Under the pieces are notes generated by a model. It did no database searches. It worked only from the letters and a program-made list of their open reading frames with translations, and was not told the origin of the DNA. DNA of 64,000 nt. Source: Alphaproteobacteria bacterium (GTDB lineage Bacteria; Pseudomonadota; Alphaproteobacteria; Micropepsales; Micropepsaceae). The stretch is taken from assembly GCA_025350465.1 (NCBI GenBank), contig JANXXU010000002.1, positions 124,001 through 188,000 of the forward strand, read 5' to 3'. Made by a program: the position numbers and the translations under genes. Positions 1 to 64,000 of this stretch are shown one piece after another. Each line of letters starts with the position of its first letter. Within the stretch, counting starts at the first letter, position 1.

Positions 1-474
1 GCCGGGCTCGCGGCGGCCGCAGGCCTCGGGCTCGTTGTTGTTGCCCGGTTGGGCGAGGCGATACGGCAACCGCCGAGCGGTCCGACCGTGGCGCGATACG
101 GCATATCGCAGTCGCACTGCACTCAGTTCATTGCGCTCGCTAAAGCGAAATTCGGTTCTGATTGGAAGTACCGGCTCGATCCGCGTGACACGACATGCGC
201 GGCACAAATCCAGCAGGAGTGGGAGCATCAATGGAATCCCCGTTTTCCTTCGGAACCGCTGCAGCAACCGACCGTGACGATCAGCGCACCGATTGCGCCA
301 GCGGTTGATGCAGGCCCCTCACCCATCGACACACACCTTCTCAACCCGGAAACGTATTGCCTGAATGTCATCTCGCTGGCCCAGGCGCGTTACAAGACCG
401 ATTGGGCCCTTAGAGTCACGCCGGCTGAAGCAGCGAGTTGCGGCGTGCAGATTGAAAAGGCCGCAAGTCAGTGA
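1..474 (+). CDS. Membrane-anchored protein with two Cys-bracketed repeats (5' truncated)
   Basis: The reading frame is open from base 1, so the gene starts upstream of the window. The first visible residues are a hydrophobic Ala/Gly/Leu/Val run that looks like the end of a membrane segment or signal anchor. The remainder contains two copies of a roughly 36-residue unit: Cys, a helix ending in an AxAK/R-F/Y pair, then DW, Arg, and a second Cys (CTQFIALAKAKFGSDW...CAAQIQ and CLNVISLAQARYKTDW...CGVQIE). Each pair of Cys could form a disulfide if the repeat is periplasmic. A proline-rich linker separates the copies. I do not recognise the family and give no function. The stop is 40 bases before the next gene. 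Confidence 0.6.
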   Translation, partial: AGLAAAAGLGLVVVARLGEAIRQPPSGPTVARYGISQSHCTQFIALAKAKFGSDWKYRLDPRDTTCAAQIQQEWEHQWNPRFPSEPLQQPTVTISAPIAPAVDAGPSPIDTHLLNPETYCLNVISLAQARYKTDWALRVTPAEAASCGVQIEKAASQ

Positions 475-514
475 AGAATCGGCCGGAGGTTGGCCGCCGA
501 GCGATCCGGTCCCG

Positions 515-805
515 ATGACATCGTCTGTTCGCGACAATCCAAGCCGCCATCGGTTCGAGATCGACGTCGATGGCGTCATCGCGTTCAGCGTGTATCGGCA
601 CGAACCGGGTGTTGTCACATTCGTTCACACCGAGGTTCCGGACGCCCTTTCGGGGCGCGGAGTTGGCTCGAAGGTGGCTCAAGGCGCACTCGAAATCGTG
701 CGTGCCCGTGGCGAAAAAGTGATCGCCGAGTGCCCTTTCATTGCCGGTTACATCAAAAAACATCTCGAATTCCAGGACCTGCTGGTCGGACGCGGATCGA
801 TCTGA
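515..805 (+). CDS. Small GNAT-type N-acetyltransferase (Acetyltransf_CG / NATD1-like)
   Basis: Single-domain protein of 96 residues. It carries the compact GNAT core with the acetyl-CoA loop seen as SGRGVGSKVAQGAL (about residues 45-58), the V-P-E/D strand before it (TEVPDALSGRG), and the C-terminal CPFIAGYIKKH motif that marks the small YjdJ/NATD1 subfamily (PF14542). The length matches that family. The ATG at 515 is chosen because upstream in-frame codons would overlap the preceding gene and lack family similarity. The substrate is unknown; members are thought to acetylate small molecules or proteins. It lies between unrelated genes, so context adds nothing. Confidence 0.88.
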   Translation: MTSSVRDNPSRHRFEIDVDGVIAFSVYRHEPGVVTFVHTEVPDALSGRGVGSKVAQGALEIVRARGEKVIAECPFIAGYIKKHLEFQDLLVGRGSI

Positions 806-927
806 TCGGCAATCCATGCCGGTTGGCGGCGTTGCAATGAGAGCCGCGATATCCTACGGCGGTGTTGTCATGGGGAATCGGATCGCTTGGCGGCGTTGCC
901 GGCGCCCCTCGGTCAGTTTGGGCATTC

Positions 928-3900
928 ATGGCGGCAAAGCCGGTCTTCTTCGATCCGACGGGTAAACGGGCGCGGCGTGTCTCGTTCGTGGCCTGGTCGC
1001 TGGCGGTCTTGAGCACGCTCCTGTTCGTGGCTTTTGTCGCGAGCATGCTGGTCGTACCGGTATTGCCCGGGGTCGACTTTCGCCGTGTTCATACCGGGGC
1101 GATCAAGACGCCACCGAACGGCGTGCCCGTCGCGCCAGGCCTCTTGAGGCACGCGGCGGCGCTTGCCGCCGATGTCCGGGCGCGCCAGCACGGCATACCG
1201 CGTGCCATCCATCCCAAGATCATGCCTGTGACCCCGGCCACGCGTAGGCCGCATCCGGCGTTTCTTCCGCCGAACCGGACCAAACCGCTGACGATCGGCT
1301 TCTATGTCAATTGGGACGACAGCAGCTATGCCTCGCTGCGCCGTTCCCTGCCCTCGCTCGATTGGGTCGTGCCGGCTTGGCTCACCATGGGCGGCGCGGA
1401 AATGGCGCTAGCCATCGAAGTCGACCCCAAGGCGCTCGATCTCATCCATCGCGTTAAGCCGGACATGCCGATCCTGCCACTTCTGCAAAATTCGCAGAAC
1501 GATGTCTGGGACGGTAAGGGCCTGGCCAAGCTGTTGTCGGACAAGGTCGTGCGCGCGAAACGCATCCAAGAAATCGCGGCCTTTGTCGAGCAATACAAAC
1601 TGCAGGGCGTGACAATCGACTTTGAAGAAGTACCGTCGGCAGCGCAGCCGGACCTTCAGGCTTTTATCGGCGAGCTGCAGGCGCAATTCGCGCCGCATCG
1701 TTGGGTCGTTGCCATGGCCGTTCCCTTCGACGACGACAGCTGGAACTACGATATTTATGCAGCGCGCACCGATTATCTCATGCTGATGGCATATGATGAG
1801 CATTGGGCAGGTGGAAAGCCCGGCAGCATTGCCGCGCAAGCGTGGTTCGAAGAAAAGCTTGAGAAGCGGATGGCCAAGCTCGATCCCGAGCACACGATCA
1901 TTGCTCTGGGCAACTACGGCTACGATTGGGTCAAGGGGCAAGAGGCCAGCGACCTGACATTCCAGGAAGCGGTCTTGGCCGCGCGCGACTCCGACGCCGA
2001 GATCGATTTCGACGACGATAGTTTGAACCCGCATTTCTCGTTCGTCGAAGACGACGGTAGTCAACACGAAATCTGGCTCTTGGATGCTGTCACCACGTTC
2101 AACGAGGTGCATGCCGCAGACCCCTATCGACCGGCCGGATACGCGTTGTGGCGATTGGGTTCGGAAGATCCAAGCGTCTGGAACGTGTTGGGCCGCACTT
2201 ACAATTTGGCGGCGCCCGCAGGCTTGCGGACGCTTTCGATGGGTGAAGACATCGACTTCGAAGGCACGGGCGAAATTCTGCACATCGCCGCGGAACCGGC
2301 GCCCGGCGCCCGCACATTTCAACTCGATCAAGAGAGCGGCGACATCATCGAGGAGAAATTTACGGAGTTGCCGACTTCCTTCGTCATCCAGCGCCTAGGC
2401 GCCGTACCCGGCAAGGTTGCGCTGACATTCGACGACGGGCCGGATCCCGTTTGGACGCCACAGATTCTCGACATCCTGAAAGCGAAACACGTCAGCGCCA
2501 GTTTTTTCATTATCGGCGAGAATGCGCAAGCCAATCCCGATCTCGTGCAACGCGAAATCGAGGAGGGACACGATGTCGGCAACCACACATTCACACATCC
2601 AAATTTGGGCGAGAGCCCGAGCGGTCTCGTCGAACTGGAGCTGAACGCGACTCAGCGTTTGTTCGAAGCACTGACGGGCCGCTCGCTGCGCATGTTCCGG
2701 CCGCCCTACTTCGGCGATGCGGAGCCGACCACGCAGGACGAAGTCGTTCCCGTACAAATCGCGCAGAGCATGGGCTATGTCACGATCGGCCTGCGCGTCG
2801 ATCCGGACGATTGGCAGCAACCGCCGGTCGATGAAATCGTGACGCGTACGTTGACGCAGCTCGCCAATCCAAACCCCGAAGAGCGCGGGCAAATAGTCTT
2901 GCTGCACGATGCGGGCGGCGATCGCTCCCACACTGTCGCCGCCCTTCCCGCATTGATCGACACCTTGCGGGCCAAAGGCTATTCGATCGTGCCGGTCTCC
3001 GCGCTGGCGGGGCTCACGCGCGATCAGGCGATGCCGCCGCTGCCGCCGGGCGCATTGGCGGTCGTCGCCGACCGGCCGATGTTCCTGATCTTGGGCCTCG
3101 GCGGCCATTTCTTGCATTGGCTTTTTCTTGCGACCATCACGCTTGGGTTCGCGCGGCTTGCGTTCTTGTGCGGATTGGCTCTGAAGAATTCGCGCGACGA
3201 AGCGCGCCGACAGGCGCCCGCTTTCGAGACGCCGCCACTCGTGTCGGTACTAATCCCGGCATTCAACGAGGCGAGCGTCATCGGCATCTCGGTCGACCGG
3301 ATTCTAGCAAGCACGTATCCCAATCTCGAAGTGATCGTCGTCGACGACGGCTCAAGCGACGCCACGTCGGATATGGTGCAGCGGCGTTGTGGACACAATT
3401 CACGCGTCTCTCTGATCACCATTCCCAACAGCGGCAAGGCGACGGCGGTGAACACGGGCTTTGCCCGGTCACGCGGCGAGATCATCGTCGCGCTCGATGC
3501 CGACACGCAATTCCAGCCCGAGACGATTTCGCAGTTAACCCGTTGGTTCGCGAACCCGACGGTCGGTGCGGTGGCCGGCAACGCCAAGGTCGGCAATCGG
3601 ATCAACACTATTACGCGCTGGCAAGCGCTCGAATACATCACGGCACAAAATCTCGAGCGGCGAGCGTTGGCGGCAGTCAACTGCGTGACCGTGGTGCCGG
3701 GCGCCGTCGGCGCATGGCGTCGCCGCGTGCTCGATCAGCAAGGCGGGTTTCCCGCCGACACATTAGCCGAGGATCAAGACCTTACGATCGCCGTTCAACG
3801 CGCGGGTTGGCGCGTGTTGTTCGATTCCGACGCTATCGCGTGGACGGAAGCGCCGGACACGCTGACCGGTCTTGCACGCCAGCGTTTTCGCTGGGCATAC

Positions 3901-4347
3901 GGTACGTTGCAATGTTTGTGGAAGCACAGCTCGGCATTCATGCGCCCACGCTACGGCACGCTCGGCCTCATCGGGTTGCCGCAAGTGTGGCTCTTCCAAA
4001 TCCTGTTTGCCGTCGTGTCGCCGCTCGTCGACTTGATGTTGGCATGGCAGATTGTCGGCACCTATATCGACTACCTTCAACACCGCGAACAATTCAGCCC
4101 CGACAATCTGATCGAGACCGGGTTTTACTACGGCCTGTTCATGCTGGTGGATCTTGGCGCCGCGCTCTTGGCGTTCGCCATGGAAAAAGGCGAAGACCGC
4201 AAGCTTCTCTGGTGGCTCACGCTGCAGCGCTTCGGCTACCGCCAGATCATGTATTACGTCGTCCTCAAGTCGCTAGCGACCGCGATTAGCGGACCATTCG
4301 TCGGCTGGGGCACGCTGGTGCGCAAGGCGACCGTCAAGACAAGTTGA
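928..4347 (+). CDS. Tri-domain polysaccharide enzyme: GH18-like hydrolase, NodB-type deacetylase and processive GT2 synthase
   Basis: Large inner-membrane protein of 1139 residues. A short cytoplasmic start and one membrane segment (about 12-45) lead into a GH18-like domain from about residue 121, with the catalytic stretch GVTIDFEEV near 227, which resembles the GVNIDFE form of YaaH-type enzymes. A polysaccharide deacetylase (NodB, CE4) domain follows, with TFDDGPD near 497, HTFTH near 553, RPPY and LLHD near 657. After a membrane pair comes a family 2 glycosyltransferase with VLIPAFNE (about 772), VDDGSSD, the DAD metal site (about 856), the AEDQDL motif and QRFRW (about 985), then C-terminal membrane segments. 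QxxRW implies a processive synthase. By family it should make, partly deacetylate and trim a beta-linked aminosugar polymer such as PNAG- or chitin-like glycan; the product is inference. Start ATG 928 is preferred over an upstream GTG at 862. Confidence 0.9.
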   Translation: MAAKPVFFDPTGKRARRVSFVAWSLAVLSTLLFVAFVASMLVVPVLPGVDFRRVHTGAIKTPPNGVPVAPGLLRHAAALAADVRARQHGIPRAIHPKIMPVTPATRRPHPAFLPPNRTKPLTIGFYVNWDDSSYASLRRSLPSLDWVVPAWLTMGGAEMALAIEVDPKALDLIHRVKPDMPILPLLQNSQNDVWDGKGLAKLLSDKVVRAKRIQEIAAFVEQYKLQGVTIDFEEVPSAAQPDLQAFIGELQAQFAPHRWVVAMAVPFDDDSWNYDIYAARTDYLMLMAYDEHWAGGKPGSIAAQAWFEEKLEKRMAKLDPEHTIIALGNYGYDWVKGQEASDLTFQEAVLAARDSDAEIDFDDDSLNPHFSFVEDDGSQHEIWLLDAVTTFNEVHAADPYRPAGYALWRLGSEDPSVWNVLGRTYNLAAPAGLRTLSMGEDIDFEGTGEILHIAAEPAPGARTFQLDQESGDIIEEKFTELPTSFVIQRLGAVPGKVALTFDDGPDPVWTPQILDILKAKHVSASFFIIGENAQANPDLVQREIEEGHDVGNHTFTHPNLGESPSGLVELELNATQRLFEALTGRSLRMFRPPYFGDAEPTTQDEVVPVQIAQSMGYVTIGLRVDPDDWQQPPVDEIVTRTLTQLANPNPEERGQIVLLHDAGGDRSHTVAALPALIDTLRAKGYSIVPVSALAGLTRDQAMPPLPPGALAVVADRPMFLILGLGGHFLHWLFLATITLGFARLAFLCGLALKNSRDEARRQAPAFETPPLVSVLIPAFNEASVIGISVDRILASTYPNLEVIVVDDGSSDATSDMVQRRCGHNSRVSLITIPNSGKATAVNTGFARSRGEIIVALDADTQFQPETISQLTRWFANPTVGAVAGNAKVGNRINTITRWQALEYITAQNLERRALAAVNCVTVVPGAVGAWRRRVLDQQGGFPADTLAEDQDLTIAVQRAGWRVLFDSDAIAWTEAPDTLTGLARQRFRWAYGTLQCLWKHSSAFMRPRYGTLGLIGLPQVWLFQILFAVVSPLVDLMLAWQIVGTYIDYLQHREQFSPDNLIETGFYYGLFMLVDLGAALLAFAMEKGEDRKLLWWLTLQRFGYRQIMYYVVLKSLATAISGPFVGWGTLVRKATVKTS

Positions 4348-4559
4348 GGGACGAACACAATGGCGACGCTAGAGCTTGGCCGAATTGCGGCGGCACCGGC
4401 GCTTGTCCGATCGGTTCCCCGAACCAGCGGGCGCTTTCGTCGGCCAACCGCCGTCACCGCCCGCTGCCCCAGCCCAATAGCCGCCGCGCATACTGGTCAT
4501 CGCGCGCCTGCGCGTCTAAGACTCGCGGCACCCAAGAAAACGAAACCAAGGGAAACGTC

Positions 4560-5795
4560 ATGGCGATCGACTTTGAGATTCCGGCCGAGGCAAAGGCCAT
4601 CCGTGAAAAGGTACGTCAGTGGGTGCACGACGAATGCATCCCGGCGGAGAAAAAATTGATCGCCGGCGCCGACTACAAGCCCTTGCTCGGCGAGTTGCGC
4701 AAGAAGGCTCGCGCGCAGGGGCTCTGGTGCCCGTTCATCCCGAAGAAGCACGGCGGCATGGGGCTTGGTCCGCTCGCCAACGCGCTGGTTCAGATGGAGT
4801 TGGGCGAGAGCTATCTCGGCGCCCTGTCGATGAACACGCAAGGGCCCGATGACGCAACGATGCTGACATTGCTTGAGCACGGCACCGAATTTCAAAAGGA
4901 GAAATTCCTGAAGCCGCTGCTCAACGGCGAAAAGCGCATCTGCTATTCGATGACCGAGAAGGCGGCAGGCGCGGACGCGACGGGCATGCAGACGCGCGCC
5001 GAGAAATCCGGCAACGACAAATACATGTTGAACGGCGAGAAATGGTTTTCAAGCGCAGCGAGCGTCGCCGACATCGCGCTCGTCATGGCCAAGACCGATC
5101 CGGGCGCGCCGCGCCATCAGCAATTCTCGACCTTCCTCGTCGAGCTGCCCAATCCCGGCTATCGCATCAAGCGCAACATTCCGACCATGGCGCTCGAAGG
5201 GCCGCTGTCGCACATCCTCGGCGGCGGACACGCGGAGATCGAGATCAAGGATCTTGAAGTGCCGGCGGAGAACTTGCTCGGCGGCGAAGGCGGCGGCTTT
5301 AGCATGGGCCAACACCGCCTCGCCTACGGGCGGCTTCGTCACGGCATGCACAACGTGGCGATGGCGCAGCGCGCGCTCGACATGGCGGTCGGACACATCA
5401 CCAAGCGCACGACGTTCGGCAAAAAGCTGGATGAGCGCCAGGCGGTGCAATTTATGCTCGCCGATTGCGCCAGCGAACTCTACATCGCGCGCCTGATGTT
5501 GCTGCACATCGCCTATAAGGCGGAGCGCGGCCTGGATTTGCGCCAAGAGAACGGCATCGCGAAGGTCTTTCTCGCGCACATGGTGCACAAGGTCGTCGAC
5601 ACGGCGATCCAATTGCACGGCGCACTCGGCTACAGCCGCGATACGCCGCTTGCCGCCTGGTACACGCACATCCGTTCGCAGCGCCTTGTCGACGGACCCG
5701 ACGAAGTTCATCGCTGGACGACGGGCCGCAACGTGATCAAGGCCTTCAAGGCACACGGCACGACGGCCTCGGCCGCGGGCGGGGATTTGCTCTAA
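4560..5795 (+). CDS. Acyl-CoA dehydrogenase (ACAD10/11-like)
   Basis: FAD enzyme of 411 residues expected to oxidise acyl-CoA to the 2,3-enoyl form in fatty-acid or branched-acid breakdown. The order of N-terminal helical, middle beta and C-terminal helical domains is visible: CYSMTEKAAGADA and the WFSSAA segment in the middle, then RTTFGKKLDERQAVQFMLAD and the C-terminal HGALGYS...PLAAWY...DGPDEVHR. The last motif is characteristic of the ACAD10/11 subgroup. ATG 4560 follows AAGGGA at a good distance; the frame stays open upstream, but that part lacks family similarity. It stands alone, 212 bases after the previous gene. Confidence 0.92.
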   Translation: MAIDFEIPAEAKAIREKVRQWVHDECIPAEKKLIAGADYKPLLGELRKKARAQGLWCPFIPKKHGGMGLGPLANALVQMELGESYLGALSMNTQGPDDATMLTLLEHGTEFQKEKFLKPLLNGEKRICYSMTEKAAGADATGMQTRAEKSGNDKYMLNGEKWFSSAASVADIALVMAKTDPGAPRHQQFSTFLVELPNPGYRIKRNIPTMALEGPLSHILGGGHAEIEIKDLEVPAENLLGGEGGGFSMGQHRLAYGRLRHGMHNVAMAQRALDMAVGHITKRTTFGKKLDERQAVQFMLADCASELYIARLMLLHIAYKAERGLDLRQENGIAKVFLAHMVHKVVDTAIQLHGALGYSRDTPLAAWYTHIRSQRLVDGPDEVHRWTTGRNVIKAFKAHGTTASAAGGDLL

Positions 5796-5928
5796 GGCGG
5801 AAGCTTAGGGGTGGTGCAGGGTCACATGCTGCTTTGCGGCAACATTTTCCCTTTGCAAGGAACCCTTGTGCGGGTACCGGGTGCTCGGTATCTCTAGAAA
5901 TTGCACGACCGTAGAGTGAGGGGACGTA

Positions 5929-6855
5929 ATGCCGATTTCGAATTATCTCGCGCCGGAGATTGTCGCGAGCTTTTTGACATTGACGTTCCTCGAGATCGTT
6001 CTGGCGGGCGACAACCTCGTTCTGATTGCAATCCTTGCCGGAAAACTTCCGGAGTCGCAGCGTCCGCTCGCCCGGCGGCTCGGCCTCATCGCCGCGGTCT
6101 TCACGCGACTCGCGCTGCTGTTCTCCCTGTTCTGGCTTGCGCATCTGCAAGCGCCGATCGCGATTGCGCTTCCGGGCGGAGCAAAATTCGCCGTTACGCC
6201 GCGCGAGATCGTCCTGGGCCTCGGCGGCTTATTCCTGATCTGGAAATCGCTATCGGAAATCTCCACCATCTTTACCGCGCGCGGCGTCCAAATTGGTCCG
6301 AGTTCGGTGCACGTTTGGCGAAATGCCTTTGTGCTTACGATCTTACAGATCGCCGTTTTCGATATCGCCTTCTCGCTCGACAGCGTCATCGCCGCGCTGG
6401 GCTTGGCACAGCGCGTCGAAGTCATGGCTGCCGCCATCGTCACCGCAGCCTTCCTTATGCTCTTTCTCGTGAACCCGATCTCGAATTTCATCGACCGGCA
6501 CAAGGTCGTGAGGCTTATCGCGCTCAACTTTTTGACGCTCGTCGGCTCGCTCCTCATTGCCGAAGCGGCGGATCTGGATGTTCCAAGGCTCTATTTCTAC
6601 GCGGCGCTCGGCGCCGCGATCGTCGCCCAACTTATCGTGCTCTGGCTTCTGTCATGGTCGCCACGCGCCCGGCACGCGGTGACCCTGCTACTCGTGATGT
6701 TGGGCGTCGCGGCCGTATTCGGCGTGACGCTCTACGTAAATCGGGATTCCGCGGCGGGCGAGCGCGCTTATGCGCTCCTGGTTTCGCTTCCGCAGGCCGC
6801 AGGCGACCTGGCGGAGGCAGCATTTAACTGGGTGCGGTCTTTGCTCTCCGCTTAG
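5929..6855 (+). CDS. TerC family integral membrane protein
   Basis: Polytopic protein of 308 residues with about eight to nine membrane segments. The two family hallmarks are present: an acidic pair in LEIVLAGDNLVLIAI (about residues 20-34) and FDIAFSLDSVIAALG (about 145-160), with Asn and Asp residues inside helices that are thought to bind metal. TerC relatives (Alx, YkoY, MeeF) are linked to manganese or other metal export and to metalation of secreted enzymes, so a metal efflux role is likely but not shown here. ATG 5929 sits behind GAGGGGA. I looked for a yybP-ykoY manganese riboswitch in the 133-base leader and did not find its conserved core. Confidence 0.92.
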   Translation: MPISNYLAPEIVASFLTLTFLEIVLAGDNLVLIAILAGKLPESQRPLARRLGLIAAVFTRLALLFSLFWLAHLQAPIAIALPGGAKFAVTPREIVLGLGGLFLIWKSLSEISTIFTARGVQIGPSSVHVWRNAFVLTILQIAVFDIAFSLDSVIAALGLAQRVEVMAAAIVTAAFLMLFLVNPISNFIDRHKVVRLIALNFLTLVGSLLIAEAADLDVPRLYFYAALGAAIVAQLIVLWLLSWSPRARHAVTLLLVMLGVAAVFGVTLYVNRDSAAGERAYALLVSLPQAAGDLAEAAFNWVRSLLSA

Positions 6856-6894
6856 CGCAGAGACGCCGTTTGAACCGGAACGATACGCCGCCGC

Positions 6895-7422
6895 CTACCC
6901 GCCACACGTCGCCGTCGGCTCTCCGATGACATTGTGAAATGCCGCAATCCAATCGGCGACAAGGTCGTGCTGATAAAGATGCAGGAGCTGCGTTGCGGCA
7001 TCTGCGCCCTGCTCTGCTAGTTTCTTGCAGACGCGAGCATGCATGCAATCTTCGAGCTTCGCCTTGGCGGGCGCTCCCCACGTTCCGGCCTCGAGTTGCG
7101 GCCAGAGATTCACCTCGACGTCCTCGCCGCCCAGCTTGCCGGCGATAAGCCGGTCGATCTTGCACTTTTTTGATCCTTGGTTGTGGCAGACGGGATCGTT
7201 GTTTCCGGTCAGATGATACTCCGCGAATACGTCGCGCCGCATTGCGAGTGAGACCGGATGATCGTTCGCACTCCAGTTCGTGCTGCAGAGCTGTTCGACC
7301 GTGACATCGCTGCGCGCCTTTCCGGGCGTAAGGCTCAAATCAGGATAGCTCGCGTTGGCGCTAAGCGCGGGCGCGGTTATCACCAGCAAGGCAATAACGG
7401 ATTGCGAGATGTGCTTGATCAT
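6895..7422 (-). CDS. Secreted protein related to a periplasmic HNH-nuclease-like family, catalytic residues altered
   Basis: A 175-residue protein with a signal peptide (MIKH, then a hydrophobic core, cleavage near ANA-S). The mature part resembles secreted HNH-like proteins that read ...R.DVFAEY...IDHLI...GG....NLWPQ...H.K..LE..LH..VC. Here the body is conserved (RRDVFAEY, LGGEDVEVNLWPQ, AKLEDCMHARVC), but the family Asp-His is Asp-Arg (residues 90-91) and the later His is missing (GAPAKAK). Six cysteines in the mature part suggest disulfides. It is therefore probably not an active HNH nuclease. ATG 7422 is chosen because GGAGGG lies just upstream and the signal peptide begins there; the frame is open for 53 more codons upstream. 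Assignment to the family rests on remembered motifs. Confidence 0.7.
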   Translation of the reverse strand: MIKHISQSVIALLVITAPALSANASYPDLSLTPGKARSDVTVEQLCSTNWSANDHPVSLAMRRDVFAEYHLTGNNDPVCHNQGSKKCKIDRLIAGKLGGEDVEVNLWPQLEAGTWGAPAKAKLEDCMHARVCKKLAEQGADAATQLLHLYQHDLVADWIAAFHNVIGEPTATCGG

Positions 7423-7599
7423 GGGCCCTCCAGCGGGTGGCCCGAAAATGGTAGCGCGATTCGCAAACCGTCCCGTACACGCTGTGATCGATACGACGCA
7501 TACTAGAAGTTGACGCTCATCCTTCTTGTCGTTGTTTGCTGTGGAAGACTCACCGCAACCGAGCGCCCGTGGCGCTTTCACGTCACGCGCAGCGGGAAC

Positions 7600-8217
7600 T
7601 CAGTGTTGCAAACTGCGGCTCAGCCACTCCATCGGGCGGTCGATCTGGAAAAAGAGCGTCGCGGTCTCGCCCGTCGCCGATTTCGCGTCCTGCTTGTCGT
7701 ATGAATGACCGTCGTCCTGGACGAGGCTCTGTAGCGTTGGCTTGAGACGCAGGGCCGTCAGGACGTCGTATTCCTCGCTGATGGTAACGACGACGAACGC
7801 GGTCTTCGGTGTCTTGCCGTCGCCCGAGGCGAGGATCGAGGCCATAAGGCCACGCGCAACCGTTCGATGGAAGACCGCCTTCGCCGAGTCGCTCGCCAGT
7901 TCGAAACAGCGCCCGCTGACAATGTGCGCGGTGATGTCGATGAAGATAGTTTTCAGCACCTTGTCGGCTGCGGTGAGGGCCTTGGCGCAATCTTGCGCGT
8001 TGAATGCATTGAGCATCGCCGTGCGCGGCTCGTCGTAGTCGCCGCCTTCGGGTTGATAGTGCGCCGACTGCGCGTAGGCGTCGCGCAGCGCACGATAATC
8101 AAGCGTGACGTCGCCCGCCTTGACGCGCGCGACCATAGCCTCGTAGCCCTCAGCGGCGCGCGCCGGAGTTGACCCTAGGCTAACAACAATCAGAACGGCG
8201 ACTGCAAACCGCATCAT
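7600..8217 (-). CDS. Secreted DUF4919 protein
   Basis: A 205-residue protein with a signal peptide ending near ARA-AEG. The mature part follows the DUF4919 pattern: DYRALRDAYAQSAHYQP, a helical repeat region with AFNAQDCAKALTAADKVL and IFIDITAHIVSGRCFE, then AVFHRTVARGLMASILASGDGKTPKTAFVVV and a Gln/His/Ser-Tyr strand region near the C terminus. The first half resembles a TPR-like solenoid. No enzymatic motif is visible and no function is known for the family. It sits between two other envelope or stress-related genes on the same strand, separated from each by 60-180 bases, so it may be transcribed alone. Confidence 0.85.
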   Translation of the reverse strand: MMRFAVAVLIVVSLGSTPARAAEGYEAMVARVKAGDVTLDYRALRDAYAQSAHYQPEGGDYDEPRTAMLNAFNAQDCAKALTAADKVLKTIFIDITAHIVSGRCFELASDSAKAVFHRTVARGLMASILASGDGKTPKTAFVVVTISEEYDVLTALRLKPTLQSLVQDDGHSYDKQDAKSATGETATLFFQIDRPMEWLSRSLQH

Positions 8218-8280
8218 CCCAGCACCACCTTGCGGCTCCCTCCGTTGGGTGCGCCACCCAATGTCGCATGAAGTGGGCAG

Positions 8281-8649
8281 CTAGGTCAGCGGCCGAATAT
8301 TCGCGACCTTGAACGTGCGCGTGACGCCATCGTGTTCGGTGATGGAGAGATATTCGCCAAGTTTGACGGTGTGGCGGTCCAGCTTGAAAAGGGGCTCGTC
8401 GTCGGTGGTGTCGGTGTCGTCGTAGTCGAAGATCCACGCCTTGCCGCGGTGAACGAGGCGGCCGCTCTGGTCGTCTTGGCCGGCGACGAACCGGCGCACG
8501 ACGCAGGCGCCCTTCACGTCGCGCCAGCCAGCTTCGTCCAGGTGACCGCTCGCGTCGAGCGGTGCGACGAACTCGTAACCATGCTTCGGATCGCCGTTCG
8601 GGTAATCTTTGGAACGTGCCAGCTCCAACCATATCCGGAACAGTTTCAT
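8281..8649 (-). CDS. Conserved hypothetical protein, about 120 residues
   Basis: Cytoplasmic protein of 122 residues with no signal or membrane segment. It has a distinctive conserved layout: MKLFRIWLELARSKDYPNGD at the start, HGYEFVAPLD, a middle with VVRRFVAG, an acidic Asp/Thr-rich stretch (DYDDTDTTDDEP), and FKLDRHTVKLGEYLSITEHDG near the end. I recall similar unannotated alphaproteobacterial proteins but no function. The start at 8649 follows GGAGAA. It lies 19 bases downstream of the universal stress protein gene on the same strand, so co-transcription is likely. Confidence 0.75.
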   Translation of the reverse strand: MKLFRIWLELARSKDYPNGDPKHGYEFVAPLDASGHLDEAGWRDVKGACVVRRFVAGQDDQSGRLVHRGKAWIFDYDDTDTTDDEPLFKLDRHTVKLGEYLSITEHDGVTRTFKVANIRPLT

Positions 8650-8668
8650 CTTGTTCTTCTCCGTGAAT

Positions 8669-9532
8669 TCAATGGGCGAGGAGGACCGGCATGGTCGCAT
8701 GTGCGAGAATGTGGCGTGTGACTCCGCCGAGCGCTATTTCGCGCAGGCGGCTATGCTCGTAACCGCCCATCACGAGCAGACCCGCGTCGGAACGCTGCGC
8801 CGCGTCGATCAATGTGACCGCAATGCCTTGCGATCCGGGATTGATGCCGTGCTCGATCGCCTGAAGGCCGTGCAAAGCCAGGTAGTCGCGCAGGCGGTCC
8901 ATCTGCACTGTGTCGATCGGGCCGGTGGAGACATTCAAAATCTCGATCGCATCGGCCCGCTTCAGCAACGGAATGGCCGCCGAAATTGCGTGTGCGGCGG
9001 CGGCGCCGCCATCCCAACCGATCGCAACCTTGGCGCCGGCGATCTTTGCGACGCTTCGAGGAACGAGGAGGACGGGTCTGCGGCCGTTGATAATCGCGGA
9101 TTCAATCGCGGCGCGCAGACCCATCTCCCGGGCCTCGGCCGGGCAGTCGAAGAGAACCAAGTCGGAGAGGCGGGCTTCCGCGGCGATAACATCATCGATC
9201 GCGCCTTCCCGCGTGTAGAAGCTGGCGCTGACGCCGGCGGCTTGCGCGGTCGTGTCCGCGGTAACGCCGGCGTCTTTTGCAGCATGATCGAAGGTGCTTC
9301 GGGCGGCGGCGCTTGCCACCTTTGCCGCTTCGCGCGAGGCGTCGATCACTTCCTGCACGACGCTTGCCGAGATGCCGTCGCCCAAATAGGGAATGACTTC
9401 GGCGGGATCGGGACGGATGAAGAGCGCCGCGACGTGGCTCGCGAATGTCTTGGCGAGTTCGAAGCCGTGCCTCAGCACAGTCGCATCGCGGCCGGTGCCG
9501 ACGAGCGGGACCAAGATCTTGCGGTAGGCCAT
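8669..9532 (-). CDS. Tandem-domain universal stress protein (UspA family)
   Basis: A 287-residue protein with two Usp folds. The first begins YRKILVPLVGTGRDA and includes DLVLFDCPA; the second begins AKVAIGWDGGAAAAHAI and ends with DAGLLVMGGYEHSRLREIALGG followed by MPVLLAH, close to the G-2x-G-9x-G nucleotide-binding pattern. Double-Usp proteins of this size are common in alphaproteobacteria and are associated with stress survival. ATG 9532 is preferred because AAGGAG lies eight bases upstream; an in-frame start seven codons earlier has no such site. The next gene on the strand follows after 19 bases. Confidence 0.9.
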   Translation of the reverse strand: MAYRKILVPLVGTGRDATVLRHGFELAKTFASHVAALFIRPDPAEVIPYLGDGISASVVQEVIDASREAAKVASAAARSTFDHAAKDAGVTADTTAQAAGVSASFYTREGAIDDVIAAEARLSDLVLFDCPAEAREMGLRAAIESAIINGRRPVLLVPRSVAKIAGAKVAIGWDGGAAAAHAISAAIPLLKRADAIEILNVSTGPIDTVQMDRLRDYLALHGLQAIEHGINPGSQGIAVTLIDAAQRSDAGLLVMGGYEHSRLREIALGGVTRHILAHATMPVLLAH

Positions 9533-9715
9533 GTCGGCACTCCTTTTCGGCAAAAACCCTAGTGGGGCGAGCCTAGCCCTTCCTTGACGTGAATCAAGAA
9601 GCGCGGCGGCGGCAACCCATTGACCGACAACGCGGGAACGGCCGAGGCAGTTGCAATGTGCGGGTCATTGATCGCATAAACTTGCGCCACGCCTCAGCTT
9701 GCAAAGAGCCTCGAA

Positions 9716-10330
9716 ATGGCCCGCCTTCAGAAATTGATTCAGCCCCGCGCCTGGCAGCGCATGCTGTCGGGACGGCGGCTCGACCTGCTCGACCCGTCGC
9801 CCTTCGACGTCGAGATCGAGGACATCGCGCACGGTCTCGCTCGCGTCGCACGCTGGAACGGGCAGACCCACGGCGATCACGCCTTCTCGGTGGCGCAACA
9901 TTGTTTGGTGGTCGAGGACTTTGCCGGGCTGATGCGCGCGGGACTTTCCCAGCGCTGGCGGCTCGCCGCGCTGTTGCACGATGCGCCGGAATACGTGGTC
10001 GGCGATTTGATCTCGCCGTTCAAGGCGGCAGTCGGGCTCGACTACAAGGCGCTCGAGAACAAACTGCTTGCCGCGATCCACATGCGCTTCGGCGTGCCGG
10101 CGAAGCTCCCGGAGGAGATCACGGCGCTGATCAAACGGGCGGATCGCGCGGCGGCGCATTATGAAGCGGTACAGCTTGCCGGCTTCTCGACGGAGGAAGC
10201 GATGACTTATTTCGGCGTTCCGCGTGGCTTACCCACCGTGAAGCTGATGCCGATGCCGACAAAGGAAGCGCAGCGTCGCTATGTCGAGCGGTTCAAGGCG
10301 CTCGTCGCCGGCGCCGGGCTGGCGCCTTAG
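9716..10330 (+). CDS. HD-domain phosphohydrolase (YfbR-like nucleotidase fold)
   Basis: Soluble protein of 204 residues with the metal-binding HD signature: His62 in SVAQH, His88-Asp89 in ALLHDA, and Asp143 in KRADRAA, plus EYVVGD after the HD pair as in YfbR-type 5'-nucleotidases. Members dephosphorylate deoxynucleoside monophosphates or related nucleotides; the true substrate here is unknown. It is the first gene of a tight three-gene unit: the stop is followed after four bases by a tyrosine-phosphatase-like gene, which overlaps or abuts a NadQ-like regulator. This context hints at a nucleotide or NAD-linked substrate, as inference only. Confidence 0.88.
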   Translation: MARLQKLIQPRAWQRMLSGRRLDLLDPSPFDVEIEDIAHGLARVARWNGQTHGDHAFSVAQHCLVVEDFAGLMRAGLSQRWRLAALLHDAPEYVVGDLISPFKAAVGLDYKALENKLLAAIHMRFGVPAKLPEEITALIKRADRAAAHYEAVQLAGFSTEEAMTYFGVPRGLPTVKLMPMPTKEAQRRYVERFKALVAGAGLAP

Positions 10331-10334
10331 ACCA

Positions 10335-10850
10335 ATGTCCGCGATCTACGTTTGCCCAAAGAGTCAGGTACCGGATGCGGCGGAACGGTTAAGGCCGTCG
10401 CACCTTATCACGCTGCTCGACCCAAGCGACGAGATGCCGACGCCCGAGGGGATTGCCGCCCATCGCCATTTGCGGCTCGGCATGAACGATGTCGTGCACG
10501 CCCTGCCCGACCACACGCCGCCCGACGAACAGCACGTACGCGAGATCATTGCATTCGCCCAAACCTGGGATCGCAAGCGGCCCATGCTGGTCCATTGTTG
10601 GGCCGGCATCAGTCGCTCGACGGCGACGGCCTTCACGGTGCTCTGTATGCTGAACCCCCGCGGGCGAGAGACGCAGATCGCCGTCGCGCTGCGCAATGCC
10701 GCCGCGCATGCGCAACCCAACCTACGCATCGTCGCACTCGCCGACCATTTGCTCGATCGCGACGGTCGCATGGTTGAGGCCGTCGATCAGATGGGCCCGG
10801 CGCGCGCGACCTACGAAGGCGAATTGTTCGGACTGGGGCTCGAGCATTGA
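10335..10850 (+). CDS. Tyrosine-phosphatase-like protein (cysteine phosphatase fold)
   Basis: Protein of 171 residues with the cysteine-phosphatase loop HCWAGISRST (Cys88, Arg94), matching the HCx5R(S/T) signature of dual-specificity and tyrosine phosphatases. Around it are TLLDPSDEMPTP, HLRLGMNDV and ADHLLDRDGRMVEAVD, typical of short alphaproteobacterial phosphatase-like proteins. The substrate may be a phosphoprotein or a small phosphate ester. ATG 10335 begins four bases after the HD gene stop, and the end abuts the NadQ-like gene, so the three are very likely one transcript and may share a pathway. Confidence 0.87.
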   Translation: MSAIYVCPKSQVPDAAERLRPSHLITLLDPSDEMPTPEGIAAHRHLRLGMNDVVHALPDHTPPDEQHVREIIAFAQTWDRKRPMLVHCWAGISRSTATAFTVLCMLNPRGRETQIAVALRNAAAHAQPNLRIVALADHLLDRDGRMVEAVDQMGPARATYEGELFGLGLEH

Positions 10851-10864
10851 GGGCGGCGCGCGCG

Positions 10865-11836
10865 GTGTTGCGCAACTCTGCGCCCCGCGAAAACACCGTC
10901 ATCATCGGCTTGAACGCCTGTGTGGTGACCGTGATCGGCGAGACACCGCACGTCCTCGCGGTCAAGCGCGATGGCGTTGAGGGGTTGCCGTTCGGCTCCT
11001 TTGCGCCACAGGAACATCGCACGCTGCAGATCGGTCTGCGCGAATTGGTTCGCGAACAAACGCAATTGAAGCTCGGCTATGTCGAGCAACTCTATACGTT
11101 CGGCGATCGCGGACGCCACGTGCTCGAGCCCGGCGAGGGGCCGCGGGTCGTCTCGGTCGGTTATCTGGCGCTGACGCGCGATACCGCGGAGGGCGCGTCG
11201 GCGGCCGGTCACTGGCGCAATTGGTACGACTTCTTCCCCTGGGAAGACTGGCGAAGCGCGAGGCCGACGATGATCGATGCGATGATCCGGCCGCGGCTTG
11301 AAGCTTGGGCGGCGGCGAGCACGGGCGAGCGCGAAATGCGATGGGATCGCGCCGCGCTGTGCTTCGCCTTTGACGGCATGCAGTGGGACGAAGAGAAAGT
11401 GCTGGAACGCTACGAGGTCATGTATGAAGCGGGACTTGTGCTCGAGGCGCGGCGCGACAAGCGCTCGCTCCCCGCCTCCGCGCCCCCGGCCAATGAGCAG
11501 GCGCGATTTGGCGACGCTATGCAGTTCGATCATCGCCGCATCCTGGCGACCGGCATGGGGCGCTTGCGCGGCAAGCTCAAGTATCGCCCCGTGGTGTTTG
11601 AAGTGATGGAGCCGACGTTCACTTTGCTCGAGCTGCAGCGCACGGTCGAAGCGGTCTCCGGCGTGCGGCTGCACAAACAGAATTTCCGACGGCTCGTGGA
11701 GTCGAGCGGGCTTGTCGAGCGCACCGGGCGCCAATCGACGAAGGCCGGCGGACGACCGGCGGAGCAATTTCGCTTCCGGCGCGAAGTCTTGCGCGAGCGT
11801 CCCGCGTCCGGCGTTAAGGTGCGCGCACGGGGATAG
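10865..11836 (+). CDS. nadQ: NadQ/NrtR-like Nudix-domain transcriptional regulator of NAD synthesis
   Basis: Two-domain protein of about 323 residues. The N-terminal half has a Nudix-like fold (TVIIGLNACVVTVIG...VLAVKRDGVEGLPFG), but the Nudix box is degenerate: in LRELVREQTQ one of the paired Glu is Arg and the terminal Gly is replaced, so hydrolysis is unlikely and ligand sensing is more plausible. The C-terminal part (KYRPVVFEVMEPTFTLLELQ...FRRLVESSGLVERTG) is the winged-helix domain shared by NrtR and NadQ (COG4111). By family it represses nad genes; nadABC lies 1.8 kb downstream with two 19-bp palindromes ahead of it. GTG 10865 follows GAGGG; a TTG at 10847 overlapping the phosphatase stop is the alternative. 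The naming as NadQ is from motif memory. Confidence 0.8.
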   Translation: MLRNSAPRENTVIIGLNACVVTVIGETPHVLAVKRDGVEGLPFGSFAPQEHRTLQIGLRELVREQTQLKLGYVEQLYTFGDRGRHVLEPGEGPRVVSVGYLALTRDTAEGASAAGHWRNWYDFFPWEDWRSARPTMIDAMIRPRLEAWAAASTGEREMRWDRAALCFAFDGMQWDEEKVLERYEVMYEAGLVLEARRDKRSLPASAPPANEQARFGDAMQFDHRRILATGMGRLRGKLKYRPVVFEVMEPTFTLLELQRTVEAVSGVRLHKQNFRRLVESSGLVERTGRQSTKAGGRPAEQFRFRREVLRERPASGVKVRARG

Positions 11837-11853
11837 GTCCCTGCAAACGCAAA

Positions 11854-11882
11854 CGAGCCCCGGACTGCAAGTCCAGGGCTCG
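11854..11882 (-). terminator. Intrinsic terminator between nadQ and HU gene
   Basis: A 13-bp imperfect stem (CGAGCCCCGGACT pairing with AGTCCAGGGCTCG, one mismatch) with a three-base loop lies between two convergent genes. On the minus strand the stem is followed by a T-rich TTTGCGTTTGC, so it best serves the HU gene; it may also stop read-through from nadQ. Confidence 0.75.
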
Positions 11883-11907
11883 TGAATTTGAACGATGCGG
11901 TCGATGG

Positions 11908-12210
11908 TTAAATCGACTGCTTCAATTCCTTGGCGGCGCGGAAGGCGACTTTCTTCGACGCCTTGATCTTGATCGCTTCGCCGGTCGCCGGGTTGCGGCC
12001 CATGCGTGCCTTGCGATTGCGCACCATGAAGACCCCGAGCGATGGAAGGCGAACCTTGTCGCCCTTCTTCATGTGCTTGCAGATCATGGTGACAAACGCG
12101 TCGGTATACTCGCCCGCTTGCTTTTTTGTCATATCGTGCTTTTCCGACAAGGCGGCGACAAGATGCTTCTGGGTGACGGTGGGCTTCTTCGGTCCTGCTG
12201 CTGCGGCCAT
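11908..12210 (-). CDS. HU-family DNA-binding protein
   Basis: Nucleoid-associated protein of 100 residues. The HU/IHF fold is clear: TQKHLVAALSEKHDMTKKQAGEYTDAFVTMICKHMKKGDKVRLPSLGVF, then the beta-arm tip RNPATGEAIKIKASKKVAFRAAKELK, with the conserved Asn-Pro that intercalates in DNA. Family length is about 90; the extra N-terminal residues are an Ala/Pro/Lys stretch (AAAAGPKKPT). ATG 12210 is chosen since AGGGGT lies upstream and the longer frame adds nothing recognisable. Its hairpin terminator lies just downstream. Whether it is a main HU or a specialised paralogue cannot be told. Confidence 0.93.
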   Translation of the reverse strand: MAAAAGPKKPTVTQKHLVAALSEKHDMTKKQAGEYTDAFVTMICKHMKKGDKVRLPSLGVFMVRNRKARMGRNPATGEAIKIKASKKVAFRAAKELKQSI

Positions 12211-12466
12211 ATCTCTGTACCCCTGGCTAATCGATGAACGATGAACGATGAAACGAATTCTGCCGACTCGCCGCTGACCCTTCAAAATGCCTTGGTTTGC
12301 GGCGTTTTATCGTCGACGCGACTCGCTGACAGCGCCAGTGGTAACGCGTTCCGTTGAGAGCGGCCAGCATTTTTGACCGATTTATCTACAAAAAAAGCGA
12401 CTCGTGTTTTGAAAGCAGCGGCGCCATATGGGCGAATCGCATGTCGGGAATTTCATGTTCGACCTT

Positions 12467-13414
12467 TCACCAACAGCGCGAGCGGTCCTCGATCGCGATT
12501 TCCGTCAATACGGCGGCGTGGTCGGAACCGGGCAGCACGAGCACTTTGCGGCTGGCAAAGGCGATGCCGTCCGTCGCCATGACGTGATCGATCGGCAGGC
12601 GTAGAGGCGCCGGAAGGATCGACGGCCAGGTTCCACCGGCACCAAGCGACACATGCAAATTCGCCTGTTCCGCAACGGTTTTCAGGATATGCCCCCACGG
12701 CACGGCGTTGAAGTCGCCGACAAGAAGCTTCGGCCCGGGCCAGCCTCTGAGCGCGGCCGCCAGGTCGTCGGCCTGCTTGCTCTGGGCCCAAGCGGGCATG
12801 TGCGGAAACGGCCGCGTCAAGTGCGTGGCGAAGATATTCAGCGCGCAGCCCGCCGCGCTCGTCTCGAACCAGGCGATCGGCGAGCGATCCGGCGGCCCGG
12901 TGAAATCAATGTGGGGCTCCTTGATCGGTAGCCGAGAGAAAACCAAGACGTCGCACCCTGGCGTCTGCCAGCATTCGAAACGCTGTGGATAACGCGCATC
13001 GAGCGGGCGCAGCCGTTCGCGAGCAGCCGCCGTAATCTCAAGCAACACGACGACGTCGGCGTCGACTGCTTGGATAGCGGCGGGAAGTCGATCAAGCGTG
13101 CCGTTGCGAACCCACACATTGAAGATGAGCACGCTGACGCGGGCGGCGCCCGCTGGTGGCGGTGTGGACGCCTGCGTCCACGGCCACGCGAGAGCGAATG
13201 CCAAAACCGCGGCAGCAGCACCGGCGGCTGCGAGCCATTTGCGGCGCAAGGCGAGCGCAATCAGGCCGGCGATCAGTGCGAGGAAGAAGGATGGTGTCAG
13301 GAACTGTGCCAGGAGATCGAGAGACCAGTGCACGTCGGTGAGCAAAGCACCCGCGCAAACCCCAAAGACGACGACAATCGGCAGGAGGAGAACGCAAAAA
13401 ATGATGTTTCTCAT
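12467..13414 (-). CDS. Membrane-anchored endonuclease/exonuclease/phosphatase family protein
   Basis: Protein of 315 residues with three N-terminal membrane segments (about 3-27, 38-58, 62-80) and a C-terminal EEP domain facing the outside or cytoplasm. Catalytic motifs are in place: FNVWVRNG at the start of the fold, VVLLEI (metal Glu), FATHLTRP, LLVGDFNAVPWG, LPIDHVMA and GSDHAAVL. This YdfI/YafD-like arrangement is widespread; substrates may be nucleic acid, inositol phosphate or lipid head groups. The gene is divergent from nadA, so the 230-base gap between them holds both promoters. Confidence 0.88.
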   Translation of the reverse strand: MRNIIFCVLLLPIVVVFGVCAGALLTDVHWSLDLLAQFLTPSFFLALIAGLIALALRRKWLAAAGAAAAVLAFALAWPWTQASTPPPAGAARVSVLIFNVWVRNGTLDRLPAAIQAVDADVVVLLEITAAARERLRPLDARYPQRFECWQTPGCDVLVFSRLPIKEPHIDFTGPPDRSPIAWFETSAAGCALNIFATHLTRPFPHMPAWAQSKQADDLAAALRGWPGPKLLVGDFNAVPWGHILKTVAEQANLHVSLGAGGTWPSILPAPLRLPIDHVMATDGIAFASRKVLVLPGSDHAAVLTEIAIEDRSRCW

Positions 13415-13538
13415 TCGCTCTTCGCTAAGCGGCTGGATGGTGTGCCGGCGCTGAAGCCCACGCTAGAGCTTCGTCGTCAGCCGGTCGTGTGACCGATATC
13501 GCGCAAACCTGTGGCGTATGGGACTCTTGACTTTGCCT

Positions 13539-13557
13539 TATGCTCAAACTTAGCATT
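13539..13557. promoter_or_regulatory. Upstream NadQ/NrtR-type operator candidate (site A)
   Basis: The 19-mer TATGCTCAAACTTAGCATT matches site B in its first eight bases and in the AGCAT half of the other arm. It lies between the divergent EEP and nadA genes, 73 bp centre to centre from site B, that is about seven helical turns, consistent with a looping or cooperative repressor. Assignment to NadQ rests on the nearby regulator gene and symmetry, not on a known motif. Confidence 0.6.
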
Positions 13558-13611
13558 AAGCGCTCACGATGTTGGCGGCCCCCTTGGAGTCGCCGTTTTT
13601 GATACCATATA

Positions 13612-13630
13612 TATGCTCACTATGAGCATA
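13612..13630. promoter_or_regulatory. Perfect palindromic operator candidate at nadA (site B)
   Basis: The 19-mer TATGCTCACTATGAGCATA is a perfect 8-bp inverted repeat around a three-base centre. It ends 14 bases before the nadA ATG and just before GGAGA, so a bound protein would block transcription start or early elongation. It is the strongest regulatory signal in the window and the natural target for the NadQ-like protein encoded at 10865-11836. Confidence 0.75.
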
Positions 13631-13644
13631 ATGGAGATCGCCCG

Positions 13645-14691
13645 ATGGCCGCGGCCCTAGCCAGTCAGGTGTTGGCGTATACGCCGGACGTCGCGAAAGC
13701 GACCGCGAGCCTTTACGTGAAGGTCGCCAAAATCATTCCGGAAATCGAGTGGCCGGTGTTCGCGCCACTGATCGTCGAAATCAACCGGTTGAAGAAGGAA
13801 CGCGACGCCGTCATCCTGGCGCACAATTACCAAACACCCGAAATCTTCCACTGCGTCGCCGATTTCGTCGGCGACTCCCTTCAACTCGCGCGCGAGGCGG
13901 CGAAGGTCGACGCCAAAATCATCGTACAGGCCGGCGTCCATTTCATGGCGGAGACGTCGAAGATCCTTTCGCCCGACAAGATCGTGCTGATCCCGGACTT
14001 GCGCGCCGGCTGTTCGCTCGCCTCGTCGATCACCGGCGCGGACGTGCGCCTGCTGAAGGAAAAATATCCGAACCTGCCGGTCGTGACCTACGTGAATACG
14101 TCGGCCGACGTGAAGGCGGAGAGCGATGTGTGCTGCACTTCGTCAAATGCGGTGGCGGTCGTCGAGTCGATTGCGGCGGAGCGCGGCGTCGACACCGTGA
14201 TCTTTATCCCCGACACCTTTCTCGCCAAGAACGTAGCCAAGCAAACAAAGATCAAGATTATCGCCTGGCACGGCAAGTGCGAAGTGCATGAACGCTTCTC
14301 GGTCGACGAGGTGCGCCGCTTCCGCGCCGATCACCCGGGCGCAATCGTTCTGGCGCACCCGGAATGCCCACCGGAGGTCGTCGCCGAGTGTGACTTCGCG
14401 GGCTCGACCTCGGCCATGATCGACTACGTGGCGAAGAAGCGCCCGCCGCGCGTCGTGATGCTGACCGAATGCTCGATGAACGACAACGTGGCGGCGGAGT
14501 ATCCCGACGTCGAATTCCTGCGGCCCTGCAATCTTTGCCCTCACATGAAGCGCATTACGCTTCAAGGCATTCTGCGCTCGCTCCAGACGATGCAGTATGA
14601 AGTAAAAGTCGAGCCGTCGATCGCGATGCGAGCGCGCGCGGCGGTCGAGCGGATGCTGCAAGTCGGCAAGCCGACACCGGCGGTGCGCTGA
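13645..14691 (+). CDS. nadA: Quinolinate synthase A
   Basis: Iron-sulfur enzyme of 348 residues that condenses iminoaspartate with dihydroxyacetone phosphate to quinolinate, the second step of de novo NAD synthesis. Family motifs are clear: [36 protein letters not shown], and the three [4Fe-4S] cysteines in AGCSLA (about 123), HPECPPE (about 240) and CNLCPHMK (about 298). ATG 13645 lies 8 bases after GGAGA. The stop is two bases before nadB, and nadB overlaps nadC, so the three form one operon. The palindromic site ending at 13630 predicts repression by the NadQ-like regulator. Confidence 0.97.
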
Positions 14692-14693
14692 TC

Positions 14694-16277
14694 ATGTCAC
14701 ACGGGGTCAACGATACTATCATTGATTCAGGCGGCGTTTTGATCGTCGGCGCGGGTCTTGCCGGTCTCTTTACGGCGCTGAAATTGAAACGTCCGGTGAC
14801 AGTGCTTTCCGCCGCGCCGCTTGGTGCCGGCGCCTCGAGCGTATGGGCGCAAGGCGGCATCGCTGCGGCCCTCGGTGCCGATGACGCGCCCGAGCTTCAC
14901 GTCGCAGACACGATCGCGGCCGGCGCAGGCATCGTCGACGAGAAGATCGCGCGGATCATCGCCGAGGATGCCGCCGCGCGGATCGAGGACCTGAACGCGC
15001 TCGGCGTGCCGTTCGATCGCGATGCGGGAGCATACGTTCTCGGCCGCGAGGCTGCGCATTCGCGCCACCGCATCGTGCGCGTCAGCGGCGATCGCGCGGG
15101 TGCCGAGATCATGGCGGCGCTAGTTGCCGCAGTCAGAGCGACGCCACGCATCCGCGTCATCGAAGGCTTGATCGCCTTCCAACTCGCGCTCGAAGGCGGC
15201 CGTGTTGTCGGCGTCTACGCGCATCCCCTCGCCGACCGCGCGGCGACCGTGTTCGTGCGCGCGCAGGCGACGATCTTTGCACTGGGCGGCGTCGGCGGTC
15301 TCTACGAAGTTACGACGAACCCATCGCAGGCACGCGGTCAAGGCGTCGGCATGGCGGCACGCGCGGGCGCCATGATTGGCGATCCCGAGTTCGTCCAGTT
15401 TCATCCGACCGCGATCAATATTGGGCGCGACCCCGCGCCGCTGGCCACAGAAGCGCTGCGCGGCGAAGGCGCGATTCTGGTCAACGACAAAGGCGAGCGC
15501 TTCATGCGCGCCGTGCATAAGGATGCAGAACTCGCGCCGCGCGACGTGGTGGCGCGCGGCATCTTTCGGGAAATCCAAGCGGGGCGCAAAACCTTTTTGG
15601 ACGCGCGAAAGGCGGTGGGCACGAAATTCCCGCATGCCTTTCCTACCGTATTCGCATCGTGCATGAGCGCCGGGATCGATCCGCGCACGCAGCTCATTCC
15701 CGTGGCGCCGGCCGCGCATTATCACATGGGCGGGATCTCGGTTGACGAACATGCGCGCACGAGTCTGGCGGGCTTGTGGGCGACCGGGGAATGCGCCTCG
15801 ACCGGTGCGCATGGCGCAAATCGTTTGGCTTCCAATTCGCTGCTTGAAGCTATTGTCTTCGGAGCACGGGCCGCCGACGACGTCTGCGGAGTGGCACTGA
15901 ACGTGGGAACGCTGTCGCCCGTCGCGCCACATGGCGAACAGGCGCCGCTGTCGCTCAATGCACTCGCCACGCTACGCCATACGATGACGATGAATGTCGG
16001 CCTTGAGAGGTCGGCGGCGGGCTTGCGCGAAGCACTCGAAGCGATCGCGCGGCTCGAGCGCGCTGGCGGCAACGATGCCGATCTGCGAAACATGACCGCG
16101 ACCGCAACTCTCATCGCGGCGGCAGCGCTTCAACGTGAAGAAAGTCGCGGCGGACATTTTCGCATCGACTTCCCGAAGGCCGATGAGGTGTGGCGCCATC
16201 GCACGTTCCTGACGCTCGACGACGCGCGCGACATTGCGAGCGGAGCCGCGTCGGGGCCGACGCGAGTTGCGTTATGA
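14694..16277 (+). CDS. nadB: L-aspartate oxidase
   Basis: Flavoenzyme of 527 residues that oxidises L-aspartate to iminoaspartate for NadA. It has the N-terminal FAD site VLIVGAGLAGL, the SSVWAQGGIAAAL loop, AHSRHRIVRV, the catalytic-region HPTAI and EALRGEGAILVN, YHMGGISVDEHARTS and GLWATGECASTGAHGANRLASNSLLEA, all typical of NadB rather than succinate dehydrogenase SdhA. A helical C-terminal domain closes the protein. It starts two bases after nadA and its stop codon overlaps the nadC start as ATGA, implying translational coupling. Confidence 0.97.
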   Translation: MSHGVNDTIIDSGGVLIVGAGLAGLFTALKLKRPVTVLSAAPLGAGASSVWAQGGIAAALGADDAPELHVADTIAAGAGIVDEKIARIIAEDAAARIEDLNALGVPFDRDAGAYVLGREAAHSRHRIVRVSGDRAGAEIMAALVAAVRATPRIRVIEGLIAFQLALEGGRVVGVYAHPLADRAATVFVRAQATIFALGGVGGLYEVTTNPSQARGQGVGMAARAGAMIGDPEFVQFHPTAINIGRDPAPLATEALRGEGAILVNDKGERFMRAVHKDAELAPRDVVARGIFREIQAGRKTFLDARKAVGTKFPHAFPTVFASCMSAGIDPRTQLIPVAPAAHYHMGGISVDEHARTSLAGLWATGECASTGAHGANRLASNSLLEAIVFGARAADDVCGVALNVGTLSPVAPHGEQAPLSLNALATLRHTMTMNVGLERSAAGLREALEAIARLERAGGNDADLRNMTATATLIAAAALQREESRGGHFRIDFPKADEVWRHRTFLTLDDARDIASGAASGPTRVAL

Positions 16278-17161
16278 TGGCGAAGACTCCGGCGATCCAG
16301 GTCGAACCGTTGCCCGCTCTGCTGATCGAGCCAATCGTGCGCGCGGCGCTGGCCGAGGACCTGGGCCGCGCCGGCGATATCACGAGCGACGCGCTGATTT
16401 CGGCAAGCGGGCGAGCACGCGGGCGCATCGTCGCGCGCGAAGCGGGACGCATAGCGGGGATCGGGGCGGTCGAAGCCACATATAAGATTCTCGATCCGCG
16501 TGTGCGTGTGCATATCCAAGCCGGCGATGGTTGCGATGTCGAGCCGGGCGATCTCATTGCGGAAGTTGTCGGTGAGACGCGTGCGATCCTCATCGGGGAG
16601 CGGGTGGCGCTGAATTTCCTTGGACAATTGTCTGGCGTCGCGACGGCGACGGCGAGGCTCGCCAAACTCTGTGAAGGCACCAAGGCCCGCGTAACGTGCA
16701 CGCGCAAGACGGTGCCGGGCCTCCGGGCGCTGCAGAAATATGCCGTGCGCTGTGGTGGAGGCACCAATCATCGCTTCGGACTCGACGATGCGATCCTGAT
16801 CAAGGACAACCACATTGCGTCGATCGGCGGCGTCGAGGCGGCGGTGCATCGGGCGCGTCAGCATGCCGGGCACATGGTCAAGATCGAGCTTGAGGTCGAC
16901 AGTCTCAAGCAGCTTGAAGAAGCATTGTCGCTCAAGGTCGACACGATCCTGCTCGACAATATGAAGCCCGAGCAGCTGCGCGAGGCGGTGAGAATGACAG
17001 CAGGACGCGCGATGCTTGAGGCGTCCGGCAATGTGACGGAAAAGACGATCGCCGCGATCGCTGTAACCGGTGTCGATCTCATCTCGTCGGGTGCGATCAC
17101 GCATTCGGCGAAGTGTCTCGACGTCGCGCTCGATCTCGCGCCGGCAAGCGACTCTCAATAG
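16274..17161 (+). CDS. nadC: Nicotinate-nucleotide pyrophosphorylase (carboxylating)
   Basis: Protein of 295 residues that turns quinolinate and PRPP into nicotinate mononucleotide, completing the de novo route. Visible motifs: LAEDLGRAGDITSDAL, ERVALNFLGQLSGVATATA, TCTRKTVPGLRALQKYAVRCGGG with the PRPP and quinolinate contacts, HRFGLDDAILIKDNHI, EVDSLKQLEEAL, DTILLDNMKPEQLREAV, LEASGNVT and VDLISSGAITHS. The start ATG 16274 overlaps the nadB stop by four bases; a longer frame that opens inside nadB is not used. Confidence 0.97.
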   Translation: MMAKTPAIQVEPLPALLIEPIVRAALAEDLGRAGDITSDALISASGRARGRIVAREAGRIAGIGAVEATYKILDPRVRVHIQAGDGCDVEPGDLIAEVVGETRAILIGERVALNFLGQLSGVATATARLAKLCEGTKARVTCTRKTVPGLRALQKYAVRCGGGTNHRFGLDDAILIKDNHIASIGGVEAAVHRARQHAGHMVKIELEVDSLKQLEEALSLKVDTILLDNMKPEQLREAVRMTAGRAMLEASGNVTEKTIAAIAVTGVDLISSGAITHSAKCLDVALDLAPASDSQ

Positions 17162-17241
17162 AGCGCCCCATGTATGCGTTCCAAATTTAGAAGAACGCCG
17201 GGCTTCGTCGTGCTAATCCGCCTAGAACCGCGACTCAACCT

Positions 17242-17868
17242 ATGCTGACGGGGATGGAAATCACCCTTGCGGTCCTGTCCCTACTGGGGACTGCCGTTTT
17301 CGCGGCGTCGGGCGCGCTTATCGCGGCCGAGCAGCGCTTCGACTTGATCGGCGCAACTTTCTTAAGTGTCGCGGCCGGTTTGGGCGGGGGAACGTTGGTC
17401 GATATTCTCGTCGGTGCGCAGGTACGCTGGCTCACCGCGCCCGAACCGCTTTGGACAGCGCTCTTGTCCGGTATCGTGGTGTTCGAGGCCACCCGTTTCG
17501 GCGCGCCACCGCGCCAAACTCTTGTTTGGGCCGACGCCGCGGGACTTGCCCTGTTCACCGCGACGGGGATCCAACGTCTCACGCCCATCGATTTCGATCC
17601 AGCAGTCACCGTCTTTCTAACAACAATCGGAGCAGCGGGCGGGGGCATCGTGAGAGACGTGATGGCAAACCGCTCCCCGCTGGTGTTCTCAGGTGAGATC
17701 TATGTAACCGCCTCACTCCTTGGCGCGCTTGTCTATTATGTCCTGAATCTCATGGGCGGCGGCGATGTCTGGCCGCTCGCCGCCGCGCTCGTTCTCACAT
17801 TCGCCGTGCGCGCCGCCGGAATCGTGTTTGCGATCCGTCTGCCGCCCGGCGGAATCGGACAGAGCTGA
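17242..17868 (+). CDS. TRIC-type cation channel family membrane protein (YicG-like)
   Basis: Inner-membrane protein of 208 residues with about seven membrane segments and two copies of the family repeat. The first holds GTAVFAASGALIAAEQRFDLIGATFLSVAAGLGGGTLVDILVG, the second GLALFTATGIQ...VTVFLTTIGAAGGGIVRDVMANRSPLVFSGEIY; the paired GGG(T/I)xRD motif is the signature of the UPF0126/TRIC family (PF03458). Prokaryotic members form trimeric potassium-permeable channels. ATG 17242 is used, though ATG 17254 directly after GGGG is possible. It is 80 bases after nadC and could be read through from the NAD operon, but no functional link is evident. Confidence 0.9.
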   Translation: MLTGMEITLAVLSLLGTAVFAASGALIAAEQRFDLIGATFLSVAAGLGGGTLVDILVGAQVRWLTAPEPLWTALLSGIVVFEATRFGAPPRQTLVWADAAGLALFTATGIQRLTPIDFDPAVTVFLTTIGAAGGGIVRDVMANRSPLVFSGEIYVTASLLGALVYYVLNLMGGGDVWPLAAALVLTFAVRAAGIVFAIRLPPGGIGQS

Positions 17869-17928
17869 CCGCCCTCAGACTCAAGAGCGCGCGGCAACGG
17901 CAACCGATGCGGCACGCGTCGACAGCCG

Positions 17929-18576
17929 TCATCTGCCGCTCGGCGTTGCATCCCAGGGAAAGCCGCCATAAACGTCGTCGGAATGCGGACCCGTGACCTT
18001 GTCGGTCTTGGCCTTTAGCGCGTCTTGACCGGTCGGCGGTTTGGGCTTCACCCAACCGCGGCGCGCGGCGGCTTCATCGATTGTGTAGCCCTGGTCGCCG
18101 GGCCCGAAGAGCGAGCCGGCATCCGGGTTGCCGAGGAGGCCGCGTTCGGGCAATGCGGCCAGGCCATTCATGACGACATCGCTGGGGCACAGACGTCCCG
18201 TCGCTTCGATGGTATCGGGGCGATTGGCACACCAATAACGGAATATCGCCTCGGCAGCGGAGCCACGCTCCGTCGTCATCTGCAACGGCACGCCAACGGG
18301 CCTGACAATGCGCGGACGAAAGCGCGGCATGATTGTAATCGAAATATCAGCGAGCGCACCGTCAAGCTTCGGCGGCGGCGGCGGCAACCGCACAAAAGCG
18401 AAGGGCACTTCGCGCGGCGGCTCTTGCTTTACGAAATCGATCGGCGGTGCGATCAGGTATCCGGCAAAGAGAGCAAGCAGGATGTGCAGAGCAATCGCGG
18501 CGGCCCAAGGCAGCGCGCGTCGGTTGACGAAATTCGGCATGCCGCCGGCCGATGCCGAGCGCGAAACCGCCCACAT
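17929..18576 (-). CDS. Hypothetical protein with one membrane anchor and proline-rich neck (TonB-like layout)
   Basis: About 215 residues. After a short basic start comes a single membrane segment (AAAIALHILLALFAGYLIAP), then an acidic and proline-rich stretch (PPREVPFAFVRLPPPPPKL) and a hydrophilic C-terminal part with two cysteines (WCANRP and GRLCPSD). This layout resembles TonB-like or other periplasmic-facing anchored proteins, but I see no TonB C-terminal domain. The start at 18576 follows AAAGG; MPNF twelve codons later is an alternative. The frame extends upstream into a palindromic repeat fragment, so the longer product is unlikely. Function unknown. Confidence 0.6.
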   Translation of the reverse strand: MWAVSRSASAGGMPNFVNRRALPWAAAIALHILLALFAGYLIAPPIDFVKQEPPREVPFAFVRLPPPPPKLDGALADISITIMPRFRPRIVRPVGVPLQMTTERGSAAEAIFRYWCANRPDTIEATGRLCPSDVVMNGLAALPERGLLGNPDAGSLFGPGDQGYTIDEAAARRGWVKPKPPTGQDALKAKTDKVTGPHSDDVYGGFPWDATPSGR

Positions 18577-18635
18577 CCTCAAGTCACCTTTGCACAGCGC
18601 CCGCACGCAAACCGGCAAACGAACCGGCTCGGACG

Positions 18636-18668
18636 CCCCCTTGCTCAAGCTAAGGGGTGAGGTGGGGA
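18636..18668. repeat. Short intergenic palindromic repeat fragment
   Basis: CCCCCTTGCTCAAGCTAAGG and the following GGTGAGGTGGGG form a small hairpin (CCCCTT against AAGGGG). Its C-rich and GAGGTGGGG blocks resemble the ends of the larger palindrome at 57334-57456, so it may be a degraded copy of the same intergenic element family. The match is by eye only. Confidence 0.4.
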
Positions 18669-18691
18669 ACCTCAAGACCGTGGGTCTGCGC

Positions 18692-20227
18692 CTATTTTAG
18701 CCATGTGGCGCAAGCGGCGGTCGTCCAGCCGTTACCGGTGAGGGCCAACGCTCCCTTGGCCTGATCATACCGCGTGCAGGGGCCAAAGATATCTTCGCGC
18801 GGTGTGATAAGGTGCCCGGCATCGATGTAGCTCGCGATATCGGCCGCGGCGTTGGCGACGCCCGACGTGCGCGCCGCTTCGGCGATGCGCGACGGCGTCA
18901 AGACCACGTTGGGATTCTGGCGCGCCTGCTCGATCAGCTCGGAGATGAGATCGGCAAGCGACTGTTTGTTGTTGGAGGCCTTCTTGATCTCCGCGTTCCA
19001 GTTCAGCGCGAGCAGCGCGCCGCGCTGATAGGGCAATTGCTGCAGCGTGCGATCGCTCCAGAACCCTTCAACGATTTTCGCGTTCGGTGCCTCACGCGCC
19101 GGCGACTTCAAATAGCCGGCAATGAAGCGCGTATTGACTTCCTCGGCCAGGCTCTTTGCGTCGAGCTCGTGCGTGCGGTAGGCGTTCATCAGGCTGAAAT
19201 AGTCGGTAAAGCCCTCGTTGAACCAGGCGAGCGCCGTCTCGGCACCCTCCATCTCCTGCCCCAACCGGTTCGGAATCCAGTAGTGCACCTGCTCGTGGTT
19301 CCACCACACTTTGAGCGAAGCGAGGCTTGCATTGGGTGTGGCGAAACCGAAGAAGCCATACGAGAACGCGGTGCCAAATACTGCCTGTCCGTGCGCCAGA
19401 GGTTCGGTGCCGGCGAGACTAACGAGGATCTGCGGCGGTCCAGGATCTTGGAATGCCTCGGCGGCGGCGGCCCGCGCCGCAGAGAACCTCGCAAGCAACG
19501 CTTGATCGCTCAACGCCCATTTGCCGCGCACCGCAAGGCGCACGACGCCATGCGCGTCCTTCGCCTCGCGCACGCGAAAGTCGCCGAGCGCTAAATTGGA
19601 ATTCCACAAAGCATCACAGCGCGCGGCGCGGATCGATTGATTTGCGGTCGCCCCGAACGCGGTAGCCAATGCCCAATTCTTGGGGAAATTTTCGAAGGTG
19701 ATTGCTATGTCGCAGAAGAGTGGCGGCACGGTCCGGATGTGCGGATCCAGGCCAAGGACACGGCCGGGCGCAATCTCAAACGACGGCAACATGGTTTGCA
19801 GCGCGCCGATAACCGTGTGCTCATTCACCGTTGGGCGAAACAAGCTCTTGGTGTCGCCGAAATTGGGCTCGCCGCTGTAGCCCTGAATGATTTCCCAGGC
19901 GAGCGTGATTTGCGCCGAAGGCACGTGGGTCAGGCGTCGCGTCTGGGGTTCGACGATCGGCGAGGCGAAGCTCGCGTTCTTGACCGTCAGCGACTTCAGG
20001 CCGCGCCAAAGCTCCTTCTCGCTCGCCCACTCGTTCGGCAGGTGGACAACGGTTTCGCCGCTCGCGCCACCCCGAAATGTGACGCTCATTGCGAGCGCAG
20101 GACGGTGCGCGACTTCCGCCCGGGAGATGACGAGTGTGAACGGGATTGTCTCGTCGGCACGCACCGGAAGCGAGGCGAACGCGCCGGCCATCGCGGCCAA
20201 TATCACTGCGATCGCCTTGGCCCGCAT
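18692..20227 (-). CDS. Secreted M61-like metallopeptidase
   Basis: Protein of 511 residues with a signal peptide ending near VRA-DET. The zinc site is visible as HEQVH (about residue 310) followed by the third ligand in WFNEGFTDYFS about 25 residues later, the HExxH...NEGFTDY pattern of the M61 glycyl aminopeptidase family. The N-terminal part is beta-rich as in that family; the usual C-terminal PDZ domain is not obvious. The start 20227 follows GGGGGAAAG and begins the signal peptide; a longer frame adds 12 codons. It probably trims peptides in the periplasm. Confidence 0.8.
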   Translation of the reverse strand: MRAKAIAVILAAMAGAFASLPVRADETIPFTLVISRAEVAHRPALAMSVTFRGGASGETVVHLPNEWASEKELWRGLKSLTVKNASFASPIVEPQTRRLTHVPSAQITLAWEIIQGYSGEPNFGDTKSLFRPTVNEHTVIGALQTMLPSFEIAPGRVLGLDPHIRTVPPLFCDIAITFENFPKNWALATAFGATANQSIRAARCDALWNSNLALGDFRVREAKDAHGVVRLAVRGKWALSDQALLARFSAARAAAAEAFQDPGPPQILVSLAGTEPLAHGQAVFGTAFSYGFFGFATPNASLASLKVWWNHEQVHYWIPNRLGQEMEGAETALAWFNEGFTDYFSLMNAYRTHELDAKSLAEEVNTRFIAGYLKSPAREAPNAKIVEGFWSDRTLQQLPYQRGALLALNWNAEIKKASNNKQSLADLISELIEQARQNPNVVLTPSRIAEAARTSGVANAAADIASYIDAGHLITPREDIFGPCTRYDQAKGALALTGNGWTTAACATWLK

Positions 20228-20362
20228 CTTTCCCCCGCCTTTTCGCGAACGCCTGTCTAACACAAGAGGCGGCGTGAACGAACGCAGCCCCGTTCAAGTT
20301 TGCGGGAAAAGCCGCCCGCCGCTAAGACAAGACACCGTCATTTCACACAGGAACTCAACCCC

Positions 20363-21223
20363 ATGACCATACAAACCCCGCCGGCGACGACGCGCCAGAC
20401 AATCTTCATAACCGGCGCGGCATCCGGCATGGGTCGTGAGACGGCAAAGCTCTTTGCGGTGAAGGGCTGGCTCGTCGGCGCGACCGACGTCAACGATGCC
20501 GGCCTGAAAACGCTTGAGCAGGAACTCGGTCACGATAATTGCTGGATCCGAAAGCTCGATGTTACCAACAAGGGCGACTTCGATGCGGCGCTGAACGAAT
20601 TCGCCAAGCGTGCGGGCGGGCGACTAGACCTCATGTTCAACAATGCGGGGATCGGGGAGTCCGGTTGGTTCGAGGACGTGCCCTACGACGCCGCGATGCG
20701 AGTGGTGCAGATCAATTTTGTCGGCGTCTTGAACGGGGTCTACGCGGCGTTGCCATTCCTCAAGAAGACCCCGAACTCGCTGTTGTTCACGACATCGTCG
20801 TCATCGGCGACCTACGGCATGCCGCGCATTGCGGTTTATGCCGCGACCAAACACGCGGTGAAAGGATTGACCGAGGCGCTGTCGGTCGAGTTCAAGCGGC
20901 ATGGCGTCCGTGTCGCCGACGTCCTACCCGGCTTGATCGACACGGCCATCTTGCGCTCGACGCCCAACCGCTCGGGCGACGCGCCGAAGCCGAGCGAGGA
21001 CGAGTTCTATGCGCGTGTGCCGAAGAAGGGCATGTTTCGGCTGATGCCCGCCGACAGCGTCGCCAAGTGCGTGTGGGAGGCCTATCACGGCACCAAGCTG
21101 CACTATTATGTCCCGGCTGAGGTTGCGTGGATCGACCGCATCAAAGGCTTTGCGCCGAATTTCATCCGCAACCGGATCATGAAACTGCTCCCGGGCCTCG
21201 ATCCGAACGCGGCGCAGAAGTAG
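20363..21223 (+). CDS. Short-chain dehydrogenase/reductase
   Basis: NAD(P)-dependent oxidoreductase of 286 residues. Classical SDR motifs: TGAASGMGRETA cofactor loop (about 17-28), LDVTNKGDF, NNAGIG (about 93-98), TTSSSSATYG, and the catalytic YAATKHAVKGL with its Ser-Tyr-Lys set; PGLIDT follows. A C-terminal extension after about residue 240 (WEAYHGTKLHYYVPAEVAWIDRI) is seen in SDRs of the DltE/YqjQ-like type. Substrate unknown. The ATG at 20363 follows AGGA at 20348; the codons upstream are not supported. It is convergent with the sulfatase gene ten bases downstream. Confidence 0.9.
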   Translation: MTIQTPPATTRQTIFITGAASGMGRETAKLFAVKGWLVGATDVNDAGLKTLEQELGHDNCWIRKLDVTNKGDFDAALNEFAKRAGGRLDLMFNNAGIGESGWFEDVPYDAAMRVVQINFVGVLNGVYAALPFLKKTPNSLLFTTSSSSATYGMPRIAVYAATKHAVKGLTEALSVEFKRHGVRVADVLPGLIDTAILRSTPNRSGDAPKPSEDEFYARVPKKGMFRLMPADSVAKCVWEAYHGTKLHYYVPAEVAWIDRIKGFAPNFIRNRIMKLLPGLDPNAAQK

Positions 21224-21233
21224 CGACACCCAC

Positions 21234-22754
21234 TCACGCGCCCTGGCCCAGCACCTTCTTCGGCGGGAAGCGGCGGAAGGTCGAGAGGTGGCTGCGGATG
21301 CCGTATTGGAAGGCGTCGAGATAGGCGAGCTTGCGGGTCAGATAATTGTGCTGCTCTTTGGGGTCGAGATAGAGATTGTAGAGGCGCGCGTAGGCGAAGC
21401 GCTCGAGCACACCGGTGAAGCCGCCTGGCCCCGCCGCATCGGTCGCGTTGTCGCTCGTTGCGTTGAGCAGCATCTTGTATTCGCCGCACCGCAGGCCTGA
21501 GAACGTCTCGGCGAGCCAATAATAGTGAAACTTGCGGTTCGACAATCCGTCAGGCGCCAGCAGGAACGAGCTCTGATCGACCCCGTCGATGTAGCGGTCT
21601 TTGGGCATGCGCTCGCCTTCGCCCGCGAAGCCCAGCAACGTCGGCATGATGTCGTTGAAATCGAAGATTCCATCACTCTGGCGCTCGTCGATGACGCCTG
21701 GCCACATGATCAAGCCCGGCACGCGCACGCCGCCTTCCCAGGTCGAGCCCTTGGCGCAGCGAAACGGCGTGAAGGCAGAATCGGGCCAAGTCTCCATATG
21801 CGGTCCGTTGTCGGAGGAAACGAAGATGATCGTGTCTTCGAGCTGGCCGGTCTCGCGCAGCGTTTCGATGAGGCGGCCCATGATGGCATCGAGCTCGAGC
21901 ATCGTGTCCTTGTAGGGATGTTTCGCCGGCGACTTACCCAGAAAATCTTCGTGCGGGTAGTTGTCGAAATGGGCGCCGCGCGTGCAGTGATAGAGTAACC
22001 ACGGCTGATCGCCCGTCGCCTTTTCGCGAATGAAATTGGATGAGTATTGGCACCATTTCTCGTCGAGCAGCGAGAGCACGGGGATCGTCACCTCCTCGAC
22101 GTTTTCGGTCTTGCCGCCCTTCTTCGCGTGCACGAAGCATTTGTTGAAGGCCATGTTCTTGACCCATTCGGTGCGCGCCTCCGAATAGACGATCTCAGGA
22201 AAGAAATGCGGATCGCGCCATTCGGTGTACATGTCGGAGACCGAGAGGAAGCCGTAGAAATCGTCGAAGCCGACGTTGTGGGGCTGCGAGGCCTCGTTCT
22301 CGCCGACGTGCCATTTGCCGACGGCTTGCGTCGCGTAACCGGCGGCGCCGAGCAGCTCCGGCAACGTCACCTCGCCTTGCAGTCCGCCGGGCTCGCCATA
22401 CATCGGCGGGCGATGCAGTCCGTGACGATTGGGGACGCGGCCCGTGAGCAAAGTCGCGCGCGACGGCGAACACGACGGCTCGGAGTAACAGGAGGTCAGC
22501 TGCAAGCCGCGGCGCGCGACCTTGTCGAAGTTCGGCGTCGGCGCGCCGACGGCTACGCCGCCACCGTAACAACCGAAATCGCCCCACCCGACGTCGTCCA
22601 TCAGGAAGATCAGGAAGTTGGGCTTGCGCTTGCGGCGTTTGAGATGATCGGCGAGTTTGGCCCGCGCAGTTTCGATCTGGGATTTGTGGTGGAAGGCCGG
22701 CTCTAGGTGGTCGGCTGTGCGAACGGTGGCGGCAGCAATCGGATCGAAGGACAT
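21234..22754 (-). CDS. Type I sulfatase (arylsulfatase-like)
   Basis: Protein of 506 residues of the alkaline phosphatase superfamily. The formylglycine signature CSPSRATLLTGR starts at Cys95, metal ligands are in FLMDDVGWGDFG (Asp53-Asp54) and the SSDNGPH region, and GKWHVGENE and KGSTWEGGVRVPGLIMWPG are as in arylsulfatases. Cys-type formylglycine formation requires an FGE enzyme encoded elsewhere. No signal peptide is evident: the N terminus is a long hydrophilic stretch before the fold starts near residue 44, so location is uncertain. Start 22754 follows AGGAGCG. Substrate unknown; a possible link to the TPR-sulfotransferase at 36955 is speculation. Confidence 0.9.
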   Translation of the reverse strand: MSFDPIAAATVRTADHLEPAFHHKSQIETARAKLADHLKRRKRKPNFLIFLMDDVGWGDFGCYGGGVAVGAPTPNFDKVARRGLQLTSCYSEPSCSPSRATLLTGRVPNRHGLHRPPMYGEPGGLQGEVTLPELLGAAGYATQAVGKWHVGENEASQPHNVGFDDFYGFLSVSDMYTEWRDPHFFPEIVYSEARTEWVKNMAFNKCFVHAKKGGKTENVEEVTIPVLSLLDEKWCQYSSNFIREKATGDQPWLLYHCTRGAHFDNYPHEDFLGKSPAKHPYKDTMLELDAIMGRLIETLRETGQLEDTIIFVSSDNGPHMETWPDSAFTPFRCAKGSTWEGGVRVPGLIMWPGVIDERQSDGIFDFNDIMPTLLGFAGEGERMPKDRYIDGVDQSSFLLAPDGLSNRKFHYYWLAETFSGLRCGEYKMLLNATSDNATDAAGPGGFTGVLERFAYARLYNLYLDPKEQHNYLTRKLAYLDAFQYGIRSHLSTFRRFPPKKVLGQGA

Positions 22755-22884
22755 GGGGCGCGCTCCTAATGATTGGCGCACCGTATGATCTAGAGGATGT
22801 TCTGACCAGACGCGGTCAAACCGCAGGCGCGACGTGGCGGCAACGCGTGAAGGGGCCGCAAGGGCAGCAAAAAAACGCTAACCG

Positions 22885-23652
22885 TCACGCTTTGACAATC
22901 CAACCCTGGCTTGGCCATTCCTCATAGGCTGCAATTTTTTGCGCGATGTCGCGGCCATAGAAGCGATCGGTGATGTGCAACGCAAGATCGATGCCAGCCG
23001 TCAGGCCGGTCGCGGTCGCGATGTTGCCGGCCTCGACCAGACGGACGCCGCGGATCAGCTTCACCTTTGGGAATTTCTTTTCAAACGCATCGTACGCAAT
23101 ACGGTTCGTGGTCGCCGATTTTCCATCGAGCAAACCTGCTTTGCCGAGGAGGAACGCGCCCGTGCAAACCGACGCGGTCAGTTCGGCCTTAGACGCCGTG
23201 CGGCGAATCCACTCGAGCTTGCGCGCGTCGTCGCCGCCTTGCGCGCCGACCATCAAGATACGCGGCGGCGGCGCATCTTCGAATGTATAGTCGGGTATGA
23301 CACGCAGACCGCTGCGCGGGTTGGTACCCATAGCCAGGCGACTATCATCGCAGATGATCGGCTCGCGCGTCGCCGCAACCGAATACACGTCGAAGCCCGC
23401 GCAGCCAGCGTAGACGACACTGCTGAGCACCTCCCAGGGGCCGGCAAAATCGATGAGCGTCGCGCCTTCGCCTAGCAACACGGCAACCGGGATCCCCTGC
23501 TGCCCTGCCTGGGCTGGGGCGTGCGGCATACCCGGCGATGAAGTGGCCGCCATGACCTTTGGCGCCGCGAGGCCGCCGGCCAGCAACGCAACACTCGCAA
23601 GCCAACCGCGGCGTGTCCAGCGTTGGGGCGTCAAATTCGATTCCACCTTCAT
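22885..23652 (-). CDS. Exported DJ-1/PfpI-family protein with Tat-like signal
   Basis: Protein of 255 residues. The N terminus has a twin-arginine pattern (WTRRGWLAS) followed by a hydrophobic stretch and Ala-Met-Ala cleavage site, so Tat export after folding is likely. The mature part is a class I glutamine-amidotransferase-like DJ-1/PfpI domain: IPVAVLLGEGATLIDFAGPWEVL, then the nucleophile elbow SVCTGAFLLG with Cys163, and TNRIAYDAFEKKFP. Relatives include the isonitrile hydratase-like and AraC-N domains. It lies divergent from a GlxA-type regulator whose sensor domain is a paralogue of it, 151 bases away. AGGAG precedes the ATG. The reaction is unknown. Confidence 0.85.
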   Translation of the reverse strand: MKVESNLTPQRWTRRGWLASVALLAGGLAAPKVMAATSSPGMPHAPAQAGQQGIPVAVLLGEGATLIDFAGPWEVLSSVVYAGCAGFDVYSVAATREPIICDDSRLAMGTNPRSGLRVIPDYTFEDAPPPRILMVGAQGGDDARKLEWIRRTASKAELTASVCTGAFLLGKAGLLDGKSATTNRIAYDAFEKKFPKVKLIRGVRLVEAGNIATATGLTAGIDLALHITDRFYGRDIAQKIAAYEEWPSQGWIVKA

Positions 23653-23803
23653 TGCAGACTCCTAGAAACCCTCAATGATCATAAGGACGCCACTAGATGT
23701 GCGTTATGACTAATACCCGACGTTTGCGGACTCGAGCGCCGTTCAGCGCTTCGCGAGGCGGCGGGTGGCTACTAGGGTGCCCACGTCGTCGCAGGATCTG
23801 AAG

Positions 23804-24769
23804 ATGAGCGTCAAGACAATCGGCTTTGTCGGATACGAACAAGTGACTGCGCTTGATGTCATCGGTCCGCTCGAGGCATTTCAGTGCGCGAACGCGGCGC
23901 TCGACGACGACAAGCCTGCATATCGCACGATCATTCTCAGCGCGAACGGCAAACCCTTCACGTCTGAGACGGGCGTGACGATTGCCGCCGATCGCAGCTT
24001 TGAGAGCGCGCCGCCCTTCGACACGATCATCGTACCCGGTGGTGCAGGCTTGCGCGTCGCGAACATTGCCGACCCCGTCGCAGCATTCCTGCGATCGAGA
24101 AACGCTCGCACGCGGCGTATGGTGTCTGTGTGCACGGGAATCTATGCGTTCGGCGTTGCCGGTCTGCTCCACGGCAAGAACGCGACGACGCACTGGCGCT
24201 TCGCCGGAGATGTGAAACGGCGATTTCCAGACGTTCGGCTGGATGCGGATGCGTTGTTCTTGCGCGACGGCTCGTATTATTCGTCGGGCGGCATCACCGC
24301 GGGAATCGACTTGACCTTGTCGCTAATCGAAAGCGATTTGGGCGAGCGCGTCGCGCTGTCCGTGGCGCGCGAATTGATCGTTTATCTCAAACGGCCTGGC
24401 GGCCAGTTGCAGTTTTCCGAGCCGTTGCAGTTTCAGACGAGGGCCCTCGACCGCTTCGCCGACTTGGCACATTGGATCGTTCGCAATCTAAAGAGTGACA
24501 TCACTGTTGAAGCGCTGGCCAACCGGGCCGGGGTCGGCGCGCGCCATTTTAGCCGGCGGTTCAAGGCGACCTTCGGCGTGACGCCCGCAGCATACGTCGA
24601 GCAACTGCGTCTCGACGAAGCCCGCCGCCGGTTGCTGGCCAAAACCTGCACCGTCGATAGCGCCGCGGCCTCGGTCGGCTATGCCAGCAGTGACGCCTTC
24701 CGGCGCGCCTTCGAACGTAAATTCGGCATCGCGCCGAGCCTGTTTCGCAAACGCTTCTCGGTGCGATAG
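23804..24769 (+). CDS. GlxA-type AraC regulator with DJ-1/PfpI sensor domain
   Basis: Transcription factor of 321 residues. The N-terminal DJ-1/PfpI domain holds TIGFVGYEQVTALDVIGPLEAF, IIVPGG and SVCTGIYAFGVAGLL with the nucleophile-position Cys110; the C-terminal AraC domain (about 225-318) has two helix-turn-helix units, EALANRAGVGARHFSRRF and SAAASVGYASSDAFRRAFERKFGIAPS. ATG 23804 lies behind AGGATCTG; the frame continues upstream without similarity. It is divergent from the exported DJ-1 gene, which is its likeliest target; the 3' end is seven bases from the convergent NTF2-like gene. Ligand unknown. Confidence 0.9.
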   Translation: MSVKTIGFVGYEQVTALDVIGPLEAFQCANAALDDDKPAYRTIILSANGKPFTSETGVTIAADRSFESAPPFDTIIVPGGAGLRVANIADPVAAFLRSRNARTRRMVSVCTGIYAFGVAGLLHGKNATTHWRFAGDVKRRFPDVRLDADALFLRDGSYYSSGGITAGIDLTLSLIESDLGERVALSVARELIVYLKRPGGQLQFSEPLQFQTRALDRFADLAHWIVRNLKSDITVEALANRAGVGARHFSRRFKATFGVTPAAYVEQLRLDEARRRLLAKTCTVDSAAASVGYASSDAFRRAFERKFGIAPSLFRKRFSVR

Positions 24770-24776
24770 CCGCGCC

Positions 24777-25496
24777 CTATTTCTCTTTCGTCCACAGCAC
24801 GTCGCGGCCGTCGCGGCGGTCGGCGAAACCGGTGACGCGGCCATGCGCGTCACGCAGGATAATTTTGCGCGAGCGCGGTTGGCCGGGCGTGAAGAGCACA
24901 TCGCTCGCTTCGATCGCGAGCATCACGGGATCGCGACCAGAACGCTGACCGATCAGCTTGTCCCCGTCGCGGCGCAGCGTGTAGGCGATCTCCGGATTGA
25001 GGCGATACGTGCCGATATATTCGTCAAGGCGCGCGGGCGGCAGCTCGATGGCGGCCGGATCGATGAGCATTACATGGACTTGCCCGGCGACAAGCTTCCA
25101 GCCCTCTCTCGTCCGCCGCCATGTTTCGAGCGAACGATATTCGGCCCTTAGGGCATGGCCGAAATAATTCTCGCTCTCGTGATCGTCGACATGCAGCACC
25201 GCGGTGTCGCCAAAGACATGAAGATCGACGACCTCGGCTTTGATCGAGCCCGAGATTCCAGCGGGCAGCGGTTTGATCTGCTCGAGCAATTCCGCCTTCG
25301 TGGTCACGTTGCCTTCTTCATCGATATAGACAACCTGAGGATCGAGATATTTGTCCCAAACCTTCGAGTTGCCGTAGGTGACCGCGTCCATCAGCTCCTG
25401 CGCCTGGCGGCGCAAAATCGCCCCATCGTCTTCGACGGCGAACGCAGGCACGATTGATCCAAGGATCGACGCAAGGAAGAAGACGTGGCGAATCAT
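24777..25496 (-). CDS. Secreted protein with SnoaL/NTF2-like domain and C-terminal DUF3471-like region
   Basis: Protein of 239 residues with a signal peptide (IRHVFFLASILGSIVPAFA). The N-terminal half reads as an NTF2-like cone (QELMDAVTYGNSKVWDKYLDPQVVYIDEEGNVTTKAELLEQIKPLP, then VHVFGDTAVLHVDDHES and LETWRRTREGWKLVAGQ) of the DUF4440/SnoaL kind. The C-terminal part (LDEYIGTYRLNPEIAYTLRRDGDKLIGQ) resembles the beta module DUF3471 found after serine hydrolases. No catalytic residues are evident. Start 25496 follows AAAGGTCG; the frame is open 53 codons upstream without a signal peptide. Confidence 0.8.
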   Translation of the reverse strand: MIRHVFFLASILGSIVPAFAVEDDGAILRRQAQELMDAVTYGNSKVWDKYLDPQVVYIDEEGNVTTKAELLEQIKPLPAGISGSIKAEVVDLHVFGDTAVLHVDDHESENYFGHALRAEYRSLETWRRTREGWKLVAGQVHVMLIDPAAIELPPARLDEYIGTYRLNPEIAYTLRRDGDKLIGQRSGRDPVMLAIEASDVLFTPGQPRSRKIILRDAHGRVTGFADRRDGRDVLWTKEK

Positions 25497-25600
25497 AGAC
25501 TGCGACCTTTGATCTTGCGGCACTGCGTATTGCAGAACGGCGTGCCGGGCGTCTTGAACGCAATTGACATTGCAGGCGATGATCCCCTTCGGGATTAGAC

Positions 25601-26299
25601 ATGAAGCCGAAAAGGCAACCGTTTCTGCGCGAAGTCCGACCCGGGCGAGAGGCATTGCCTGCGGGTGTCGCCATGCCGCGCCACCGGCACATCGAGGCCT
25701 ATGCGCTTGTCGTCATCGCGGGCACGCTCGAACAAGTGAGCTATGCGGGGCGCGTGCGGCTATGCACCGGCGAGATGTTGGTACAGCCGACGCTCGACTG
25801 CCATTCGAACTTCACCAGCGGTGCGCAGGTCTTGCGCCTCGCCTGGCCGGTCGTCGACACCTTGGGCGGTGTCTATCGGCTCGACGATCTCGACGCAATC
25901 GTGCGCACAGCCGAGCGCGATACCGACGAGGCGAGCTTATTCGCGCAAGCGACGGCCGTGCGACAGATGCAGCGCGGTGACACGAACGCCTTTGACTGGC
26001 CCGATCAGCTCGCGCGCGATCTCGCCGGCGGCCGCGTACACCGCTTGCGCAGCTGGGCGAGCGTCAACGGCCTTGAACCTGAATCGGTGTCGCGCGGATT
26101 TGCGCGCGCCTATGGCGTCGGACCGGCGCAGTTCGCGCGTGAACTCAAGGCGCGTGCGGCGTGGCTGCAAATCGCGCGAACGCGTGCGCCGCTCGCGGCG
26201 ATCGCTGCCGATACCGGATTTGCCGATCAGGCGCATATGACGCGCAGCGTGAAAACACTCACCGGCGCGCCGCCGGGTGCATGGCGTGCAAGTCGGTGA
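25601..26299 (+). CDS. AraC-family transcriptional regulator with cupin-like N terminus
   Basis: Protein of 232 residues. The first half has a cupin feel (ALPAGVAMPRHRHIEAYALVVIAGTLEQVSYAGRVRLCTGEMLVQP, with clustered His), and the second half is an AraC DNA-binding domain: WASVNGLEPESVSRGFARAYGVGPAQFARELKARAAWLQIARTRAPLAAIAADTGFADQAHMTRSVKTLTGAPPGAWR. The ligand is unknown. It is followed by, and overlaps by 19 bases, the endonuclease III-like gene, so both are likely one transcript; a DNA repair link for the regulator is not otherwise supported. Confidence 0.85.
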   Translation: MKPKRQPFLREVRPGREALPAGVAMPRHRHIEAYALVVIAGTLEQVSYAGRVRLCTGEMLVQPTLDCHSNFTSGAQVLRLAWPVVDTLGGVYRLDDLDAIVRTAERDTDEASLFAQATAVRQMQRGDTNAFDWPDQLARDLAGGRVHRLRSWASVNGLEPESVSRGFARAYGVGPAQFARELKARAAWLQIARTRAPLAAIAADTGFADQAHMTRSVKTLTGAPPGAWRASR

Positions 26300-26970
26300 G
26301 CGACGTGCGAACCGTAATCGCGAGGCTCACGCGAATCTATCGCCCTGCGCGAGCGCTCAGCGAGCCGTTGCAGCTTATTCTCTGGGAAAATATTGGCTAT
26401 CTGATCGACGACGAGCGCCGGGCGACACTCTTTGCTGAGTTCAAAGAGCGAGTGGGCTTGACGGGTAGCGATATCGCGCGCGCACCGCGCAGCGTGCTGC
26501 TTGATATTGCCAAGCGCGGCGGAATGAATGCCGCGACACGCGTCGAACGCTGGCGGGCGATTGGCGAGGTTGCAACGGCGGCAGGCGACGATCTTCGCGC
26601 CGCGCTAAGGGCCCTACCGCTGCGCAAAGCGCGCGCGCTCATCAAGAAATTTCCGGCGATCGGCGATCCGGGCGCGGACAAGGTACTGTTGTTGTCGGGA
26701 ATCGATTCACGGCCGGCGCTCGAATCGAACGGGTTACGCGTCATGCTGCGTCTCGGGATTTGCCCAGAACAACGCTCCTACGCGGCGAACTATCACGCCG
26801 CTGTCGCGGTCTTGAAGGCCGCCGGCAAGCCCACCCGAAAATGGTACATGAGCGCTTATTCGGCTTTGCGCGCGCACGGCCAGGCCGTGTGCAAGCGCTC
26901 GTCGCCGCTGTGCGTCGCCTGCCCGCTCGACGCGATTTGCGCCCATGTCCGACTCAGCGGTGCGTATTGA
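26281..26970 (+). CDS. Endonuclease III-like HhH-GPD protein with altered active site
   Basis: About 229 residues. The C-terminal [4Fe-4S] loop is intact as Cys-x6-Cys-x2-Cys-x5-Cys (CKRSSPLCVACPLDAIC), and the helix-hairpin-helix is KKFPAIGDPGADKVLLLSG. In Nth the catalytic Lys lies just after the hairpin glycine (GRKTA) and the catalytic Asp in VDTHV; here these positions are DPGAD and LESNGLRV, so the Lys is lost and Asp is replaced by Glu. I recall a subfamily with this change, whose base specificity is unknown. The start at ATG 26281 is inside the AraC gene; GTG 26296 overlapping its stop is an alternative. Confidence 0.82.
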   Translation: MACKSVSDVRTVIARLTRIYRPARALSEPLQLILWENIGYLIDDERRATLFAEFKERVGLTGSDIARAPRSVLLDIAKRGGMNAATRVERWRAIGEVATAAGDDLRAALRALPLRKARALIKKFPAIGDPGADKVLLLSGIDSRPALESNGLRVMLRLGICPEQRSYAANYHAAVAVLKAAGKPTRKWYMSAYSALRAHGQAVCKRSSPLCVACPLDAICAHVRLSGAY

Positions 26971-26973
26971 GGG

Positions 26974-27004
26974 AAAAAAGGCCGGAGCGCGCGCTCCGGC
27001 CTTT
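26974..27004. terminator. Bidirectional intrinsic terminator
   Basis: GGCCGGAGCGCGCGCTCCGGCC is a perfect palindromic stem flanked by six A on the left and CTTTCTC on the right, so it works for the endonuclease III-like gene on the plus strand and for the SleB-type gene on the minus strand. It is one of the two cleanest terminators in the window. Confidence 0.9.
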
Positions 27005-27027
27005 CTCGTGACGAGCAACTGTCGGCG

Positions 27028-27705
27028 CTAGCCGCGGCGCGAATGGGGCGCGCGATAAAAAATGTGAGTGCCGATCGTGGCGACTTTGATCATGCTCGAA
27101 GCCCAACTCGGGCTCACGTAGTTCGCATGATAGTAGGTCGCGTTGCCGACGACCGAATTCACCCGGCCGCCGGTGCGCATCGTGTTCGACGCGATGCGCA
27201 GCGCCCGGCTCCAAGCGCCGCGATCGTGGATCTTGTCGGACACGCCGTCGCAAGCGAAGGAAAACTGACAGCCGAGACCGCGATTATGGGCGCCTTCATA
27301 AACGACACCGCAAATGGTCTTGGGGCGATCACGCTCGCGCGTACGCGCCAAGACGACTTCAGCCACGGCTTTCTGGCCAAGCTGGCTTTCACCGCGCGCT
27401 TCGAAATAGATCGCGGTCGCAAGGCAATCCTTCTCCTTCACATAGGCCGCGTAGGAAGGCGTATTCACGACCGAGCGCAGACGGCTCAAAGTGCCGCTCA
27501 GATGGCGTTCGCCGTAACCCGTCAGCAGCTGATCGCCGATGCCGGCGCCGCCGCGTAAGCTCAAAACAAGTCCGTCCGCCTGCGCAGGGGTCGACGGGGC
27601 TACCGCCAGGACCGCGCACGCGTAAATGATTGCGCCAGCGACCGCCGCCTTGAAGATGCGGTCATTACGCTGAGCCAAAACCAACAAACCAAACGTCTTC
27701 GCCAT
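27028..27705 (-). CDS. Cell wall hydrolase, SleB/CwlJ-type (Hydrolase_2)
   Basis: Protein of 225 residues with an N-terminal membrane or signal segment (FKAAVAGAIIYACAVLAVAP) and a C-terminal SleB-type domain: CLATAIYFEARGESQLGQKAVAEVVLARTRE with the catalytic Glu in YFEARGE, then TICGVVYEGAHN, CQFSFACDG and YYHANYVSPSWA. In non-sporulating alphaproteobacteria such proteins act as lytic enzymes on septal or peripheral peptidoglycan. The start at 27705 lies behind GGAGGT; the upstream extension (about 45 codons, basic and proline-rich) is not supported. The shared terminator lies just downstream. Confidence 0.88.
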   Translation of the reverse strand: MAKTFGLLVLAQRNDRIFKAAVAGAIIYACAVLAVAPSTPAQADGLVLSLRGGAGIGDQLLTGYGERHLSGTLSRLRSVVNTPSYAAYVKEKDCLATAIYFEARGESQLGQKAVAEVVLARTRERDRPKTICGVVYEGAHNRGLGCQFSFACDGVSDKIHDRGAWSRALRIASNTMRTGGRVNSVVGNATYYHANYVSPSWASSMIKVATIGTHIFYRAPHSRRG

Positions 27706-28760
27706 GTAACCTCCATGGTTAAGAGCGCCCCACTCCCCGTGAGCACCTTCAGTCTTTTTCGTTCTTGCAGGCCCCGGGCCAGAGTACGGCCAGGGCCAGT
27801 TTTCAGCCCTGGCCACTTTGGGACGGGGCGTCTTCACCACGCGGACCGAAGTCAGTCCGCCAGGGCCATTCGTTAACTTCGGGAAACTCAGAGCCAGAAC
27901 GCGGCGCTGTTACTAAGGCAACCTGCAACTTCTACGCGAAGTCCCTCCAGCAACGAGGGCGGCACGGGTACCGGGTGTCTCGCTGCGGCGCAACATACCC
28001 GTGGTTGCACTGTAAATAGGATTCACGTCTCAGGGCGGGACAAAAGAATGAGGCCCTGACAATTCCTCCAGGACTCGGCAGGATTTTCCATGCCCTAAGC
28101 GCTTCATTAATTTAATAAAGACTCAGTATTAGATTTTTTCTTTTCTTCCTATCATCATCTAATACTTGATCTATCCAGAAAACAAAAGAACAACGCGCAG
28201 GGGTGCCTCAAAGCACCTGGACTGCTCATGAATAAGATTTAATGCCGATGTAAGGGAGAAATTTGCCGGGAACCGAACTGGGGGTAAACGCCCAGAGCCC
28301 AGATTTGGCACCTGAGAGTGCGCTTTGGCCGCAGATTGGCGGCGAAACTGGCTGATTTCTGCGATATTCTGCGTCTTCGGAGGCCTTCGACTGGGCGAAA
28401 CCGCGGATGGCGTGGTGAGTCAGCACGTCGGCTTGAGGCCGCCTCCGTGGCGGCAAACCCGGCCGCCGGCGCTGCGAGGGAAGTGGGGGGGGGCACAGCC
28501 CCCCTTAGTGCCAGTAGCGCTCCATTAGTTGGCGCGACCAAGCGGGTTCGCAGACGGGGCCGCGCGGGTCGAAGCGATCGCTTCGTCGCGCGCGCTCATC
28601 ACGCGCCCGATCGGCATCATTCCAATGGTGGTCACCCAATTCGGCTTATGGCCCCAGAGACCACCGCAAACGATAGACGGCAGTCGCGAAAACGCCCGGC
28701 ACCTGGCGGTGGTGTCGGGCGTTCGATCGGGACCGTCCGAAGGGAAGCGGAAGTCGCCGA
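27706..28760. other. Gene-poor stretch with AT-rich island and inverted repeat
   Basis: This 1055-base gap has no gene I can support. It begins with the SleB-type promoter region. Bases about 28080-28240 are much richer in A and T than the rest of the window and contain the perfect inverted repeat at 28125-28166. The rest (about 28260-28760) is GC-rich with open frames on both strands whose proteins are Ala/Arg/Pro-rich and look like noncoding translations, and a GGGGG...CCCCC hairpin near 28490. No tRNA, tmRNA or RNase P core was seen. Confidence 0.6.
28125..28166. repeat. Perfect 10-bp inverted repeat with 22-base pyrimidine-rich loop
   Basis: AGTATTAGAT at 28125-28134 pairs exactly with ATCTAATACT at 28157-28166, in an AT-rich island. 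The loop is rich in T and C on the plus strand. It is not a normal intrinsic terminator because it is far from genes and lacks a following T run at the stem end. It could be a binding site, a small RNA stem or a remnant of a mobile element. Confidence 0.7.
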
Positions 28761-29156
28761 TTAGCGGTGGTGGTGATGTCCTTCGCCACCCCAGTCATGA
28801 TGATGGTCATGATCGCCCATCCGGCCTTCATGCCAATGGTCGTGGAAGAAAAATTCATGATGCCCGTGATTGTGGCGGTGGCGGAACCGGCCATCGAACC
28901 AAAAGCCGTCGATGAAGACCGGACCGTCGAAGTAACCGTCGTCGTAATATTTGGCGTCGCAGCGGTAGGGATCGAAATACCGGCTGTAACGATCGCAATT
29001 CGGGTCATAGCCCGGAGCGTAGCCATAGCCTGAGCCGTAGTACGGTCCGGGGATTCCGATTCCGATGCTGACGCGGGCCTGCGCGGGCTCGACCGCGACG
29101 AAGCTGCTGCCGGCCAGCACCAGCACACCCATCACGCCTGTGATCCAGTTGCTCAT
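28761..29156 (-). CDS. Secreted His/Asp-rich, Tyr/Gly-rich protein
   Basis: Protein of 131 residues with a signal peptide (MSNWITGVMGVLVLAGSSF, cleavage near AQA-RVS). The mature part opens with Gly/Tyr/Pro-rich IGIGIPGPYYGSGYGYAPGY, passes through a Tyr/Asp stretch, and ends in a His-rich tail with HNHGHHE, HDHWHE and DHDHHHD blocks and a final HHHH. Such tails bind zinc, copper or nickel in other proteins, so envelope metal binding is a fair inference; I know no family function. The start follows AAAGGAGCA. The gap before it faces the alpha/beta hydrolase promoter divergently. Confidence 0.78.
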   Translation of the reverse strand: MSNWITGVMGVLVLAGSSFVAVEPAQARVSIGIGIPGPYYGSGYGYAPGYDPNCDRYSRYFDPYRCDAKYYDDGYFDGPVFIDGFWFDGRFRHRHNHGHHEFFFHDHWHEGRMGDHDHHHDWGGEGHHHHR

Positions 29157-29400
29157 CCGATGCTCCTTTTGCGTATTCCAAAGCAAATTGAGCCAAAGCA
29201 ACTGAACCGGGGATGAACAAAATTCATCAGGAAGCGACGCATTGCGTAACCCCGATCACATTGCATGGGACGACCCGCGGCGGTCCAAAAGTCGACGATG
29301 TCCCCGGCCGGCGTAACAGCGCAAAGCGAGCTTTACGAAGAGAGGCGCAGCGAGCGTGAAACTGCTCTAAGATCGCGCCAACCTACGGGGGGCCGGGACA

Positions 29401-30366
29401 ATGCGTTGGGTGAGGCGGTTCATTTTTCTTCTTATCGTGGTTGGCGGCGTCGCGGTCGGCGCGACTCTGTGGATGGGCCTCGAGTTCGGGGCGCAGCCGA
29501 CCCAGATGCTCACGCCGGCGAGCGACGTCAAGTTCGTCGACGCGAACGGCATTCATTTTGGTTACGTCGAAGAAGGCACGGGGCCGCTCGTTTTGTTGCT
29601 TCACGGCTATCCGGAAACGGCGCGCTCCTGGGCTACCGTTCAATACAGACTCGCGGCCGCCGGCTATCGCGTCGTCGCGCCTTACATGCGTGGCTATCCG
29701 CCGAGCAGCTTCGCCGCGGACGGAAATTACTCGGTTGCGGCCCTCGGCCAAGATGTCGTCGCGCTGATCGATGCTCTCGGCGAGAAGCAAGCAATCGTCG
29801 TCGGTCATGATTGGGGCGCGACCGCGGTCTATTCCGCCGCGACCGAGCACCCGGAGAAAATCGTTGCGCTGGTCACCCTTGCCATTCCCCATGCGCGCGC
29901 CTTTGCCGGCGACCCGACGCTCTTCCTCGATGCACCGCATTTCATCTACTACCAGGCGCCGTGGGCGGAGCGTCTCGTATGGAGCCACAACTTCGCGCAT
30001 ATCGAGTCGATCTATCGCCAATGGGCAGCGCCGACCTACGTGGTGCCGGCCGACGTCATCGCCGACATCAAGACGACATTGCGCGCGCCGGGCGCAGTCG
30101 AGGGCGCCCTCTCTTATTACTGGGCGCTCTTCAAGCCGGGCGGGCTCGATCCCAAAGCCGGCGAGCGTACGATCAACGTGCCGGCGCTTGTCATCGCCGG
30201 TGGCGCGGACGGCGCGGTCAATGCCGCGCGCTTCGCCAAAGCAAGACCCGCCTTCACGGCACGTTATGAGTACGTCGAAATCCCCGGCGCCGGCCACTTC
30301 CCGCAACTCGAAGCGGGCGACAAGGTTGCGGACGCGATCGTCGCGTTCCTGGGTCCACAGAAGTAG
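29401..30366 (+). CDS. Alpha/beta hydrolase of epoxide hydrolase type, membrane-anchored or exported
   Basis: Protein of 321 residues. An N-terminal hydrophobic helix (FIFLLIVVGGVAVGATLWMGL) anchors or exports it. The hydrolase fold shows the oxyanion HGYP loop, the nucleophile Asp in VVGHDWGATAVY instead of Ser, and the catalytic His in PGAGHFPQLE, which together point to epoxide hydrolase or haloalkane dehalogenase chemistry rather than an esterase. Substrate unknown. The next gene follows after 29 bases on the same strand. ATG 29401 follows GGGGGCCGGG. Confidence 0.9.
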   Translation: MRWVRRFIFLLIVVGGVAVGATLWMGLEFGAQPTQMLTPASDVKFVDANGIHFGYVEEGTGPLVLLLHGYPETARSWATVQYRLAAAGYRVVAPYMRGYPPSSFAADGNYSVAALGQDVVALIDALGEKQAIVVGHDWGATAVYSAATEHPEKIVALVTLAIPHARAFAGDPTLFLDAPHFIYYQAPWAERLVWSHNFAHIESIYRQWAAPTYVVPADVIADIKTTLRAPGAVEGALSYYWALFKPGGLDPKAGERTINVPALVIAGGADGAVNAARFAKARPAFTARYEYVEIPGAGHFPQLEAGDKVADAIVAFLGPQK

Positions 30367-30395
30367 GACGAAGTTCTTTTCAGGACAGGTTTTGA

Positions 30396-30809
30396 ATGAC
30401 CAATCGGTTCGTCTGCCGCGTGATCATTGCGGCCGTCATTCTTGGCGGATCGGGCTCGTATGCCATTGGCGTTCCATTGCCGCCGGGGGCCGGGCAGCTG
30501 CAGAGTTTACCTGACGCGATGACCGGAGCTTGGGGCTGGTCTGGAAAGTCTTGCGCAAACGCGAACGATGATGGGCGCGTTCGCGTAAGACCAAGGTCGG
30601 TCGAGTTTTTTGCTTCCGCCTACCGCCTAATCGGCATTGTCATAGGATCCGGCGGCGCGGTTCGTGCCACCGCGACCGTCAGCGAGGAAGGCGAATCCGC
30701 CTCCTCGCCAGGGACAATCCACCTGACGCTCGTCAAGACAAACCACCTCAGAATCCACACCAGCTCTGGGTTGGCCCACATCTATGTCCGTTGCACCACG
30801 CCTCACTGA
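30396..30809 (+). CDS. Hypothetical secreted protein
   Basis: Protein of 137 residues with a signal peptide (ending near SYA-IGV). The mature part is short, Ser/Thr-rich and beta-strand-like, with two cysteines (WSGKSCAN and YVRCTT) that may pair. I do not recognise a family. It follows the alpha/beta hydrolase gene by 29 bases with AGGACAGG before the ATG, so they may be co-transcribed. It ends nine bases from the convergent M13 peptidase gene. Confidence 0.65.
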   Translation: MTNRFVCRVIIAAVILGGSGSYAIGVPLPPGAGQLQSLPDAMTGAWGWSGKSCANANDDGRVRVRPRSVEFFASAYRLIGIVIGSGGAVRATATVSEEGESASSPGTIHLTLVKTNHLRIHTSSGLAHIYVRCTTPH

Positions 30810-30818
30810 ACGCGGGTA

Positions 30819-32852
30819 TCACCACACCTGCACGCGCTTATCGGGCGCGACGTAAAGGCGATCTCTCGGCTCTATAGGGAAGGCCGCGTACCACGCGTTC
30901 AGGTTGCGCACCGTCAGCGCGCGATATTGCGCCGGTGCGTGGCCGTCGCCGATCAACCGCTGGCGCAAGGCCTCGGGGCGTAGATAGCCGCACCAGCTTT
31001 GCGCGTACGAAAGGAAAAATTGCTGGTCGCCGTTGAGTCCGTCGACAGTCGGCGCTGCCTTGCCGCCGAGGGAGGCGCGAAACGCATCGTAGGAAGCGGT
31101 GAGGCCTGCAAGGTCGGCGATGTTTTCGCTCAAGGTCTGCTTGCCGTTCACACCGAGATCGGGGAAGGGCTTGTAGGCGTCGAATTGCAACGCGAGTGCC
31201 GCGCCCGCCTCCTGAAATTGTTTGAGATCGGCATCGGTCCACCAGTTGCGCAAGCGTCCGGTCGAATCGAACTGCGCTCCCTGGTCATCAAAACTATGGC
31301 TGATCTCGTGGCCGATGGTGGCGCCGATCCCGCCGTAGTTGATCGCGGCCGGCGCCTTGGGATCAAAATACGGCGCCTGCAGGATCGCCGCCGGAAAATT
31401 GAGCGAATTGTGCAGCGGTAGGTTCACGGCGTTGACCGTCTGCGGCGTCATCACCCATTCGCCGCGGTCGACCGGCCGGCCGAGCCTCGCGCGGCGGTAG
31501 CGATATTCGAATTCTTCCGCGCGCTGAAGATTGCCGAAGGCATCGCCGCGCACGACGGCAAGGCCGGAATAATCGCGCCATTTGTCGGGATAAGCGATGC
31601 CCACTTTCAGTGACGCCAATTTGCGCTTGGCCTCGGCCTTGGTACTTGACGCCATCCAAGCGAGCGCATCGATGCGCTTGTTGTAGGCGGCGATCATGTT
31701 GGCGACCATCACCTCAAGCTGCGCCTTGGCTTCCGGCGGGAAATATTTTTCTACATAAAGCTTGCCGACAACTTCGCCGAGCGCCGCGTTGGTCGCATCG
31801 ACGGCGCGCTTCCAGCGCGCGCGGATTTGAGGCGTGCCCTCAAGCGCGGTGCCGTAAAAGGCGAAATGTTCGGCGGCAAACGCCTTGGGCAAACAATCGC
31901 CGAAGTGATCGATGAGGCGGAACGCGAGATAGTCTTTCCAATCGGCGATCGGCTCGCTTGCCACCAAGCGGGAAATGCCGGTGATTGCAGTTGGCTGCCA
32001 GACAATAAAGCGCGACTGCGTCTCGAGACCGGCGGCAGCGAAATACGCGCTCCAGTCGAGGCCCGGCGCCTTCGTCGAAAAGTCGGCGCGCGCCCAAGGG
32101 TTGTTGCCCTTCTGCACATCGTTGCTGTCGGCACGGCTCGCGTGCGTCGCAGCGATTTTGGTCTCAAGCGCCATGATGCGGCCAGCCTTGGCGTCGGCGT
32201 CGGCGATGCCCGCAAGCTTCAGCATCGCGACAATGTGCGCGATGTACTGCACGCGTGTTTTCTTCATCGCCTCGTTGGCGGAGAGATAATACTCGCGGTC
32301 AGGCATGCCGAGCCCGCCCTGAAGCAGGTACGGCACATATTTCGCCGGATCGTCAGGCGCTGGCGAGGTCCACAAACCGAAGATGTTGTCGGTATAAAGA
32401 TCGGTTGCATCCATCACGTCGACGTCTGCGCGCAAACCTTCGCCGAGATAACCGGCAAGCGCGGTACGGTCTGGGAGTGCCGCGATCTTGGCAAGCAACG
32501 GCTTGAGCGGCGCCATGCCCCTCGCTTCGATGCCCGCCTCGTCTAGAAAGCTTGCGTAATAGTCGCCGATCCTTGCCGCGTCGGAGCCGGCCTTCGCATC
32601 GCGTGCTGCCTTTTGAATGAGGTCCGCGACACGTCGGTTGACTTCCTCAACCATGATCGGACCGACGCCATAGCTCGAGCGGTCGGCCGGAATGGGGTGA
32701 GCCTTCACCCAGGCGCCATTGGCATATTGCCAAAAATCAGTGCCGGGTGGGGTCGTCGTATCCATTGCGGCGCGGTCAATTCCCGTGGCGGCGGCCCAGG
32801 CCGAAGTGGCTGCGAAACAGAACACGTAAACCGTGACGAGGAGGCGGCTCAT
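30819..32852 (-). CDS. Secreted M13-family metallopeptidase (neprilysin/PepO-like)
   Basis: Protein of 677 residues with a signal peptide (LLVTVYVFCFAATSAWA). The zinc site HEISHSFDDQGAQFD lies near residue 514 and the third-ligand motif ENIADLAGL near 574, both typical of M13. N-terminal PPGTDFWQYANGAWVKAHPIPAD and the C-terminal SYAQSWCGYLRP and PEALRQRLIGDGHAP are conserved in the family. It should cleave peptides outside the cytoplasm. The start 32852 follows AGGTCAG; the longer frame loses the signal peptide position. Confidence 0.95.
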   Translation of the reverse strand: MSRLLVTVYVFCFAATSAWAAATGIDRAAMDTTTPPGTDFWQYANGAWVKAHPIPADRSSYGVGPIMVEEVNRRVADLIQKAARDAKAGSDAARIGDYYASFLDEAGIEARGMAPLKPLLAKIAALPDRTALAGYLGEGLRADVDVMDATDLYTDNIFGLWTSPAPDDPAKYVPYLLQGGLGMPDREYYLSANEAMKKTRVQYIAHIVAMLKLAGIADADAKAGRIMALETKIAATHASRADSNDVQKGNNPWARADFSTKAPGLDWSAYFAAAGLETQSRFIVWQPTAITGISRLVASEPIADWKDYLAFRLIDHFGDCLPKAFAAEHFAFYGTALEGTPQIRARWKRAVDATNAALGEVVGKLYVEKYFPPEAKAQLEVMVANMIAAYNKRIDALAWMASSTKAEAKRKLASLKVGIAYPDKWRDYSGLAVVRGDAFGNLQRAEEFEYRYRRARLGRPVDRGEWVMTPQTVNAVNLPLHNSLNFPAAILQAPYFDPKAPAAINYGGIGATIGHEISHSFDDQGAQFDSTGRLRNWWTDADLKQFQEAGAALALQFDAYKPFPDLGVNGKQTLSENIADLAGLTASYDAFRASLGGKAAPTVDGLNGDQQFFLSYAQSWCGYLRPEALRQRLIGDGHAPAQYRALTVRNLNAWYAAFPIEPRDRLYVAPDKRVQVW

Positions 32853-33009
32853 AAGGCTGACCTGTGGTTGCTTTTTCCGCTCTCGCAGACAAGCAATGGC
32901 GCTGTCAAACAAAATGGCTGTGATGTGCGTCAAAGCCCAGCGCCATAACACCTTCCAAGGGCGGCGGCGCTTGGGCTAAGGTTTTGCTCCACTTTGAGAC
33001 GGGCGACGT

Positions 33010-33900
33010 ATGATCAAGCGCTTCCTTCTTGCAACTTCATTTTGCATTGCAGCGACGATGGTCGCCCTCGCGCCTGGCCTCGGGGACGCGAAGAACGCGC
33101 CGCGACCGCCCGCGCCACCACCGCCGACGCCACCCGCGGTGGCGCCGACAGCCCCCGTCGCCAACACGATCCAACTTGTCTGGCTGGTCTATATGAGCGG
33201 CATCAGACTCGGCGCTGTCGGTTTGAAGACGACCTTTGAGCCGGGCGCCTATGCGTCTGTCTCGAGTCTGAAGACCGGCGGCCTCATCAATGTGTTTTAC
33301 GAGGCGCGCATCAACGCAAACGCGGCCGGCAGCGTCACCGGCACGACTCTGCGCCCACGCAATTACGCCGCCGACGCCGATACGCGAAGGAAGCAGAAGA
33401 CCGAGCTCGCTTACAGCGCCGCCGGCATCACGCTCTTCGCCGACCCACCGTACAACACCGAGCGCTTTCCGGTCAGCGACGAGCAGAAGCGCGACACGCT
33501 CGATCCGGTAAGCGCCATGAGCTTTGCGATCTCCGGCATTTCCGTGACGCCAGAGCGCCCGTGCGGAGACACGCTCCACGTCTTCGACGGCGCACGACGT
33601 TACGACGTCGAGTTCAAGTTCATCCAGAACGACAATTTATCCTCCGGGTCGGACGGCTACTCAGGCCCCACGATCAAATGCGAGGTCATTTACAAACAGA
33701 TCGCTGGCTTCAAGCCGAGCGTGAAACAGGGCGACAAGACCTACCCGATCTATGTCTGGGGCGCCGTCTTCCAGACGCAGGCCGCAGGACCGCTGCGCCG
33801 CTTCGTCGTGCCGGTCAAAATCATGACCGAAACCTCGTTCGGCTCCGCAGTGGCGACGGCCCACAAGATCACGGTCGACGGCGAAGCTCGCACAAACTGA
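33010..33900 (+). CDS. Secreted DUF3108 protein with proline-rich linker
   Basis: Protein of 296 residues with a signal peptide (LLATSFCIAATMVALA), a Pro/Ala-rich linker (PRPPAPPPPTPPAVAPTAP) and a DUF3108-like beta domain: LVWLVYMSGIRLGAVGLKTTF, GLINVFYEARI, DPVSAMSFAISG, CGDTLHVFDGARRYDVEF, and an end KIMTETSFGSAVATA. DUF3108 proteins are periplasmic and of unknown role, possibly envelope assembly. Two Cys in the C-terminal half may pair. It is followed after 83 bases by the transporter gene. Confidence 0.82.
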   Translation: MIKRFLLATSFCIAATMVALAPGLGDAKNAPRPPAPPPPTPPAVAPTAPVANTIQLVWLVYMSGIRLGAVGLKTTFEPGAYASVSSLKTGGLINVFYEARINANAAGSVTGTTLRPRNYAADADTRRKQKTELAYSAAGITLFADPPYNTERFPVSDEQKRDTLDPVSAMSFAISGISVTPERPCGDTLHVFDGARRYDVEFKFIQNDNLSSGSDGYSGPTIKCEVIYKQIAGFKPSVKQGDKTYPIYVWGAVFQTQAAGPLRRFVVPVKIMTETSFGSAVATAHKITVDGEARTN

Positions 33901-33983
33901 CTTGCGGGACGTCGCGTCGCTCCACCACACCTTCACGTGAAAGGCGTAGCGCCGCACGGGAACTCCTGACACACTTGAATCAG

Positions 33984-35366
33984 ATGGCTCTTGTCAGTTC
34001 TGCGTCTTCAGCGTCCGCTTCGCCGGCGCCTCATCTTCGCTTGGCGACGATTGTGGCGCTGGGGCAATACGCATTTCCGCTAGCGATCGCCTATCTACCA
34101 CTCAACCTCTATCTCGCGCGCTTCTATGGCGGCGATTTGAAAATCGACCTGGCGGTCGTCGGCCTGGTCTTGATGATCGCGCGCTTTGCCGACTTCATCG
34201 TCGATCCGTTGATCGGCGCCTTCGCCGACCGCTACGGGCGGGGCTATGGACGGCGGCGGGTGTGGACGGCGATCGCAGTGCCGATCACCATGCTGGGCGT
34301 CTATCTTACCTTCATTCCGCCTGCGGACGCGGGGCCGCTTTATCTCTTGCTCGCGGTCGTGCTCGTCTATCTCGGGTGGACCATGGCGACAATTGCCTAC
34401 GGCGCCTGGGGTGCGGAGGCGTCGGCCGATTATCAGGAGCGCACGCGCATCACCGGCGTGCGCGAGATGTTCGGCTTCATCGGCATTCTGGTCGCGAGCC
34501 TTGCACCGCTTTATTCGGGCGGCGGCCCGGGTTCGGCGAACGGCTTTGCGCCGCTAATGTCGACACTTGGCTGGATCGTACTGATTCTCTTGCCGCCGTC
34601 GGCGGCTCTAATGGTGTGGTTGGTTCCGGAACCGGAGACCGTTACTTCGGGTCTCGTGTCGTGGCGGCGCGGCTTGCAAGTCGCGGCAAGCAACGGACCG
34701 TTCATGCGCTTGCTCGCCACCAATTTTGTCGGACGCATCGGCACCGCCGCCAACCTCGTGGCCGTGGTTTGGTTTTTCGAGAAGGGTTTGGACCTAGGCG
34801 TCAAAGCGGGCATTCCGCTTGTCGTCTATCTCGTCACCGCGGTTGCGGGAGCACCTCTGTGGATCTGGGCAGGCCATAAAATTGCCAAGCACAATGCGCT
34901 GATCATTGCCTCACTCGGCGGCATCGCCGTGTTTAGCGTTCTATTTTTTATTCCGCCGGGGCAGCTAGGATTGACCACGGCGATTATGGCGGTCGCGGGC
35001 ATCGCGGGCTCAGCGGCGGCAGTGCTCGGCGCTTCCATCGCGGCCGATGTGATCGACCTCGATGCCCTGCGTTCGCGAGAGGCGCGAGCCGGCCTGTTGC
35101 TCGCGTTCTGGGGTATGGCGCAGAAGGGTGCGGATGCGCTCGGCCTCGGCATGTTCATCCTCGCAGCCTTCTCGTTCAAAGCGAACGGCGCCAACGACGC
35201 GCACGCGATCCTGGGGCTCAAGATCGTCTATATCGCGATGCCGATCGTATTCTGGCTACTCTCGGCGATCTTTATCTGGCGCTTTCCGATCACGCCCGAG
35301 CGGCAAGCCCGCATCCGGGCTGTGCTCGAGCGGCGCGCCAAACGCGAAGCGACAAAGAGCGCATAA
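33984..35366 (+). CDS. MFS transporter of the GPH (MelB-like) sugar:cation symporter family
   Basis: Protein of 460 residues with about 12 membrane segments. GPH traits: the first helix region QYAFPLAIAYLPLNLYLARFYGG, then RFADFIVDPLIGAFADRYGRGYGRRR (the conserved Asp in the loop after helix 2), ERTRITGVREMFGFIG and the C-terminal half with ADVIDLDALRSREARAGLLLAFWGMAQK. Solute unknown; family members carry oligosaccharides, glucuronides or their conjugates. ATG 33984 is chosen; the frame is open for 141 codons upstream but overlaps the DUF3108 gene. Confidence 0.9.
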   Translation: MALVSSASSASASPAPHLRLATIVALGQYAFPLAIAYLPLNLYLARFYGGDLKIDLAVVGLVLMIARFADFIVDPLIGAFADRYGRGYGRRRVWTAIAVPITMLGVYLTFIPPADAGPLYLLLAVVLVYLGWTMATIAYGAWGAEASADYQERTRITGVREMFGFIGILVASLAPLYSGGGPGSANGFAPLMSTLGWIVLILLPPSAALMVWLVPEPETVTSGLVSWRRGLQVAASNGPFMRLLATNFVGRIGTAANLVAVVWFFEKGLDLGVKAGIPLVVYLVTAVAGAPLWIWAGHKIAKHNALIIASLGGIAVFSVLFFIPPGQLGLTTAIMAVAGIAGSAAAVLGASIAADVIDLDALRSREARAGLLLAFWGMAQKGADALGLGMFILAAFSFKANGANDAHAILGLKIVYIAMPIVFWLLSAIFIWRFPITPERQARIRAVLERRAKREATKSA

Positions 35367-35464
35367 GGCGGCCGACACTTCACGGGCCTTTTGCCTGCGC
35401 GCCCTGCGGCACCTGCCTCGTCGGCTCGTTCTAACTGCGTGATCGCGACGCTAATGACGTCGGG

Positions 35465-35493
35465 GCGGTGCCCGGGATGGATTCGGGCACCGC
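35465..35493. terminator. Strong stem-loop between convergent genes
   Basis: GCGGTGCCCG pairs exactly with CGGGCACCGC around a nine-base loop. It lies between the GPH transporter gene and the convergent ABM-like gene. No T run follows on either strand, so a terminator role is likely only by position. Confidence 0.5.
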
Positions 35494-35541
35494 GCTAGGC
35501 AAGACGCGCACAACGTGACGCGCCGAGACTTGCCGCTAAGT

Positions 35542-35847
35542 CTAGACTTGCTGATAGATCGCCGAGACGACAGAGCCGGGAACGAACAGTCCGTCTTTGC
35601 CAGCTTCCGCAACCTGCTTTTGGAACGACGTGTCATGTTGGATCTTGGTGCGTGCCGCATCCCACGCAGCCAGCGTGTCATATTGACTGGACAGCACGAA
35701 GTGCCCCATCGGGCCGCCGAGCTGGTTGAGCACGCGGACATCCACATCGGTCAATTTCTTCACGTGCCGGACGACTTGTTGAAAATACTCCGCCGCTTCG
35801 AAATTCTTGCCCGGCGCAACCGTGAACGATATTGTTGCGATGATCAT
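35542..35847 (-). CDS. Small dimeric alpha-beta barrel-like protein (NIPSNAP/ABM type)
   Basis: Protein of 101 residues with the layout strand (IIATISFTVAPGKNFEAAEYFQQVVRHVKK), helix, strand (DVRVLNQLGGPMGHFVLSSQYD), helix (LAAWDAARTKI), typical of ABM or NIPSNAP-like dimers that bind small ligands. No catalytic residue is evident. ATG 35847 is preferred to 35856 because AGGAG lies nine bases upstream of it. It is isolated. Confidence 0.65.
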   Translation of the reverse strand: MIIATISFTVAPGKNFEAAEYFQQVVRHVKKLTDVDVRVLNQLGGPMGHFVLSSQYDTLAAWDAARTKIQHDTSFQKQVAEAGKDGLFVPGSVVSAIYQQV

Positions 35848-36095
35848 CGCTGACATCTCCTGACGTTGAGTTGTTGACGAGGAGCGCGAACACTTTCGCG
35901 CTTTGATACCGAGTCTGGGGCGAGTGAGCTCACGAGAGGCCGAACGCGCTCACCGGAGACTGCAGGTACCCTGCGCCTATTGCCGGCGCGACACAATGAG
36001 ATTAGCGAACCTTCCCCCGCGCCGCATTTCGCGGGTGGCCAATCAGCGGTTGAACGCTCGCGGAACCGAAACGAGACGTCGGCGGCACCGCTCGC

Positions 36096-36299
36096 TCAGC
36101 GGCGATAGTAACTGTTCCAAGACTCGAGGCGACGGTAAACGGCGAAGAGCGCCACGAGCCCAAAGGCGCCGACGACGATCAGTCCCATGTTCCAGGTTTC
36201 TTCGCCATTGCACGGCGATTGCGGCCAAACTGATGCGGCAAGCGCACCCGTCCAGGCGCACGTCTTGGCACCCAACGTGTAGATCCAATGATAGGACAT
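36096..36299 (-). CDS. Small hypothetical membrane protein
   Basis: A 67-residue protein with one clear membrane helix (MGLIVVGAFGLVALFAVYRRL) near its C terminus and a Trp-rich N-terminal part with two cysteines (KTCAWTGA and SPCNGEE). It ends with NSYYRR. GGAGCG lies before the ATG at 36299. The open frame extends 64 codons upstream with Arg-rich sequence that looks noncoding. The gene is small and unrecognised, so it is only moderately supported. Confidence 0.5.
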   Translation of the reverse strand: MSYHWIYTLGAKTCAWTGALAASVWPQSPCNGEETWNMGLIVVGAFGLVALFAVYRRLESWNSYYRR

Positions 36300-36579
36300 C
36301 GGCGGCGCTCCGTTCGCTAACGCTGGTGCGCGCTGCAAGCGCGGTGCCAGTTTGCGGCGGCTCGGTACCTCCCAGCACAGTCTGAGCAAGCGGGTCACGG
36401 CGACGGCGACACTTTTTCGCGAGAATGCCAGTCTTTCGCGGCGTGCAACTGGCGGTTCGTTGCGTACGTGCGAGAGTGTTGCGCTCGTCACAGCGATCGC
36501 TCATTGACGCGCAAGCTTGTGGTGCTCACGTCAGACTCAAAGGCAAGAAACCGTGTCAAGCGACGCCTCCAGAGTCAGA

Positions 36580-36741
36580 ATGTTTCGCCACCGGGCGCAG
36601 GAGATCCGCAAGATCGCCAAGGATATCGCCGAGGTGAGCTGCCGCGCCTCGCTCGTTCAAATGGCCGAATATTACGAACGCCTGGCAGGGGCCTTGGAGG
36701 CCAAGCGCAAAGGCGAACCGACTCCGCCCAAGCGGCACTGA
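36580..36741 (+). CDS. Very short conserved alphaproteobacterial ORF
   Basis: A 53-residue protein (MFRHRAQEIRKIAKDIAEV, then CRASLVQMAEYYERLAGALEAKRKG) mostly helical and charged. Many alphaproteobacteria carry similar 50-70-residue helical proteins starting with a REIRxIA helix and an AxxYExLA helix, without known role; this one fits that form. The start is uncertain: ATG 36580 or a GTG at 36553. Without a family search this remains a moderate call. Confidence 0.5.
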   Translation: MFRHRAQEIRKIAKDIAEVSCRASLVQMAEYYERLAGALEAKRKGEPTPPKRH

Positions 36742-36954
36742 CGGGGTGAAACCCTCAACCTGAGCTTGTGCTCATCTCGAAAGTCACGGCCGCCCGAACG
36801 CCACGAGCAGATGACGACGAACCAAGCCTCGACGTATGCGCATTGTGTCGTTGACCTCCTCGCCGGCCCGGGCGATCCGTTACCAGTAACGGGTTTGGCC
36901 AGCTCACGCGTTGATCTAACTCGCTAACAGTTAGGACCTGGAGCAGACCCGCAC

Positions 36955-39123
36955 ATGAGCCAAGAGGGGCGAGACAGTTCGCGTGGCAACGGTTTGGCGG
37001 AAGCGCTGGGCACGGCAACGAGGCATTCTCAGGCGGGACGTCTGAGCGAAGCCGAAGCGCTTTTGCGCCAAGCGCTTCGCGACTATCCCGACCAACCGGA
37101 TGCCCTGCATCTGCTCGGCCTCGTTGCGCATCAAATGGGGCGGACGGAAACCGGCATTCAGCTGATTGAGCGAGCATTGAAAGCAAGCCCGAACGCGAGC
37201 GGGTTTCAGGCAAATCTGGCGGAACTTTACCGGCGCGCCGGCAATTCGCGAAGAGCAATCGAACTCGGTCTGAGCGCCGTTGCGCTCAAGCCGGACCACG
37301 CAGATGCACAGTTCAATCTAGGTCTTGCCCTACTCGACGACGGACAGAATGCCGGCGCGATCGAGCGCTTCGATCAAGCGACCCGTTTACGTCCACGCTT
37401 TGCCGAAGCGATCAACAGTCGCGGTGCCGCACTACGCAAGCTCGGTCGCCACGCCGAGGCGGAGTCCGAATTTCGCCGCGCTCTCTCGATCCGCCCGTCT
37501 TATCCGCAGGCTTTGAACAATCTGGGCACGGTGCTGCGCGATTTGGAGCGGCCCGCCGAAGCGGTGGCCGCCTATAAATCGGCGCTGGTGCAGCAACCCG
37601 GCTATATCGAGGCGCTAAACAATTTGATATTGGCGCATAAGGACATGCGCCAGTTCGACCAAGCAATCGCCGTCGCGAACGAAGCGCTACGACTAAGTCC
37701 GGGAAATGAAGCGCTACGACTAAGTCCGGGAAATGAAGCGCTACGACTAAGTCCGGGAAATGTAGAGACACTGACACGGCTTGCGGCGGTCCAAATCGAT
37801 CGACGCAATCCCGAGGCGGCGATCGCCTCAATCGAGACGATTTTAGCGGCGAGCCCGGCCAAGCCGGAGATCCTCGACATGCTCGGCCGCGCGTTCGCGC
37901 AGACGAGGGCAGTCGAGAAAGCCGTAACGGCTTATCGCAAGGCGATCGAACTCAAACCGGATTTCGCGGCCGCGTACGACAATCTCGGCAATGCGCTGAA
38001 AGAGCTTGGCCGCGTCGACGAGGCGCTCGCCGCTTTCGACCGCGCTCTCGAGCTTGACCCGTCCGACAGCGATGTCTATCTCGACCTCGCGGATGTGAAT
38101 ACTTTCCGTGTGGGCGACAGGCGCCTCGCGGCGCTCGAAGCACGGCTTACGCACCTCGACACGCTGGCCCCAAACGCTCAGATGGCGTTGCATTTCGCGG
38201 CGGCAAAAGCCTATGACGACATCGCGCGCTATGACGATGCATTTGCGCACCTTTCGCGCGGCAACGCGCTGAAGCGCAAGATCGTCAGCTATGACGAGGC
38301 GGCCGCGCTTGATTTCTTCCAACGCATCGAAGCCTCGGCGACCGACGACACACTGCGCGCCGAGCGCGGCAACGGGCACGCGAGCGCGCAGCCGATTTTC
38401 ATCATCGGCATGCCGCGCTCCGGCAGCACGCTTGTCGAGCAGATATTGGCACGCCATCCAAGTGTGCAGAGCGCGGGCGAGATCGGAGACTTGAGCCTCG
38501 CCATTGACGCGGCGTGCGCAAGCGACGGTACGCTCGCGGGGTTTCCAGAGTCGCTGCGCGATCTTTCGGGGACGGAGTTCGCGGCCATCGGCGATGATTA
38601 TTTGCGGCGGCTTGACCGTTACGCGCCCGGAGCCGAGCGCATCGTCGACAAAGGCTTGTCGAATTTCTATTTCGCAGGCCTCATTCACGCAACACTGCCC
38701 AACGCACGCATCGTGCACGTCAATCGCGCGGCGCTTGATACGTGTGTATCGTGCTACTCAAAGCTTTTCGCCGAAGGTTGGAGCCAAACCTACGATCTTG
38801 GCGAGCTTGGCCGTTACTATCGCGCCTATGCCCGGCTGATGAACCATTGGCGCGCCGTGTTGCCGCCTGGCGCGATGCTCGACGTGCGGTACGAGGCCCT
38901 TGTCGGAGATCTTGAAGGGCAAGCGCGTCGTCTTCTCGATTATTGCGGACTCGGCTGGCACGCGCGCGTGCTTGACTTCCATACGCACACGCAACCCGTA
39001 AAGACAGCAAGTGCCGTCCAGGTGCGCCGTCCGCTTTACGACACCTCTGTCGGGCGCTGGCGCCGCTACGAAGCGCATCTTGCACCGCTGATCGTGGAAC
39101 TCGGCAGCTTGTGCGACGATTGA
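36955..39123 (+). CDS. TPR-repeat protein with C-terminal sulfotransferase domain
   Basis: Protein of 722 residues. Residues about 10-460 are TPR repeats (for example ALHLLGLVAHQMGRTETGIQLI, AQFNLGLALLDDG, NNLGTVLRDLERPAEAVAAY, DNLGNALKELGRVDEALAAF). The C-terminal part is a PAPS-dependent sulfotransferase fold with the 5'-phosphosulfate loop IIGMPRSGSTLVEQIL near residue 482 and the VHVNRAALDTCVSCY 3'-phosphate region. TPR-sulfotransferases of this form are common in alphaproteobacteria, acceptors unknown. A perfect 27-bp unit (EALRLSPGN) occurs three times in a row at 37681-37761 and breaks TPR spacing. It is convergent with ppdK, 23 bases away. Confidence 0.9.
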   Translation: MSQEGRDSSRGNGLAEALGTATRHSQAGRLSEAEALLRQALRDYPDQPDALHLLGLVAHQMGRTETGIQLIERALKASPNASGFQANLAELYRRAGNSRRAIELGLSAVALKPDHADAQFNLGLALLDDGQNAGAIERFDQATRLRPRFAEAINSRGAALRKLGRHAEAESEFRRALSIRPSYPQALNNLGTVLRDLERPAEAVAAYKSALVQQPGYIEALNNLILAHKDMRQFDQAIAVANEALRLSPGNEALRLSPGNEALRLSPGNVETLTRLAAVQIDRRNPEAAIASIETILAASPAKPEILDMLGRAFAQTRAVEKAVTAYRKAIELKPDFAAAYDNLGNALKELGRVDEALAAFDRALELDPSDSDVYLDLADVNTFRVGDRRLAALEARLTHLDTLAPNAQMALHFAAAKAYDDIARYDDAFAHLSRGNALKRKIVSYDEAAALDFFQRIEASATDDTLRAERGNGHASAQPIFIIGMPRSGSTLVEQILARHPSVQSAGEIGDLSLAIDAACASDGTLAGFPESLRDLSGTEFAAIGDDYLRRLDRYAPGAERIVDKGLSNFYFAGLIHATLPNARIVHVNRAALDTCVSCYSKLFAEGWSQTYDLGELGRYYRAYARLMNHWRAVLPPGAMLDVRYEALVGDLEGQARRLLDYCGLGWHARVLDFHTHTQPVKTASAVQVRRPLYDTSVGRWRRYEAHLAPLIVELGSLCDD
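37681..37761 (+). repeat. Three perfect tandem copies of a 27-bp in-frame unit
   Basis: Units at 37681-37707, 37708-37734 and 37735-37761 are identical and encode EALRLSPGN each. They lie inside a TPR module of the sulfotransferase gene, adding 18 residues (two units) to a 34-residue repeat frame. Exact identity at DNA level implies recent slippage or expansion. Confidence 0.95.
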
Positions 39124-39146
39124 CCGTCGATTGTCGCTCGCGCGAA

Positions 39147-41810
39147 TTACTTCAAACTTGCCTGCGCTGCCGCCAGCCTTGCGATCGGCACGCGGAAGGG
39201 TGAGCACGAGACGTAATCGAGGCCGGTCGCTTCGCAGAAGCGGATCGACGCGGGGTCGCCGCCGTGTTCACCGCAGATGCCGAGCTTCAAGTCGGGGCGC
39301 GTCTTGCGGCCGCGTTCCGTCGCGATCTGGATGAGCTCGCCCACCGCTTCCGTGTCGAGGCTGACGAAGGGGTCGTGTGCTATAAGGCCGCGGCTCAAAT
39401 AATCTTGCCAGAACTTGACGCTGTCGTCGCGTGAGATGCCGAAGGTCGTTTGCGTGAGATCGTTGGTGCCGAAGGAGAAGAACTCGGCCGATTGCGCAAT
39501 CTCACCTGCCCTCAGAGCCGCACGCGGCAGTTCGATCATCGTGCCGATAAGATAGACGAGCTTCACGCCCATTTCTTTCTCCACGGCTTTTGCCACCGCG
39601 TCGATGCGCGTCTTCAAGAACTCGAACTCGCCCTTCATGGCAACGAGCGGGATCATGACCTCGGGGATCACGGGCTTTGAGGATTCCTTTGCCACCATCG
39701 CCGCCGCTTCGAAGATCGCGCGCGCCTGCATCTCGTAGATTTCAGGATATGAGATGCCGATGCGGCAGCCGCGATGACCGAGCATGGGGTTGAATTCGGC
39801 GAGGTCCTCGACGCGCTCCTTCAGCTTCGCCACAGGAAACCCCAACGCCTTCGCCTCTGCCGCCCACTCTTCCTCCTTCTCGAACTTGGGCAGGAATTCG
39901 TGCAGCGGCGGATCGAGCAGGCGGATCGTCACCGGCAAGCCCGCCATGATGCGGAAGAGCTCGACGAAATCGTTGCGCTGCATCGGCAGAAGTTTTGCAA
40001 GCGCCTGTTCGCGGCCGCTCTTGGTCTCGGCCAAGATCATCTGGCGCACCGCGGCGATGCGCTCCTCGTCAAAGAACATGTGCTCGGTGCGGCAAAGGCC
40101 GATGCCTTCCGCGCCGAACTCGCGCGCGTGTTTGGCATCGGCCGGCGTCTCGGCGTTGGCGCGCACATTCATGCGGCGAAAGCCGTCGGCCCACGACATG
40201 AGCTTGGCGAACTCACCCGACAACTCAGGTTGGATTGTGGCGACACGACCCTTCATCACCTGCCCGGTAGAGCCGTCGATGGTGATCATCTCGCCCTTTT
40301 TCACCGTGATGCCGCCGGCCGTGAATTGCTGCTTGGCATAGTCGATGCGCAATCCGCCGGCGCCCGAGACGCATGGACGCCCCATGCCGCGCGCCACCAC
40401 TGCGGCGTGACTCGTCATGCCGCCGCGCGCGGTGAGAATGCCGCGCGCCGCGTGCATGCCATGAATATCTTCAGGGCTCGTCTCGATGCGCACGAGAATA
40501 ATCTCGTGTTTGTCGGCGGCGAGACGCTCTGCTTCGCTCGCGTCGAACACGACTTCACCCGACGCGGCGCCGGGCGAAGCCGGCAGCCCGGTGCCGAGAA
40601 TTTGGCGATGCGCTTTCGGGTCAAGTGTGGGATGCAACAATTGATCGAGGGAAGATGGATCGATGCGCTTCACTGCCTCTTGGCGAGTGATGGTGCCGTC
40701 GCCCGCCATGTCGACCGCGATCTTGACCGCGGCCTTCGTCGTGCGCTTGCCGCTGCGGCATTGGAGCATCCAGAGGCGGCCGTTTTCGACCGTGAACTCG
40801 ATATCCTGCATATCGCGGTAGTGGCTCTCGAGTTTTTTCACGTAGCCCATGAACTCCGTGAAGACCTGAGGCATGCGCTCCTCGAACGAGGCCTCGCGCT
40901 GGCCGGCGGCTTTGCGCTCGCGCGCGGTCAAGGGCTGCGGGGTGCGAGTGCCGGCGACCACGTCCTCGCCCTGTGCGTTGACGAGATATTCGCCATAGAG
41001 TGCAGACTCGCCCGTCGACGGGTTGCGCGTGAAGGCGACGCCGGTTGCGGAGTCCTCGCCCATATTGCCGAAGACCATCGCTTGCACGTTGACGGCGGTG
41101 CCCCAGTCGTCGGGGATATCGTGCAGCCGACGATAGGTGACAGCGCGCGCGTTCTGCCATGAGCCGAAGACCGCGGCGATCGCACCCCACAGTTGAACAT
41201 GCGGATCCTGTGGAAAGGGCTCGCCCCGCTCCTCCTCCACTTTCTCTTTGAAGCGCCCGACGATTTTCTTCCACCCGGCAGCGTCGATGTCGGTGTCGAG
41301 GCTGAGGTCGTTCTCCTCCTTGTGGTGTTCAAGGATCTCCTCGAAGTGATCGTGGGCGACACCGAGCACGACATCGCCGTACATCGAGATGAAGCGGCGA
41401 TACGAGTCATAGGCAAAGCGCTCGTTGCCGGACTGGCGCGCCAGAGCTGCGACGGTCTCGTCGTTGAGGCCGAGATTCAAGACCGTGTCCATCATCCCCG
41501 GCATCGAAGCGCGCGCGCCCGAGCGCACCGAGACGAGGAGCGGATTCTTCGCATCGCCGAAGGTGCGGTCGACCGCGGCGCCGATGTGGCGCAGGGCTAC
41601 TTCGACTTGAGCCTTCAGGTCGTCGGGATATTTCTCGTTGCGGCTCGTGAAATGGGTGCAGACTTCCGTCGTAATCGTAAAGCCTGGCGGGACCGGCAGC
41701 CCCAGATTCGCCATCTCGGCGAGGCCCGCACCCTTGCCGCCTAGCAGATCCTTAAGCTTGGCCGAGCCTTCAGCCTTGCCGGCGCCAAAGCTGTAAACCC
41801 ATTTGTTCAT
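39147..41810 (-). CDS. ppdK: Pyruvate phosphate dikinase
   Basis: Protein of 887 residues, the usual length, converting ATP, Pi and pyruvate to PEP, AMP and PPi in either direction. N-terminal ATP-grasp motifs (KDLLGGKGAGLAEMANLGLPVPPGFTI, SVRSGARASMPGMMDTVLNLG, GEDSATGVAFTRNPSTGE), the swivelling phospho-His domain (GGMTSHAAVVARGMGRPCVSG, His near 467), and the C-terminal PEP-binding domain (FSFGTNDLTQTTFG and GICGEHGGDP, Cys near 843) are all intact. ATG 41810 starts the typical MNKWVYSFG; the frame runs 28 codons farther upstream. It is monocistronic here. Confidence 0.97.
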   Translation of the reverse strand: MNKWVYSFGAGKAEGSAKLKDLLGGKGAGLAEMANLGLPVPPGFTITTEVCTHFTSRNEKYPDDLKAQVEVALRHIGAAVDRTFGDAKNPLLVSVRSGARASMPGMMDTVLNLGLNDETVAALARQSGNERFAYDSYRRFISMYGDVVLGVAHDHFEEILEHHKEENDLSLDTDIDAAGWKKIVGRFKEKVEEERGEPFPQDPHVQLWGAIAAVFGSWQNARAVTYRRLHDIPDDWGTAVNVQAMVFGNMGEDSATGVAFTRNPSTGESALYGEYLVNAQGEDVVAGTRTPQPLTARERKAAGQREASFEERMPQVFTEFMGYVKKLESHYRDMQDIEFTVENGRLWMLQCRSGKRTTKAAVKIAVDMAGDGTITRQEAVKRIDPSSLDQLLHPTLDPKAHRQILGTGLPASPGAASGEVVFDASEAERLAADKHEIILVRIETSPEDIHGMHAARGILTARGGMTSHAAVVARGMGRPCVSGAGGLRIDYAKQQFTAGGITVKKGEMITIDGSTGQVMKGRVATIQPELSGEFAKLMSWADGFRRMNVRANAETPADAKHAREFGAEGIGLCRTEHMFFDEERIAAVRQMILAETKSGREQALAKLLPMQRNDFVELFRIMAGLPVTIRLLDPPLHEFLPKFEKEEEWAAEAKALGFPVAKLKERVEDLAEFNPMLGHRGCRIGISYPEIYEMQARAIFEAAAMVAKESSKPVIPEVMIPLVAMKGEFEFLKTRIDAVAKAVEKEMGVKLVYLIGTMIELPRAALRAGEIAQSAEFFSFGTNDLTQTTFGISRDDSVKFWQDYLSRGLIAHDPFVSLDTEAVGELIQIATERGRKTRPDLKLGICGEHGGDPASIRFCEATGLDYVSCSPFRVPIARLAAAQASLK

Positions 41811-42057
41811 TGATGTTTTCCGTGCGAAGCGGTGCTGTTTTCGTAACGCGCGAGGCAGTCGCGTGGTTCTCACATGCGCTGTTCGCAAGTGCAAGATGAC
41901 CTAACGTTGCGAACCAGCAGGGGTTATTTTGAAGCCCCACCGTCATCGAGCAAAGGGTCAGCGGCGTGGTCGAATCAACGACGACGGCGTGCCGCGTTCA
42001 ACATCGTCCTTTGGAAATACCGCCATCAGATAACGATCAGGGCTCGTGCGGCCCGCC

Positions 42058-42672
42058 TCACGGCTTACGTGCGAGGGCGAGGGCGACCGCTGCGGTGATG
42101 AGTACGCCGCCGGTGACGCGGTTGGTCCAGCGCCCGGCGCGCGCGAGATACGCGCGCGCGCGACCGGCGGCAAGCGCCCAAGTCAAATCGACACTCCCAG
42201 CCACGATCAGGAAGGTAAGGGAGAGGAGCGCGAGCTGCGCCAAGGCATTGCCCTTCGCATCGACAAATTGCGGCAGGAAGGCGCCGAAGAAAAGCAGCGT
42301 CTTGGGGTTGGTCAGCGAGACGAGCACGCCCTTGAGGTAGATCGCCCGCGCGGATTTAAGTCCAATCTTTGTTGCGCCCAGATTCGTAGGAGGCGCGCGC
42401 AATGCTTCGACGCCCAGATAGACAAGGTAGGCGACGCCGAACCAGCGCAGCACTTCGAACCACTGGCTCATGACGGCGAGCACGCCAGCCAGACCCAACG
42501 TCACGACGAGTAATTGCGGCACCATTGCGCTCGTCGTGCCGGCGACAGTCAACAAACCGACCCGCGAGCCGTAGGCAACGCTGTTCGAAACGATGACCGC
42601 AACATTCGGTCCCGGCATCAGTGCAAGGATGAGCGAGGCGGCCACGAAGGCCAGGTAGAGATCGAGCGACAT
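42058..42672 (-). CDS. LysE/RhtB-family exporter
   Basis: Membrane protein of 204 residues with about six segments. LysE family signs: the N-terminal LILALMPGPNVAVIVSNSVAYGSRVGLLTVAGTT, then the second half GVLVSLTNPKTLLFFGAFLPQFVD. The family exports amino acids or homoserine lactones; the substrate here cannot be read. Located between ppdK and a GNAT gene on the same strand, 66 bases from the latter; the unit may be co-expressed. Confidence 0.9.
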   Translation of the reverse strand: MSLDLYLAFVAASLILALMPGPNVAVIVSNSVAYGSRVGLLTVAGTTSAMVPQLLVVTLGLAGVLAVMSQWFEVLRWFGVAYLVYLGVEALRAPPTNLGATKIGLKSARAIYLKGVLVSLTNPKTLLFFGAFLPQFVDAKGNALAQLALLSLTFLIVAGSVDLTWALAAGRARAYLARAGRWTNRVTGGVLITAAVALALARKP

Positions 42673-42738
42673 GAGGGCAACCGTAGCGCAACTCCGCCCG
42701 CCGCGTCACGAGCCCTGCCCCCTTTTGCCTCGATCGGG

Positions 42739-43260
42739 CTAAGCCACAACAGGAGCCGTGGACGTAAAGCGAAAGATCGGGCCGTTCCAGCGCGTGCCTT
42801 GGTGGTCCTGCTGACTGAAGGCGGCCACGCCGGGAAGGGTCGCGATGGTGGTACGCCAGAACGAGATGGCGGCGACGTTGCGGCGCGCGACCGCAGCTTC
42901 CCAACTGCCGCGATGGCGCGCGAAAATATCTTGCGCGGCGCGGCGCCCCGTGCCGCGGCCTCGATGTTTTCGCACGACGAAAAACTCCGCCATGTTGAAA
43001 TCGGCTTTGGCGGCGGAATGCGTCTCCTTGTTGACCAGCGCAAAACCAGCGAGGTGCGTACCGGCGCGGATCAGATACGGCAAGTGATCGCCGTCCTGCC
43101 AATAGGCCGCCAACGCAATCGGCTCGAAGCGTCCCGCATCTGACAACTCGCCGCGCGGCGTTCCCGACCAGAACTCTGAAAAATCATGAGCGTAAAGCTG
43201 GAACAGGTTTTCGATCGCCAGTTGCTCGTCAAGCCGGGCCGGTACGACGTTCACGTCCAT
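42739..43260 (-). CDS. GNAT-family N-acetyltransferase
   Basis: Protein of 173 residues with the GNAT core: LAGFALVNKE strand, MAEFFVVRKHRGRGTGRRAAQDIFARHRGSWEAAVARRNVAAISFWRT, in which RKHRGRGTG is the acetyl-CoA P-loop, preceded by EFFV. The start is ATG 43260 with AGGA nine bases before; an in-frame TTG just upstream is not needed. Substrate unknown. The LysE exporter gene follows on the same strand. Confidence 0.87.
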   Translation of the reverse strand: MDVNVVPARLDEQLAIENLFQLYAHDFSEFWSGTPRGELSDAGRFEPIALAAYWQDGDHLPYLIRAGTHLAGFALVNKETHSAAKADFNMAEFFVVRKHRGRGTGRRAAQDIFARHRGSWEAAVARRNVAAISFWRTTIATLPGVAAFSQQDHQGTRWNGPIFRFTSTAPVVA

Positions 43261-43488
43261 CAAACGAAAATCCTTTCTTCCGCTTTGCGGATCGCCTCGT
43301 TGTCGAGGTTGGGACCGGTTAGCCTCACGACGCGCCTACCTAGCACGCCTGCCAAGCCCATGCGCCGCTCATAACCGTGACGGTTGGTACACGCCACTCG
43401 AGTTCACCTTCTGACTGTTGCTTTTGGCGGATCCGTTGAAGTCAGCGGCCAGCACGACTTTGCATGCCGCTTTCTGCAGATGCTTCGT

Positions 43489-44664
43489 TCAAGGCGGCGC
43501 CTTCCAGGTCAGAGCATTGGAGGCAGCGAAATTCCAGACCGCGCCAACGCAGGCCCCGGCAATGCCCGACAACAGCCAGGTCGCGCCACCGGTGAAGATC
43601 GCATTGGCGACACCTACATTGGCGATGAAGCCAAGACCGCAGATGCCATAGAAGATCAGCAAACCTCTCAAGAGGCGCACGCCCTTGAGCTTGCGGTCGC
43701 GGTAGGTAACGGAATTGTTGATCAGAAAATTCGTTGTCATGGCGATTGCCGCGGCGGCGCCCTGGGCGAGCGCGAATTGCGCGCCCAGCGTCAAATGCAA
43801 GAGGCCCAACGCCGTCAAATGAACCGCAAGGCCAAACGTGCCGACAAGAGAGAACAGTAAGAAGCGGACCGGCACGAAGCGCCCGGCCGTCTTGTCGAGC
43901 AGGAGCATTAGAAAGTCGAGTTTGACGCCGGCGTCGAGCTTGCTCTCACCCGCGTGGCGCGCGCGAAATTGGAGCGGCACTTCGGCAACCTTCAACGGCG
44001 TCTCGGCCGAAGCCAAGATGTCCGCCAGAAGTTTGAAGCCCTGCGCCGACAGGCGCGGCGCCAGTGCATCGAACGCCTCACGACGCATCATAAAGAAGCC
44101 GCTCATGAGGTCCGAACCGGGAATGCCGAGCAAGCGGTTGGCGAGTAGACCGCCCCATTTCGATAGATACGCGCGTTCTTGGTCGGCGAGGCCGGCCGAA
44201 GAGCCGCCGGCGATATAGCGGCTGGCAACGACCATGTCGTTCCTGCCCGACGTCAGGCTCTCCAACATCTGCGGCAGCAGGTTTTCATCGTGCTGCAGAT
44301 CGCCGTCCATCAACGCTACAAAAGGCGCCGACGATGCGAGAAAACCCTCAACGCCGGCCGAGGCAAGTCCGCGCCTGCCGATGCGTCGAATGCAGCGCAC
44401 GTGTGGATCGCGCGCCGCCAGGTTTTTGGCCTCTTGCGCCGTACCGTCTCTTGAATTGTCGTCGACGAAGATCACTTCCCACGCAATGCCGCCCAAAGCG
44501 AGATGCAAGGCGTCGACCAACGGAGCGATATTGGCCCGCTCGTTTAACGTCGGAACGACGATCGAAAGCATCGGCCCGGCGGCGGCCGTTTGTAAATCGA
44601 CGGGAGCGCCGTCGGGCCGCGACCGTAGGGATTTTTGCGCTGGCGTGCTTGTCGCCAAAGCCAT
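43489..44664 (-). CDS. GT2 glycosyltransferase fused to a GtrA-like membrane domain
   Basis: Protein of 391 residues. Residues about 30-250 are a family 2 transferase like dolichol-phosphate mannose synthase or ArnC: LSIVVPTLNERANI, FVDDNSRDGT, ALMDGDLQHDENLLPQM (DxD), GSDLMSGFFMMRREAF. Residues about 265-385 form a GtrA-type domain with four membrane segments. The fusion is typical of enzymes that put a sugar on a polyprenyl carrier and flip it. The C-terminal GtrA domain and the neighbouring GT39 gene at 46044 form the two parts of a polyprenyl-sugar route. ATG 44664 follows AGGCGAG. Confidence 0.92.
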   Translation of the reverse strand: MALATSTPAQKSLRSRPDGAPVDLQTAAAGPMLSIVVPTLNERANIAPLVDALHLALGGIAWEVIFVDDNSRDGTAQEAKNLAARDPHVRCIRRIGRRGLASAGVEGFLASSAPFVALMDGDLQHDENLLPQMLESLTSGRNDMVVASRYIAGGSSAGLADQERAYLSKWGGLLANRLLGIPGSDLMSGFFMMRREAFDALAPRLSAQGFKLLADILASAETPLKVAEVPLQFRARHAGESKLDAGVKLDFLMLLLDKTAGRFVPVRFLLFSLVGTFGLAVHLTALGLLHLTLGAQFALAQGAAAAIAMTTNFLINNSVTYRDRKLKGVRLLRGLLIFYGICGLGFIANVGVANAIFTGGATWLLSGIAGACVGAVWNFAASNALTWKAPP

Positions 44665-44887
44665 ACTCGCCTCGCTTCGCTCGATTCCGCCGAGCACGAA
44701 CTGTTAGTGAAATCCCCGAGTCAAATAGCAAACGTGCGACGGGGCCCTCCGTCCAAAGAACTTACCGTTTCGTATGGCGGTCTTGCAACGCTGTTGCGTC
44801 ATAACCGGCCTGAGCGTTGGGCCGTTTACGATCAGCACGACAGAAAAGTCGCAATCGAGTCGCCGCGAAGGGAACAAAGGCGGGTCT

Positions 44888-45526
44888 CTATTCCCGCCGC
44901 TGAAATATCAGCTCGCCGATTCGCTTCAGGCGGGTCGAATAGGCATGGCGCCGCTGTTCGCGGCGTACGACGCCGGCACTTGTCACCCAATTGAATTGAA
45001 CTGCGCGCCGCGGACCCTCGAAGGGCTTATGACCATGCCAGGATCTATCACTGCGTTTGAAGATGAGCATTGTCCCCATTTCGGGCGGAATCTCGACGGT
45101 ATAGTTCTCGATATCGTCCCCGCCGCGCAGGAGTCTCAACCTTCCACCGCCTGGCCCCCATTCCTCATTCAAATAAAGCAAAACCGTTATCACCTTCGTC
45201 TTGCTATCGGTGTGAACTTTGCCGTCGCGCTCGCGTAGATAACCGCGCACCGTGTACATCGTCGGCAGCGCACTTAAATCGAGGTCGAACTTTGTTTCGA
45301 CGAATAGTCGGAACGCCTCCGAATTCAGTTCATCGATCAATCCCTTAAAGTGCCCGCGAATATCGAGCTCCGACGGCGGATGAGATCCTGGCCCAGGCAC
45401 GCGCGGAAAGTCCCGATTGATCTTCGCCAGGTTCTCCGCGGAGATGAAGCTCTTAACAACCGCGAATTCGAAAGGTTCGATCTCAAGCGGCGTAAGAGCC
45501 AACGCTTTGTAGTCAAAATATCCCAT
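44888..45526 (-). CDS. 2-oxoglutarate/Fe(II)-dependent oxygenase superfamily protein
   Basis: Protein of 212 residues with the double-stranded beta-helix pattern: iron site H105-x-D107 in VHTDSKTK, a distal His (H164 or H166 in RSWHGHKPF), and a 2-oxoglutarate-binding Arg (R173) in GPRRAVQFNW. This is the P4H/Rps23-like branch that hydroxylates prolyl or other residues or small molecules. It sits between two glycosyltransferase genes, so a role in surface-glycan or carrier modification is possible but not shown. No clear ribosome binding site precedes ATG 45526. Confidence 0.82.
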   Translation of the reverse strand: MGYFDYKALALTPLEIEPFEFAVVKSFISAENLAKINRDFPRVPGPGSHPPSELDIRGHFKGLIDELNSEAFRLFVETKFDLDLSALPTMYTVRGYLRERDGKVHTDSKTKVITVLLYLNEEWGPGGGRLRLLRGGDDIENYTVEIPPEMGTMLIFKRSDRSWHGHKPFEGPRRAVQFNWVTSAGVVRREQRRHAYSTRLKRIGELIFQRRE

Positions 45527-46043
45527 CGATCACGCCGGCTCGAGCCGCCAAAGATTTTTGTCCGACGCGGCCAGTGCCGCGACCAGCTCGCCGTCCGCGC
45601 CGCACTTTTTGCGACGACAAACGGCGGCCATTGCGATGAACGTTATTCTTCGCGCGCGCCAATGGCATCTTACAGATCGGTGAAGAGTCTTTGAGCCATT
45701 GCCTGTCGCTTGGCTTACCAAACTGTAAGAGCGCTCGGTCAAGGTGAAGATGTTGAAGTATGTCGCCTTCTGCTTGCGAGCAGGTGCTCAGCGAATGCAA
45801 GCGCGACGCAGCGAAAGTAGTGATCCCTAGCCCAACGATCGTGCTCGTAGGGTTACAGTATCGTATAGACTAAGAAACTTCCGAGCGCTGTGCGTGCGTT
45901 AGGAGTCATCTCGAACAAAAAGCTGCTAACGGCCATTCAGGAACGCCTGCTATGAACCGAGGAACGTCGTGACAAGCGAGATCGATATCGCGCCTTGACG
46001 TACGAATATCTGGCCACGCCTGACGCATGTCGATTCAAATGCG
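45527..46043. other. Intergenic stretch with no supported gene
   Basis: This 517-base gap between the divergent oxygenase and GT39 genes is lower in GC than the surrounding genes. A minus-strand frame at 45513-45800 has 95 codons but Arg-rich composition and overlaps the oxygenase start, so it is not accepted. It presumably carries both promoters; I see no strong hairpin or operator. Confidence 0.5.
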
Positions 46044-47681
46044 ATGAACTCGCGGATCAAATCAGCAGAGCGAGGCATCTTGGCCAACCCGCGTAGGTTT
46101 GCGCCCGTTGCGGCCGGCCTCCATTTCCTGCGGCACAGCCTCGTGCTCTTGTCTGTCTCGCGCGACGGGCTCGGTCGCTCACCGACCGCCGTCACGGTCG
46201 CGTTGATCATTGCTTTTTTTGTGTTGCGCTTGGCGCTCTCTCTCACCATCGGATTGGGGGTCGACGAGTCCTACTCTCTTGCCAATGCGCACGATCTGTC
46301 GCTGTCGTATTTCGACCACCCTCCGCTGCATCTCTGGATCGCGCACATTTCGGAAGCGCTCTTTGGTCACGGGCGTCTTGCGCGCCTTCCTTTCGTCGCC
46401 CTTTTCGCCGGCACAACTTGGATGATGTTCCGGTTTGCAGACCGCTTGTTCGGTCCGGCGGCCGGCGCTTGGGCCGCCTTGACGCTCAATCTTGGGGGCT
46501 TCTTCACGTTTGCGGCAGGCGAATGGATTTTGCCCGACGGGCCACTGATGTTTTGTTTGTCGGGCGCTGCGTACAGTATGGCCGTACTTCTCAAACCTGA
46601 TCCAAGCCGCCCGACGAACGCGTGGTCCGATTGGTTGAAACTCGGCTTGTGGCTTGGCGCCGCAGGACTTGCAAAATATCAAGCGGCCGGGTTCGTCGTG
46701 GGTCTCGGACTTTTCTTCGCGACAGTACCTAACCGCTGGAAGTTATTGCGCCACCCAGCCGCCTATGTGGCCTTTTTCTTAGCCTTGATCATCATCACCC
46801 CGGTTTTCATTTGGAACGCCGAATACGGCTGGGTGTCGTTCTTGTTTCAAGCGCAGCGCAGCGCGCAAGGTCACATCTGGAAACCCCTTCATGTTGCGAG
46901 CATGGTCAGCGGGCAGATCTTGTACCTCTTGCCGTGGATATTCGTGCCGCTGACCTGGGCGGCGATCAACGCCCTGCGGAGCGGACGGGCGAAAGAATCG
47001 CGCTGGCTCTGCCTTTGTTTGGGGCTGCCGTCGATTGTCCTGGTTACGTTCGCGCCGCTGTTCGGTCCGGCCGGCCTACCGCATTGGGGTATGGCTGGCT
47101 GGCTGATGATGTTTCCGCTGCTGGGCGAGATGCTGGCGCGCAAGGCGGTCGATCACGCCTGGCCGCTGCGTTGGGCTCAAGTGTCCGCAGCCCTCCTCGT
47201 TGCTGCTTGCGCGCTTCTGGTCACCCATGCGGCGACGGGCTGGTTGAAGAGCCTTGCGCCCGCTCTGTTCGTCAAAGGGGACCCCAGTGTCGAGAGCCTT
47301 GATTGGGATGATCTGCGCACAGCGTTTCAAAAAAATGGTCTGCTGAAGGCGGCATCGTTCGTCGTTGCGGTGCGCTGGAACGAGGCTGGTAAGGTCGAAC
47401 TCGCGCTCGATCACACGCTACCGGTGCTGGTGTTCACGCAGGATCCGCGAAACTTTGCATTTCGTAACGATCCAGCCGCCTTTGTCGGTCGCGACGCGGT
47501 CATCGTCGGAAAGGCAACGACCGTGCAAGAAAACATTGACCTACTGAAACCGTATTTCGCCGATCTGATACCGATCGAGCCGGTGACGATCGAACGGCAC
47601 GGGCGACCGGAGATCGAATTGCACCTTCTTTACGCACGGCATCTGTTGAAACCTTATCCGCTTCCTTACCCAATACGCTGA
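46044..47681 (+). CDS. GT39-family glycosyltransferase (ArnT/PMT-like) membrane protein
   Basis: Protein of 545 residues with about 11 membrane helices. The GT39 motif GLGVDESYSLANAHDLSLSYFDHPPLHLWIAHISEALFGHG shows the catalytic acidic residues in DES and the FDHPP loop; ArnT-like PMT-2 proteins carry these. It transfers a sugar from polyprenyl phosphate onto lipid A, a glycan or a protein. The other half of the route may be the GT2-GtrA fusion at 43489-44664. ATG 46044 is used; no obvious Shine-Dalgarno, so its start is less certain. Confidence 0.88.
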   Translation: MNSRIKSAERGILANPRRFAPVAAGLHFLRHSLVLLSVSRDGLGRSPTAVTVALIIAFFVLRLALSLTIGLGVDESYSLANAHDLSLSYFDHPPLHLWIAHISEALFGHGRLARLPFVALFAGTTWMMFRFADRLFGPAAGAWAALTLNLGGFFTFAAGEWILPDGPLMFCLSGAAYSMAVLLKPDPSRPTNAWSDWLKLGLWLGAAGLAKYQAAGFVVGLGLFFATVPNRWKLLRHPAAYVAFFLALIIITPVFIWNAEYGWVSFLFQAQRSAQGHIWKPLHVASMVSGQILYLLPWIFVPLTWAAINALRSGRAKESRWLCLCLGLPSIVLVTFAPLFGPAGLPHWGMAGWLMMFPLLGEMLARKAVDHAWPLRWAQVSAALLVAACALLVTHAATGWLKSLAPALFVKGDPSVESLDWDDLRTAFQKNGLLKAASFVVAVRWNEAGKVELALDHTLPVLVFTQDPRNFAFRNDPAAFVGRDAVIVGKATTVQENIDLLKPYFADLIPIEPVTIERHGRPEIELHLLYARHLLKPYPLPYPIR

Positions 47682-47902
47682 GGTCGTCGTGGAAGCACTG
47701 GACTTGTGGTCGCGTTATCCGGTGTCGCCACCTCTTTGTTACTGTGGCCATACCGAATGTTCAAAGGTTCGCCACAGAACCTTGAGACTGGCATTTATTG
47801 GTCCCACCTAGCGCTTTGCACAGGATGTTTCCTCCCTTGAGATTTGTGGCCACAAACCCATCTGATGGCATGGGTCGGCTGGCCAACTTCAAGGAGCATT
47901 CT

Positions 47903-48220
47903 ATGACCATAAGATCTGCGATCGGCGTCGCCGCTCTGTTTGGCGCGATTGTGTCAATCGGCGCCGGCGGTCAGGCTATGGCCTACCAAGGCCAGATATT
48001 GGCGAGCCACGCCAAGCTCACGATTGAGCAAGCCCGAGCGATCGCACTGAAGGCACATCCAGGAAAGATCACCGACGAAGAGCTTGAGCGGGAAAACGGC
48101 GGCAGCGGCTATCGCTATTCGTTCGACATCCGCGACGGCTCGAAGACATTTGAAGTCGGCGTCGACGCGCAAACGGGCAAGGTCTTGGAAAATGCGGCGG
48201 AAGGCCCCAATCCCGACTAA
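47903..48220 (+). CDS. Secreted PepSY-domain protein
   Basis: Protein of 105 residues with a signal peptide (cleavage near AMA-YQG). The mature part is a single PepSY domain (LTIEQARAIALKAHPGKITDEELERENGGSGYRYSFDIRDGSKTFEVGVDAQTGKVLE). Such proteins often sit with two-component systems and are thought to bind or restrain proteases or sensors. AAGGAG lies before ATG 47903. Its stop overlaps the convergent lptB stop by four bases. A two-component pair lies just beyond lptB, so it may belong to that unit. Confidence 0.88.
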   Translation: MTIRSAIGVAALFGAIVSIGAGGQAMAYQGQILASHAKLTIEQARAIALKAHPGKITDEELERENGGSGYRYSFDIRDGSKTFEVGVDAQTGKVLENAAEGPNPD

Positions 48221-48975
48221 TACGAAAAACGATCGCCGAGATAAATGTTGCGAACGGCTCTGTCGGCGACGATTTCCTGTGGCGAGCCTTGCGCCATCAC
48301 TTCGCCCTCGTTGATGATGTAGGCGCGGTCGATGATGCCCAGCGTCTCACGCACATTATGATCGGTGATCAGCACGCCGATGTCGCGCTCCTTCAAGTGC
48401 TTGACCATCTTGCGGATGTCGTTGATGGCAATCGGATCGATGCCTGAGAAGGGCTCGTCGAGCAGCATGAAGGAGGGCCGCGTCGCCATCGCGCGCGCAA
48501 CTTCGACCCGACGCCGCTCGCCGCCCGAGAGCGCCAATGCCGGCGCGCGCCGCAGATGTTCGATGGCGAACTCCGCCAAGAGTTCGTCGACGAGCTTGCG
48601 GCGCAGCTTGCTGTCGCGCTCGCCGAGTTCGGCCACGTAAGAAATGTTCTGCTCCACCGTCAGACCGCGAAATATGGACGCCTCTTGCGGCAGGTAGCCT
48701 ATGCCGAGCCGTGCGCGCCGATACATTGGCAGGTCGGTGATTTCTGTTCCGTCGAGCCAGATCGAGCCCGAATCGACCGGAACGAGCCCCGTCATCATGT
48801 AGAAACACGTGGTCTTGCCGGCACCATTAGGACCGAGCATGCCCACGACCTCACCGCGGCGCAGATAGAGCGAGACGTCGCGCACGGCAGGGCGGCGGCC
48901 AAAGGCCTTGGCGATCTTGAGGACAACGAGGCCCGGCTGGTCCGACGCGTCAAAACCTGCGACTTGGCGCTGCAT
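48217..48975 (-). CDS. lptB: LPS export ABC transporter ATPase
   Basis: Cytoplasmic ATPase of 252 residues that powers the LptB2FGC exporter moving LPS to the outer membrane. Walker A GPNGAGKTT (48-56), Q-loop YLPQEASIFR, signature LSGGERRR (149-156), Walker B LLDEPFSGID (171-180) and switch His in LITDHNVRET are all intact, and IFRGLTVEQNI and ITDHNVRETL are LptB traits. The usual upstream lptC and lptA genes are absent here; the neighbour on this strand is a response regulator gene. ATG 48975 is used rather than a TTG one codon upstream. Confidence 0.93.
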   Translation of the reverse strand: MQRQVAGFDASDQPGLVVLKIAKAFGRRPAVRDVSLYLRRGEVVGMLGPNGAGKTTCFYMMTGLVPVDSGSIWLDGTEITDLPMYRRARLGIGYLPQEASIFRGLTVEQNISYVAELGERDSKLRRKLVDELLAEFAIEHLRRAPALALSGGERRRVEVARAMATRPSFMLLDEPFSGIDPIAINDIRKMVKHLKERDIGVLITDHNVRETLGIIDRAYIINEGEVMAQGSPQEIVADRAVRNIYLGDRFSY

Positions 48976-49045
48976 CAAACCTGCCTATGCCCGCTCGAGG
49001 CACGATACATCTCGAATGATTCCGCCTTGCGAGCCAAGGGCGTCG

Positions 49046-49723
49046 TCAACGCGGGTCGCGGATGCAGTACCCGGAGCCATGTACGGTTTCAATCAGTGCG
49101 ACGGGAAAGTCGCGATCGACTTTGCCGCGCAGGCGACTGATATGCGTCTCGACGAGCGTCGTCTTGGGGTCGAATTGAAATTCCCAAACCTGCTCGAGCA
49201 GCATCGTGCGCGTGACGACACGTCCGGCTTGGCGCATCAGCGCTTCCAGAAGTTTAAATTCCATCGGCTGGAGCTCAAGCGCTTTGCCGCCGCGCGTCGC
49301 CTTACGTTTTAGTAGGTTGAGCTCGAGGTCTGCGACGCGCAGAATTGGTTTGGCGTCGCTCGACACTGGACGGCGTGCCAACGCTGCGACGCGGGCGAGC
49401 AACTCGGCTATGGCGAAGGGCTTCACCATATAATCGTCGCCGCCGGCGTTGAGACCGTCGACCCGGTCGTCGATGCCCGCCAGCGTCGTCACGAAGATGA
49501 CGCGCGTCTGGATGTCGGCCGAGCGCAGCATCTTGACGAGACTCAAGCCGTCGAGCTTGGGCAGCATGCGATCGACGATGGCAACGTCATGATTGCCGAC
49601 GATGGCTTTCGCCAAGCCGTCGGCGCCGGTCATGGCCTGTTCGACCTCGTGCCCCGCAGTCTTCAAGCCGCTGGCGATAAAGTCGGCGGTTTCCACATCG
49701 TCTTCGATCAGGAGAATGCGCAT
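49046..49723 (-). CDS. OmpR-family response regulator
   Basis: Protein of 225 residues. Receiver domain with acidic pocket IEDDVE, phosphoacceptor Asp51 in AIVDRMLPKLDG, and the Thr and Lys of VTTLAG and VKPFAIAELL; C-terminal winged helix with ELQPMEFKLLEALMRQAGRVVTRTMLLEQVWEFQFDPKTTLVETHISRLRGKV. The partner is the histidine kinase encoded divergently 214 bases away. Start ATG 49723 has a weak ribosome site. Target genes may include the neighbouring PepSY and COG4705-type genes. Confidence 0.93.
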   Translation of the reverse strand: MRILLIEDDVETADFIASGLKTAGHEVEQAMTGADGLAKAIVGNHDVAIVDRMLPKLDGLSLVKMLRSADIQTRVIFVTTLAGIDDRVDGLNAGGDDYMVKPFAIAELLARVAALARRPVSSDAKPILRVADLELNLLKRKATRGGKALELQPMEFKLLEALMRQAGRVVTRTMLLEQVWEFQFDPKTTLVETHISRLRGKVDRDFPVALIETVHGSGYCIRDPR

Positions 49724-49865
49724 GCAGCCATTGTAGCGGTTTGGGTCCACAAAAAACCTGCTGTCTGAGCGGGCTTGCGATAAGGTTGACGTCCGCGCGA
49801 GCCCGTCTTTCCATGCACCCCATCTCGTGTTAGCAAGCCGCGTCCACTCAAATCCGGCCCAGTTG

Positions 49866-49879
49866 TTACATTTTTGTAA
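49866..49879. promoter_or_regulatory. Palindromic site in the divergent two-component promoter region
   Basis: TTACA, four T, then TGTAA is a perfect 5-bp inverted repeat between the response regulator and kinase genes. Its place fits a control site for either gene or the regulator itself, but OmpR-type sites are usually direct repeats, so this assignment is weak. Confidence 0.35.
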
Positions 49880-49937
49880 GGTCACTGCCTCTCGCCTGTT
49901 GCCGACGCGCGCCGTCGCACGATACACACAGGCCACC

Positions 49938-51332
49938 ATGGACGTGCGTTCGCCGCCGGAACAAACGCAAGAAGCAACTTCGGTCTCCAAACTGCGCTGG
50001 CCCCGCAGCCTCGCGTTCCGGCTGGCGCTCCTCTACGGCGTCGTCTTTGCCGCTTCGGCCGCCATCCTCATCAGCATCGTCTACCTCACCACCATTGCGT
50101 CGATAGTTCGCCAGCGCGACAAAGCGATTTCTGTCGAGCTTATGGAACTGAAAGGCGAACTGGCGGAAGCGGGAGTAGGCGAGGTCGAACGCGAGGTAAC
50201 CACGCGCGACAGCGCACCCGATAAGTCGCAATTTATCTATACACTCTATGATAAAGACGGCCGCCTGATCTCCGGAACGCCGGCCCGTTTGGTGCGGCGG
50301 AACGGATGGTCTGACGTCCCTGCCGCCAGCGGCGACATGGACGACCAATATCACACGATCCACTACCGCACCGAAGTGCTCCCTGGCGGCTATCTGCTCG
50401 CCGTCGGCGAAGACACCGATCAGGTCGACGATCTTCGCGAGTTCCTTTCGGCCGCGTTGATCGCGGGCCTTGGCGTGGCATTAGTGCTCGCGCTCGCGGG
50501 CGGCGCAGTGTTGAGCTGGACCTTCCGGCGAAGGCTAGGCCGCGTCGCTGCGGTGTGCCAAGAGATCATGACCGGCCGCCTGTCGCTGCGCGTTCCAGCG
50601 CGGCCATCGGGAGACGAGATCGACCTCCTCGCGACAAGCGTGAACTCGATGCTTGATCGCATCGTCGGATTGATGGATGCGCTGCGCCAGGTTTCCACCG
50701 ACGTAGCTCACGACTTGCGCACGCCGCTCGCGCGGCTGCGCCAAGGCCTGGAAGCCACGAAGTTCAAGGCAAAAACCACCGACGAATACGCCGCGGCCGT
50801 CGACAAGGCGATCGGCGAAGCCGACACAATTCTGGAGACGTTCACGGCGCTGCTACGCATTGCAGAGCTCGAGGCCGGCACGCGGCGGTCCGCATTCAGG
50901 TCAGTCGACCTGTCGCACCTCTTCCAAACTGTAGCCGACGCTTACACACCGCCAGCCGAGGAGAACGGTCAGCGCATCGTGGCCCAGATCGATCCGGATA
51001 TCGTCGTGACAGGTGACAGCAATCTCTTGACCCAGATGATTGCAAATCTGGTCGCCAATGCGCTACGCCACAGTCCGCGGGGCACGACTGTGAGCATCGG
51101 CTTGGACGGCAGCGGCGATCACCCGGCCGCGATCGTCGCAGACGATGGCCCCGGCATCCCGGACAAAGATCGTGCACGCGTGTTTCAACGCTTCGTACGC
51201 TTGGAGAGGAGCCGCACCACGCCCGGCAGCGGCTTGGGGTTGAGCCTCTGCGCAGCCATTGCTGATCTTCATGGCGTGCGCCTCGAGCTCAAGGACAACC
51301 ATCCTGGGCTGCGTTGCGAGTTGACGTTCTGA
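49938..51332 (+). CDS. Sensor histidine kinase (HAMP, HisKA, HATPase)
   Basis: Inner-membrane protein of 464 residues. First membrane helix (about 28-52), a periplasmic loop of about 125 residues, second helix (FLSAALIAGLGVALVLALAGGAVL), HAMP linker, HisKA with the phosphoryl His258 in DVAHDLRTPLARLRQGLE, and HATPase with N box NLVANALRHSPRG and G boxes DDGPGIPDKD and PGSGLGLSL. The periplasmic loop has no recognised sensor fold. It pairs with the divergent OmpR-type gene; the neighbouring PepSY protein may modulate it. ATG 49938 is used; longer starts are unlikely. Confidence 0.93.
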   Translation: MDVRSPPEQTQEATSVSKLRWPRSLAFRLALLYGVVFAASAAILISIVYLTTIASIVRQRDKAISVELMELKGELAEAGVGEVEREVTTRDSAPDKSQFIYTLYDKDGRLISGTPARLVRRNGWSDVPAASGDMDDQYHTIHYRTEVLPGGYLLAVGEDTDQVDDLREFLSAALIAGLGVALVLALAGGAVLSWTFRRRLGRVAAVCQEIMTGRLSLRVPARPSGDEIDLLATSVNSMLDRIVGLMDALRQVSTDVAHDLRTPLARLRQGLEATKFKAKTTDEYAAAVDKAIGEADTILETFTALLRIAELEAGTRRSAFRSVDLSHLFQTVADAYTPPAEENGQRIVAQIDPDIVVTGDSNLLTQMIANLVANALRHSPRGTTVSIGLDGSGDHPAAIVADDGPGIPDKDRARVFQRFVRLERSRTTPGSGLGLSLCAAIADLHGVRLELKDNHPGLRCELTF

Positions 51333-51439
51333 GGGCCGGACCCTGCGTTCACCTGCCGTTCAGATGCCAACGATTGAACTATGATTGAGGAAATCCGTTT
51401 AATTCTGACCGTATACGATCACTCCAAAGGGATCCTTTT

Positions 51440-52204
51440 GTGACAAGCGCCTCGATGACGAACAAGGTGCCTGCCGTGACCCTAGCCTTTTGGGTCATCA
51501 AGATCGTCGCCACGACTTTGGGTGAAACGGCGGGTGATGCGGCATCCATGTCGATGAATTTGGGGTATGCCGTCGCCAGCACAATTTTTATCGCCGTCTT
51601 CGTCGTCGCCGTCGCCGCGCAACTGAGCGCCAAAGCGCTCCATCCATTTCTGTATTGGAGTGTGATAGTTGCAACGACGACGGCCGGAACGACTATGGCG
51701 GATTTCGCGGACCGTTCTCTGGGTATCGGCTATGCCGGAGGATCGTCGATCTTGTTCGTGCTGCTGATGGCGTCTCTCGGCATCTGGTACTGGGCAGCCG
51801 GCTCGGTCTCGGTCGAGAACATCGTGTCGCGCAAGATCGAGATGTTCTATTGGGGGACGATCCTTTTCTCGCAAACCTTGGGCACGGCGCTCGGCGATTG
51901 GATGGCCGATACAAACGGTCTCGGCTACGAACGCGGAGCGATCGTCTTCGGTTTGGGCCTGGTGCTGCTCGCCGGGGCATATTTCTTCACCAAGATTTCG
52001 CGCGTTCTATTGTTTTGGAGTGCTTTCATCCTCACTCGCCCGCTCGGCGCCACACTGGGCGATCTGCTCGATAAGCCGATCGACCATGGCGGGCTGGCAT
52101 TGGATCGCTTCGTTGCGTCAGCGGTGCTTGCCGTTTTCATTGTGGCATGCATCGCGCTCACGGGACGCCGCTCGGAGCAGGCTTCCAGTGACCTGAAGGC
52201 CTAA
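51440..52204 (+). CDS. COG4705-type membrane protein with four internal repeats
   Basis: Membrane protein of 254 residues with about eight helices. Four copies of a T-L-G-x3-G/A-D signature recur: VATTLGETAGDAAS (about 24-37), TTTAGTTMADFADRS, SQTLGTALGDWMADTN and TRPLGATLGDLLDK, each followed by a Gly/Tyr- or Gly/Leu-rich stretch. This suggests a pseudo-fourfold or paired transporter. COG4705 proteins are uncharacterised; small-solute or metal export is only a guess. GTG 51440 follows AAAGGGA; ATG 51455 lacks such a site. It is 107 bases after the kinase gene, likely its operon partner. Confidence 0.78.
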   Translation: MTSASMTNKVPAVTLAFWVIKIVATTLGETAGDAASMSMNLGYAVASTIFIAVFVVAVAAQLSAKALHPFLYWSVIVATTTAGTTMADFADRSLGIGYAGGSSILFVLLMASLGIWYWAAGSVSVENIVSRKIEMFYWGTILFSQTLGTALGDWMADTNGLGYERGAIVFGLGLVLLAGAYFFTKISRVLLFWSAFILTRPLGATLGDLLDKPIDHGGLALDRFVASAVLAVFIVACIALTGRRSEQASSDLKA

Positions 52205-52357
52205 CCCTCAGGCCTCCAGGAACGGCCGATTTCAAGGTATTCGCGGCAACGAAGTCTGTCAGTGCTTACGCTCCGGTTTTGCGCTTAAATGAGGGCTTGA
52301 GGCGCACGCCGGCCGGAATCCCTGCCGTGCGTCAATGAACGTGGGGACGTGTTCGCT

Positions 52358-54334
52358 ATGACATTCGTGACCTTTGGGCGCGGCCTTATGGCCGGCGTCT
52401 CCTCCATGTTTTTTGCCTTCGCTGCGTCTGCCGCCGAATCGACGGCGCCCCCGCCGACTCAAGCGGCCGCACCGTCGCTCGCTCCACTCCAAGTCGCTGC
52501 GCACGAGCTGACGGCCGCAGACGCCGAGGCGTTCCTCGACGGATTGGTGCCTTTGCAACTCGGCATGGACGACATCGCCGGCGCGACGATCGCGATCGTC
52601 AAGGACGGCAAACTACTTTTCGCCAAAGGCTATGGATATGCGGACATAAAGAGCCGCAAACCGGTGGCGGCCGACGCAACCCTTTTTCGCATCGGCTCGA
52701 TCACCAAGCTCTTCACCTGGACCGCGGTGATGCAGCTCGTCGAAGCCGGCAAAATCGATCTCGACGCCGATGTGAACAACTATCTCGACTTCACGATTCC
52801 GCAGCCGTTCGGCAAGCCCCTGACGATGCGCAATCTGATGACGCATCGGCCGGGCCTTGAAGACGTCATCAAGGACTTAGCAGTCAAGGATGCGAGCGAG
52901 GTCAATCTCGCAGCCTATGTCAAGGAGCACATTCCGGCGCAGATCTTCGAACCCGGCACGGTGCCGGCCTATTCGAACTACGGCGCAGCGCTTGCCGGTT
53001 ACATTGTCGGGCGCGTATCGGGAGCGCCGTTCGATCAATATGTGGAAGCCCATATTCTGACGCCCTTGGGCATGACGCACTCGACGCTACGCCAGCCTCT
53101 GCCCGACGCGCTGAAGGCGCAGATGTCGAGCGGTTACAATCTCGCTTCGGGAACGGCGAGCGACTTCGAAGTCGTCAACGCCTATCCGGCAGGCAGCATG
53201 TCGGCGCCCGCGACTGATATGGCGCGCTTCATGCTGGCGCACCTGAACAATGGAGCGCTCGGCGATGCGCGTATTCTAAAAGCCGAAACTGCGCAGGCGA
53301 TGCACAACACGCGGCTCGAGACGGACCCGCAGCTCAACGCAATAGCGCTTGGCTTCTACGAAGAGACGCGCAACGGCCATCGCATCATTGGGCACGGAGG
53401 CGACACCCTCGCCTTCCACAGCGATTTGCATTTGATCCTGGATCAGGGTGTCGGTTTTTTTGTTTCCTACAACAGCCAGGGGCGCGGCGACAGCTCGGCG
53501 CGAGGGCCGCTCTGGCGTGCCTTTCTAGACCGGTATTTCCCTTACACGCCGCCGGAACAGCCGACGCTGGCAAGCGCGAAAGACGACGCTCAGAAGGTCG
53601 TGGGCGTTTATCGCACCAGCCGGCGCGGCGACACCTCGTGGACGAAGCTCTTGGGCGTGCTCGGCGAGACAACGGTCAGCACAGACGGCGACGGCGTGCT
53701 CGCAATTGATAGTTCGACGGACATCAACGGCCAGCCCCGGCATTGGCGCGAAGTCGGGCCGCTCGTCTATCGTAACGTTGTTGGGCAAGAGAAGGTTGTG
53801 TTCAAGCCGAATGCGGCCGGCACGATGACGCTACTTGCGGGCGCGCCGATTCAGATCCAGCACAAGGTTGGGCTGATGGACAATCAGGTCGTGGTCGCAA
53901 GCGTCGCCGGCGCTTCGCTTCTGATCATGGCGCTGACGGTGCTGTTATGGCCGGTCGCGGCGATCGCGCGGCGTCACTACGGCGCACGACTCGAGCGCAG
54001 CGGCGTTGAGCGTTTGCTGCGCCTTGCCGTCTTCGCCGTGTGCGCGGCCGATCTCGCCTTTATCATCGGCTTCGGCGTCGTGCTGGTCCCGCAACTTGAG
54101 TCGATCTCCGGGTTGAACAGCGCACTCGACCCGACTCTGCATATCGTGCAAGCGATAGGCGTCGCCGGCGCGCTCGGGGCGCTCGTCGCGCTCGCCAATG
54201 CCGGTGTCGCCTGGCGTAGCGAAAATCGCCACCTCCTGGGCCGCGTGAAGGAGACGCTGATCGCGCTCGCCTGCGTCGGTTTTGCCTGGTTCGCCTGGTC
54301 GATGCACCTGCTCGACATGAGCCTGCGCTATTGA
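52358..54334 (+). CDS. Membrane-tethered beta-lactamase-fold serine hydrolase (class C/esterase type)
   Basis: Protein of 658 residues with a signal peptide, a large serine hydrolase domain, and about four C-terminal membrane helices. Active site: Ser114-x-x-Lys117 in RIGSITKLFTW, Tyr205-x-Asn207 in YSNYG and a His-Gly-Gly motif in IIGHGGDTL, as in beta-lactamase class C and EstB-like esterases. The membrane tail is frequent in alphaproteobacterial members. Substrates may be peptides or esters in the periplasm; resistance is not implied. ATG 52358 is chosen over a GTG nine bases upstream. Confidence 0.9.
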   Translation: MTFVTFGRGLMAGVSSMFFAFAASAAESTAPPPTQAAAPSLAPLQVAAHELTAADAEAFLDGLVPLQLGMDDIAGATIAIVKDGKLLFAKGYGYADIKSRKPVAADATLFRIGSITKLFTWTAVMQLVEAGKIDLDADVNNYLDFTIPQPFGKPLTMRNLMTHRPGLEDVIKDLAVKDASEVNLAAYVKEHIPAQIFEPGTVPAYSNYGAALAGYIVGRVSGAPFDQYVEAHILTPLGMTHSTLRQPLPDALKAQMSSGYNLASGTASDFEVVNAYPAGSMSAPATDMARFMLAHLNNGALGDARILKAETAQAMHNTRLETDPQLNAIALGFYEETRNGHRIIGHGGDTLAFHSDLHLILDQGVGFFVSYNSQGRGDSSARGPLWRAFLDRYFPYTPPEQPTLASAKDDAQKVVGVYRTSRRGDTSWTKLLGVLGETTVSTDGDGVLAIDSSTDINGQPRHWREVGPLVYRNVVGQEKVVFKPNAAGTMTLLAGAPIQIQHKVGLMDNQVVVASVAGASLLIMALTVLLWPVAAIARRHYGARLERSGVERLLRLAVFAVCAADLAFIIGFGVVLVPQLESISGLNSALDPTLHIVQAIGVAGALGALVALANAGVAWRSENRHLLGRVKETLIALACVGFAWFAWSMHLLDMSLRY

Positions 54335-54340
54335 CGCAGC

Positions 54341-54376
54341 AAAAAGCCCGGCATTCGCGCCGGGCTTTCGTTTTGC
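54341..54376 (+). terminator. Intrinsic terminator after serine hydrolase gene
   Basis: AAAGCCCGGC pairs with GCCGGGCTTT around a six-base loop, followed by CGTTTTG. It also has an A-rich left side, so it can act for the minus-strand gene at 54413-54925. One of the two cleanest terminators seen. Confidence 0.9.
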
Positions 54377-54412
54377 GATCGTCGCGCGGCGCGCTCGGCG
54401 TCGCTCGAGAGA

Positions 54413-54925
54413 TTAGTCGTCGTTGTTGATGATCTTCCAGCTACCGTCATGACGGCGGCAGGCGACGCCGGTTCCGGTTTGCTCCTCGCCGTCGACCCAG
54501 ATGCGCTGCTCGAAGCGGCGGCAGGGCCCATCGTGTCCTTGATAACCGTCCTCGTAGTACTCCGTCGGGCGGACATAGCCGTGATGATGCGAGTAGGGAT
54601 TTTCCCATTCGTAGTTGCGGTCCTCGTCGCGGCTGTCGAACGCGTCGTCGTAGGATTCATTGTAGTAATAGGCGTCGTAGTGTTTGTCGCGGCACGAACC
54701 GCGCACGATCTCGTGGCCGGCCAGACCGCCCAGCAAGACGCCGCCGACTGTCGCCGCCGTGCGGCCGCCGCCGTGGCCGAACTGACTGCCGATGATGCCA
54801 CCGATGATCGCGCCACCGACCGTGCCGGCAACTTTGGCGTCTTCGCAATCCGCCATGGCGGGCGACGCCGTCATGGCCAAAGAACTTGCTGCGAGCAGGA
54901 GCGCTGCCGCAATCGACTTCAACAT
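54413..54925 (-). CDS. Glycine-zipper 17-kDa antigen-like outer membrane or periplasmic protein
   Basis: Protein of 170 residues with a signal peptide (cleavage near AMA-DCE). A Gly-rich 2TM glycine zipper follows (GTVGGAIIGGIIGSQFG, TVGGVLLGGLAG), then a Tyr/Asp-rich linker and a beta C-terminal region CRRFEQRIWVDGEEQTGTGVACRRHDGSWKI, as in the 17kDa_Anti_2 family. These are envelope proteins of unclear role. There is no lipobox at the cleavage site, so it is likely soluble or membrane-inserted by the zipper. AGGAGG precedes the ATG. Confidence 0.86.
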   Translation of the reverse strand: MLKSIAAALLLAASSLAMTASPAMADCEDAKVAGTVGGAIIGGIIGSQFGHGGGRTAATVGGVLLGGLAGHEIVRGSCRDKHYDAYYYNESYDDAFDSRDEDRNYEWENPYSHHHGYVRPTEYYEDGYQGHDGPCRRFEQRIWVDGEEQTGTGVACRRHDGSWKIINNDD

Positions 54926-55088
54926 TTGAGGCCTCCTAAGATTGGCTTCGCGCGGCGCGATGGTCGCGCCCTCCGCTGGAGCGAGGGTTTAGCACAGTTT
55001 CGCCCGCGGCGCAGAGGGGCCAAGTTGTAGCGCCCGACACAGACCCGTGACGCGCCGGCCCTTGAACCGGCCGAAACTGCGGTTCGCG

Positions 55089-57308
55089 TTAGCCTTCGAT
55101 CTTGGAGAAATCGGCGACGGTGTGCATCGCGGCGCGGATTTCGTTAAGGAGTTTCAAGCGGTTCTCGCGGAAGCCTGGGTCGTCGGCGTTGACGGTCACC
55201 TTGTCGAAGAAAGCGTCGACCGGCGCGCGCAGACGAGCCATCGCGCGCATCGCCTCCTCGAAGCGTTCGTTCTGCAGTTCGGAGGCGATCACGTCCTTGG
55301 CGATGGCGAGCGACTTGAAAAGCTCGACCTCCTGATGTTCGCGCAGCAGCTCGACGTCGGGCTCACCGGTGAAGCCCGCGTGCTTGGCGTTCTTCTTTTT
55401 CTCCTTGCCTTCCTCGATCTTCAAAATGTTCGTCGCGCGCTTGTAGCCGGCGAGAAGGTTGGTGCCGTCGTCGGTCTTGAGGAAGGATTGCAGCGCCTCA
55501 ACGCGGCGGACGATGAGGACGAGATCATCTTGCCCTCGAAGCGCGAACACCGCGTCGATCAGATCGTGGCGCATACCCTTGTCGCGGAGTGCGACCTTCA
55601 GGCGGTCGGCGAAAAACTGACTAGCTGAAGCCAGCGCGTCGATTGCCTTTTTGATAGTCTGATGAAGCCTTTCATCGCCGGGTTTATGCTTGATAAGCGC
55701 GATGAGCGCGTTCGCCATGTCCGCTCGACCAACCGCCAATGCTTCCATCACCAGCTGCTGCTGCCGACCGAGATTGGTGTCGATATATTTCACTACAGTG
55801 TGCTGCACGATTGACTGCGTAAGCAGAGTCTGCAATTTGAGACGTAAGCCGTTGTCTAAGATAATACGAATAATACCGAGCGCGCTGCGACGTAAGGCAA
55901 ATGGGTCTCTGGACCCAGTTGGCAACTCGTCGACTGCCCACAATGACCCTAGTGAATCTCCCTTGTCCGCCAGCGCCACCGCGATGCTCACCGGAGCGGT
56001 CGGAACTTGGTCGGCCGGCCCAAGTGGCTTGTAGTGGTCGCGGATCGCGTCGGCGACTTCGGGGGCTTCCTTGTCGTGGAGGGCGAAGTAGCGGCCCATG
56101 GCGCCCTGCACTTCCGGGAATTCGCCGACGGTTCCTGAGACCAGGTCGGCTTTGCAGAGGCGCGCGGCGCGGCGCGCTTTTGTTTCGTCGGCGCCGATCA
56201 GTCTGGCGATCTCACCCGCCAGCGCCTCGACGCGCTCGACGCGCTCCAATTGGGTGCCGAGTTTGGCGTGGAAGACGATTTGCGCCAGCGCGGGCACGCG
56301 CGACTCCAGCGTGTGCTTTAGATCTTGATCCCAGAAGAACTTCGCGTCCGACAACCGCGCGCGCAGGACGCGCTCGTTGCCGGCGACAACTGTCTTGCCG
56401 CCGTCTTTCGTGACCGTGTTGGCCACGATGATGAATTTGTTCGCGAGCTTGCCCGTCTTCGGATCGCGCAGTGCGAAATATTTCTGGTTCGTGCGCATCG
56501 TGGAGATGAGAATCTCCTGCGGCACGCCGAGATAGGCCTTATCGAACGTCCCGATCAGCACGACCGGCCACTCGACCAAACCCGCGACCTCGTCGGCCAA
56601 GCCGTCGTCGGCGATCAACTCCAAGTTCTGCGCGTGGGCGAGTTGCGTCGCGTCGTGCAGGATCGCAGCCTTGCGCTCGGCCGCATTCAGCACGACATGC
56701 GCCTGCTTCAACTTCTCGACATAATCGTCGAAGCGGCGAACTTCGATCGGTGCGTTCGCCATGAAGCGGTGGCCGCGCGTCGTGGTGCCCGAGCGGATGC
56801 CGCCGATGTCGAACTTCACCAGCTCGCCGTCGAACGTGCAGAGAATGGAGTGCAGCGGGCGGACCCAGGTCAGATCGCCGGCGCCCCATCGCTGCGATTT
56901 CGGCCATGGGAAATTGCGCACGATCTCAGGGATGATCTCGGCGACGACGTCCGGCGTCGGGCGGCCTTTGCGTTCGATGACCGCCAGATAAAAATCGCCC
57001 TTGGCGTCATTCTGCACTTTCAACTGCTCGCGCTTCAGACCGGTCGACCGCAAGAAGCCCTCGATGGCTTGCGCCGGCGCATCGACGCGCGGGCCTTTGC
57101 GTTCCTCCCGCAAATCGGCTTGAGCAGCGGGCAAGCCTTCGATGACGAGCGCGAGACGGCGCGGCGTGGCGAAGTCGCGCGCGCCCTCGTTCGTGTAACC
57201 GCGATCGGTCAGCGCGCCGACGACAAGACGCTCCAGATCGCGCGCGGCCGCGTGTTGCATGCGCGCGGGGATCTCTTCTGAGAAAAGTTCGAGGAGGAGC
57301 TGGGGCAT
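55089..57308 (-). CDS. glyS: Glycyl-tRNA synthetase beta subunit
   Basis: Protein of 739 residues, the partner of GlyQ in the bacterial alpha2beta2 enzyme that charges tRNA-Gly. The typical start [17 protein letters not shown], the FVFATPRRL-like [15 protein letters not shown], the [18 protein letters not shown] region, [13 protein letters not shown] and [16 protein letters not shown] are visible, and the C-terminal anticodon-binding helices end with [12 protein letters not shown]. Residues about 450-550 are encoded by a patch of about 50 percent GC against more than 60 percent around it. glyQ lies upstream across a 161-base gap that holds a palindromic element. Confidence 0.96.
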
Positions 57309-57333
57309 TTAATCTTCGCGCGGTCGCTTGGCA

Positions 57334-57456
57334 CTTCCCTCCCCCTTGTGGGGAGGGATTGAGGGTGGGGGTACGGTGCAAGACGCGGCGCGTGCCAAGT
57401 ACCCCCACCCGGATCGCGAAGTGCGATCCGACCTCCCCACAGGGGGGAGGTGGAAG
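57334..57456. repeat. Large imperfect palindromic intergenic element between glyQ and glyS
   Basis: The outer arms (CTTCCCTCCCCCTTGTGGGG on the left, CCTCCCCACAGGGGGGAGGT plus GGAAG on the right) pair over about 20 positions. Inner arms GGGTGGGGGTAC and GTACCCCCACCC pair next, and a small hairpin GGATCGC...GCGATCC lies near the right end. The whole is about 123 bp. Such C/G-rich palindromes resemble the dispersed repeats of Rhizobiales chromosomes. It sits inside an operon. Confidence 0.85.
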
Positions 57457-57469
57457 AATGTGCGCGCGC

Positions 57470-58423
<954 letters not shown>

Positions 58424-58616
58424 TTGGCGGTCGCGCAAGACGGGGAACCGGGGAGCGGCGGAAGCTAAAGAGACGCTCTCGGGGGGTCAAGGCGCGGGCG
58501 TTCCCATGCTCGCGATTCCGAGACGAGCAAGCGCCGGCGCGAATTTGATGTGGGTCAAGCCAAACGCGCCGGCGTTGCGTTAGCGTGAATATGCAGAAAA
58601 CGCACGGAGGGCGGCC

Positions 58617-59150
58617 ATGGCCCAGACTCGAACACTCGTCGTCTATTACTCGCGCACGGGCACGACGCGCAAAGTCGCGCAGACGATCGCCTCTGCGCTG
58701 GGCGCCGATCTCGAAGAGATTCGCGAGACGATTTCGCGGCGCGGCGTATTCGGCTATTTGCGGGCGGCATACGAAGCCGCCAGGCAACGCAGCGCGCCGA
58801 TCCACACAGGCAGCAAGAACCCTCACAACTACGACCTCGTCGTCATCGGGACGCCGGTGTGGGCGGGCGCGGTCGCACCACCTGTGCGCACGTATATTGC
58901 AGCGGCGAAAGAGCGTCTGTCGTCAGTTGCGTTCTTCTGTACGCTCGGCGGGCACGGTGCTGAAACGACGTTCAAGCAAATGGAAGCGCTCGCCGGCAAG
59001 GCGCCGCTGGCGCGCTGCGCTGTCACGGCGAGCGATGTGACACGAGGACTCTCCGGGTTGCTCGCCGCCGACTTCGTCAAGAGCCTGACGACACCGCGTG
59101 CTTCCGTAAAGCCGGCGATGCGTATCTTCCCAGAACCTGCTCACGCTTGA
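58617..59150 (+). CDS. Flavodoxin-family protein
   Basis: Protein of 177 residues with the FMN phosphate loop TLVVYYSRTGTTRKVA at the N terminus and VVIGTPVWAGAVAPPVRTYI as the second isoalloxazine loop; VAFFCTLGGHGAETTF is the third. It fits the NADPH-independent flavodoxin family of about 170 residues. Redox partner unknown. GGAGGG precedes ATG 58617. It is divergent from glyQ and convergent with the TetR gene. Confidence 0.92.
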   Translation: MAQTRTLVVYYSRTGTTRKVAQTIASALGADLEEIRETISRRGVFGYLRAAYEAARQRSAPIHTGSKNPHNYDLVVIGTPVWAGAVAPPVRTYIAAAKERLSSVAFFCTLGGHGAETTFKQMEALAGKAPLARCAVTASDVTRGLSGLLAADFVKSLTTPRASVKPAMRIFPEPAHA

Positions 59151-59184
59151 TATCGCCGCCCTCGGCCGTGCGAAGGCTGAACGC

Positions 59185-59844
59185 TCACGCGTCGCGCGGC
59201 GTCAGCACTTCGGGCAGATAGATGCGCAGATAGGCGACGACGGCGCGCATGCTCTCATCGAAAAGAGCGTCGGTGATCGTGCCATGGCGCTCGAACGACA
59301 TGCGCCAGAAGGTGTCCGAGATCTCGATCGCGTTGGTGCAGATCGCCTCAAGCCCTTCGATGTCCGGGGTCACGAAATAGTCGTGGAATTGCGCGGCGAT
59401 GATGCGCCCAAGCCGCTCGTTGAAGTCGGAGTCGTAAGTCTGGATGTCGCGCGGCACATCGGGGCCCAAAAGCAACCGCATGCATGCGACGTTTGACGTG
59501 TAGAGTTCGCGTCCGCGCTGCGATCCGACGCGCCAAGACCCTTGCCAGGAGCGACGCTCGTGGGGCGCCGTACCCTCCGCGCTCAGCTTCTCAAAACGCT
59601 CGATATAAACGCGCGCTTGGGCGAACATCGCCGCTTCCGCCGAAGGAAAGAAGTGATAGACCGTCGCCGTCGGCATGTGCGCTTCGTCGGCGATCATCTG
59701 GATCGTGACGTCGGACGGTCCGTGTTTCAGCAGCAATTTTTCGACCGCCTGCATTAGCAGCTGAAACCGCGCCTTGCTGTCGGCCCGCGCTGGCCAGCGC
59801 GGCGTAATCTTTTCAATGCGCGCCGTCTTGAAGGCGAGAATCAT
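59185..59844 (-). CDS. TetR-family transcriptional regulator
   Basis: Protein of 219 residues. The N-terminal HTH is seen as LLMQAVEKLLLKHGPSDVTIQMIADEAHMPTATVYHFFPSAEAAMFA, the TetR signature. The C-terminal ligand domain is unremarkable. The start ATG 59844 follows GAGGA; a longer TTG start at 59871 would overlap the receptor gene end. The gene lies 23 bases after the TonB receptor gene on the same strand, so the two are one transcript, and a palindrome near the divergent aminotransferase is its likely operator. Confidence 0.9.
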   Translation of the reverse strand: MILAFKTARIEKITPRWPARADSKARFQLLMQAVEKLLLKHGPSDVTIQMIADEAHMPTATVYHFFPSAEAAMFAQARVYIERFEKLSAEGTAPHERRSWQGSWRVGSQRGRELYTSNVACMRLLLGPDVPRDIQTYDSDFNERLGRIIAAQFHDYFVTPDIEGLEAICTNAIEISDTFWRMSFERHGTITDALFDESMRAVVAYLRIYLPEVLTPRDA

Positions 59845-59867
59845 CTGGCAATCCTCATGCGGCTCGC

Positions 59868-62156
59868 TCAATTATAATGGAAAGACACTTCCGCGCCGAC
59901 GGTCAAAGGCTGACCGACGATCTGCTGCAGGAAGCCAAAGGTTTGCGTCAGATTAAAGGCCTCGTTCAGGTATTTCTGGTCGCCGAGATTCTTGCCGAAG
60001 ACCGAGAACCGCCACTCACCATCGTTGATCACATAGGACGCGCGCGCGTCGAACAGCCAAAAACCGCTTTGCATGATGAGCGGATCGTCGGAGAGATCGA
60101 AGAACACTTTGCTCTTATACGACGCCGAACCAACGAGGTCGATGAAGTCGCCGCTGCCCAACGGGATCGTATAATCGGCGATCCCGGTTAATGAAAACTT
60201 CGGCGCGAGCGGCAGAGTGTTGCCGGAGAAATCTACCGGGCCTCCAACCGTGTTGACGAACTGGTCGATCTTGGCATCGAGCCAAGCAGCGTTCATGCTG
60301 ACGGTCATATTTTCAAAGGGTTTGGCGATGCTCTCGAGCTCGATTCCCTTGATCGTCGACTTGGGTGCGTTCTGTAGGACGTTCACCGGGAATCCAGTGC
60401 CGCCCGTCGGGATCACGAGGTTGAAAACCTGGAGGTCGGTATAATCGTACCAGAAGGCGGCGAGGTTCACGCGAAGCTTCTTGTCCAGCAAATCGGTCTT
60501 CACGCCGACCTCGTAGGCGAGATTCTTTTCGGGCCGAATCGGCTCGGCCTGCGTCGCCGCGTTGATCGGGTTCACGTCTAAGAAACCGCCGTTGAAGCCG
60601 CCGCTCTTGAAGCCGGTTGACACGCTCGCATAGGCCATCACGGTTTCATCGAAACGATGGTCGAGCGCCACGCGCCACGAGAAGCCGTCATCTGTGATGT
60701 TGTGGTTGAACGCCCACAACGTCTGATACGGATCGAAATGGTCGATGCCGCCGTCTTGCGACGTCCAGAGACCAAGGACGTTGAAATCCCGCTGCTCTCT
60801 GGTAAGCCGCGCGCCGAGCGTCAGATGCGTACGGTCGAAGATCTCATAGTCGCCTTGACTGAAGATGGCGTAAGAGCGCGTCTTCTGGTCGCTAATTCCG
60901 CGGCCGATCTGGGCAAAGGCGGTCGTTGTATCGCCGGGGATCGGATTGTCGCCGCAGAAGGCCCCGCAGATCAGATCGGCGTCGAGGAAAATGAAAACCG
61001 ACTGATCCTGCTTTAGCGTCTCGTTCAGATAATAGAGACCGACGAGCCAGTTGTATTTCTCGCCACTCCCTGCCGCGCGCAGCTCCTGCGTGAAGGTGTC
61101 CGAGCGCACGCCAAAATCGATCTCCAACATGCGGAAGGGGCTTGTGTCCGAATCCTCTGGATGAAGCTTGGTGTTGTGCTCGAACGCTGTAATCGAGGTC
61201 AGCGTCACGCCGCTCCAATTGTAGTCACCGCGAACTGACGCGCCCTCGTTCTTGATGTTGAGATGCTGCGTCCGGTTGTAGTTGCCTTCATAAAGATTAG
61301 TCGGTCCGGAATAGCCAAACGTGTCGACACCGCCTGGATTCGTGCCGACTTGGTGATACTCGGTCGGCAGCGTGTCGACCGCGCCGCCATGCATATTGAA
61401 TAGCAGCGTGAAATTCTCGGCCGGATCCACACGCCACTGGCCGCGCATGGCGAAGCTGTCTGTGCCGCTGACGCGCTGGCCGTTCAGCAGATTCCTCATG
61501 TAGCCGTCGGAGCTATCGCGGATAAAGGCAAAGCGGCCAGCCGAGTTGTCGCCGGTCGGCGCGTTGAAGAAGCCTTGCTCCTCATTGGTGTTGTAGGAGC
61601 CGTAACTTGCCGAGAGCGCCGCCGTGAGGTCGTCGACCGGTTTGTTCGAAATGAAATTAATCAATCCGCTCGAGGTGTTGCGGCCATAGAGGGTTCCTTG
61701 CGGGCCCTTCAAAACCTCGATGCGATCGAGGTCGAAAACTTGAAACGATTGGGCGGAGGGAGAACTCAAATATACTTCATCGGCATAGACGCCGTTGGGG
61801 CCCGCGTTGTTGGTGTTGAAGTCGTTGTTGCCGACGCCGCGAATGGTGACGATCGGCTGGTTCGACGAACCCGACGGCATGCCGATCGAAACATCGGGAA
61901 TGAACTCGGCAAGCTTGTCGCTGGTGTTGACGCCCAGGTCTCTGATCTTGGCGCCTGACAGCGAGGTGACGGACGCCGGAACGTCTTGCGCGTCTTGCTT
62001 GCGCTTTTGCGCGGTGACCGTGACCTTCTCGATCTGGCCGTTGTTGGCGGGCGGCGGATCGTCGGCGCGAGCCGGCAAGATAGCTAGTCCGGCGAGCGAC
62101 AGCGCTACGATGTAGGTCGAGGTTTGGCGGAGAGGAGAACGTGTTCGCTTGGCCAT
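59868..62156 (-). CDS. TonB-dependent receptor (sphingomonad/caulobacter type)
   Basis: Outer-membrane protein of 762 residues with a signal peptide ending near ARA-DDP. TonB-box-like EKVTVTAQKR is at the start of the mature part, the plug holds VPASVTSLSG, IVTIRGVGNN and LDRIEVLKGPQGTLYGRNTSSGLINFISNKP, and the C-terminal beta barrel ends in a terminal Phe-x-Tyr-type strand (VGAEVSFHYN). Substrate unknown. ATG 62156 lies behind AGGGGG; the frame is open 115 codons upstream. It forms one unit with the TetR gene and is divergent from the aminotransferase. Confidence 0.95.
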   Translation of the reverse strand: MAKRTRSPLRQTSTYIVALSLAGLAILPARADDPPPANNGQIEKVTVTAQKRKQDAQDVPASVTSLSGAKIRDLGVNTSDKLAEFIPDVSIGMPSGSSNQPIVTIRGVGNNDFNTNNAGPNGVYADEVYLSSPSAQSFQVFDLDRIEVLKGPQGTLYGRNTSSGLINFISNKPVDDLTAALSASYGSYNTNEEQGFFNAPTGDNSAGRFAFIRDSSDGYMRNLLNGQRVSGTDSFAMRGQWRVDPAENFTLLFNMHGGAVDTLPTEYHQVGTNPGGVDTFGYSGPTNLYEGNYNRTQHLNIKNEGASVRGDYNWSGVTLTSITAFEHNTKLHPEDSDTSPFRMLEIDFGVRSDTFTQELRAAGSGEKYNWLVGLYYLNETLKQDQSVFIFLDADLICGAFCGDNPIPGDTTTAFAQIGRGISDQKTRSYAIFSQGDYEIFDRTHLTLGARLTREQRDFNVLGLWTSQDGGIDHFDPYQTLWAFNHNITDDGFSWRVALDHRFDETVMAYASVSTGFKSGGFNGGFLDVNPINAATQAEPIRPEKNLAYEVGVKTDLLDKKLRVNLAAFWYDYTDLQVFNLVIPTGGTGFPVNVLQNAPKSTIKGIELESIAKPFENMTVSMNAAWLDAKIDQFVNTVGGPVDFSGNTLPLAPKFSLTGIADYTIPLGSGDFIDLVGSASYKSKVFFDLSDDPLIMQSGFWLFDARASYVINDGEWRFSVFGKNLGDQKYLNEAFNLTQTFGFLQQIVGQPLTVGAEVSFHYN

Positions 62157-62536
62157 TCCGGGCCCCCTGTGCACGACGAGACTACCGCGCCCCGGGCCAC
62201 CCTGATCCGAGGCCGCAGTCATCGAGTTAAATCGAATTCGGGGCAAGCCGCACGAACTGATTCGGTTTGCTTTGGCGATTCGACCTAACCTGTTGCGCTT
62301 GTGTCGCGCCGGATCACCGGCCCTACGCCGGCCGGCTGCGACCGGGCTGGACGGGAACCGGGGTAGGACCGGACGAGCCTGGACCATTTCTCCATGAGTT
62401 GCAGTAAGCCCCCGCAAGAGAATCGTTATTCGAGAATTGTCGATTTGTCGGAGCCTGAACTTATTGATTGTTGCAAAGCCAAGCTTCCCGGTGACCAACA
62501 ATTCGACTAAAGTCGAACATTCGACGGGAGGCGCGT
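62157..62536. promoter_or_regulatory. Divergent control region of TonB receptor and aminotransferase
   Basis: The 380-base gap holds the promoters of both divergent genes. Its right end contains the palindrome described separately. The part next to the receptor gene is C/G-rich; the middle has AT-richer blocks such as CGTTATTCGAGAATTGTC. No gene is supported here, since the upstream part of the receptor frame has no signal peptide start. Confidence 0.6.
62502..62517. promoter_or_regulatory. Palindromic operator candidate (TTCGACT-AA-AGTCGAA)
   Basis: A perfect 7-bp inverted repeat with two-base centre, followed by a further half-site ATTCGAC at 62519-62525. It lies just before the aminotransferase Shine-Dalgarno, so a bound TetR-type protein would repress that gene. 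Likely recognised by the regulator at 59185-59844. Confidence 0.65.
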
Positions 62537-63811
62537 ATGGCTTGGAAAAACACCAAGGACCTTGAGCTTCGGGAGCGCGCGCAAAAGGTCATTCCGGGCG
62601 GCATGTACGGTCATCAATCGACTGTGCTTCTGCCCGATGGATATCCGCAATTCTTCGCGCGCGCCGAGGGCACTCGGCTCTGGGACGCCGACGGCAACAG
62701 CTACATCGATTACATGTGCGCGTATGGGCCAAACCTGTTCGGCTATGGCCACGCCGAGATCGACGACGCGGCGATCGCACAGTTGCGGCGCGGCGACGCA
62801 ATGACCGGCCCCTCGCCTCTCATCGTCGAACTGGCGGAAGCGTTCGTGCGCATGGTGACGCACGCCGATTGGGCGATCTTCTGCAAGAACGGCACCGACG
62901 CGACCACAATGGCGCTGACGATCGCGCGCGCTCATACGGGCAAACGCAAAGTCCTAACGGCGACGGGCGCCTATCACGGCGCGGCGCCGTGGTGCACGCC
63001 GCGCCCAGCCGGTACCGTCGCCGAGGACCGCGCACATCTCGTTCACTTTACCTACAACGACATCGCGAGCCTTGAGGCCGCCGTGAAAAGTGTGGGCGAA
63101 GATCTCGCTGCTATTTTCGCGGCACCCTTCAAGCACGACGCATTTCAGGATCAGCAATTGCCGACCCGCGAATACGCGAACCGAGTGCGCGAGATCTGCG
63201 ACAAGACCGGCGCGCTTCTCGTCGTCGACGATGTTCGCGCCGGTCTTCGCCTGGCGCGCGATTGCAGTTGGTCGCTGGTCGATGTGAAGCCCGACCTTTC
63301 GACGTGGGGCAAAGCGATCGCCAACGGGCATCCGATTTCGGCCCTGCTTGGCTCGGAGAAAGCGCGCGCGGCGGCGCAGGCGATTTACGTGACGGGCTCT
63401 TACTGGTTCGCCGCGGCAGCGATGGCGGCTGCGGTCAAGACGCTCGAGTTCGTGCGCGAGAGCGACTATCTGGAGCACACCGAGACGATGGGACGGCGCT
63501 TGCGCGAAGGGTTGCAGCAGCAGGCAGCCGCGCACGGCTTCACACTTCGCCAGACAGGTCCCGCGCAAATGCCGCAAATTTTGTTCGATGACGATCCCGA
63601 TTTCCGCAAAGGCTTCGCTTGGACGCAGGCGGCCTTAAAGCGCGGCGTCTATCTCCACCCCTGGCACAACATGTTCATTTGCGCGGCGCTAACGGAGGGC
63701 CACGTGAGCGAAACGCTCGCCGCAACCGACGCCGCGTTTGAGACGGTGAAGAAGCGCCTGCCAACGCTAAAGCCGCATCCCGTGGTGGCGCAACTTTTTT
63801 CTGGACACTAA
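62537..63811 (+). CDS. Class III PLP-dependent aminotransferase or glutamate-1-semialdehyde aminomutase-like enzyme
   Basis: Protein of 424 residues. Class III motifs: GTRLWDADGNSYIDYMCAYGPNLFGYGHAEID, the phosphate-binding NGTDATTMALTIARAHTGK, GAYHGAAP, VVDDVRAG (conserved Asp) and the PLP Lys about residue 259 in STWGKAIANGHPISALLG. It looks like the GSA aminomutase side of the family, but hemL proper is not indicated since the N terminus and the substrate loop differ; an amino-acid or beta-amino-acid transaminase is plausible. ATG 62537 follows GGGAGG. It is divergent from the TonB receptor, with a palindromic site beside its start. Confidence 0.9.
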   Translation: MAWKNTKDLELRERAQKVIPGGMYGHQSTVLLPDGYPQFFARAEGTRLWDADGNSYIDYMCAYGPNLFGYGHAEIDDAAIAQLRRGDAMTGPSPLIVELAEAFVRMVTHADWAIFCKNGTDATTMALTIARAHTGKRKVLTATGAYHGAAPWCTPRPAGTVAEDRAHLVHFTYNDIASLEAAVKSVGEDLAAIFAAPFKHDAFQDQQLPTREYANRVREICDKTGALLVVDDVRAGLRLARDCSWSLVDVKPDLSTWGKAIANGHPISALLGSEKARAAAQAIYVTGSYWFAAAAMAAAVKTLEFVRESDYLEHTETMGRRLREGLQQQAAAHGFTLRQTGPAQMPQILFDDDPDFRKGFAWTQAALKRGVYLHPWHNMFICAALTEGHVSETLAATDAAFETVKKRLPTLKPHPVVAQLFSGH

Positions 63812-63862
63812 TTGCCTTCGCTTTAAAAGCGATGAGCGCGTACGGCTGATGCTGGTTTTAGA

Positions 63863-64000
63863 TTAGCGATATGGACAGTCGACCCGGTCACAGGCGCGTT
63901 GCTGGCCGGGCGCCGAATAGGTACCGCAAGTCGGGCACTTGATCATGTCTTCCATGGGAAGCTGGTTGGTTGCCGTGCGCTCAGTCGCACGCCGCAGCGC
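63863..64000 (-). CDS. C-terminal end of a small zinc-ribbon protein (5' truncated by window edge)
   Basis: The minus-strand frame is open from base 64000 and stops at 63863. The visible 45 residues end with MIKCPTCGTYSAPGQQ, RACDRVDCPYR. Two Cys pairs (C-x2-C and C-x4-C) form a zinc-ribbon-like site. This resembles the C-terminal tail of PP0621-family small membrane-anchored proteins, whose N-terminal helix would lie outside the window. Function unknown. Confidence 0.6.
   Translation of the reverse strand, partial: ALRRATERTATNQLPMEDMIKCPTCGTYSAPGQQRACDRVDCPYR

Follow-up and report, generated by a model that had tools for sequence, protein, structure and literature searches.

A terminator-like hairpin at a near-fixed distance before the downstream NadQ operator of alphaproteobacterial nadA leaders

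Results

The stretch of DNA analysed here (64,000 nt, hereafter the window, whose numbering is used throughout) carries a nadABC operon, with the identities of all three genes backed by NCBIfam and Pfam models (Table 1). Two 19-bp sites, which we refer to as O1 and O2, lie between the operon and a divergently transcribed gene of the Exo_endo_phos family; they are set 73 bp apart, start to start, ahead of nadA, and a gap of 2 nt separates the end of O2 from the Shine-Dalgarno sequence. A nadQ orthologue is found 1.8 kb upstream. Its neighbours, among them a gene for an HU/IHF-like DNA-binding protein, are included in Table 1.

Table 1. Features of the nadQ-nadABC region, in window coordinates
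Feature	Position	Strand	Evidence or remark
Open reading frame 5' of nadQ, overlapping its listed TTG start	10281-10850		Matched weakly by phosphatase models (dual-specificity, tyrosine)
nadQ orthologue (start codon uncertain), encoding a regulator that carries an NrtR-type winged helix	10847-11836	+	phmmer, Pfam
HU/IHF-like DNA-binding protein gene, between nadQ and nadA	11908-12210	-	Named from sequence only
Exo_endo_phos family gene, between nadQ and nadA	12467-13414	-
-35 box of predicted promoter P1, TTGACT	13527-13532	+	Promoter scan; TTGAC kept in relatives
O1, upstream NadQ operator (predicted), TATGCTCAAACTTAGCATT	13539-13557	+	2 mismatches to the NadQ palindrome TATGCTCANNNTGAGCATA
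-10 box of predicted promoter P1, TAGCAT, the right half of O1	13551-13556	+	TAGCAT in family O1 sites
GC hairpin of the leader RNA, GGCGGC-CCCCTTGGA-GTCGCC	13574-13594	+	Comparative count; folding
T-tract GTTTTT after the hairpin, the two together an intrinsic-terminator-like element	13595-13600	+	Stem ends 17 nt before O2
O2, downstream NadQ operator (predicted), perfect palindrome TATGCTCACTATGAGCATA	13612-13630	+	0 mismatches to TATGCTCANNNTGAGCATA; published NadQ consensus
Shine-Dalgarno GGAG of nadA	13633-13636	+	Sequence; 8 nt before ATG 13645
nadA, quinolinate synthase	13645-14691	+	NCBIfam NF006878 8.4e-110, TIGR00550 2.7e-95; Pfam NadA 4e-114
nadB, L-aspartate oxidase	14694-16277	+	NF005701 2.1e-212
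nadC, nicotinate-nucleotide diphosphorylase	16274-17161	+	TIGR00078 3e-97

Sites were scored against the 19-bp palindrome TATGCTCANNNTGAGCATA. At up to three mismatches 0.09 matches are expected in the window, and two were reached in 1 of 100 shuffles; across the whole 4.06 Mb genome O1 and O2 are the only sites within three mismatches of the pattern. The product of the nadQ orthologue aligned with PDB 7q91, annotated 'NADQ transcription factor', over residues 23-325 (phmmer E-value 1.4e-83) and carries a C-terminal winged helix (Pfam NrtR_WHD, 6.1e-18, residues 250-310). The segment LHKQNFRRL, which we take to be the recognition helix of NadQ, is identical between the window protein and the solved NadQ in the phmmer alignment. 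By its title, a 2022 study by Minazzato et al. reportedly concerns the ATP response of NadQ. When compared with the NadQ operator consensus ttATRCTCannntGAGYATaa, given in the excerpted text of Leyn et al. 2016 (PMC5343134) as identified across seven proteobacterial lineages, the 19-bp core of O2 is a full match and O1 has 2 mismatches.

The sites also follow the regulator between genomes. In a sample of 85 alphaproteobacterial nadA leaders, NadQ sites were present in 58 of the 60 NadQ-positive leaders and in 0 of the 25 NadQ-negative ones (p = 1.6e-19). The exact 17-bp motif occurred at 16 places in 32 NadQ-positive genomes, 15 of which are in nadA leaders by their coordinates; the remaining palindrome (L266:1657-1673; G219 C135:1657) is found in a relative, at the 3' end of a gene resembling acyl-CoA dehydrogenases, and is probably incidental. 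Because the consensus match, the nearby nadQ and this co-occurrence agree, we read O1 and O2 as operators of a NadQ-type regulator and, within the reach of sequence evidence, regard NadQ operators at nadA as established. They are of an already known kind, sharing their operator consensus, regulator family, nadABC target and a nadQ gene near the operon with the NadQ regulon (COG4111) of Alpha- and Betaproteobacteria. An earlier, sequence-only reading of the window had described the two 19-bp repeats 73 bp apart before nadA, the second a perfect palindrome ending just before the Shine-Dalgarno sequence, and all of this holds at the positions in Table 1; its view of the repeats as operators of a NadQ-like regulator is supported by the same three lines of evidence, and the palindrome, when sought upstream of orthologous nadA genes, is present in their leaders, which favours operators.

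That reading had further taken the 73 bp as about seven helical turns and proposed that NadQ dimers, bound on one DNA face at whole-turn spacing, repress by cooperative binding or looping. The arithmetic is right (6.95 turns at 10.5 bp per turn), although it holds for the window's genome alone. We found O1 in 81 of 83 nadA loci of the window's family at up to five mismatches, and in these 81 leaders the start-to-start spacing ranges from 60 to 74 bp with modes at 63-64 and 68-70 bp. The commonest spacing (63-64 bp) corresponds to ~6.0-6.1 turns, which with the spacing in the window would fit looping, yet 18 of the 81 miss a whole number of turns by roughly half a turn (0.3-0.7 turn). Across the class the spacing runs from 22 to 131 bp and phases at 10.5 bp are uniformly distributed (R 0.13 vs 0.12 expected by chance, 59 leaders with spacing >40 bp), whilst the family value (R 0.45) is not independent evidence for phasing because the leaders share ancestry. 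Conserved helical phasing between the operators was found neither in the family (81 leaders) nor in the class (59 leaders), and the drift in spacing falls nearly all on the O1 side of the hairpin described below, which also speaks against looping. Whole-turn looping or cooperativity is not supported by these spacing statistics, and we consider it very improbable. The earlier reading is supported on the NadQ operators but not on looping, and it had overlooked both the conserved hairpin with its T-tract and the fact that O1 overlaps a -10 box.

Two other leader arrangements were seen. A further 24 class leaders have operators 22-32 bp apart and form a second leader type (mode 26 bp, ~two and a half turns) with two NadQ sites and no hairpin between them, including L108, L125, L129, L140, L142, L145, L149, L214, L217, L233 and similar leaders. 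In L032 and L064, with operators 121-131 bp apart, a second long inverted repeat (GCGTTTCC ... GGAAACGC) lies between O1 and the terminator-like hairpin.

The upstream operator coincides with a predicted promoter. TTGACT-18-TAGCAT was the sole promoter-like site recovered by a promoter scan of positions 13400-13700, and O1 covers the spacer and the -10 box of this sigma-70-type promoter, P1. Both boxes are kept in relatives. Of 80 distinct family leaders, 71 have TTGAC, at 15-18 bp from the -10 box in O1; of the 80 distinct O1 sites in the family, 68 have TAGCAT, whilst GAGYAT occupies the equivalent place in O2. The imperfection of O1 as a palindrome probably stems from this double use, since its right half would also have to serve as the -10 box of P1.

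The leader sequence between the two operators encodes a short GC hairpin and, directly after it, a T-tract. The window copy comprises six pairs, one of them G-U, a 9-nt loop and then GTTTTT, and with its flanks it folds at -14.1 kcal/mol; a strict terminator scan did not call the window hairpin. Under comparative criteria (stem of at least 4 pairs with at least 4 G-C, loop of 3-12, at least 4 T in the next nine bases) a hairpin ending 15-19 nt before O2 was present in 67 of the 74 distinct leaders of the family and in 58 of the 90 from the wider class, where dinucleotide-shuffle controls averaged 1.6 (maximum 5) and 1.0 (maximum 3), respectively. The same test upstream of O1 returned 2 of 72 leaders in the family and 0 of 51 in the class. 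The hairpin and O2 are separated by exactly 17 nt in 54 leaders of the family and 34 of the class, whilst the distance from O1 to the hairpin drifts from 6 to 25 nt within the family. Where only O2 is found the hairpin is retained at the same place, for example in Shinella, Phyllobacterium and Rhizobium. Across the class, conservation within the 50 nt ahead of O2 is highest at the T-tract (-17 to -11). A terminator-like hairpin at a near-fixed distance before O2 is thus well supported by comparison.

The class leaders contain 27 distinct stem sequences. A swapped-half test was used in place of a covariation count; a MAFFT alignment of the hairpins put the arms out of register, and the dominant stem, CCGG..CCGG, limits covariation. 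Halves swapped between species paired less often (mean 37 of 58, and 7 of 21 for stems other than CCGG..CCGG), a control that is biased because the leaders were chosen for having a hairpin. In the evenly drawn sample the hairpin was present in 25 of 60 NadQ-positive and 0 of 25 NadQ-negative genomes, an association weakened, unlike that between operators and NadQ, by the AT-richness of the NadQ-negative leaders (GC 0.42 vs 0.57), which could explain part of the absence of the hairpin from them. About one third of class leaders with a NadQ site have no hairpin, as do all the close-operator leaders (22-32 bp), so the hairpin is not required for NadQ control.

Could the hairpin be independent of NadQ? 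O1 would then occlude P1, O2 would act as a simple roadblock and the hairpin would be a constitutive weak terminator or pause. The operators and P1 that such an arrangement needs are well supported, and NadQ sites do persist in leaders that have no hairpin. Without coupling, however, it is hard to explain why the distance from hairpin to O2 stays near-fixed across diverse orders whilst neighbouring distances drift, or why leaders that lack O1 keep the hairpin alongside O2, and we regard an uncoupled hairpin as unlikely.

The fixed distance might alternatively reflect the geometry of a second promoter, P2, lying over O2, with CTTGA in the hairpin loop as its -35 box and the TATATA before O2 as its -10 box. 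Of the 65 family leaders where our script finds TTG, 54 do have it 28 nt before O2, and a TATATA-like run is common in the family; TTG is nonetheless missing from 18 of 83 family hairpins, and most leaders have no TAnnnT hexamer at a 16-18 bp spacer from TTGA. Class-wide, the commonest base at each position from -28 to -23 reaches at most 0.39, yet the hairpin, T-tract and distance persist, so that conservation across the class does not support a second promoter, which we judge improbable.

An element acting at the RNA level would instead consist of two hairpins in tandem, the first hairpin and one formed by the inverted repeat of O2, and would serve to stabilise the mRNA or to mask the Shine-Dalgarno sequence. 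The window leader folds with z = -2.59. In single-site and close-operator leaders the flanks of O2 are complementary beyond chance (0 of 2000 controls), and the extended stem reaches the ribosome-binding region in L144, L146 and L150. In the window's family, by contrast, 1800 of 2000 swapped controls equalled or exceeded the flanks in complementarity, and O1, which lies outside the P1 transcript, shares its consensus with O2. An extended O2 hairpin, significant in other clades but not in the window's family, was therefore rejected as the main explanation, and tandem RNA hairpins appear very improbable. Complementary flanks of differing sequence extend the O2 palindrome, to a degree not matched by cross-species controls, in L144, L146, L150, L052, L100, L115 and L147, all from other alphaproteobacterial clades.

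A known riboswitch or other RNA family was also considered and rejected: no Rfam family was matched at the gathering threshold in 13 relatives, and the window gave only a sub-threshold match (E 2.6). The nadA motif, or NAD+ riboswitch, reportedly treated by Malkowski et al. in 2019, is likewise a leader element controlling nadA; unlike it, the leaders described here have no Rfam match, and in those of the family the RNA ahead of the hairpin is too short to hold an aptamer. A literature search, which did not cover the work of Minazzato et al. 2022, returned no description of a terminator or hairpin element in nadA leaders, and no mapped nadA start in rhizobia was found. The excerpted text of the NadQ regulon paper (PMC5343134) gives the motif and its targets and mentions no terminator, fixed distance between hairpin and operator, or dual use of O1 as a -10 box. 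The conserved nadA-leader hairpin is apparently undescribed so far.

Discussion

The arrangement of the leader suggests that NadQ may control nadABC at two layers, with O1 blocking P1 and O2 aiding a leader terminator, a reading to which, judging from sequence, we give an even chance of being right. In the first layer NadQ on O1 would keep RNA polymerase off P1, as O1 spans the spacer and the -10 box of the promoter. The second layer would act on polymerases that have initiated: the predicted transcript would form the short GC hairpin, followed by the U-tract, within a few tens of nucleotides of its 5' end, and, as O2 starts 17 nt past the stem, NadQ bound there would block the front of a polymerase which has just made the U-tract. 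The order of promoter, hairpin, U-tract and operator, together with the near-fixed distance, suggests that NadQ on O2 meets the polymerase on the U-tract. We infer that the hairpin terminates transcription and that NadQ on O2 assists termination: a polymerase held at the terminator would be released, whereas with NadQ off O2 it would pass the modest terminator into nadABC.

Protein roadblocks downstream of bacterial promoters are established for LacI, PurR and CcpA, and these and CodY likewise use an operator downstream of the start to stop elongating polymerase (PMC10310618); unlike them, the nadA leader sets an intrinsic-terminator-like hairpin at a near-fixed 17 nt before the operator. A similar layout is that of eukaryotic RNA polymerase I terminators, which have in common with the leader the order of hairpin, T-rich stretch and protein roadblock, with a pause, in yeast, ~15 bp before the site of the protein (PMC12366685). 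They differ in being eukaryotic end-of-gene elements that use unrelated proteins, and in requiring the polymerase to backtrack towards a hairpin that lies 20 nt upstream (PMC12366685). At bacterial terminators release takes place ~8 nt past the hairpin (PMC12366685). As the stem and O2 are 17 nt apart, a polymerase that stalled 9-15 bp short of O2 would stand within or next to the U-tract, depending on the footprint of NadQ.

More tentatively, and with the balance somewhat against it, the leader may be a repressor-gated intrinsic terminator, in which NadQ, positioned on O2 as a roadblock, would make an otherwise weak leader terminator release polymerase efficiently; the module (hairpin, T-tract, 17 nt, operator) would then be in wide use in Alphaproteobacteria for NAD synthesis, with a layout like that of eukaryotic Pol I termination. 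Attenuation and repression are usually seen as separate controls, and the nadA leader would, if this is true, couple them and provide a bacterial counterpart of roadblock-assisted termination. It would also correct readings of NadQ promoters that rest on operator phasing alone. The module is present in the culturable genera Shinella, Phyllobacterium, Afipia, Rhizobium and Rhodoblastus, and is therefore directly testable.
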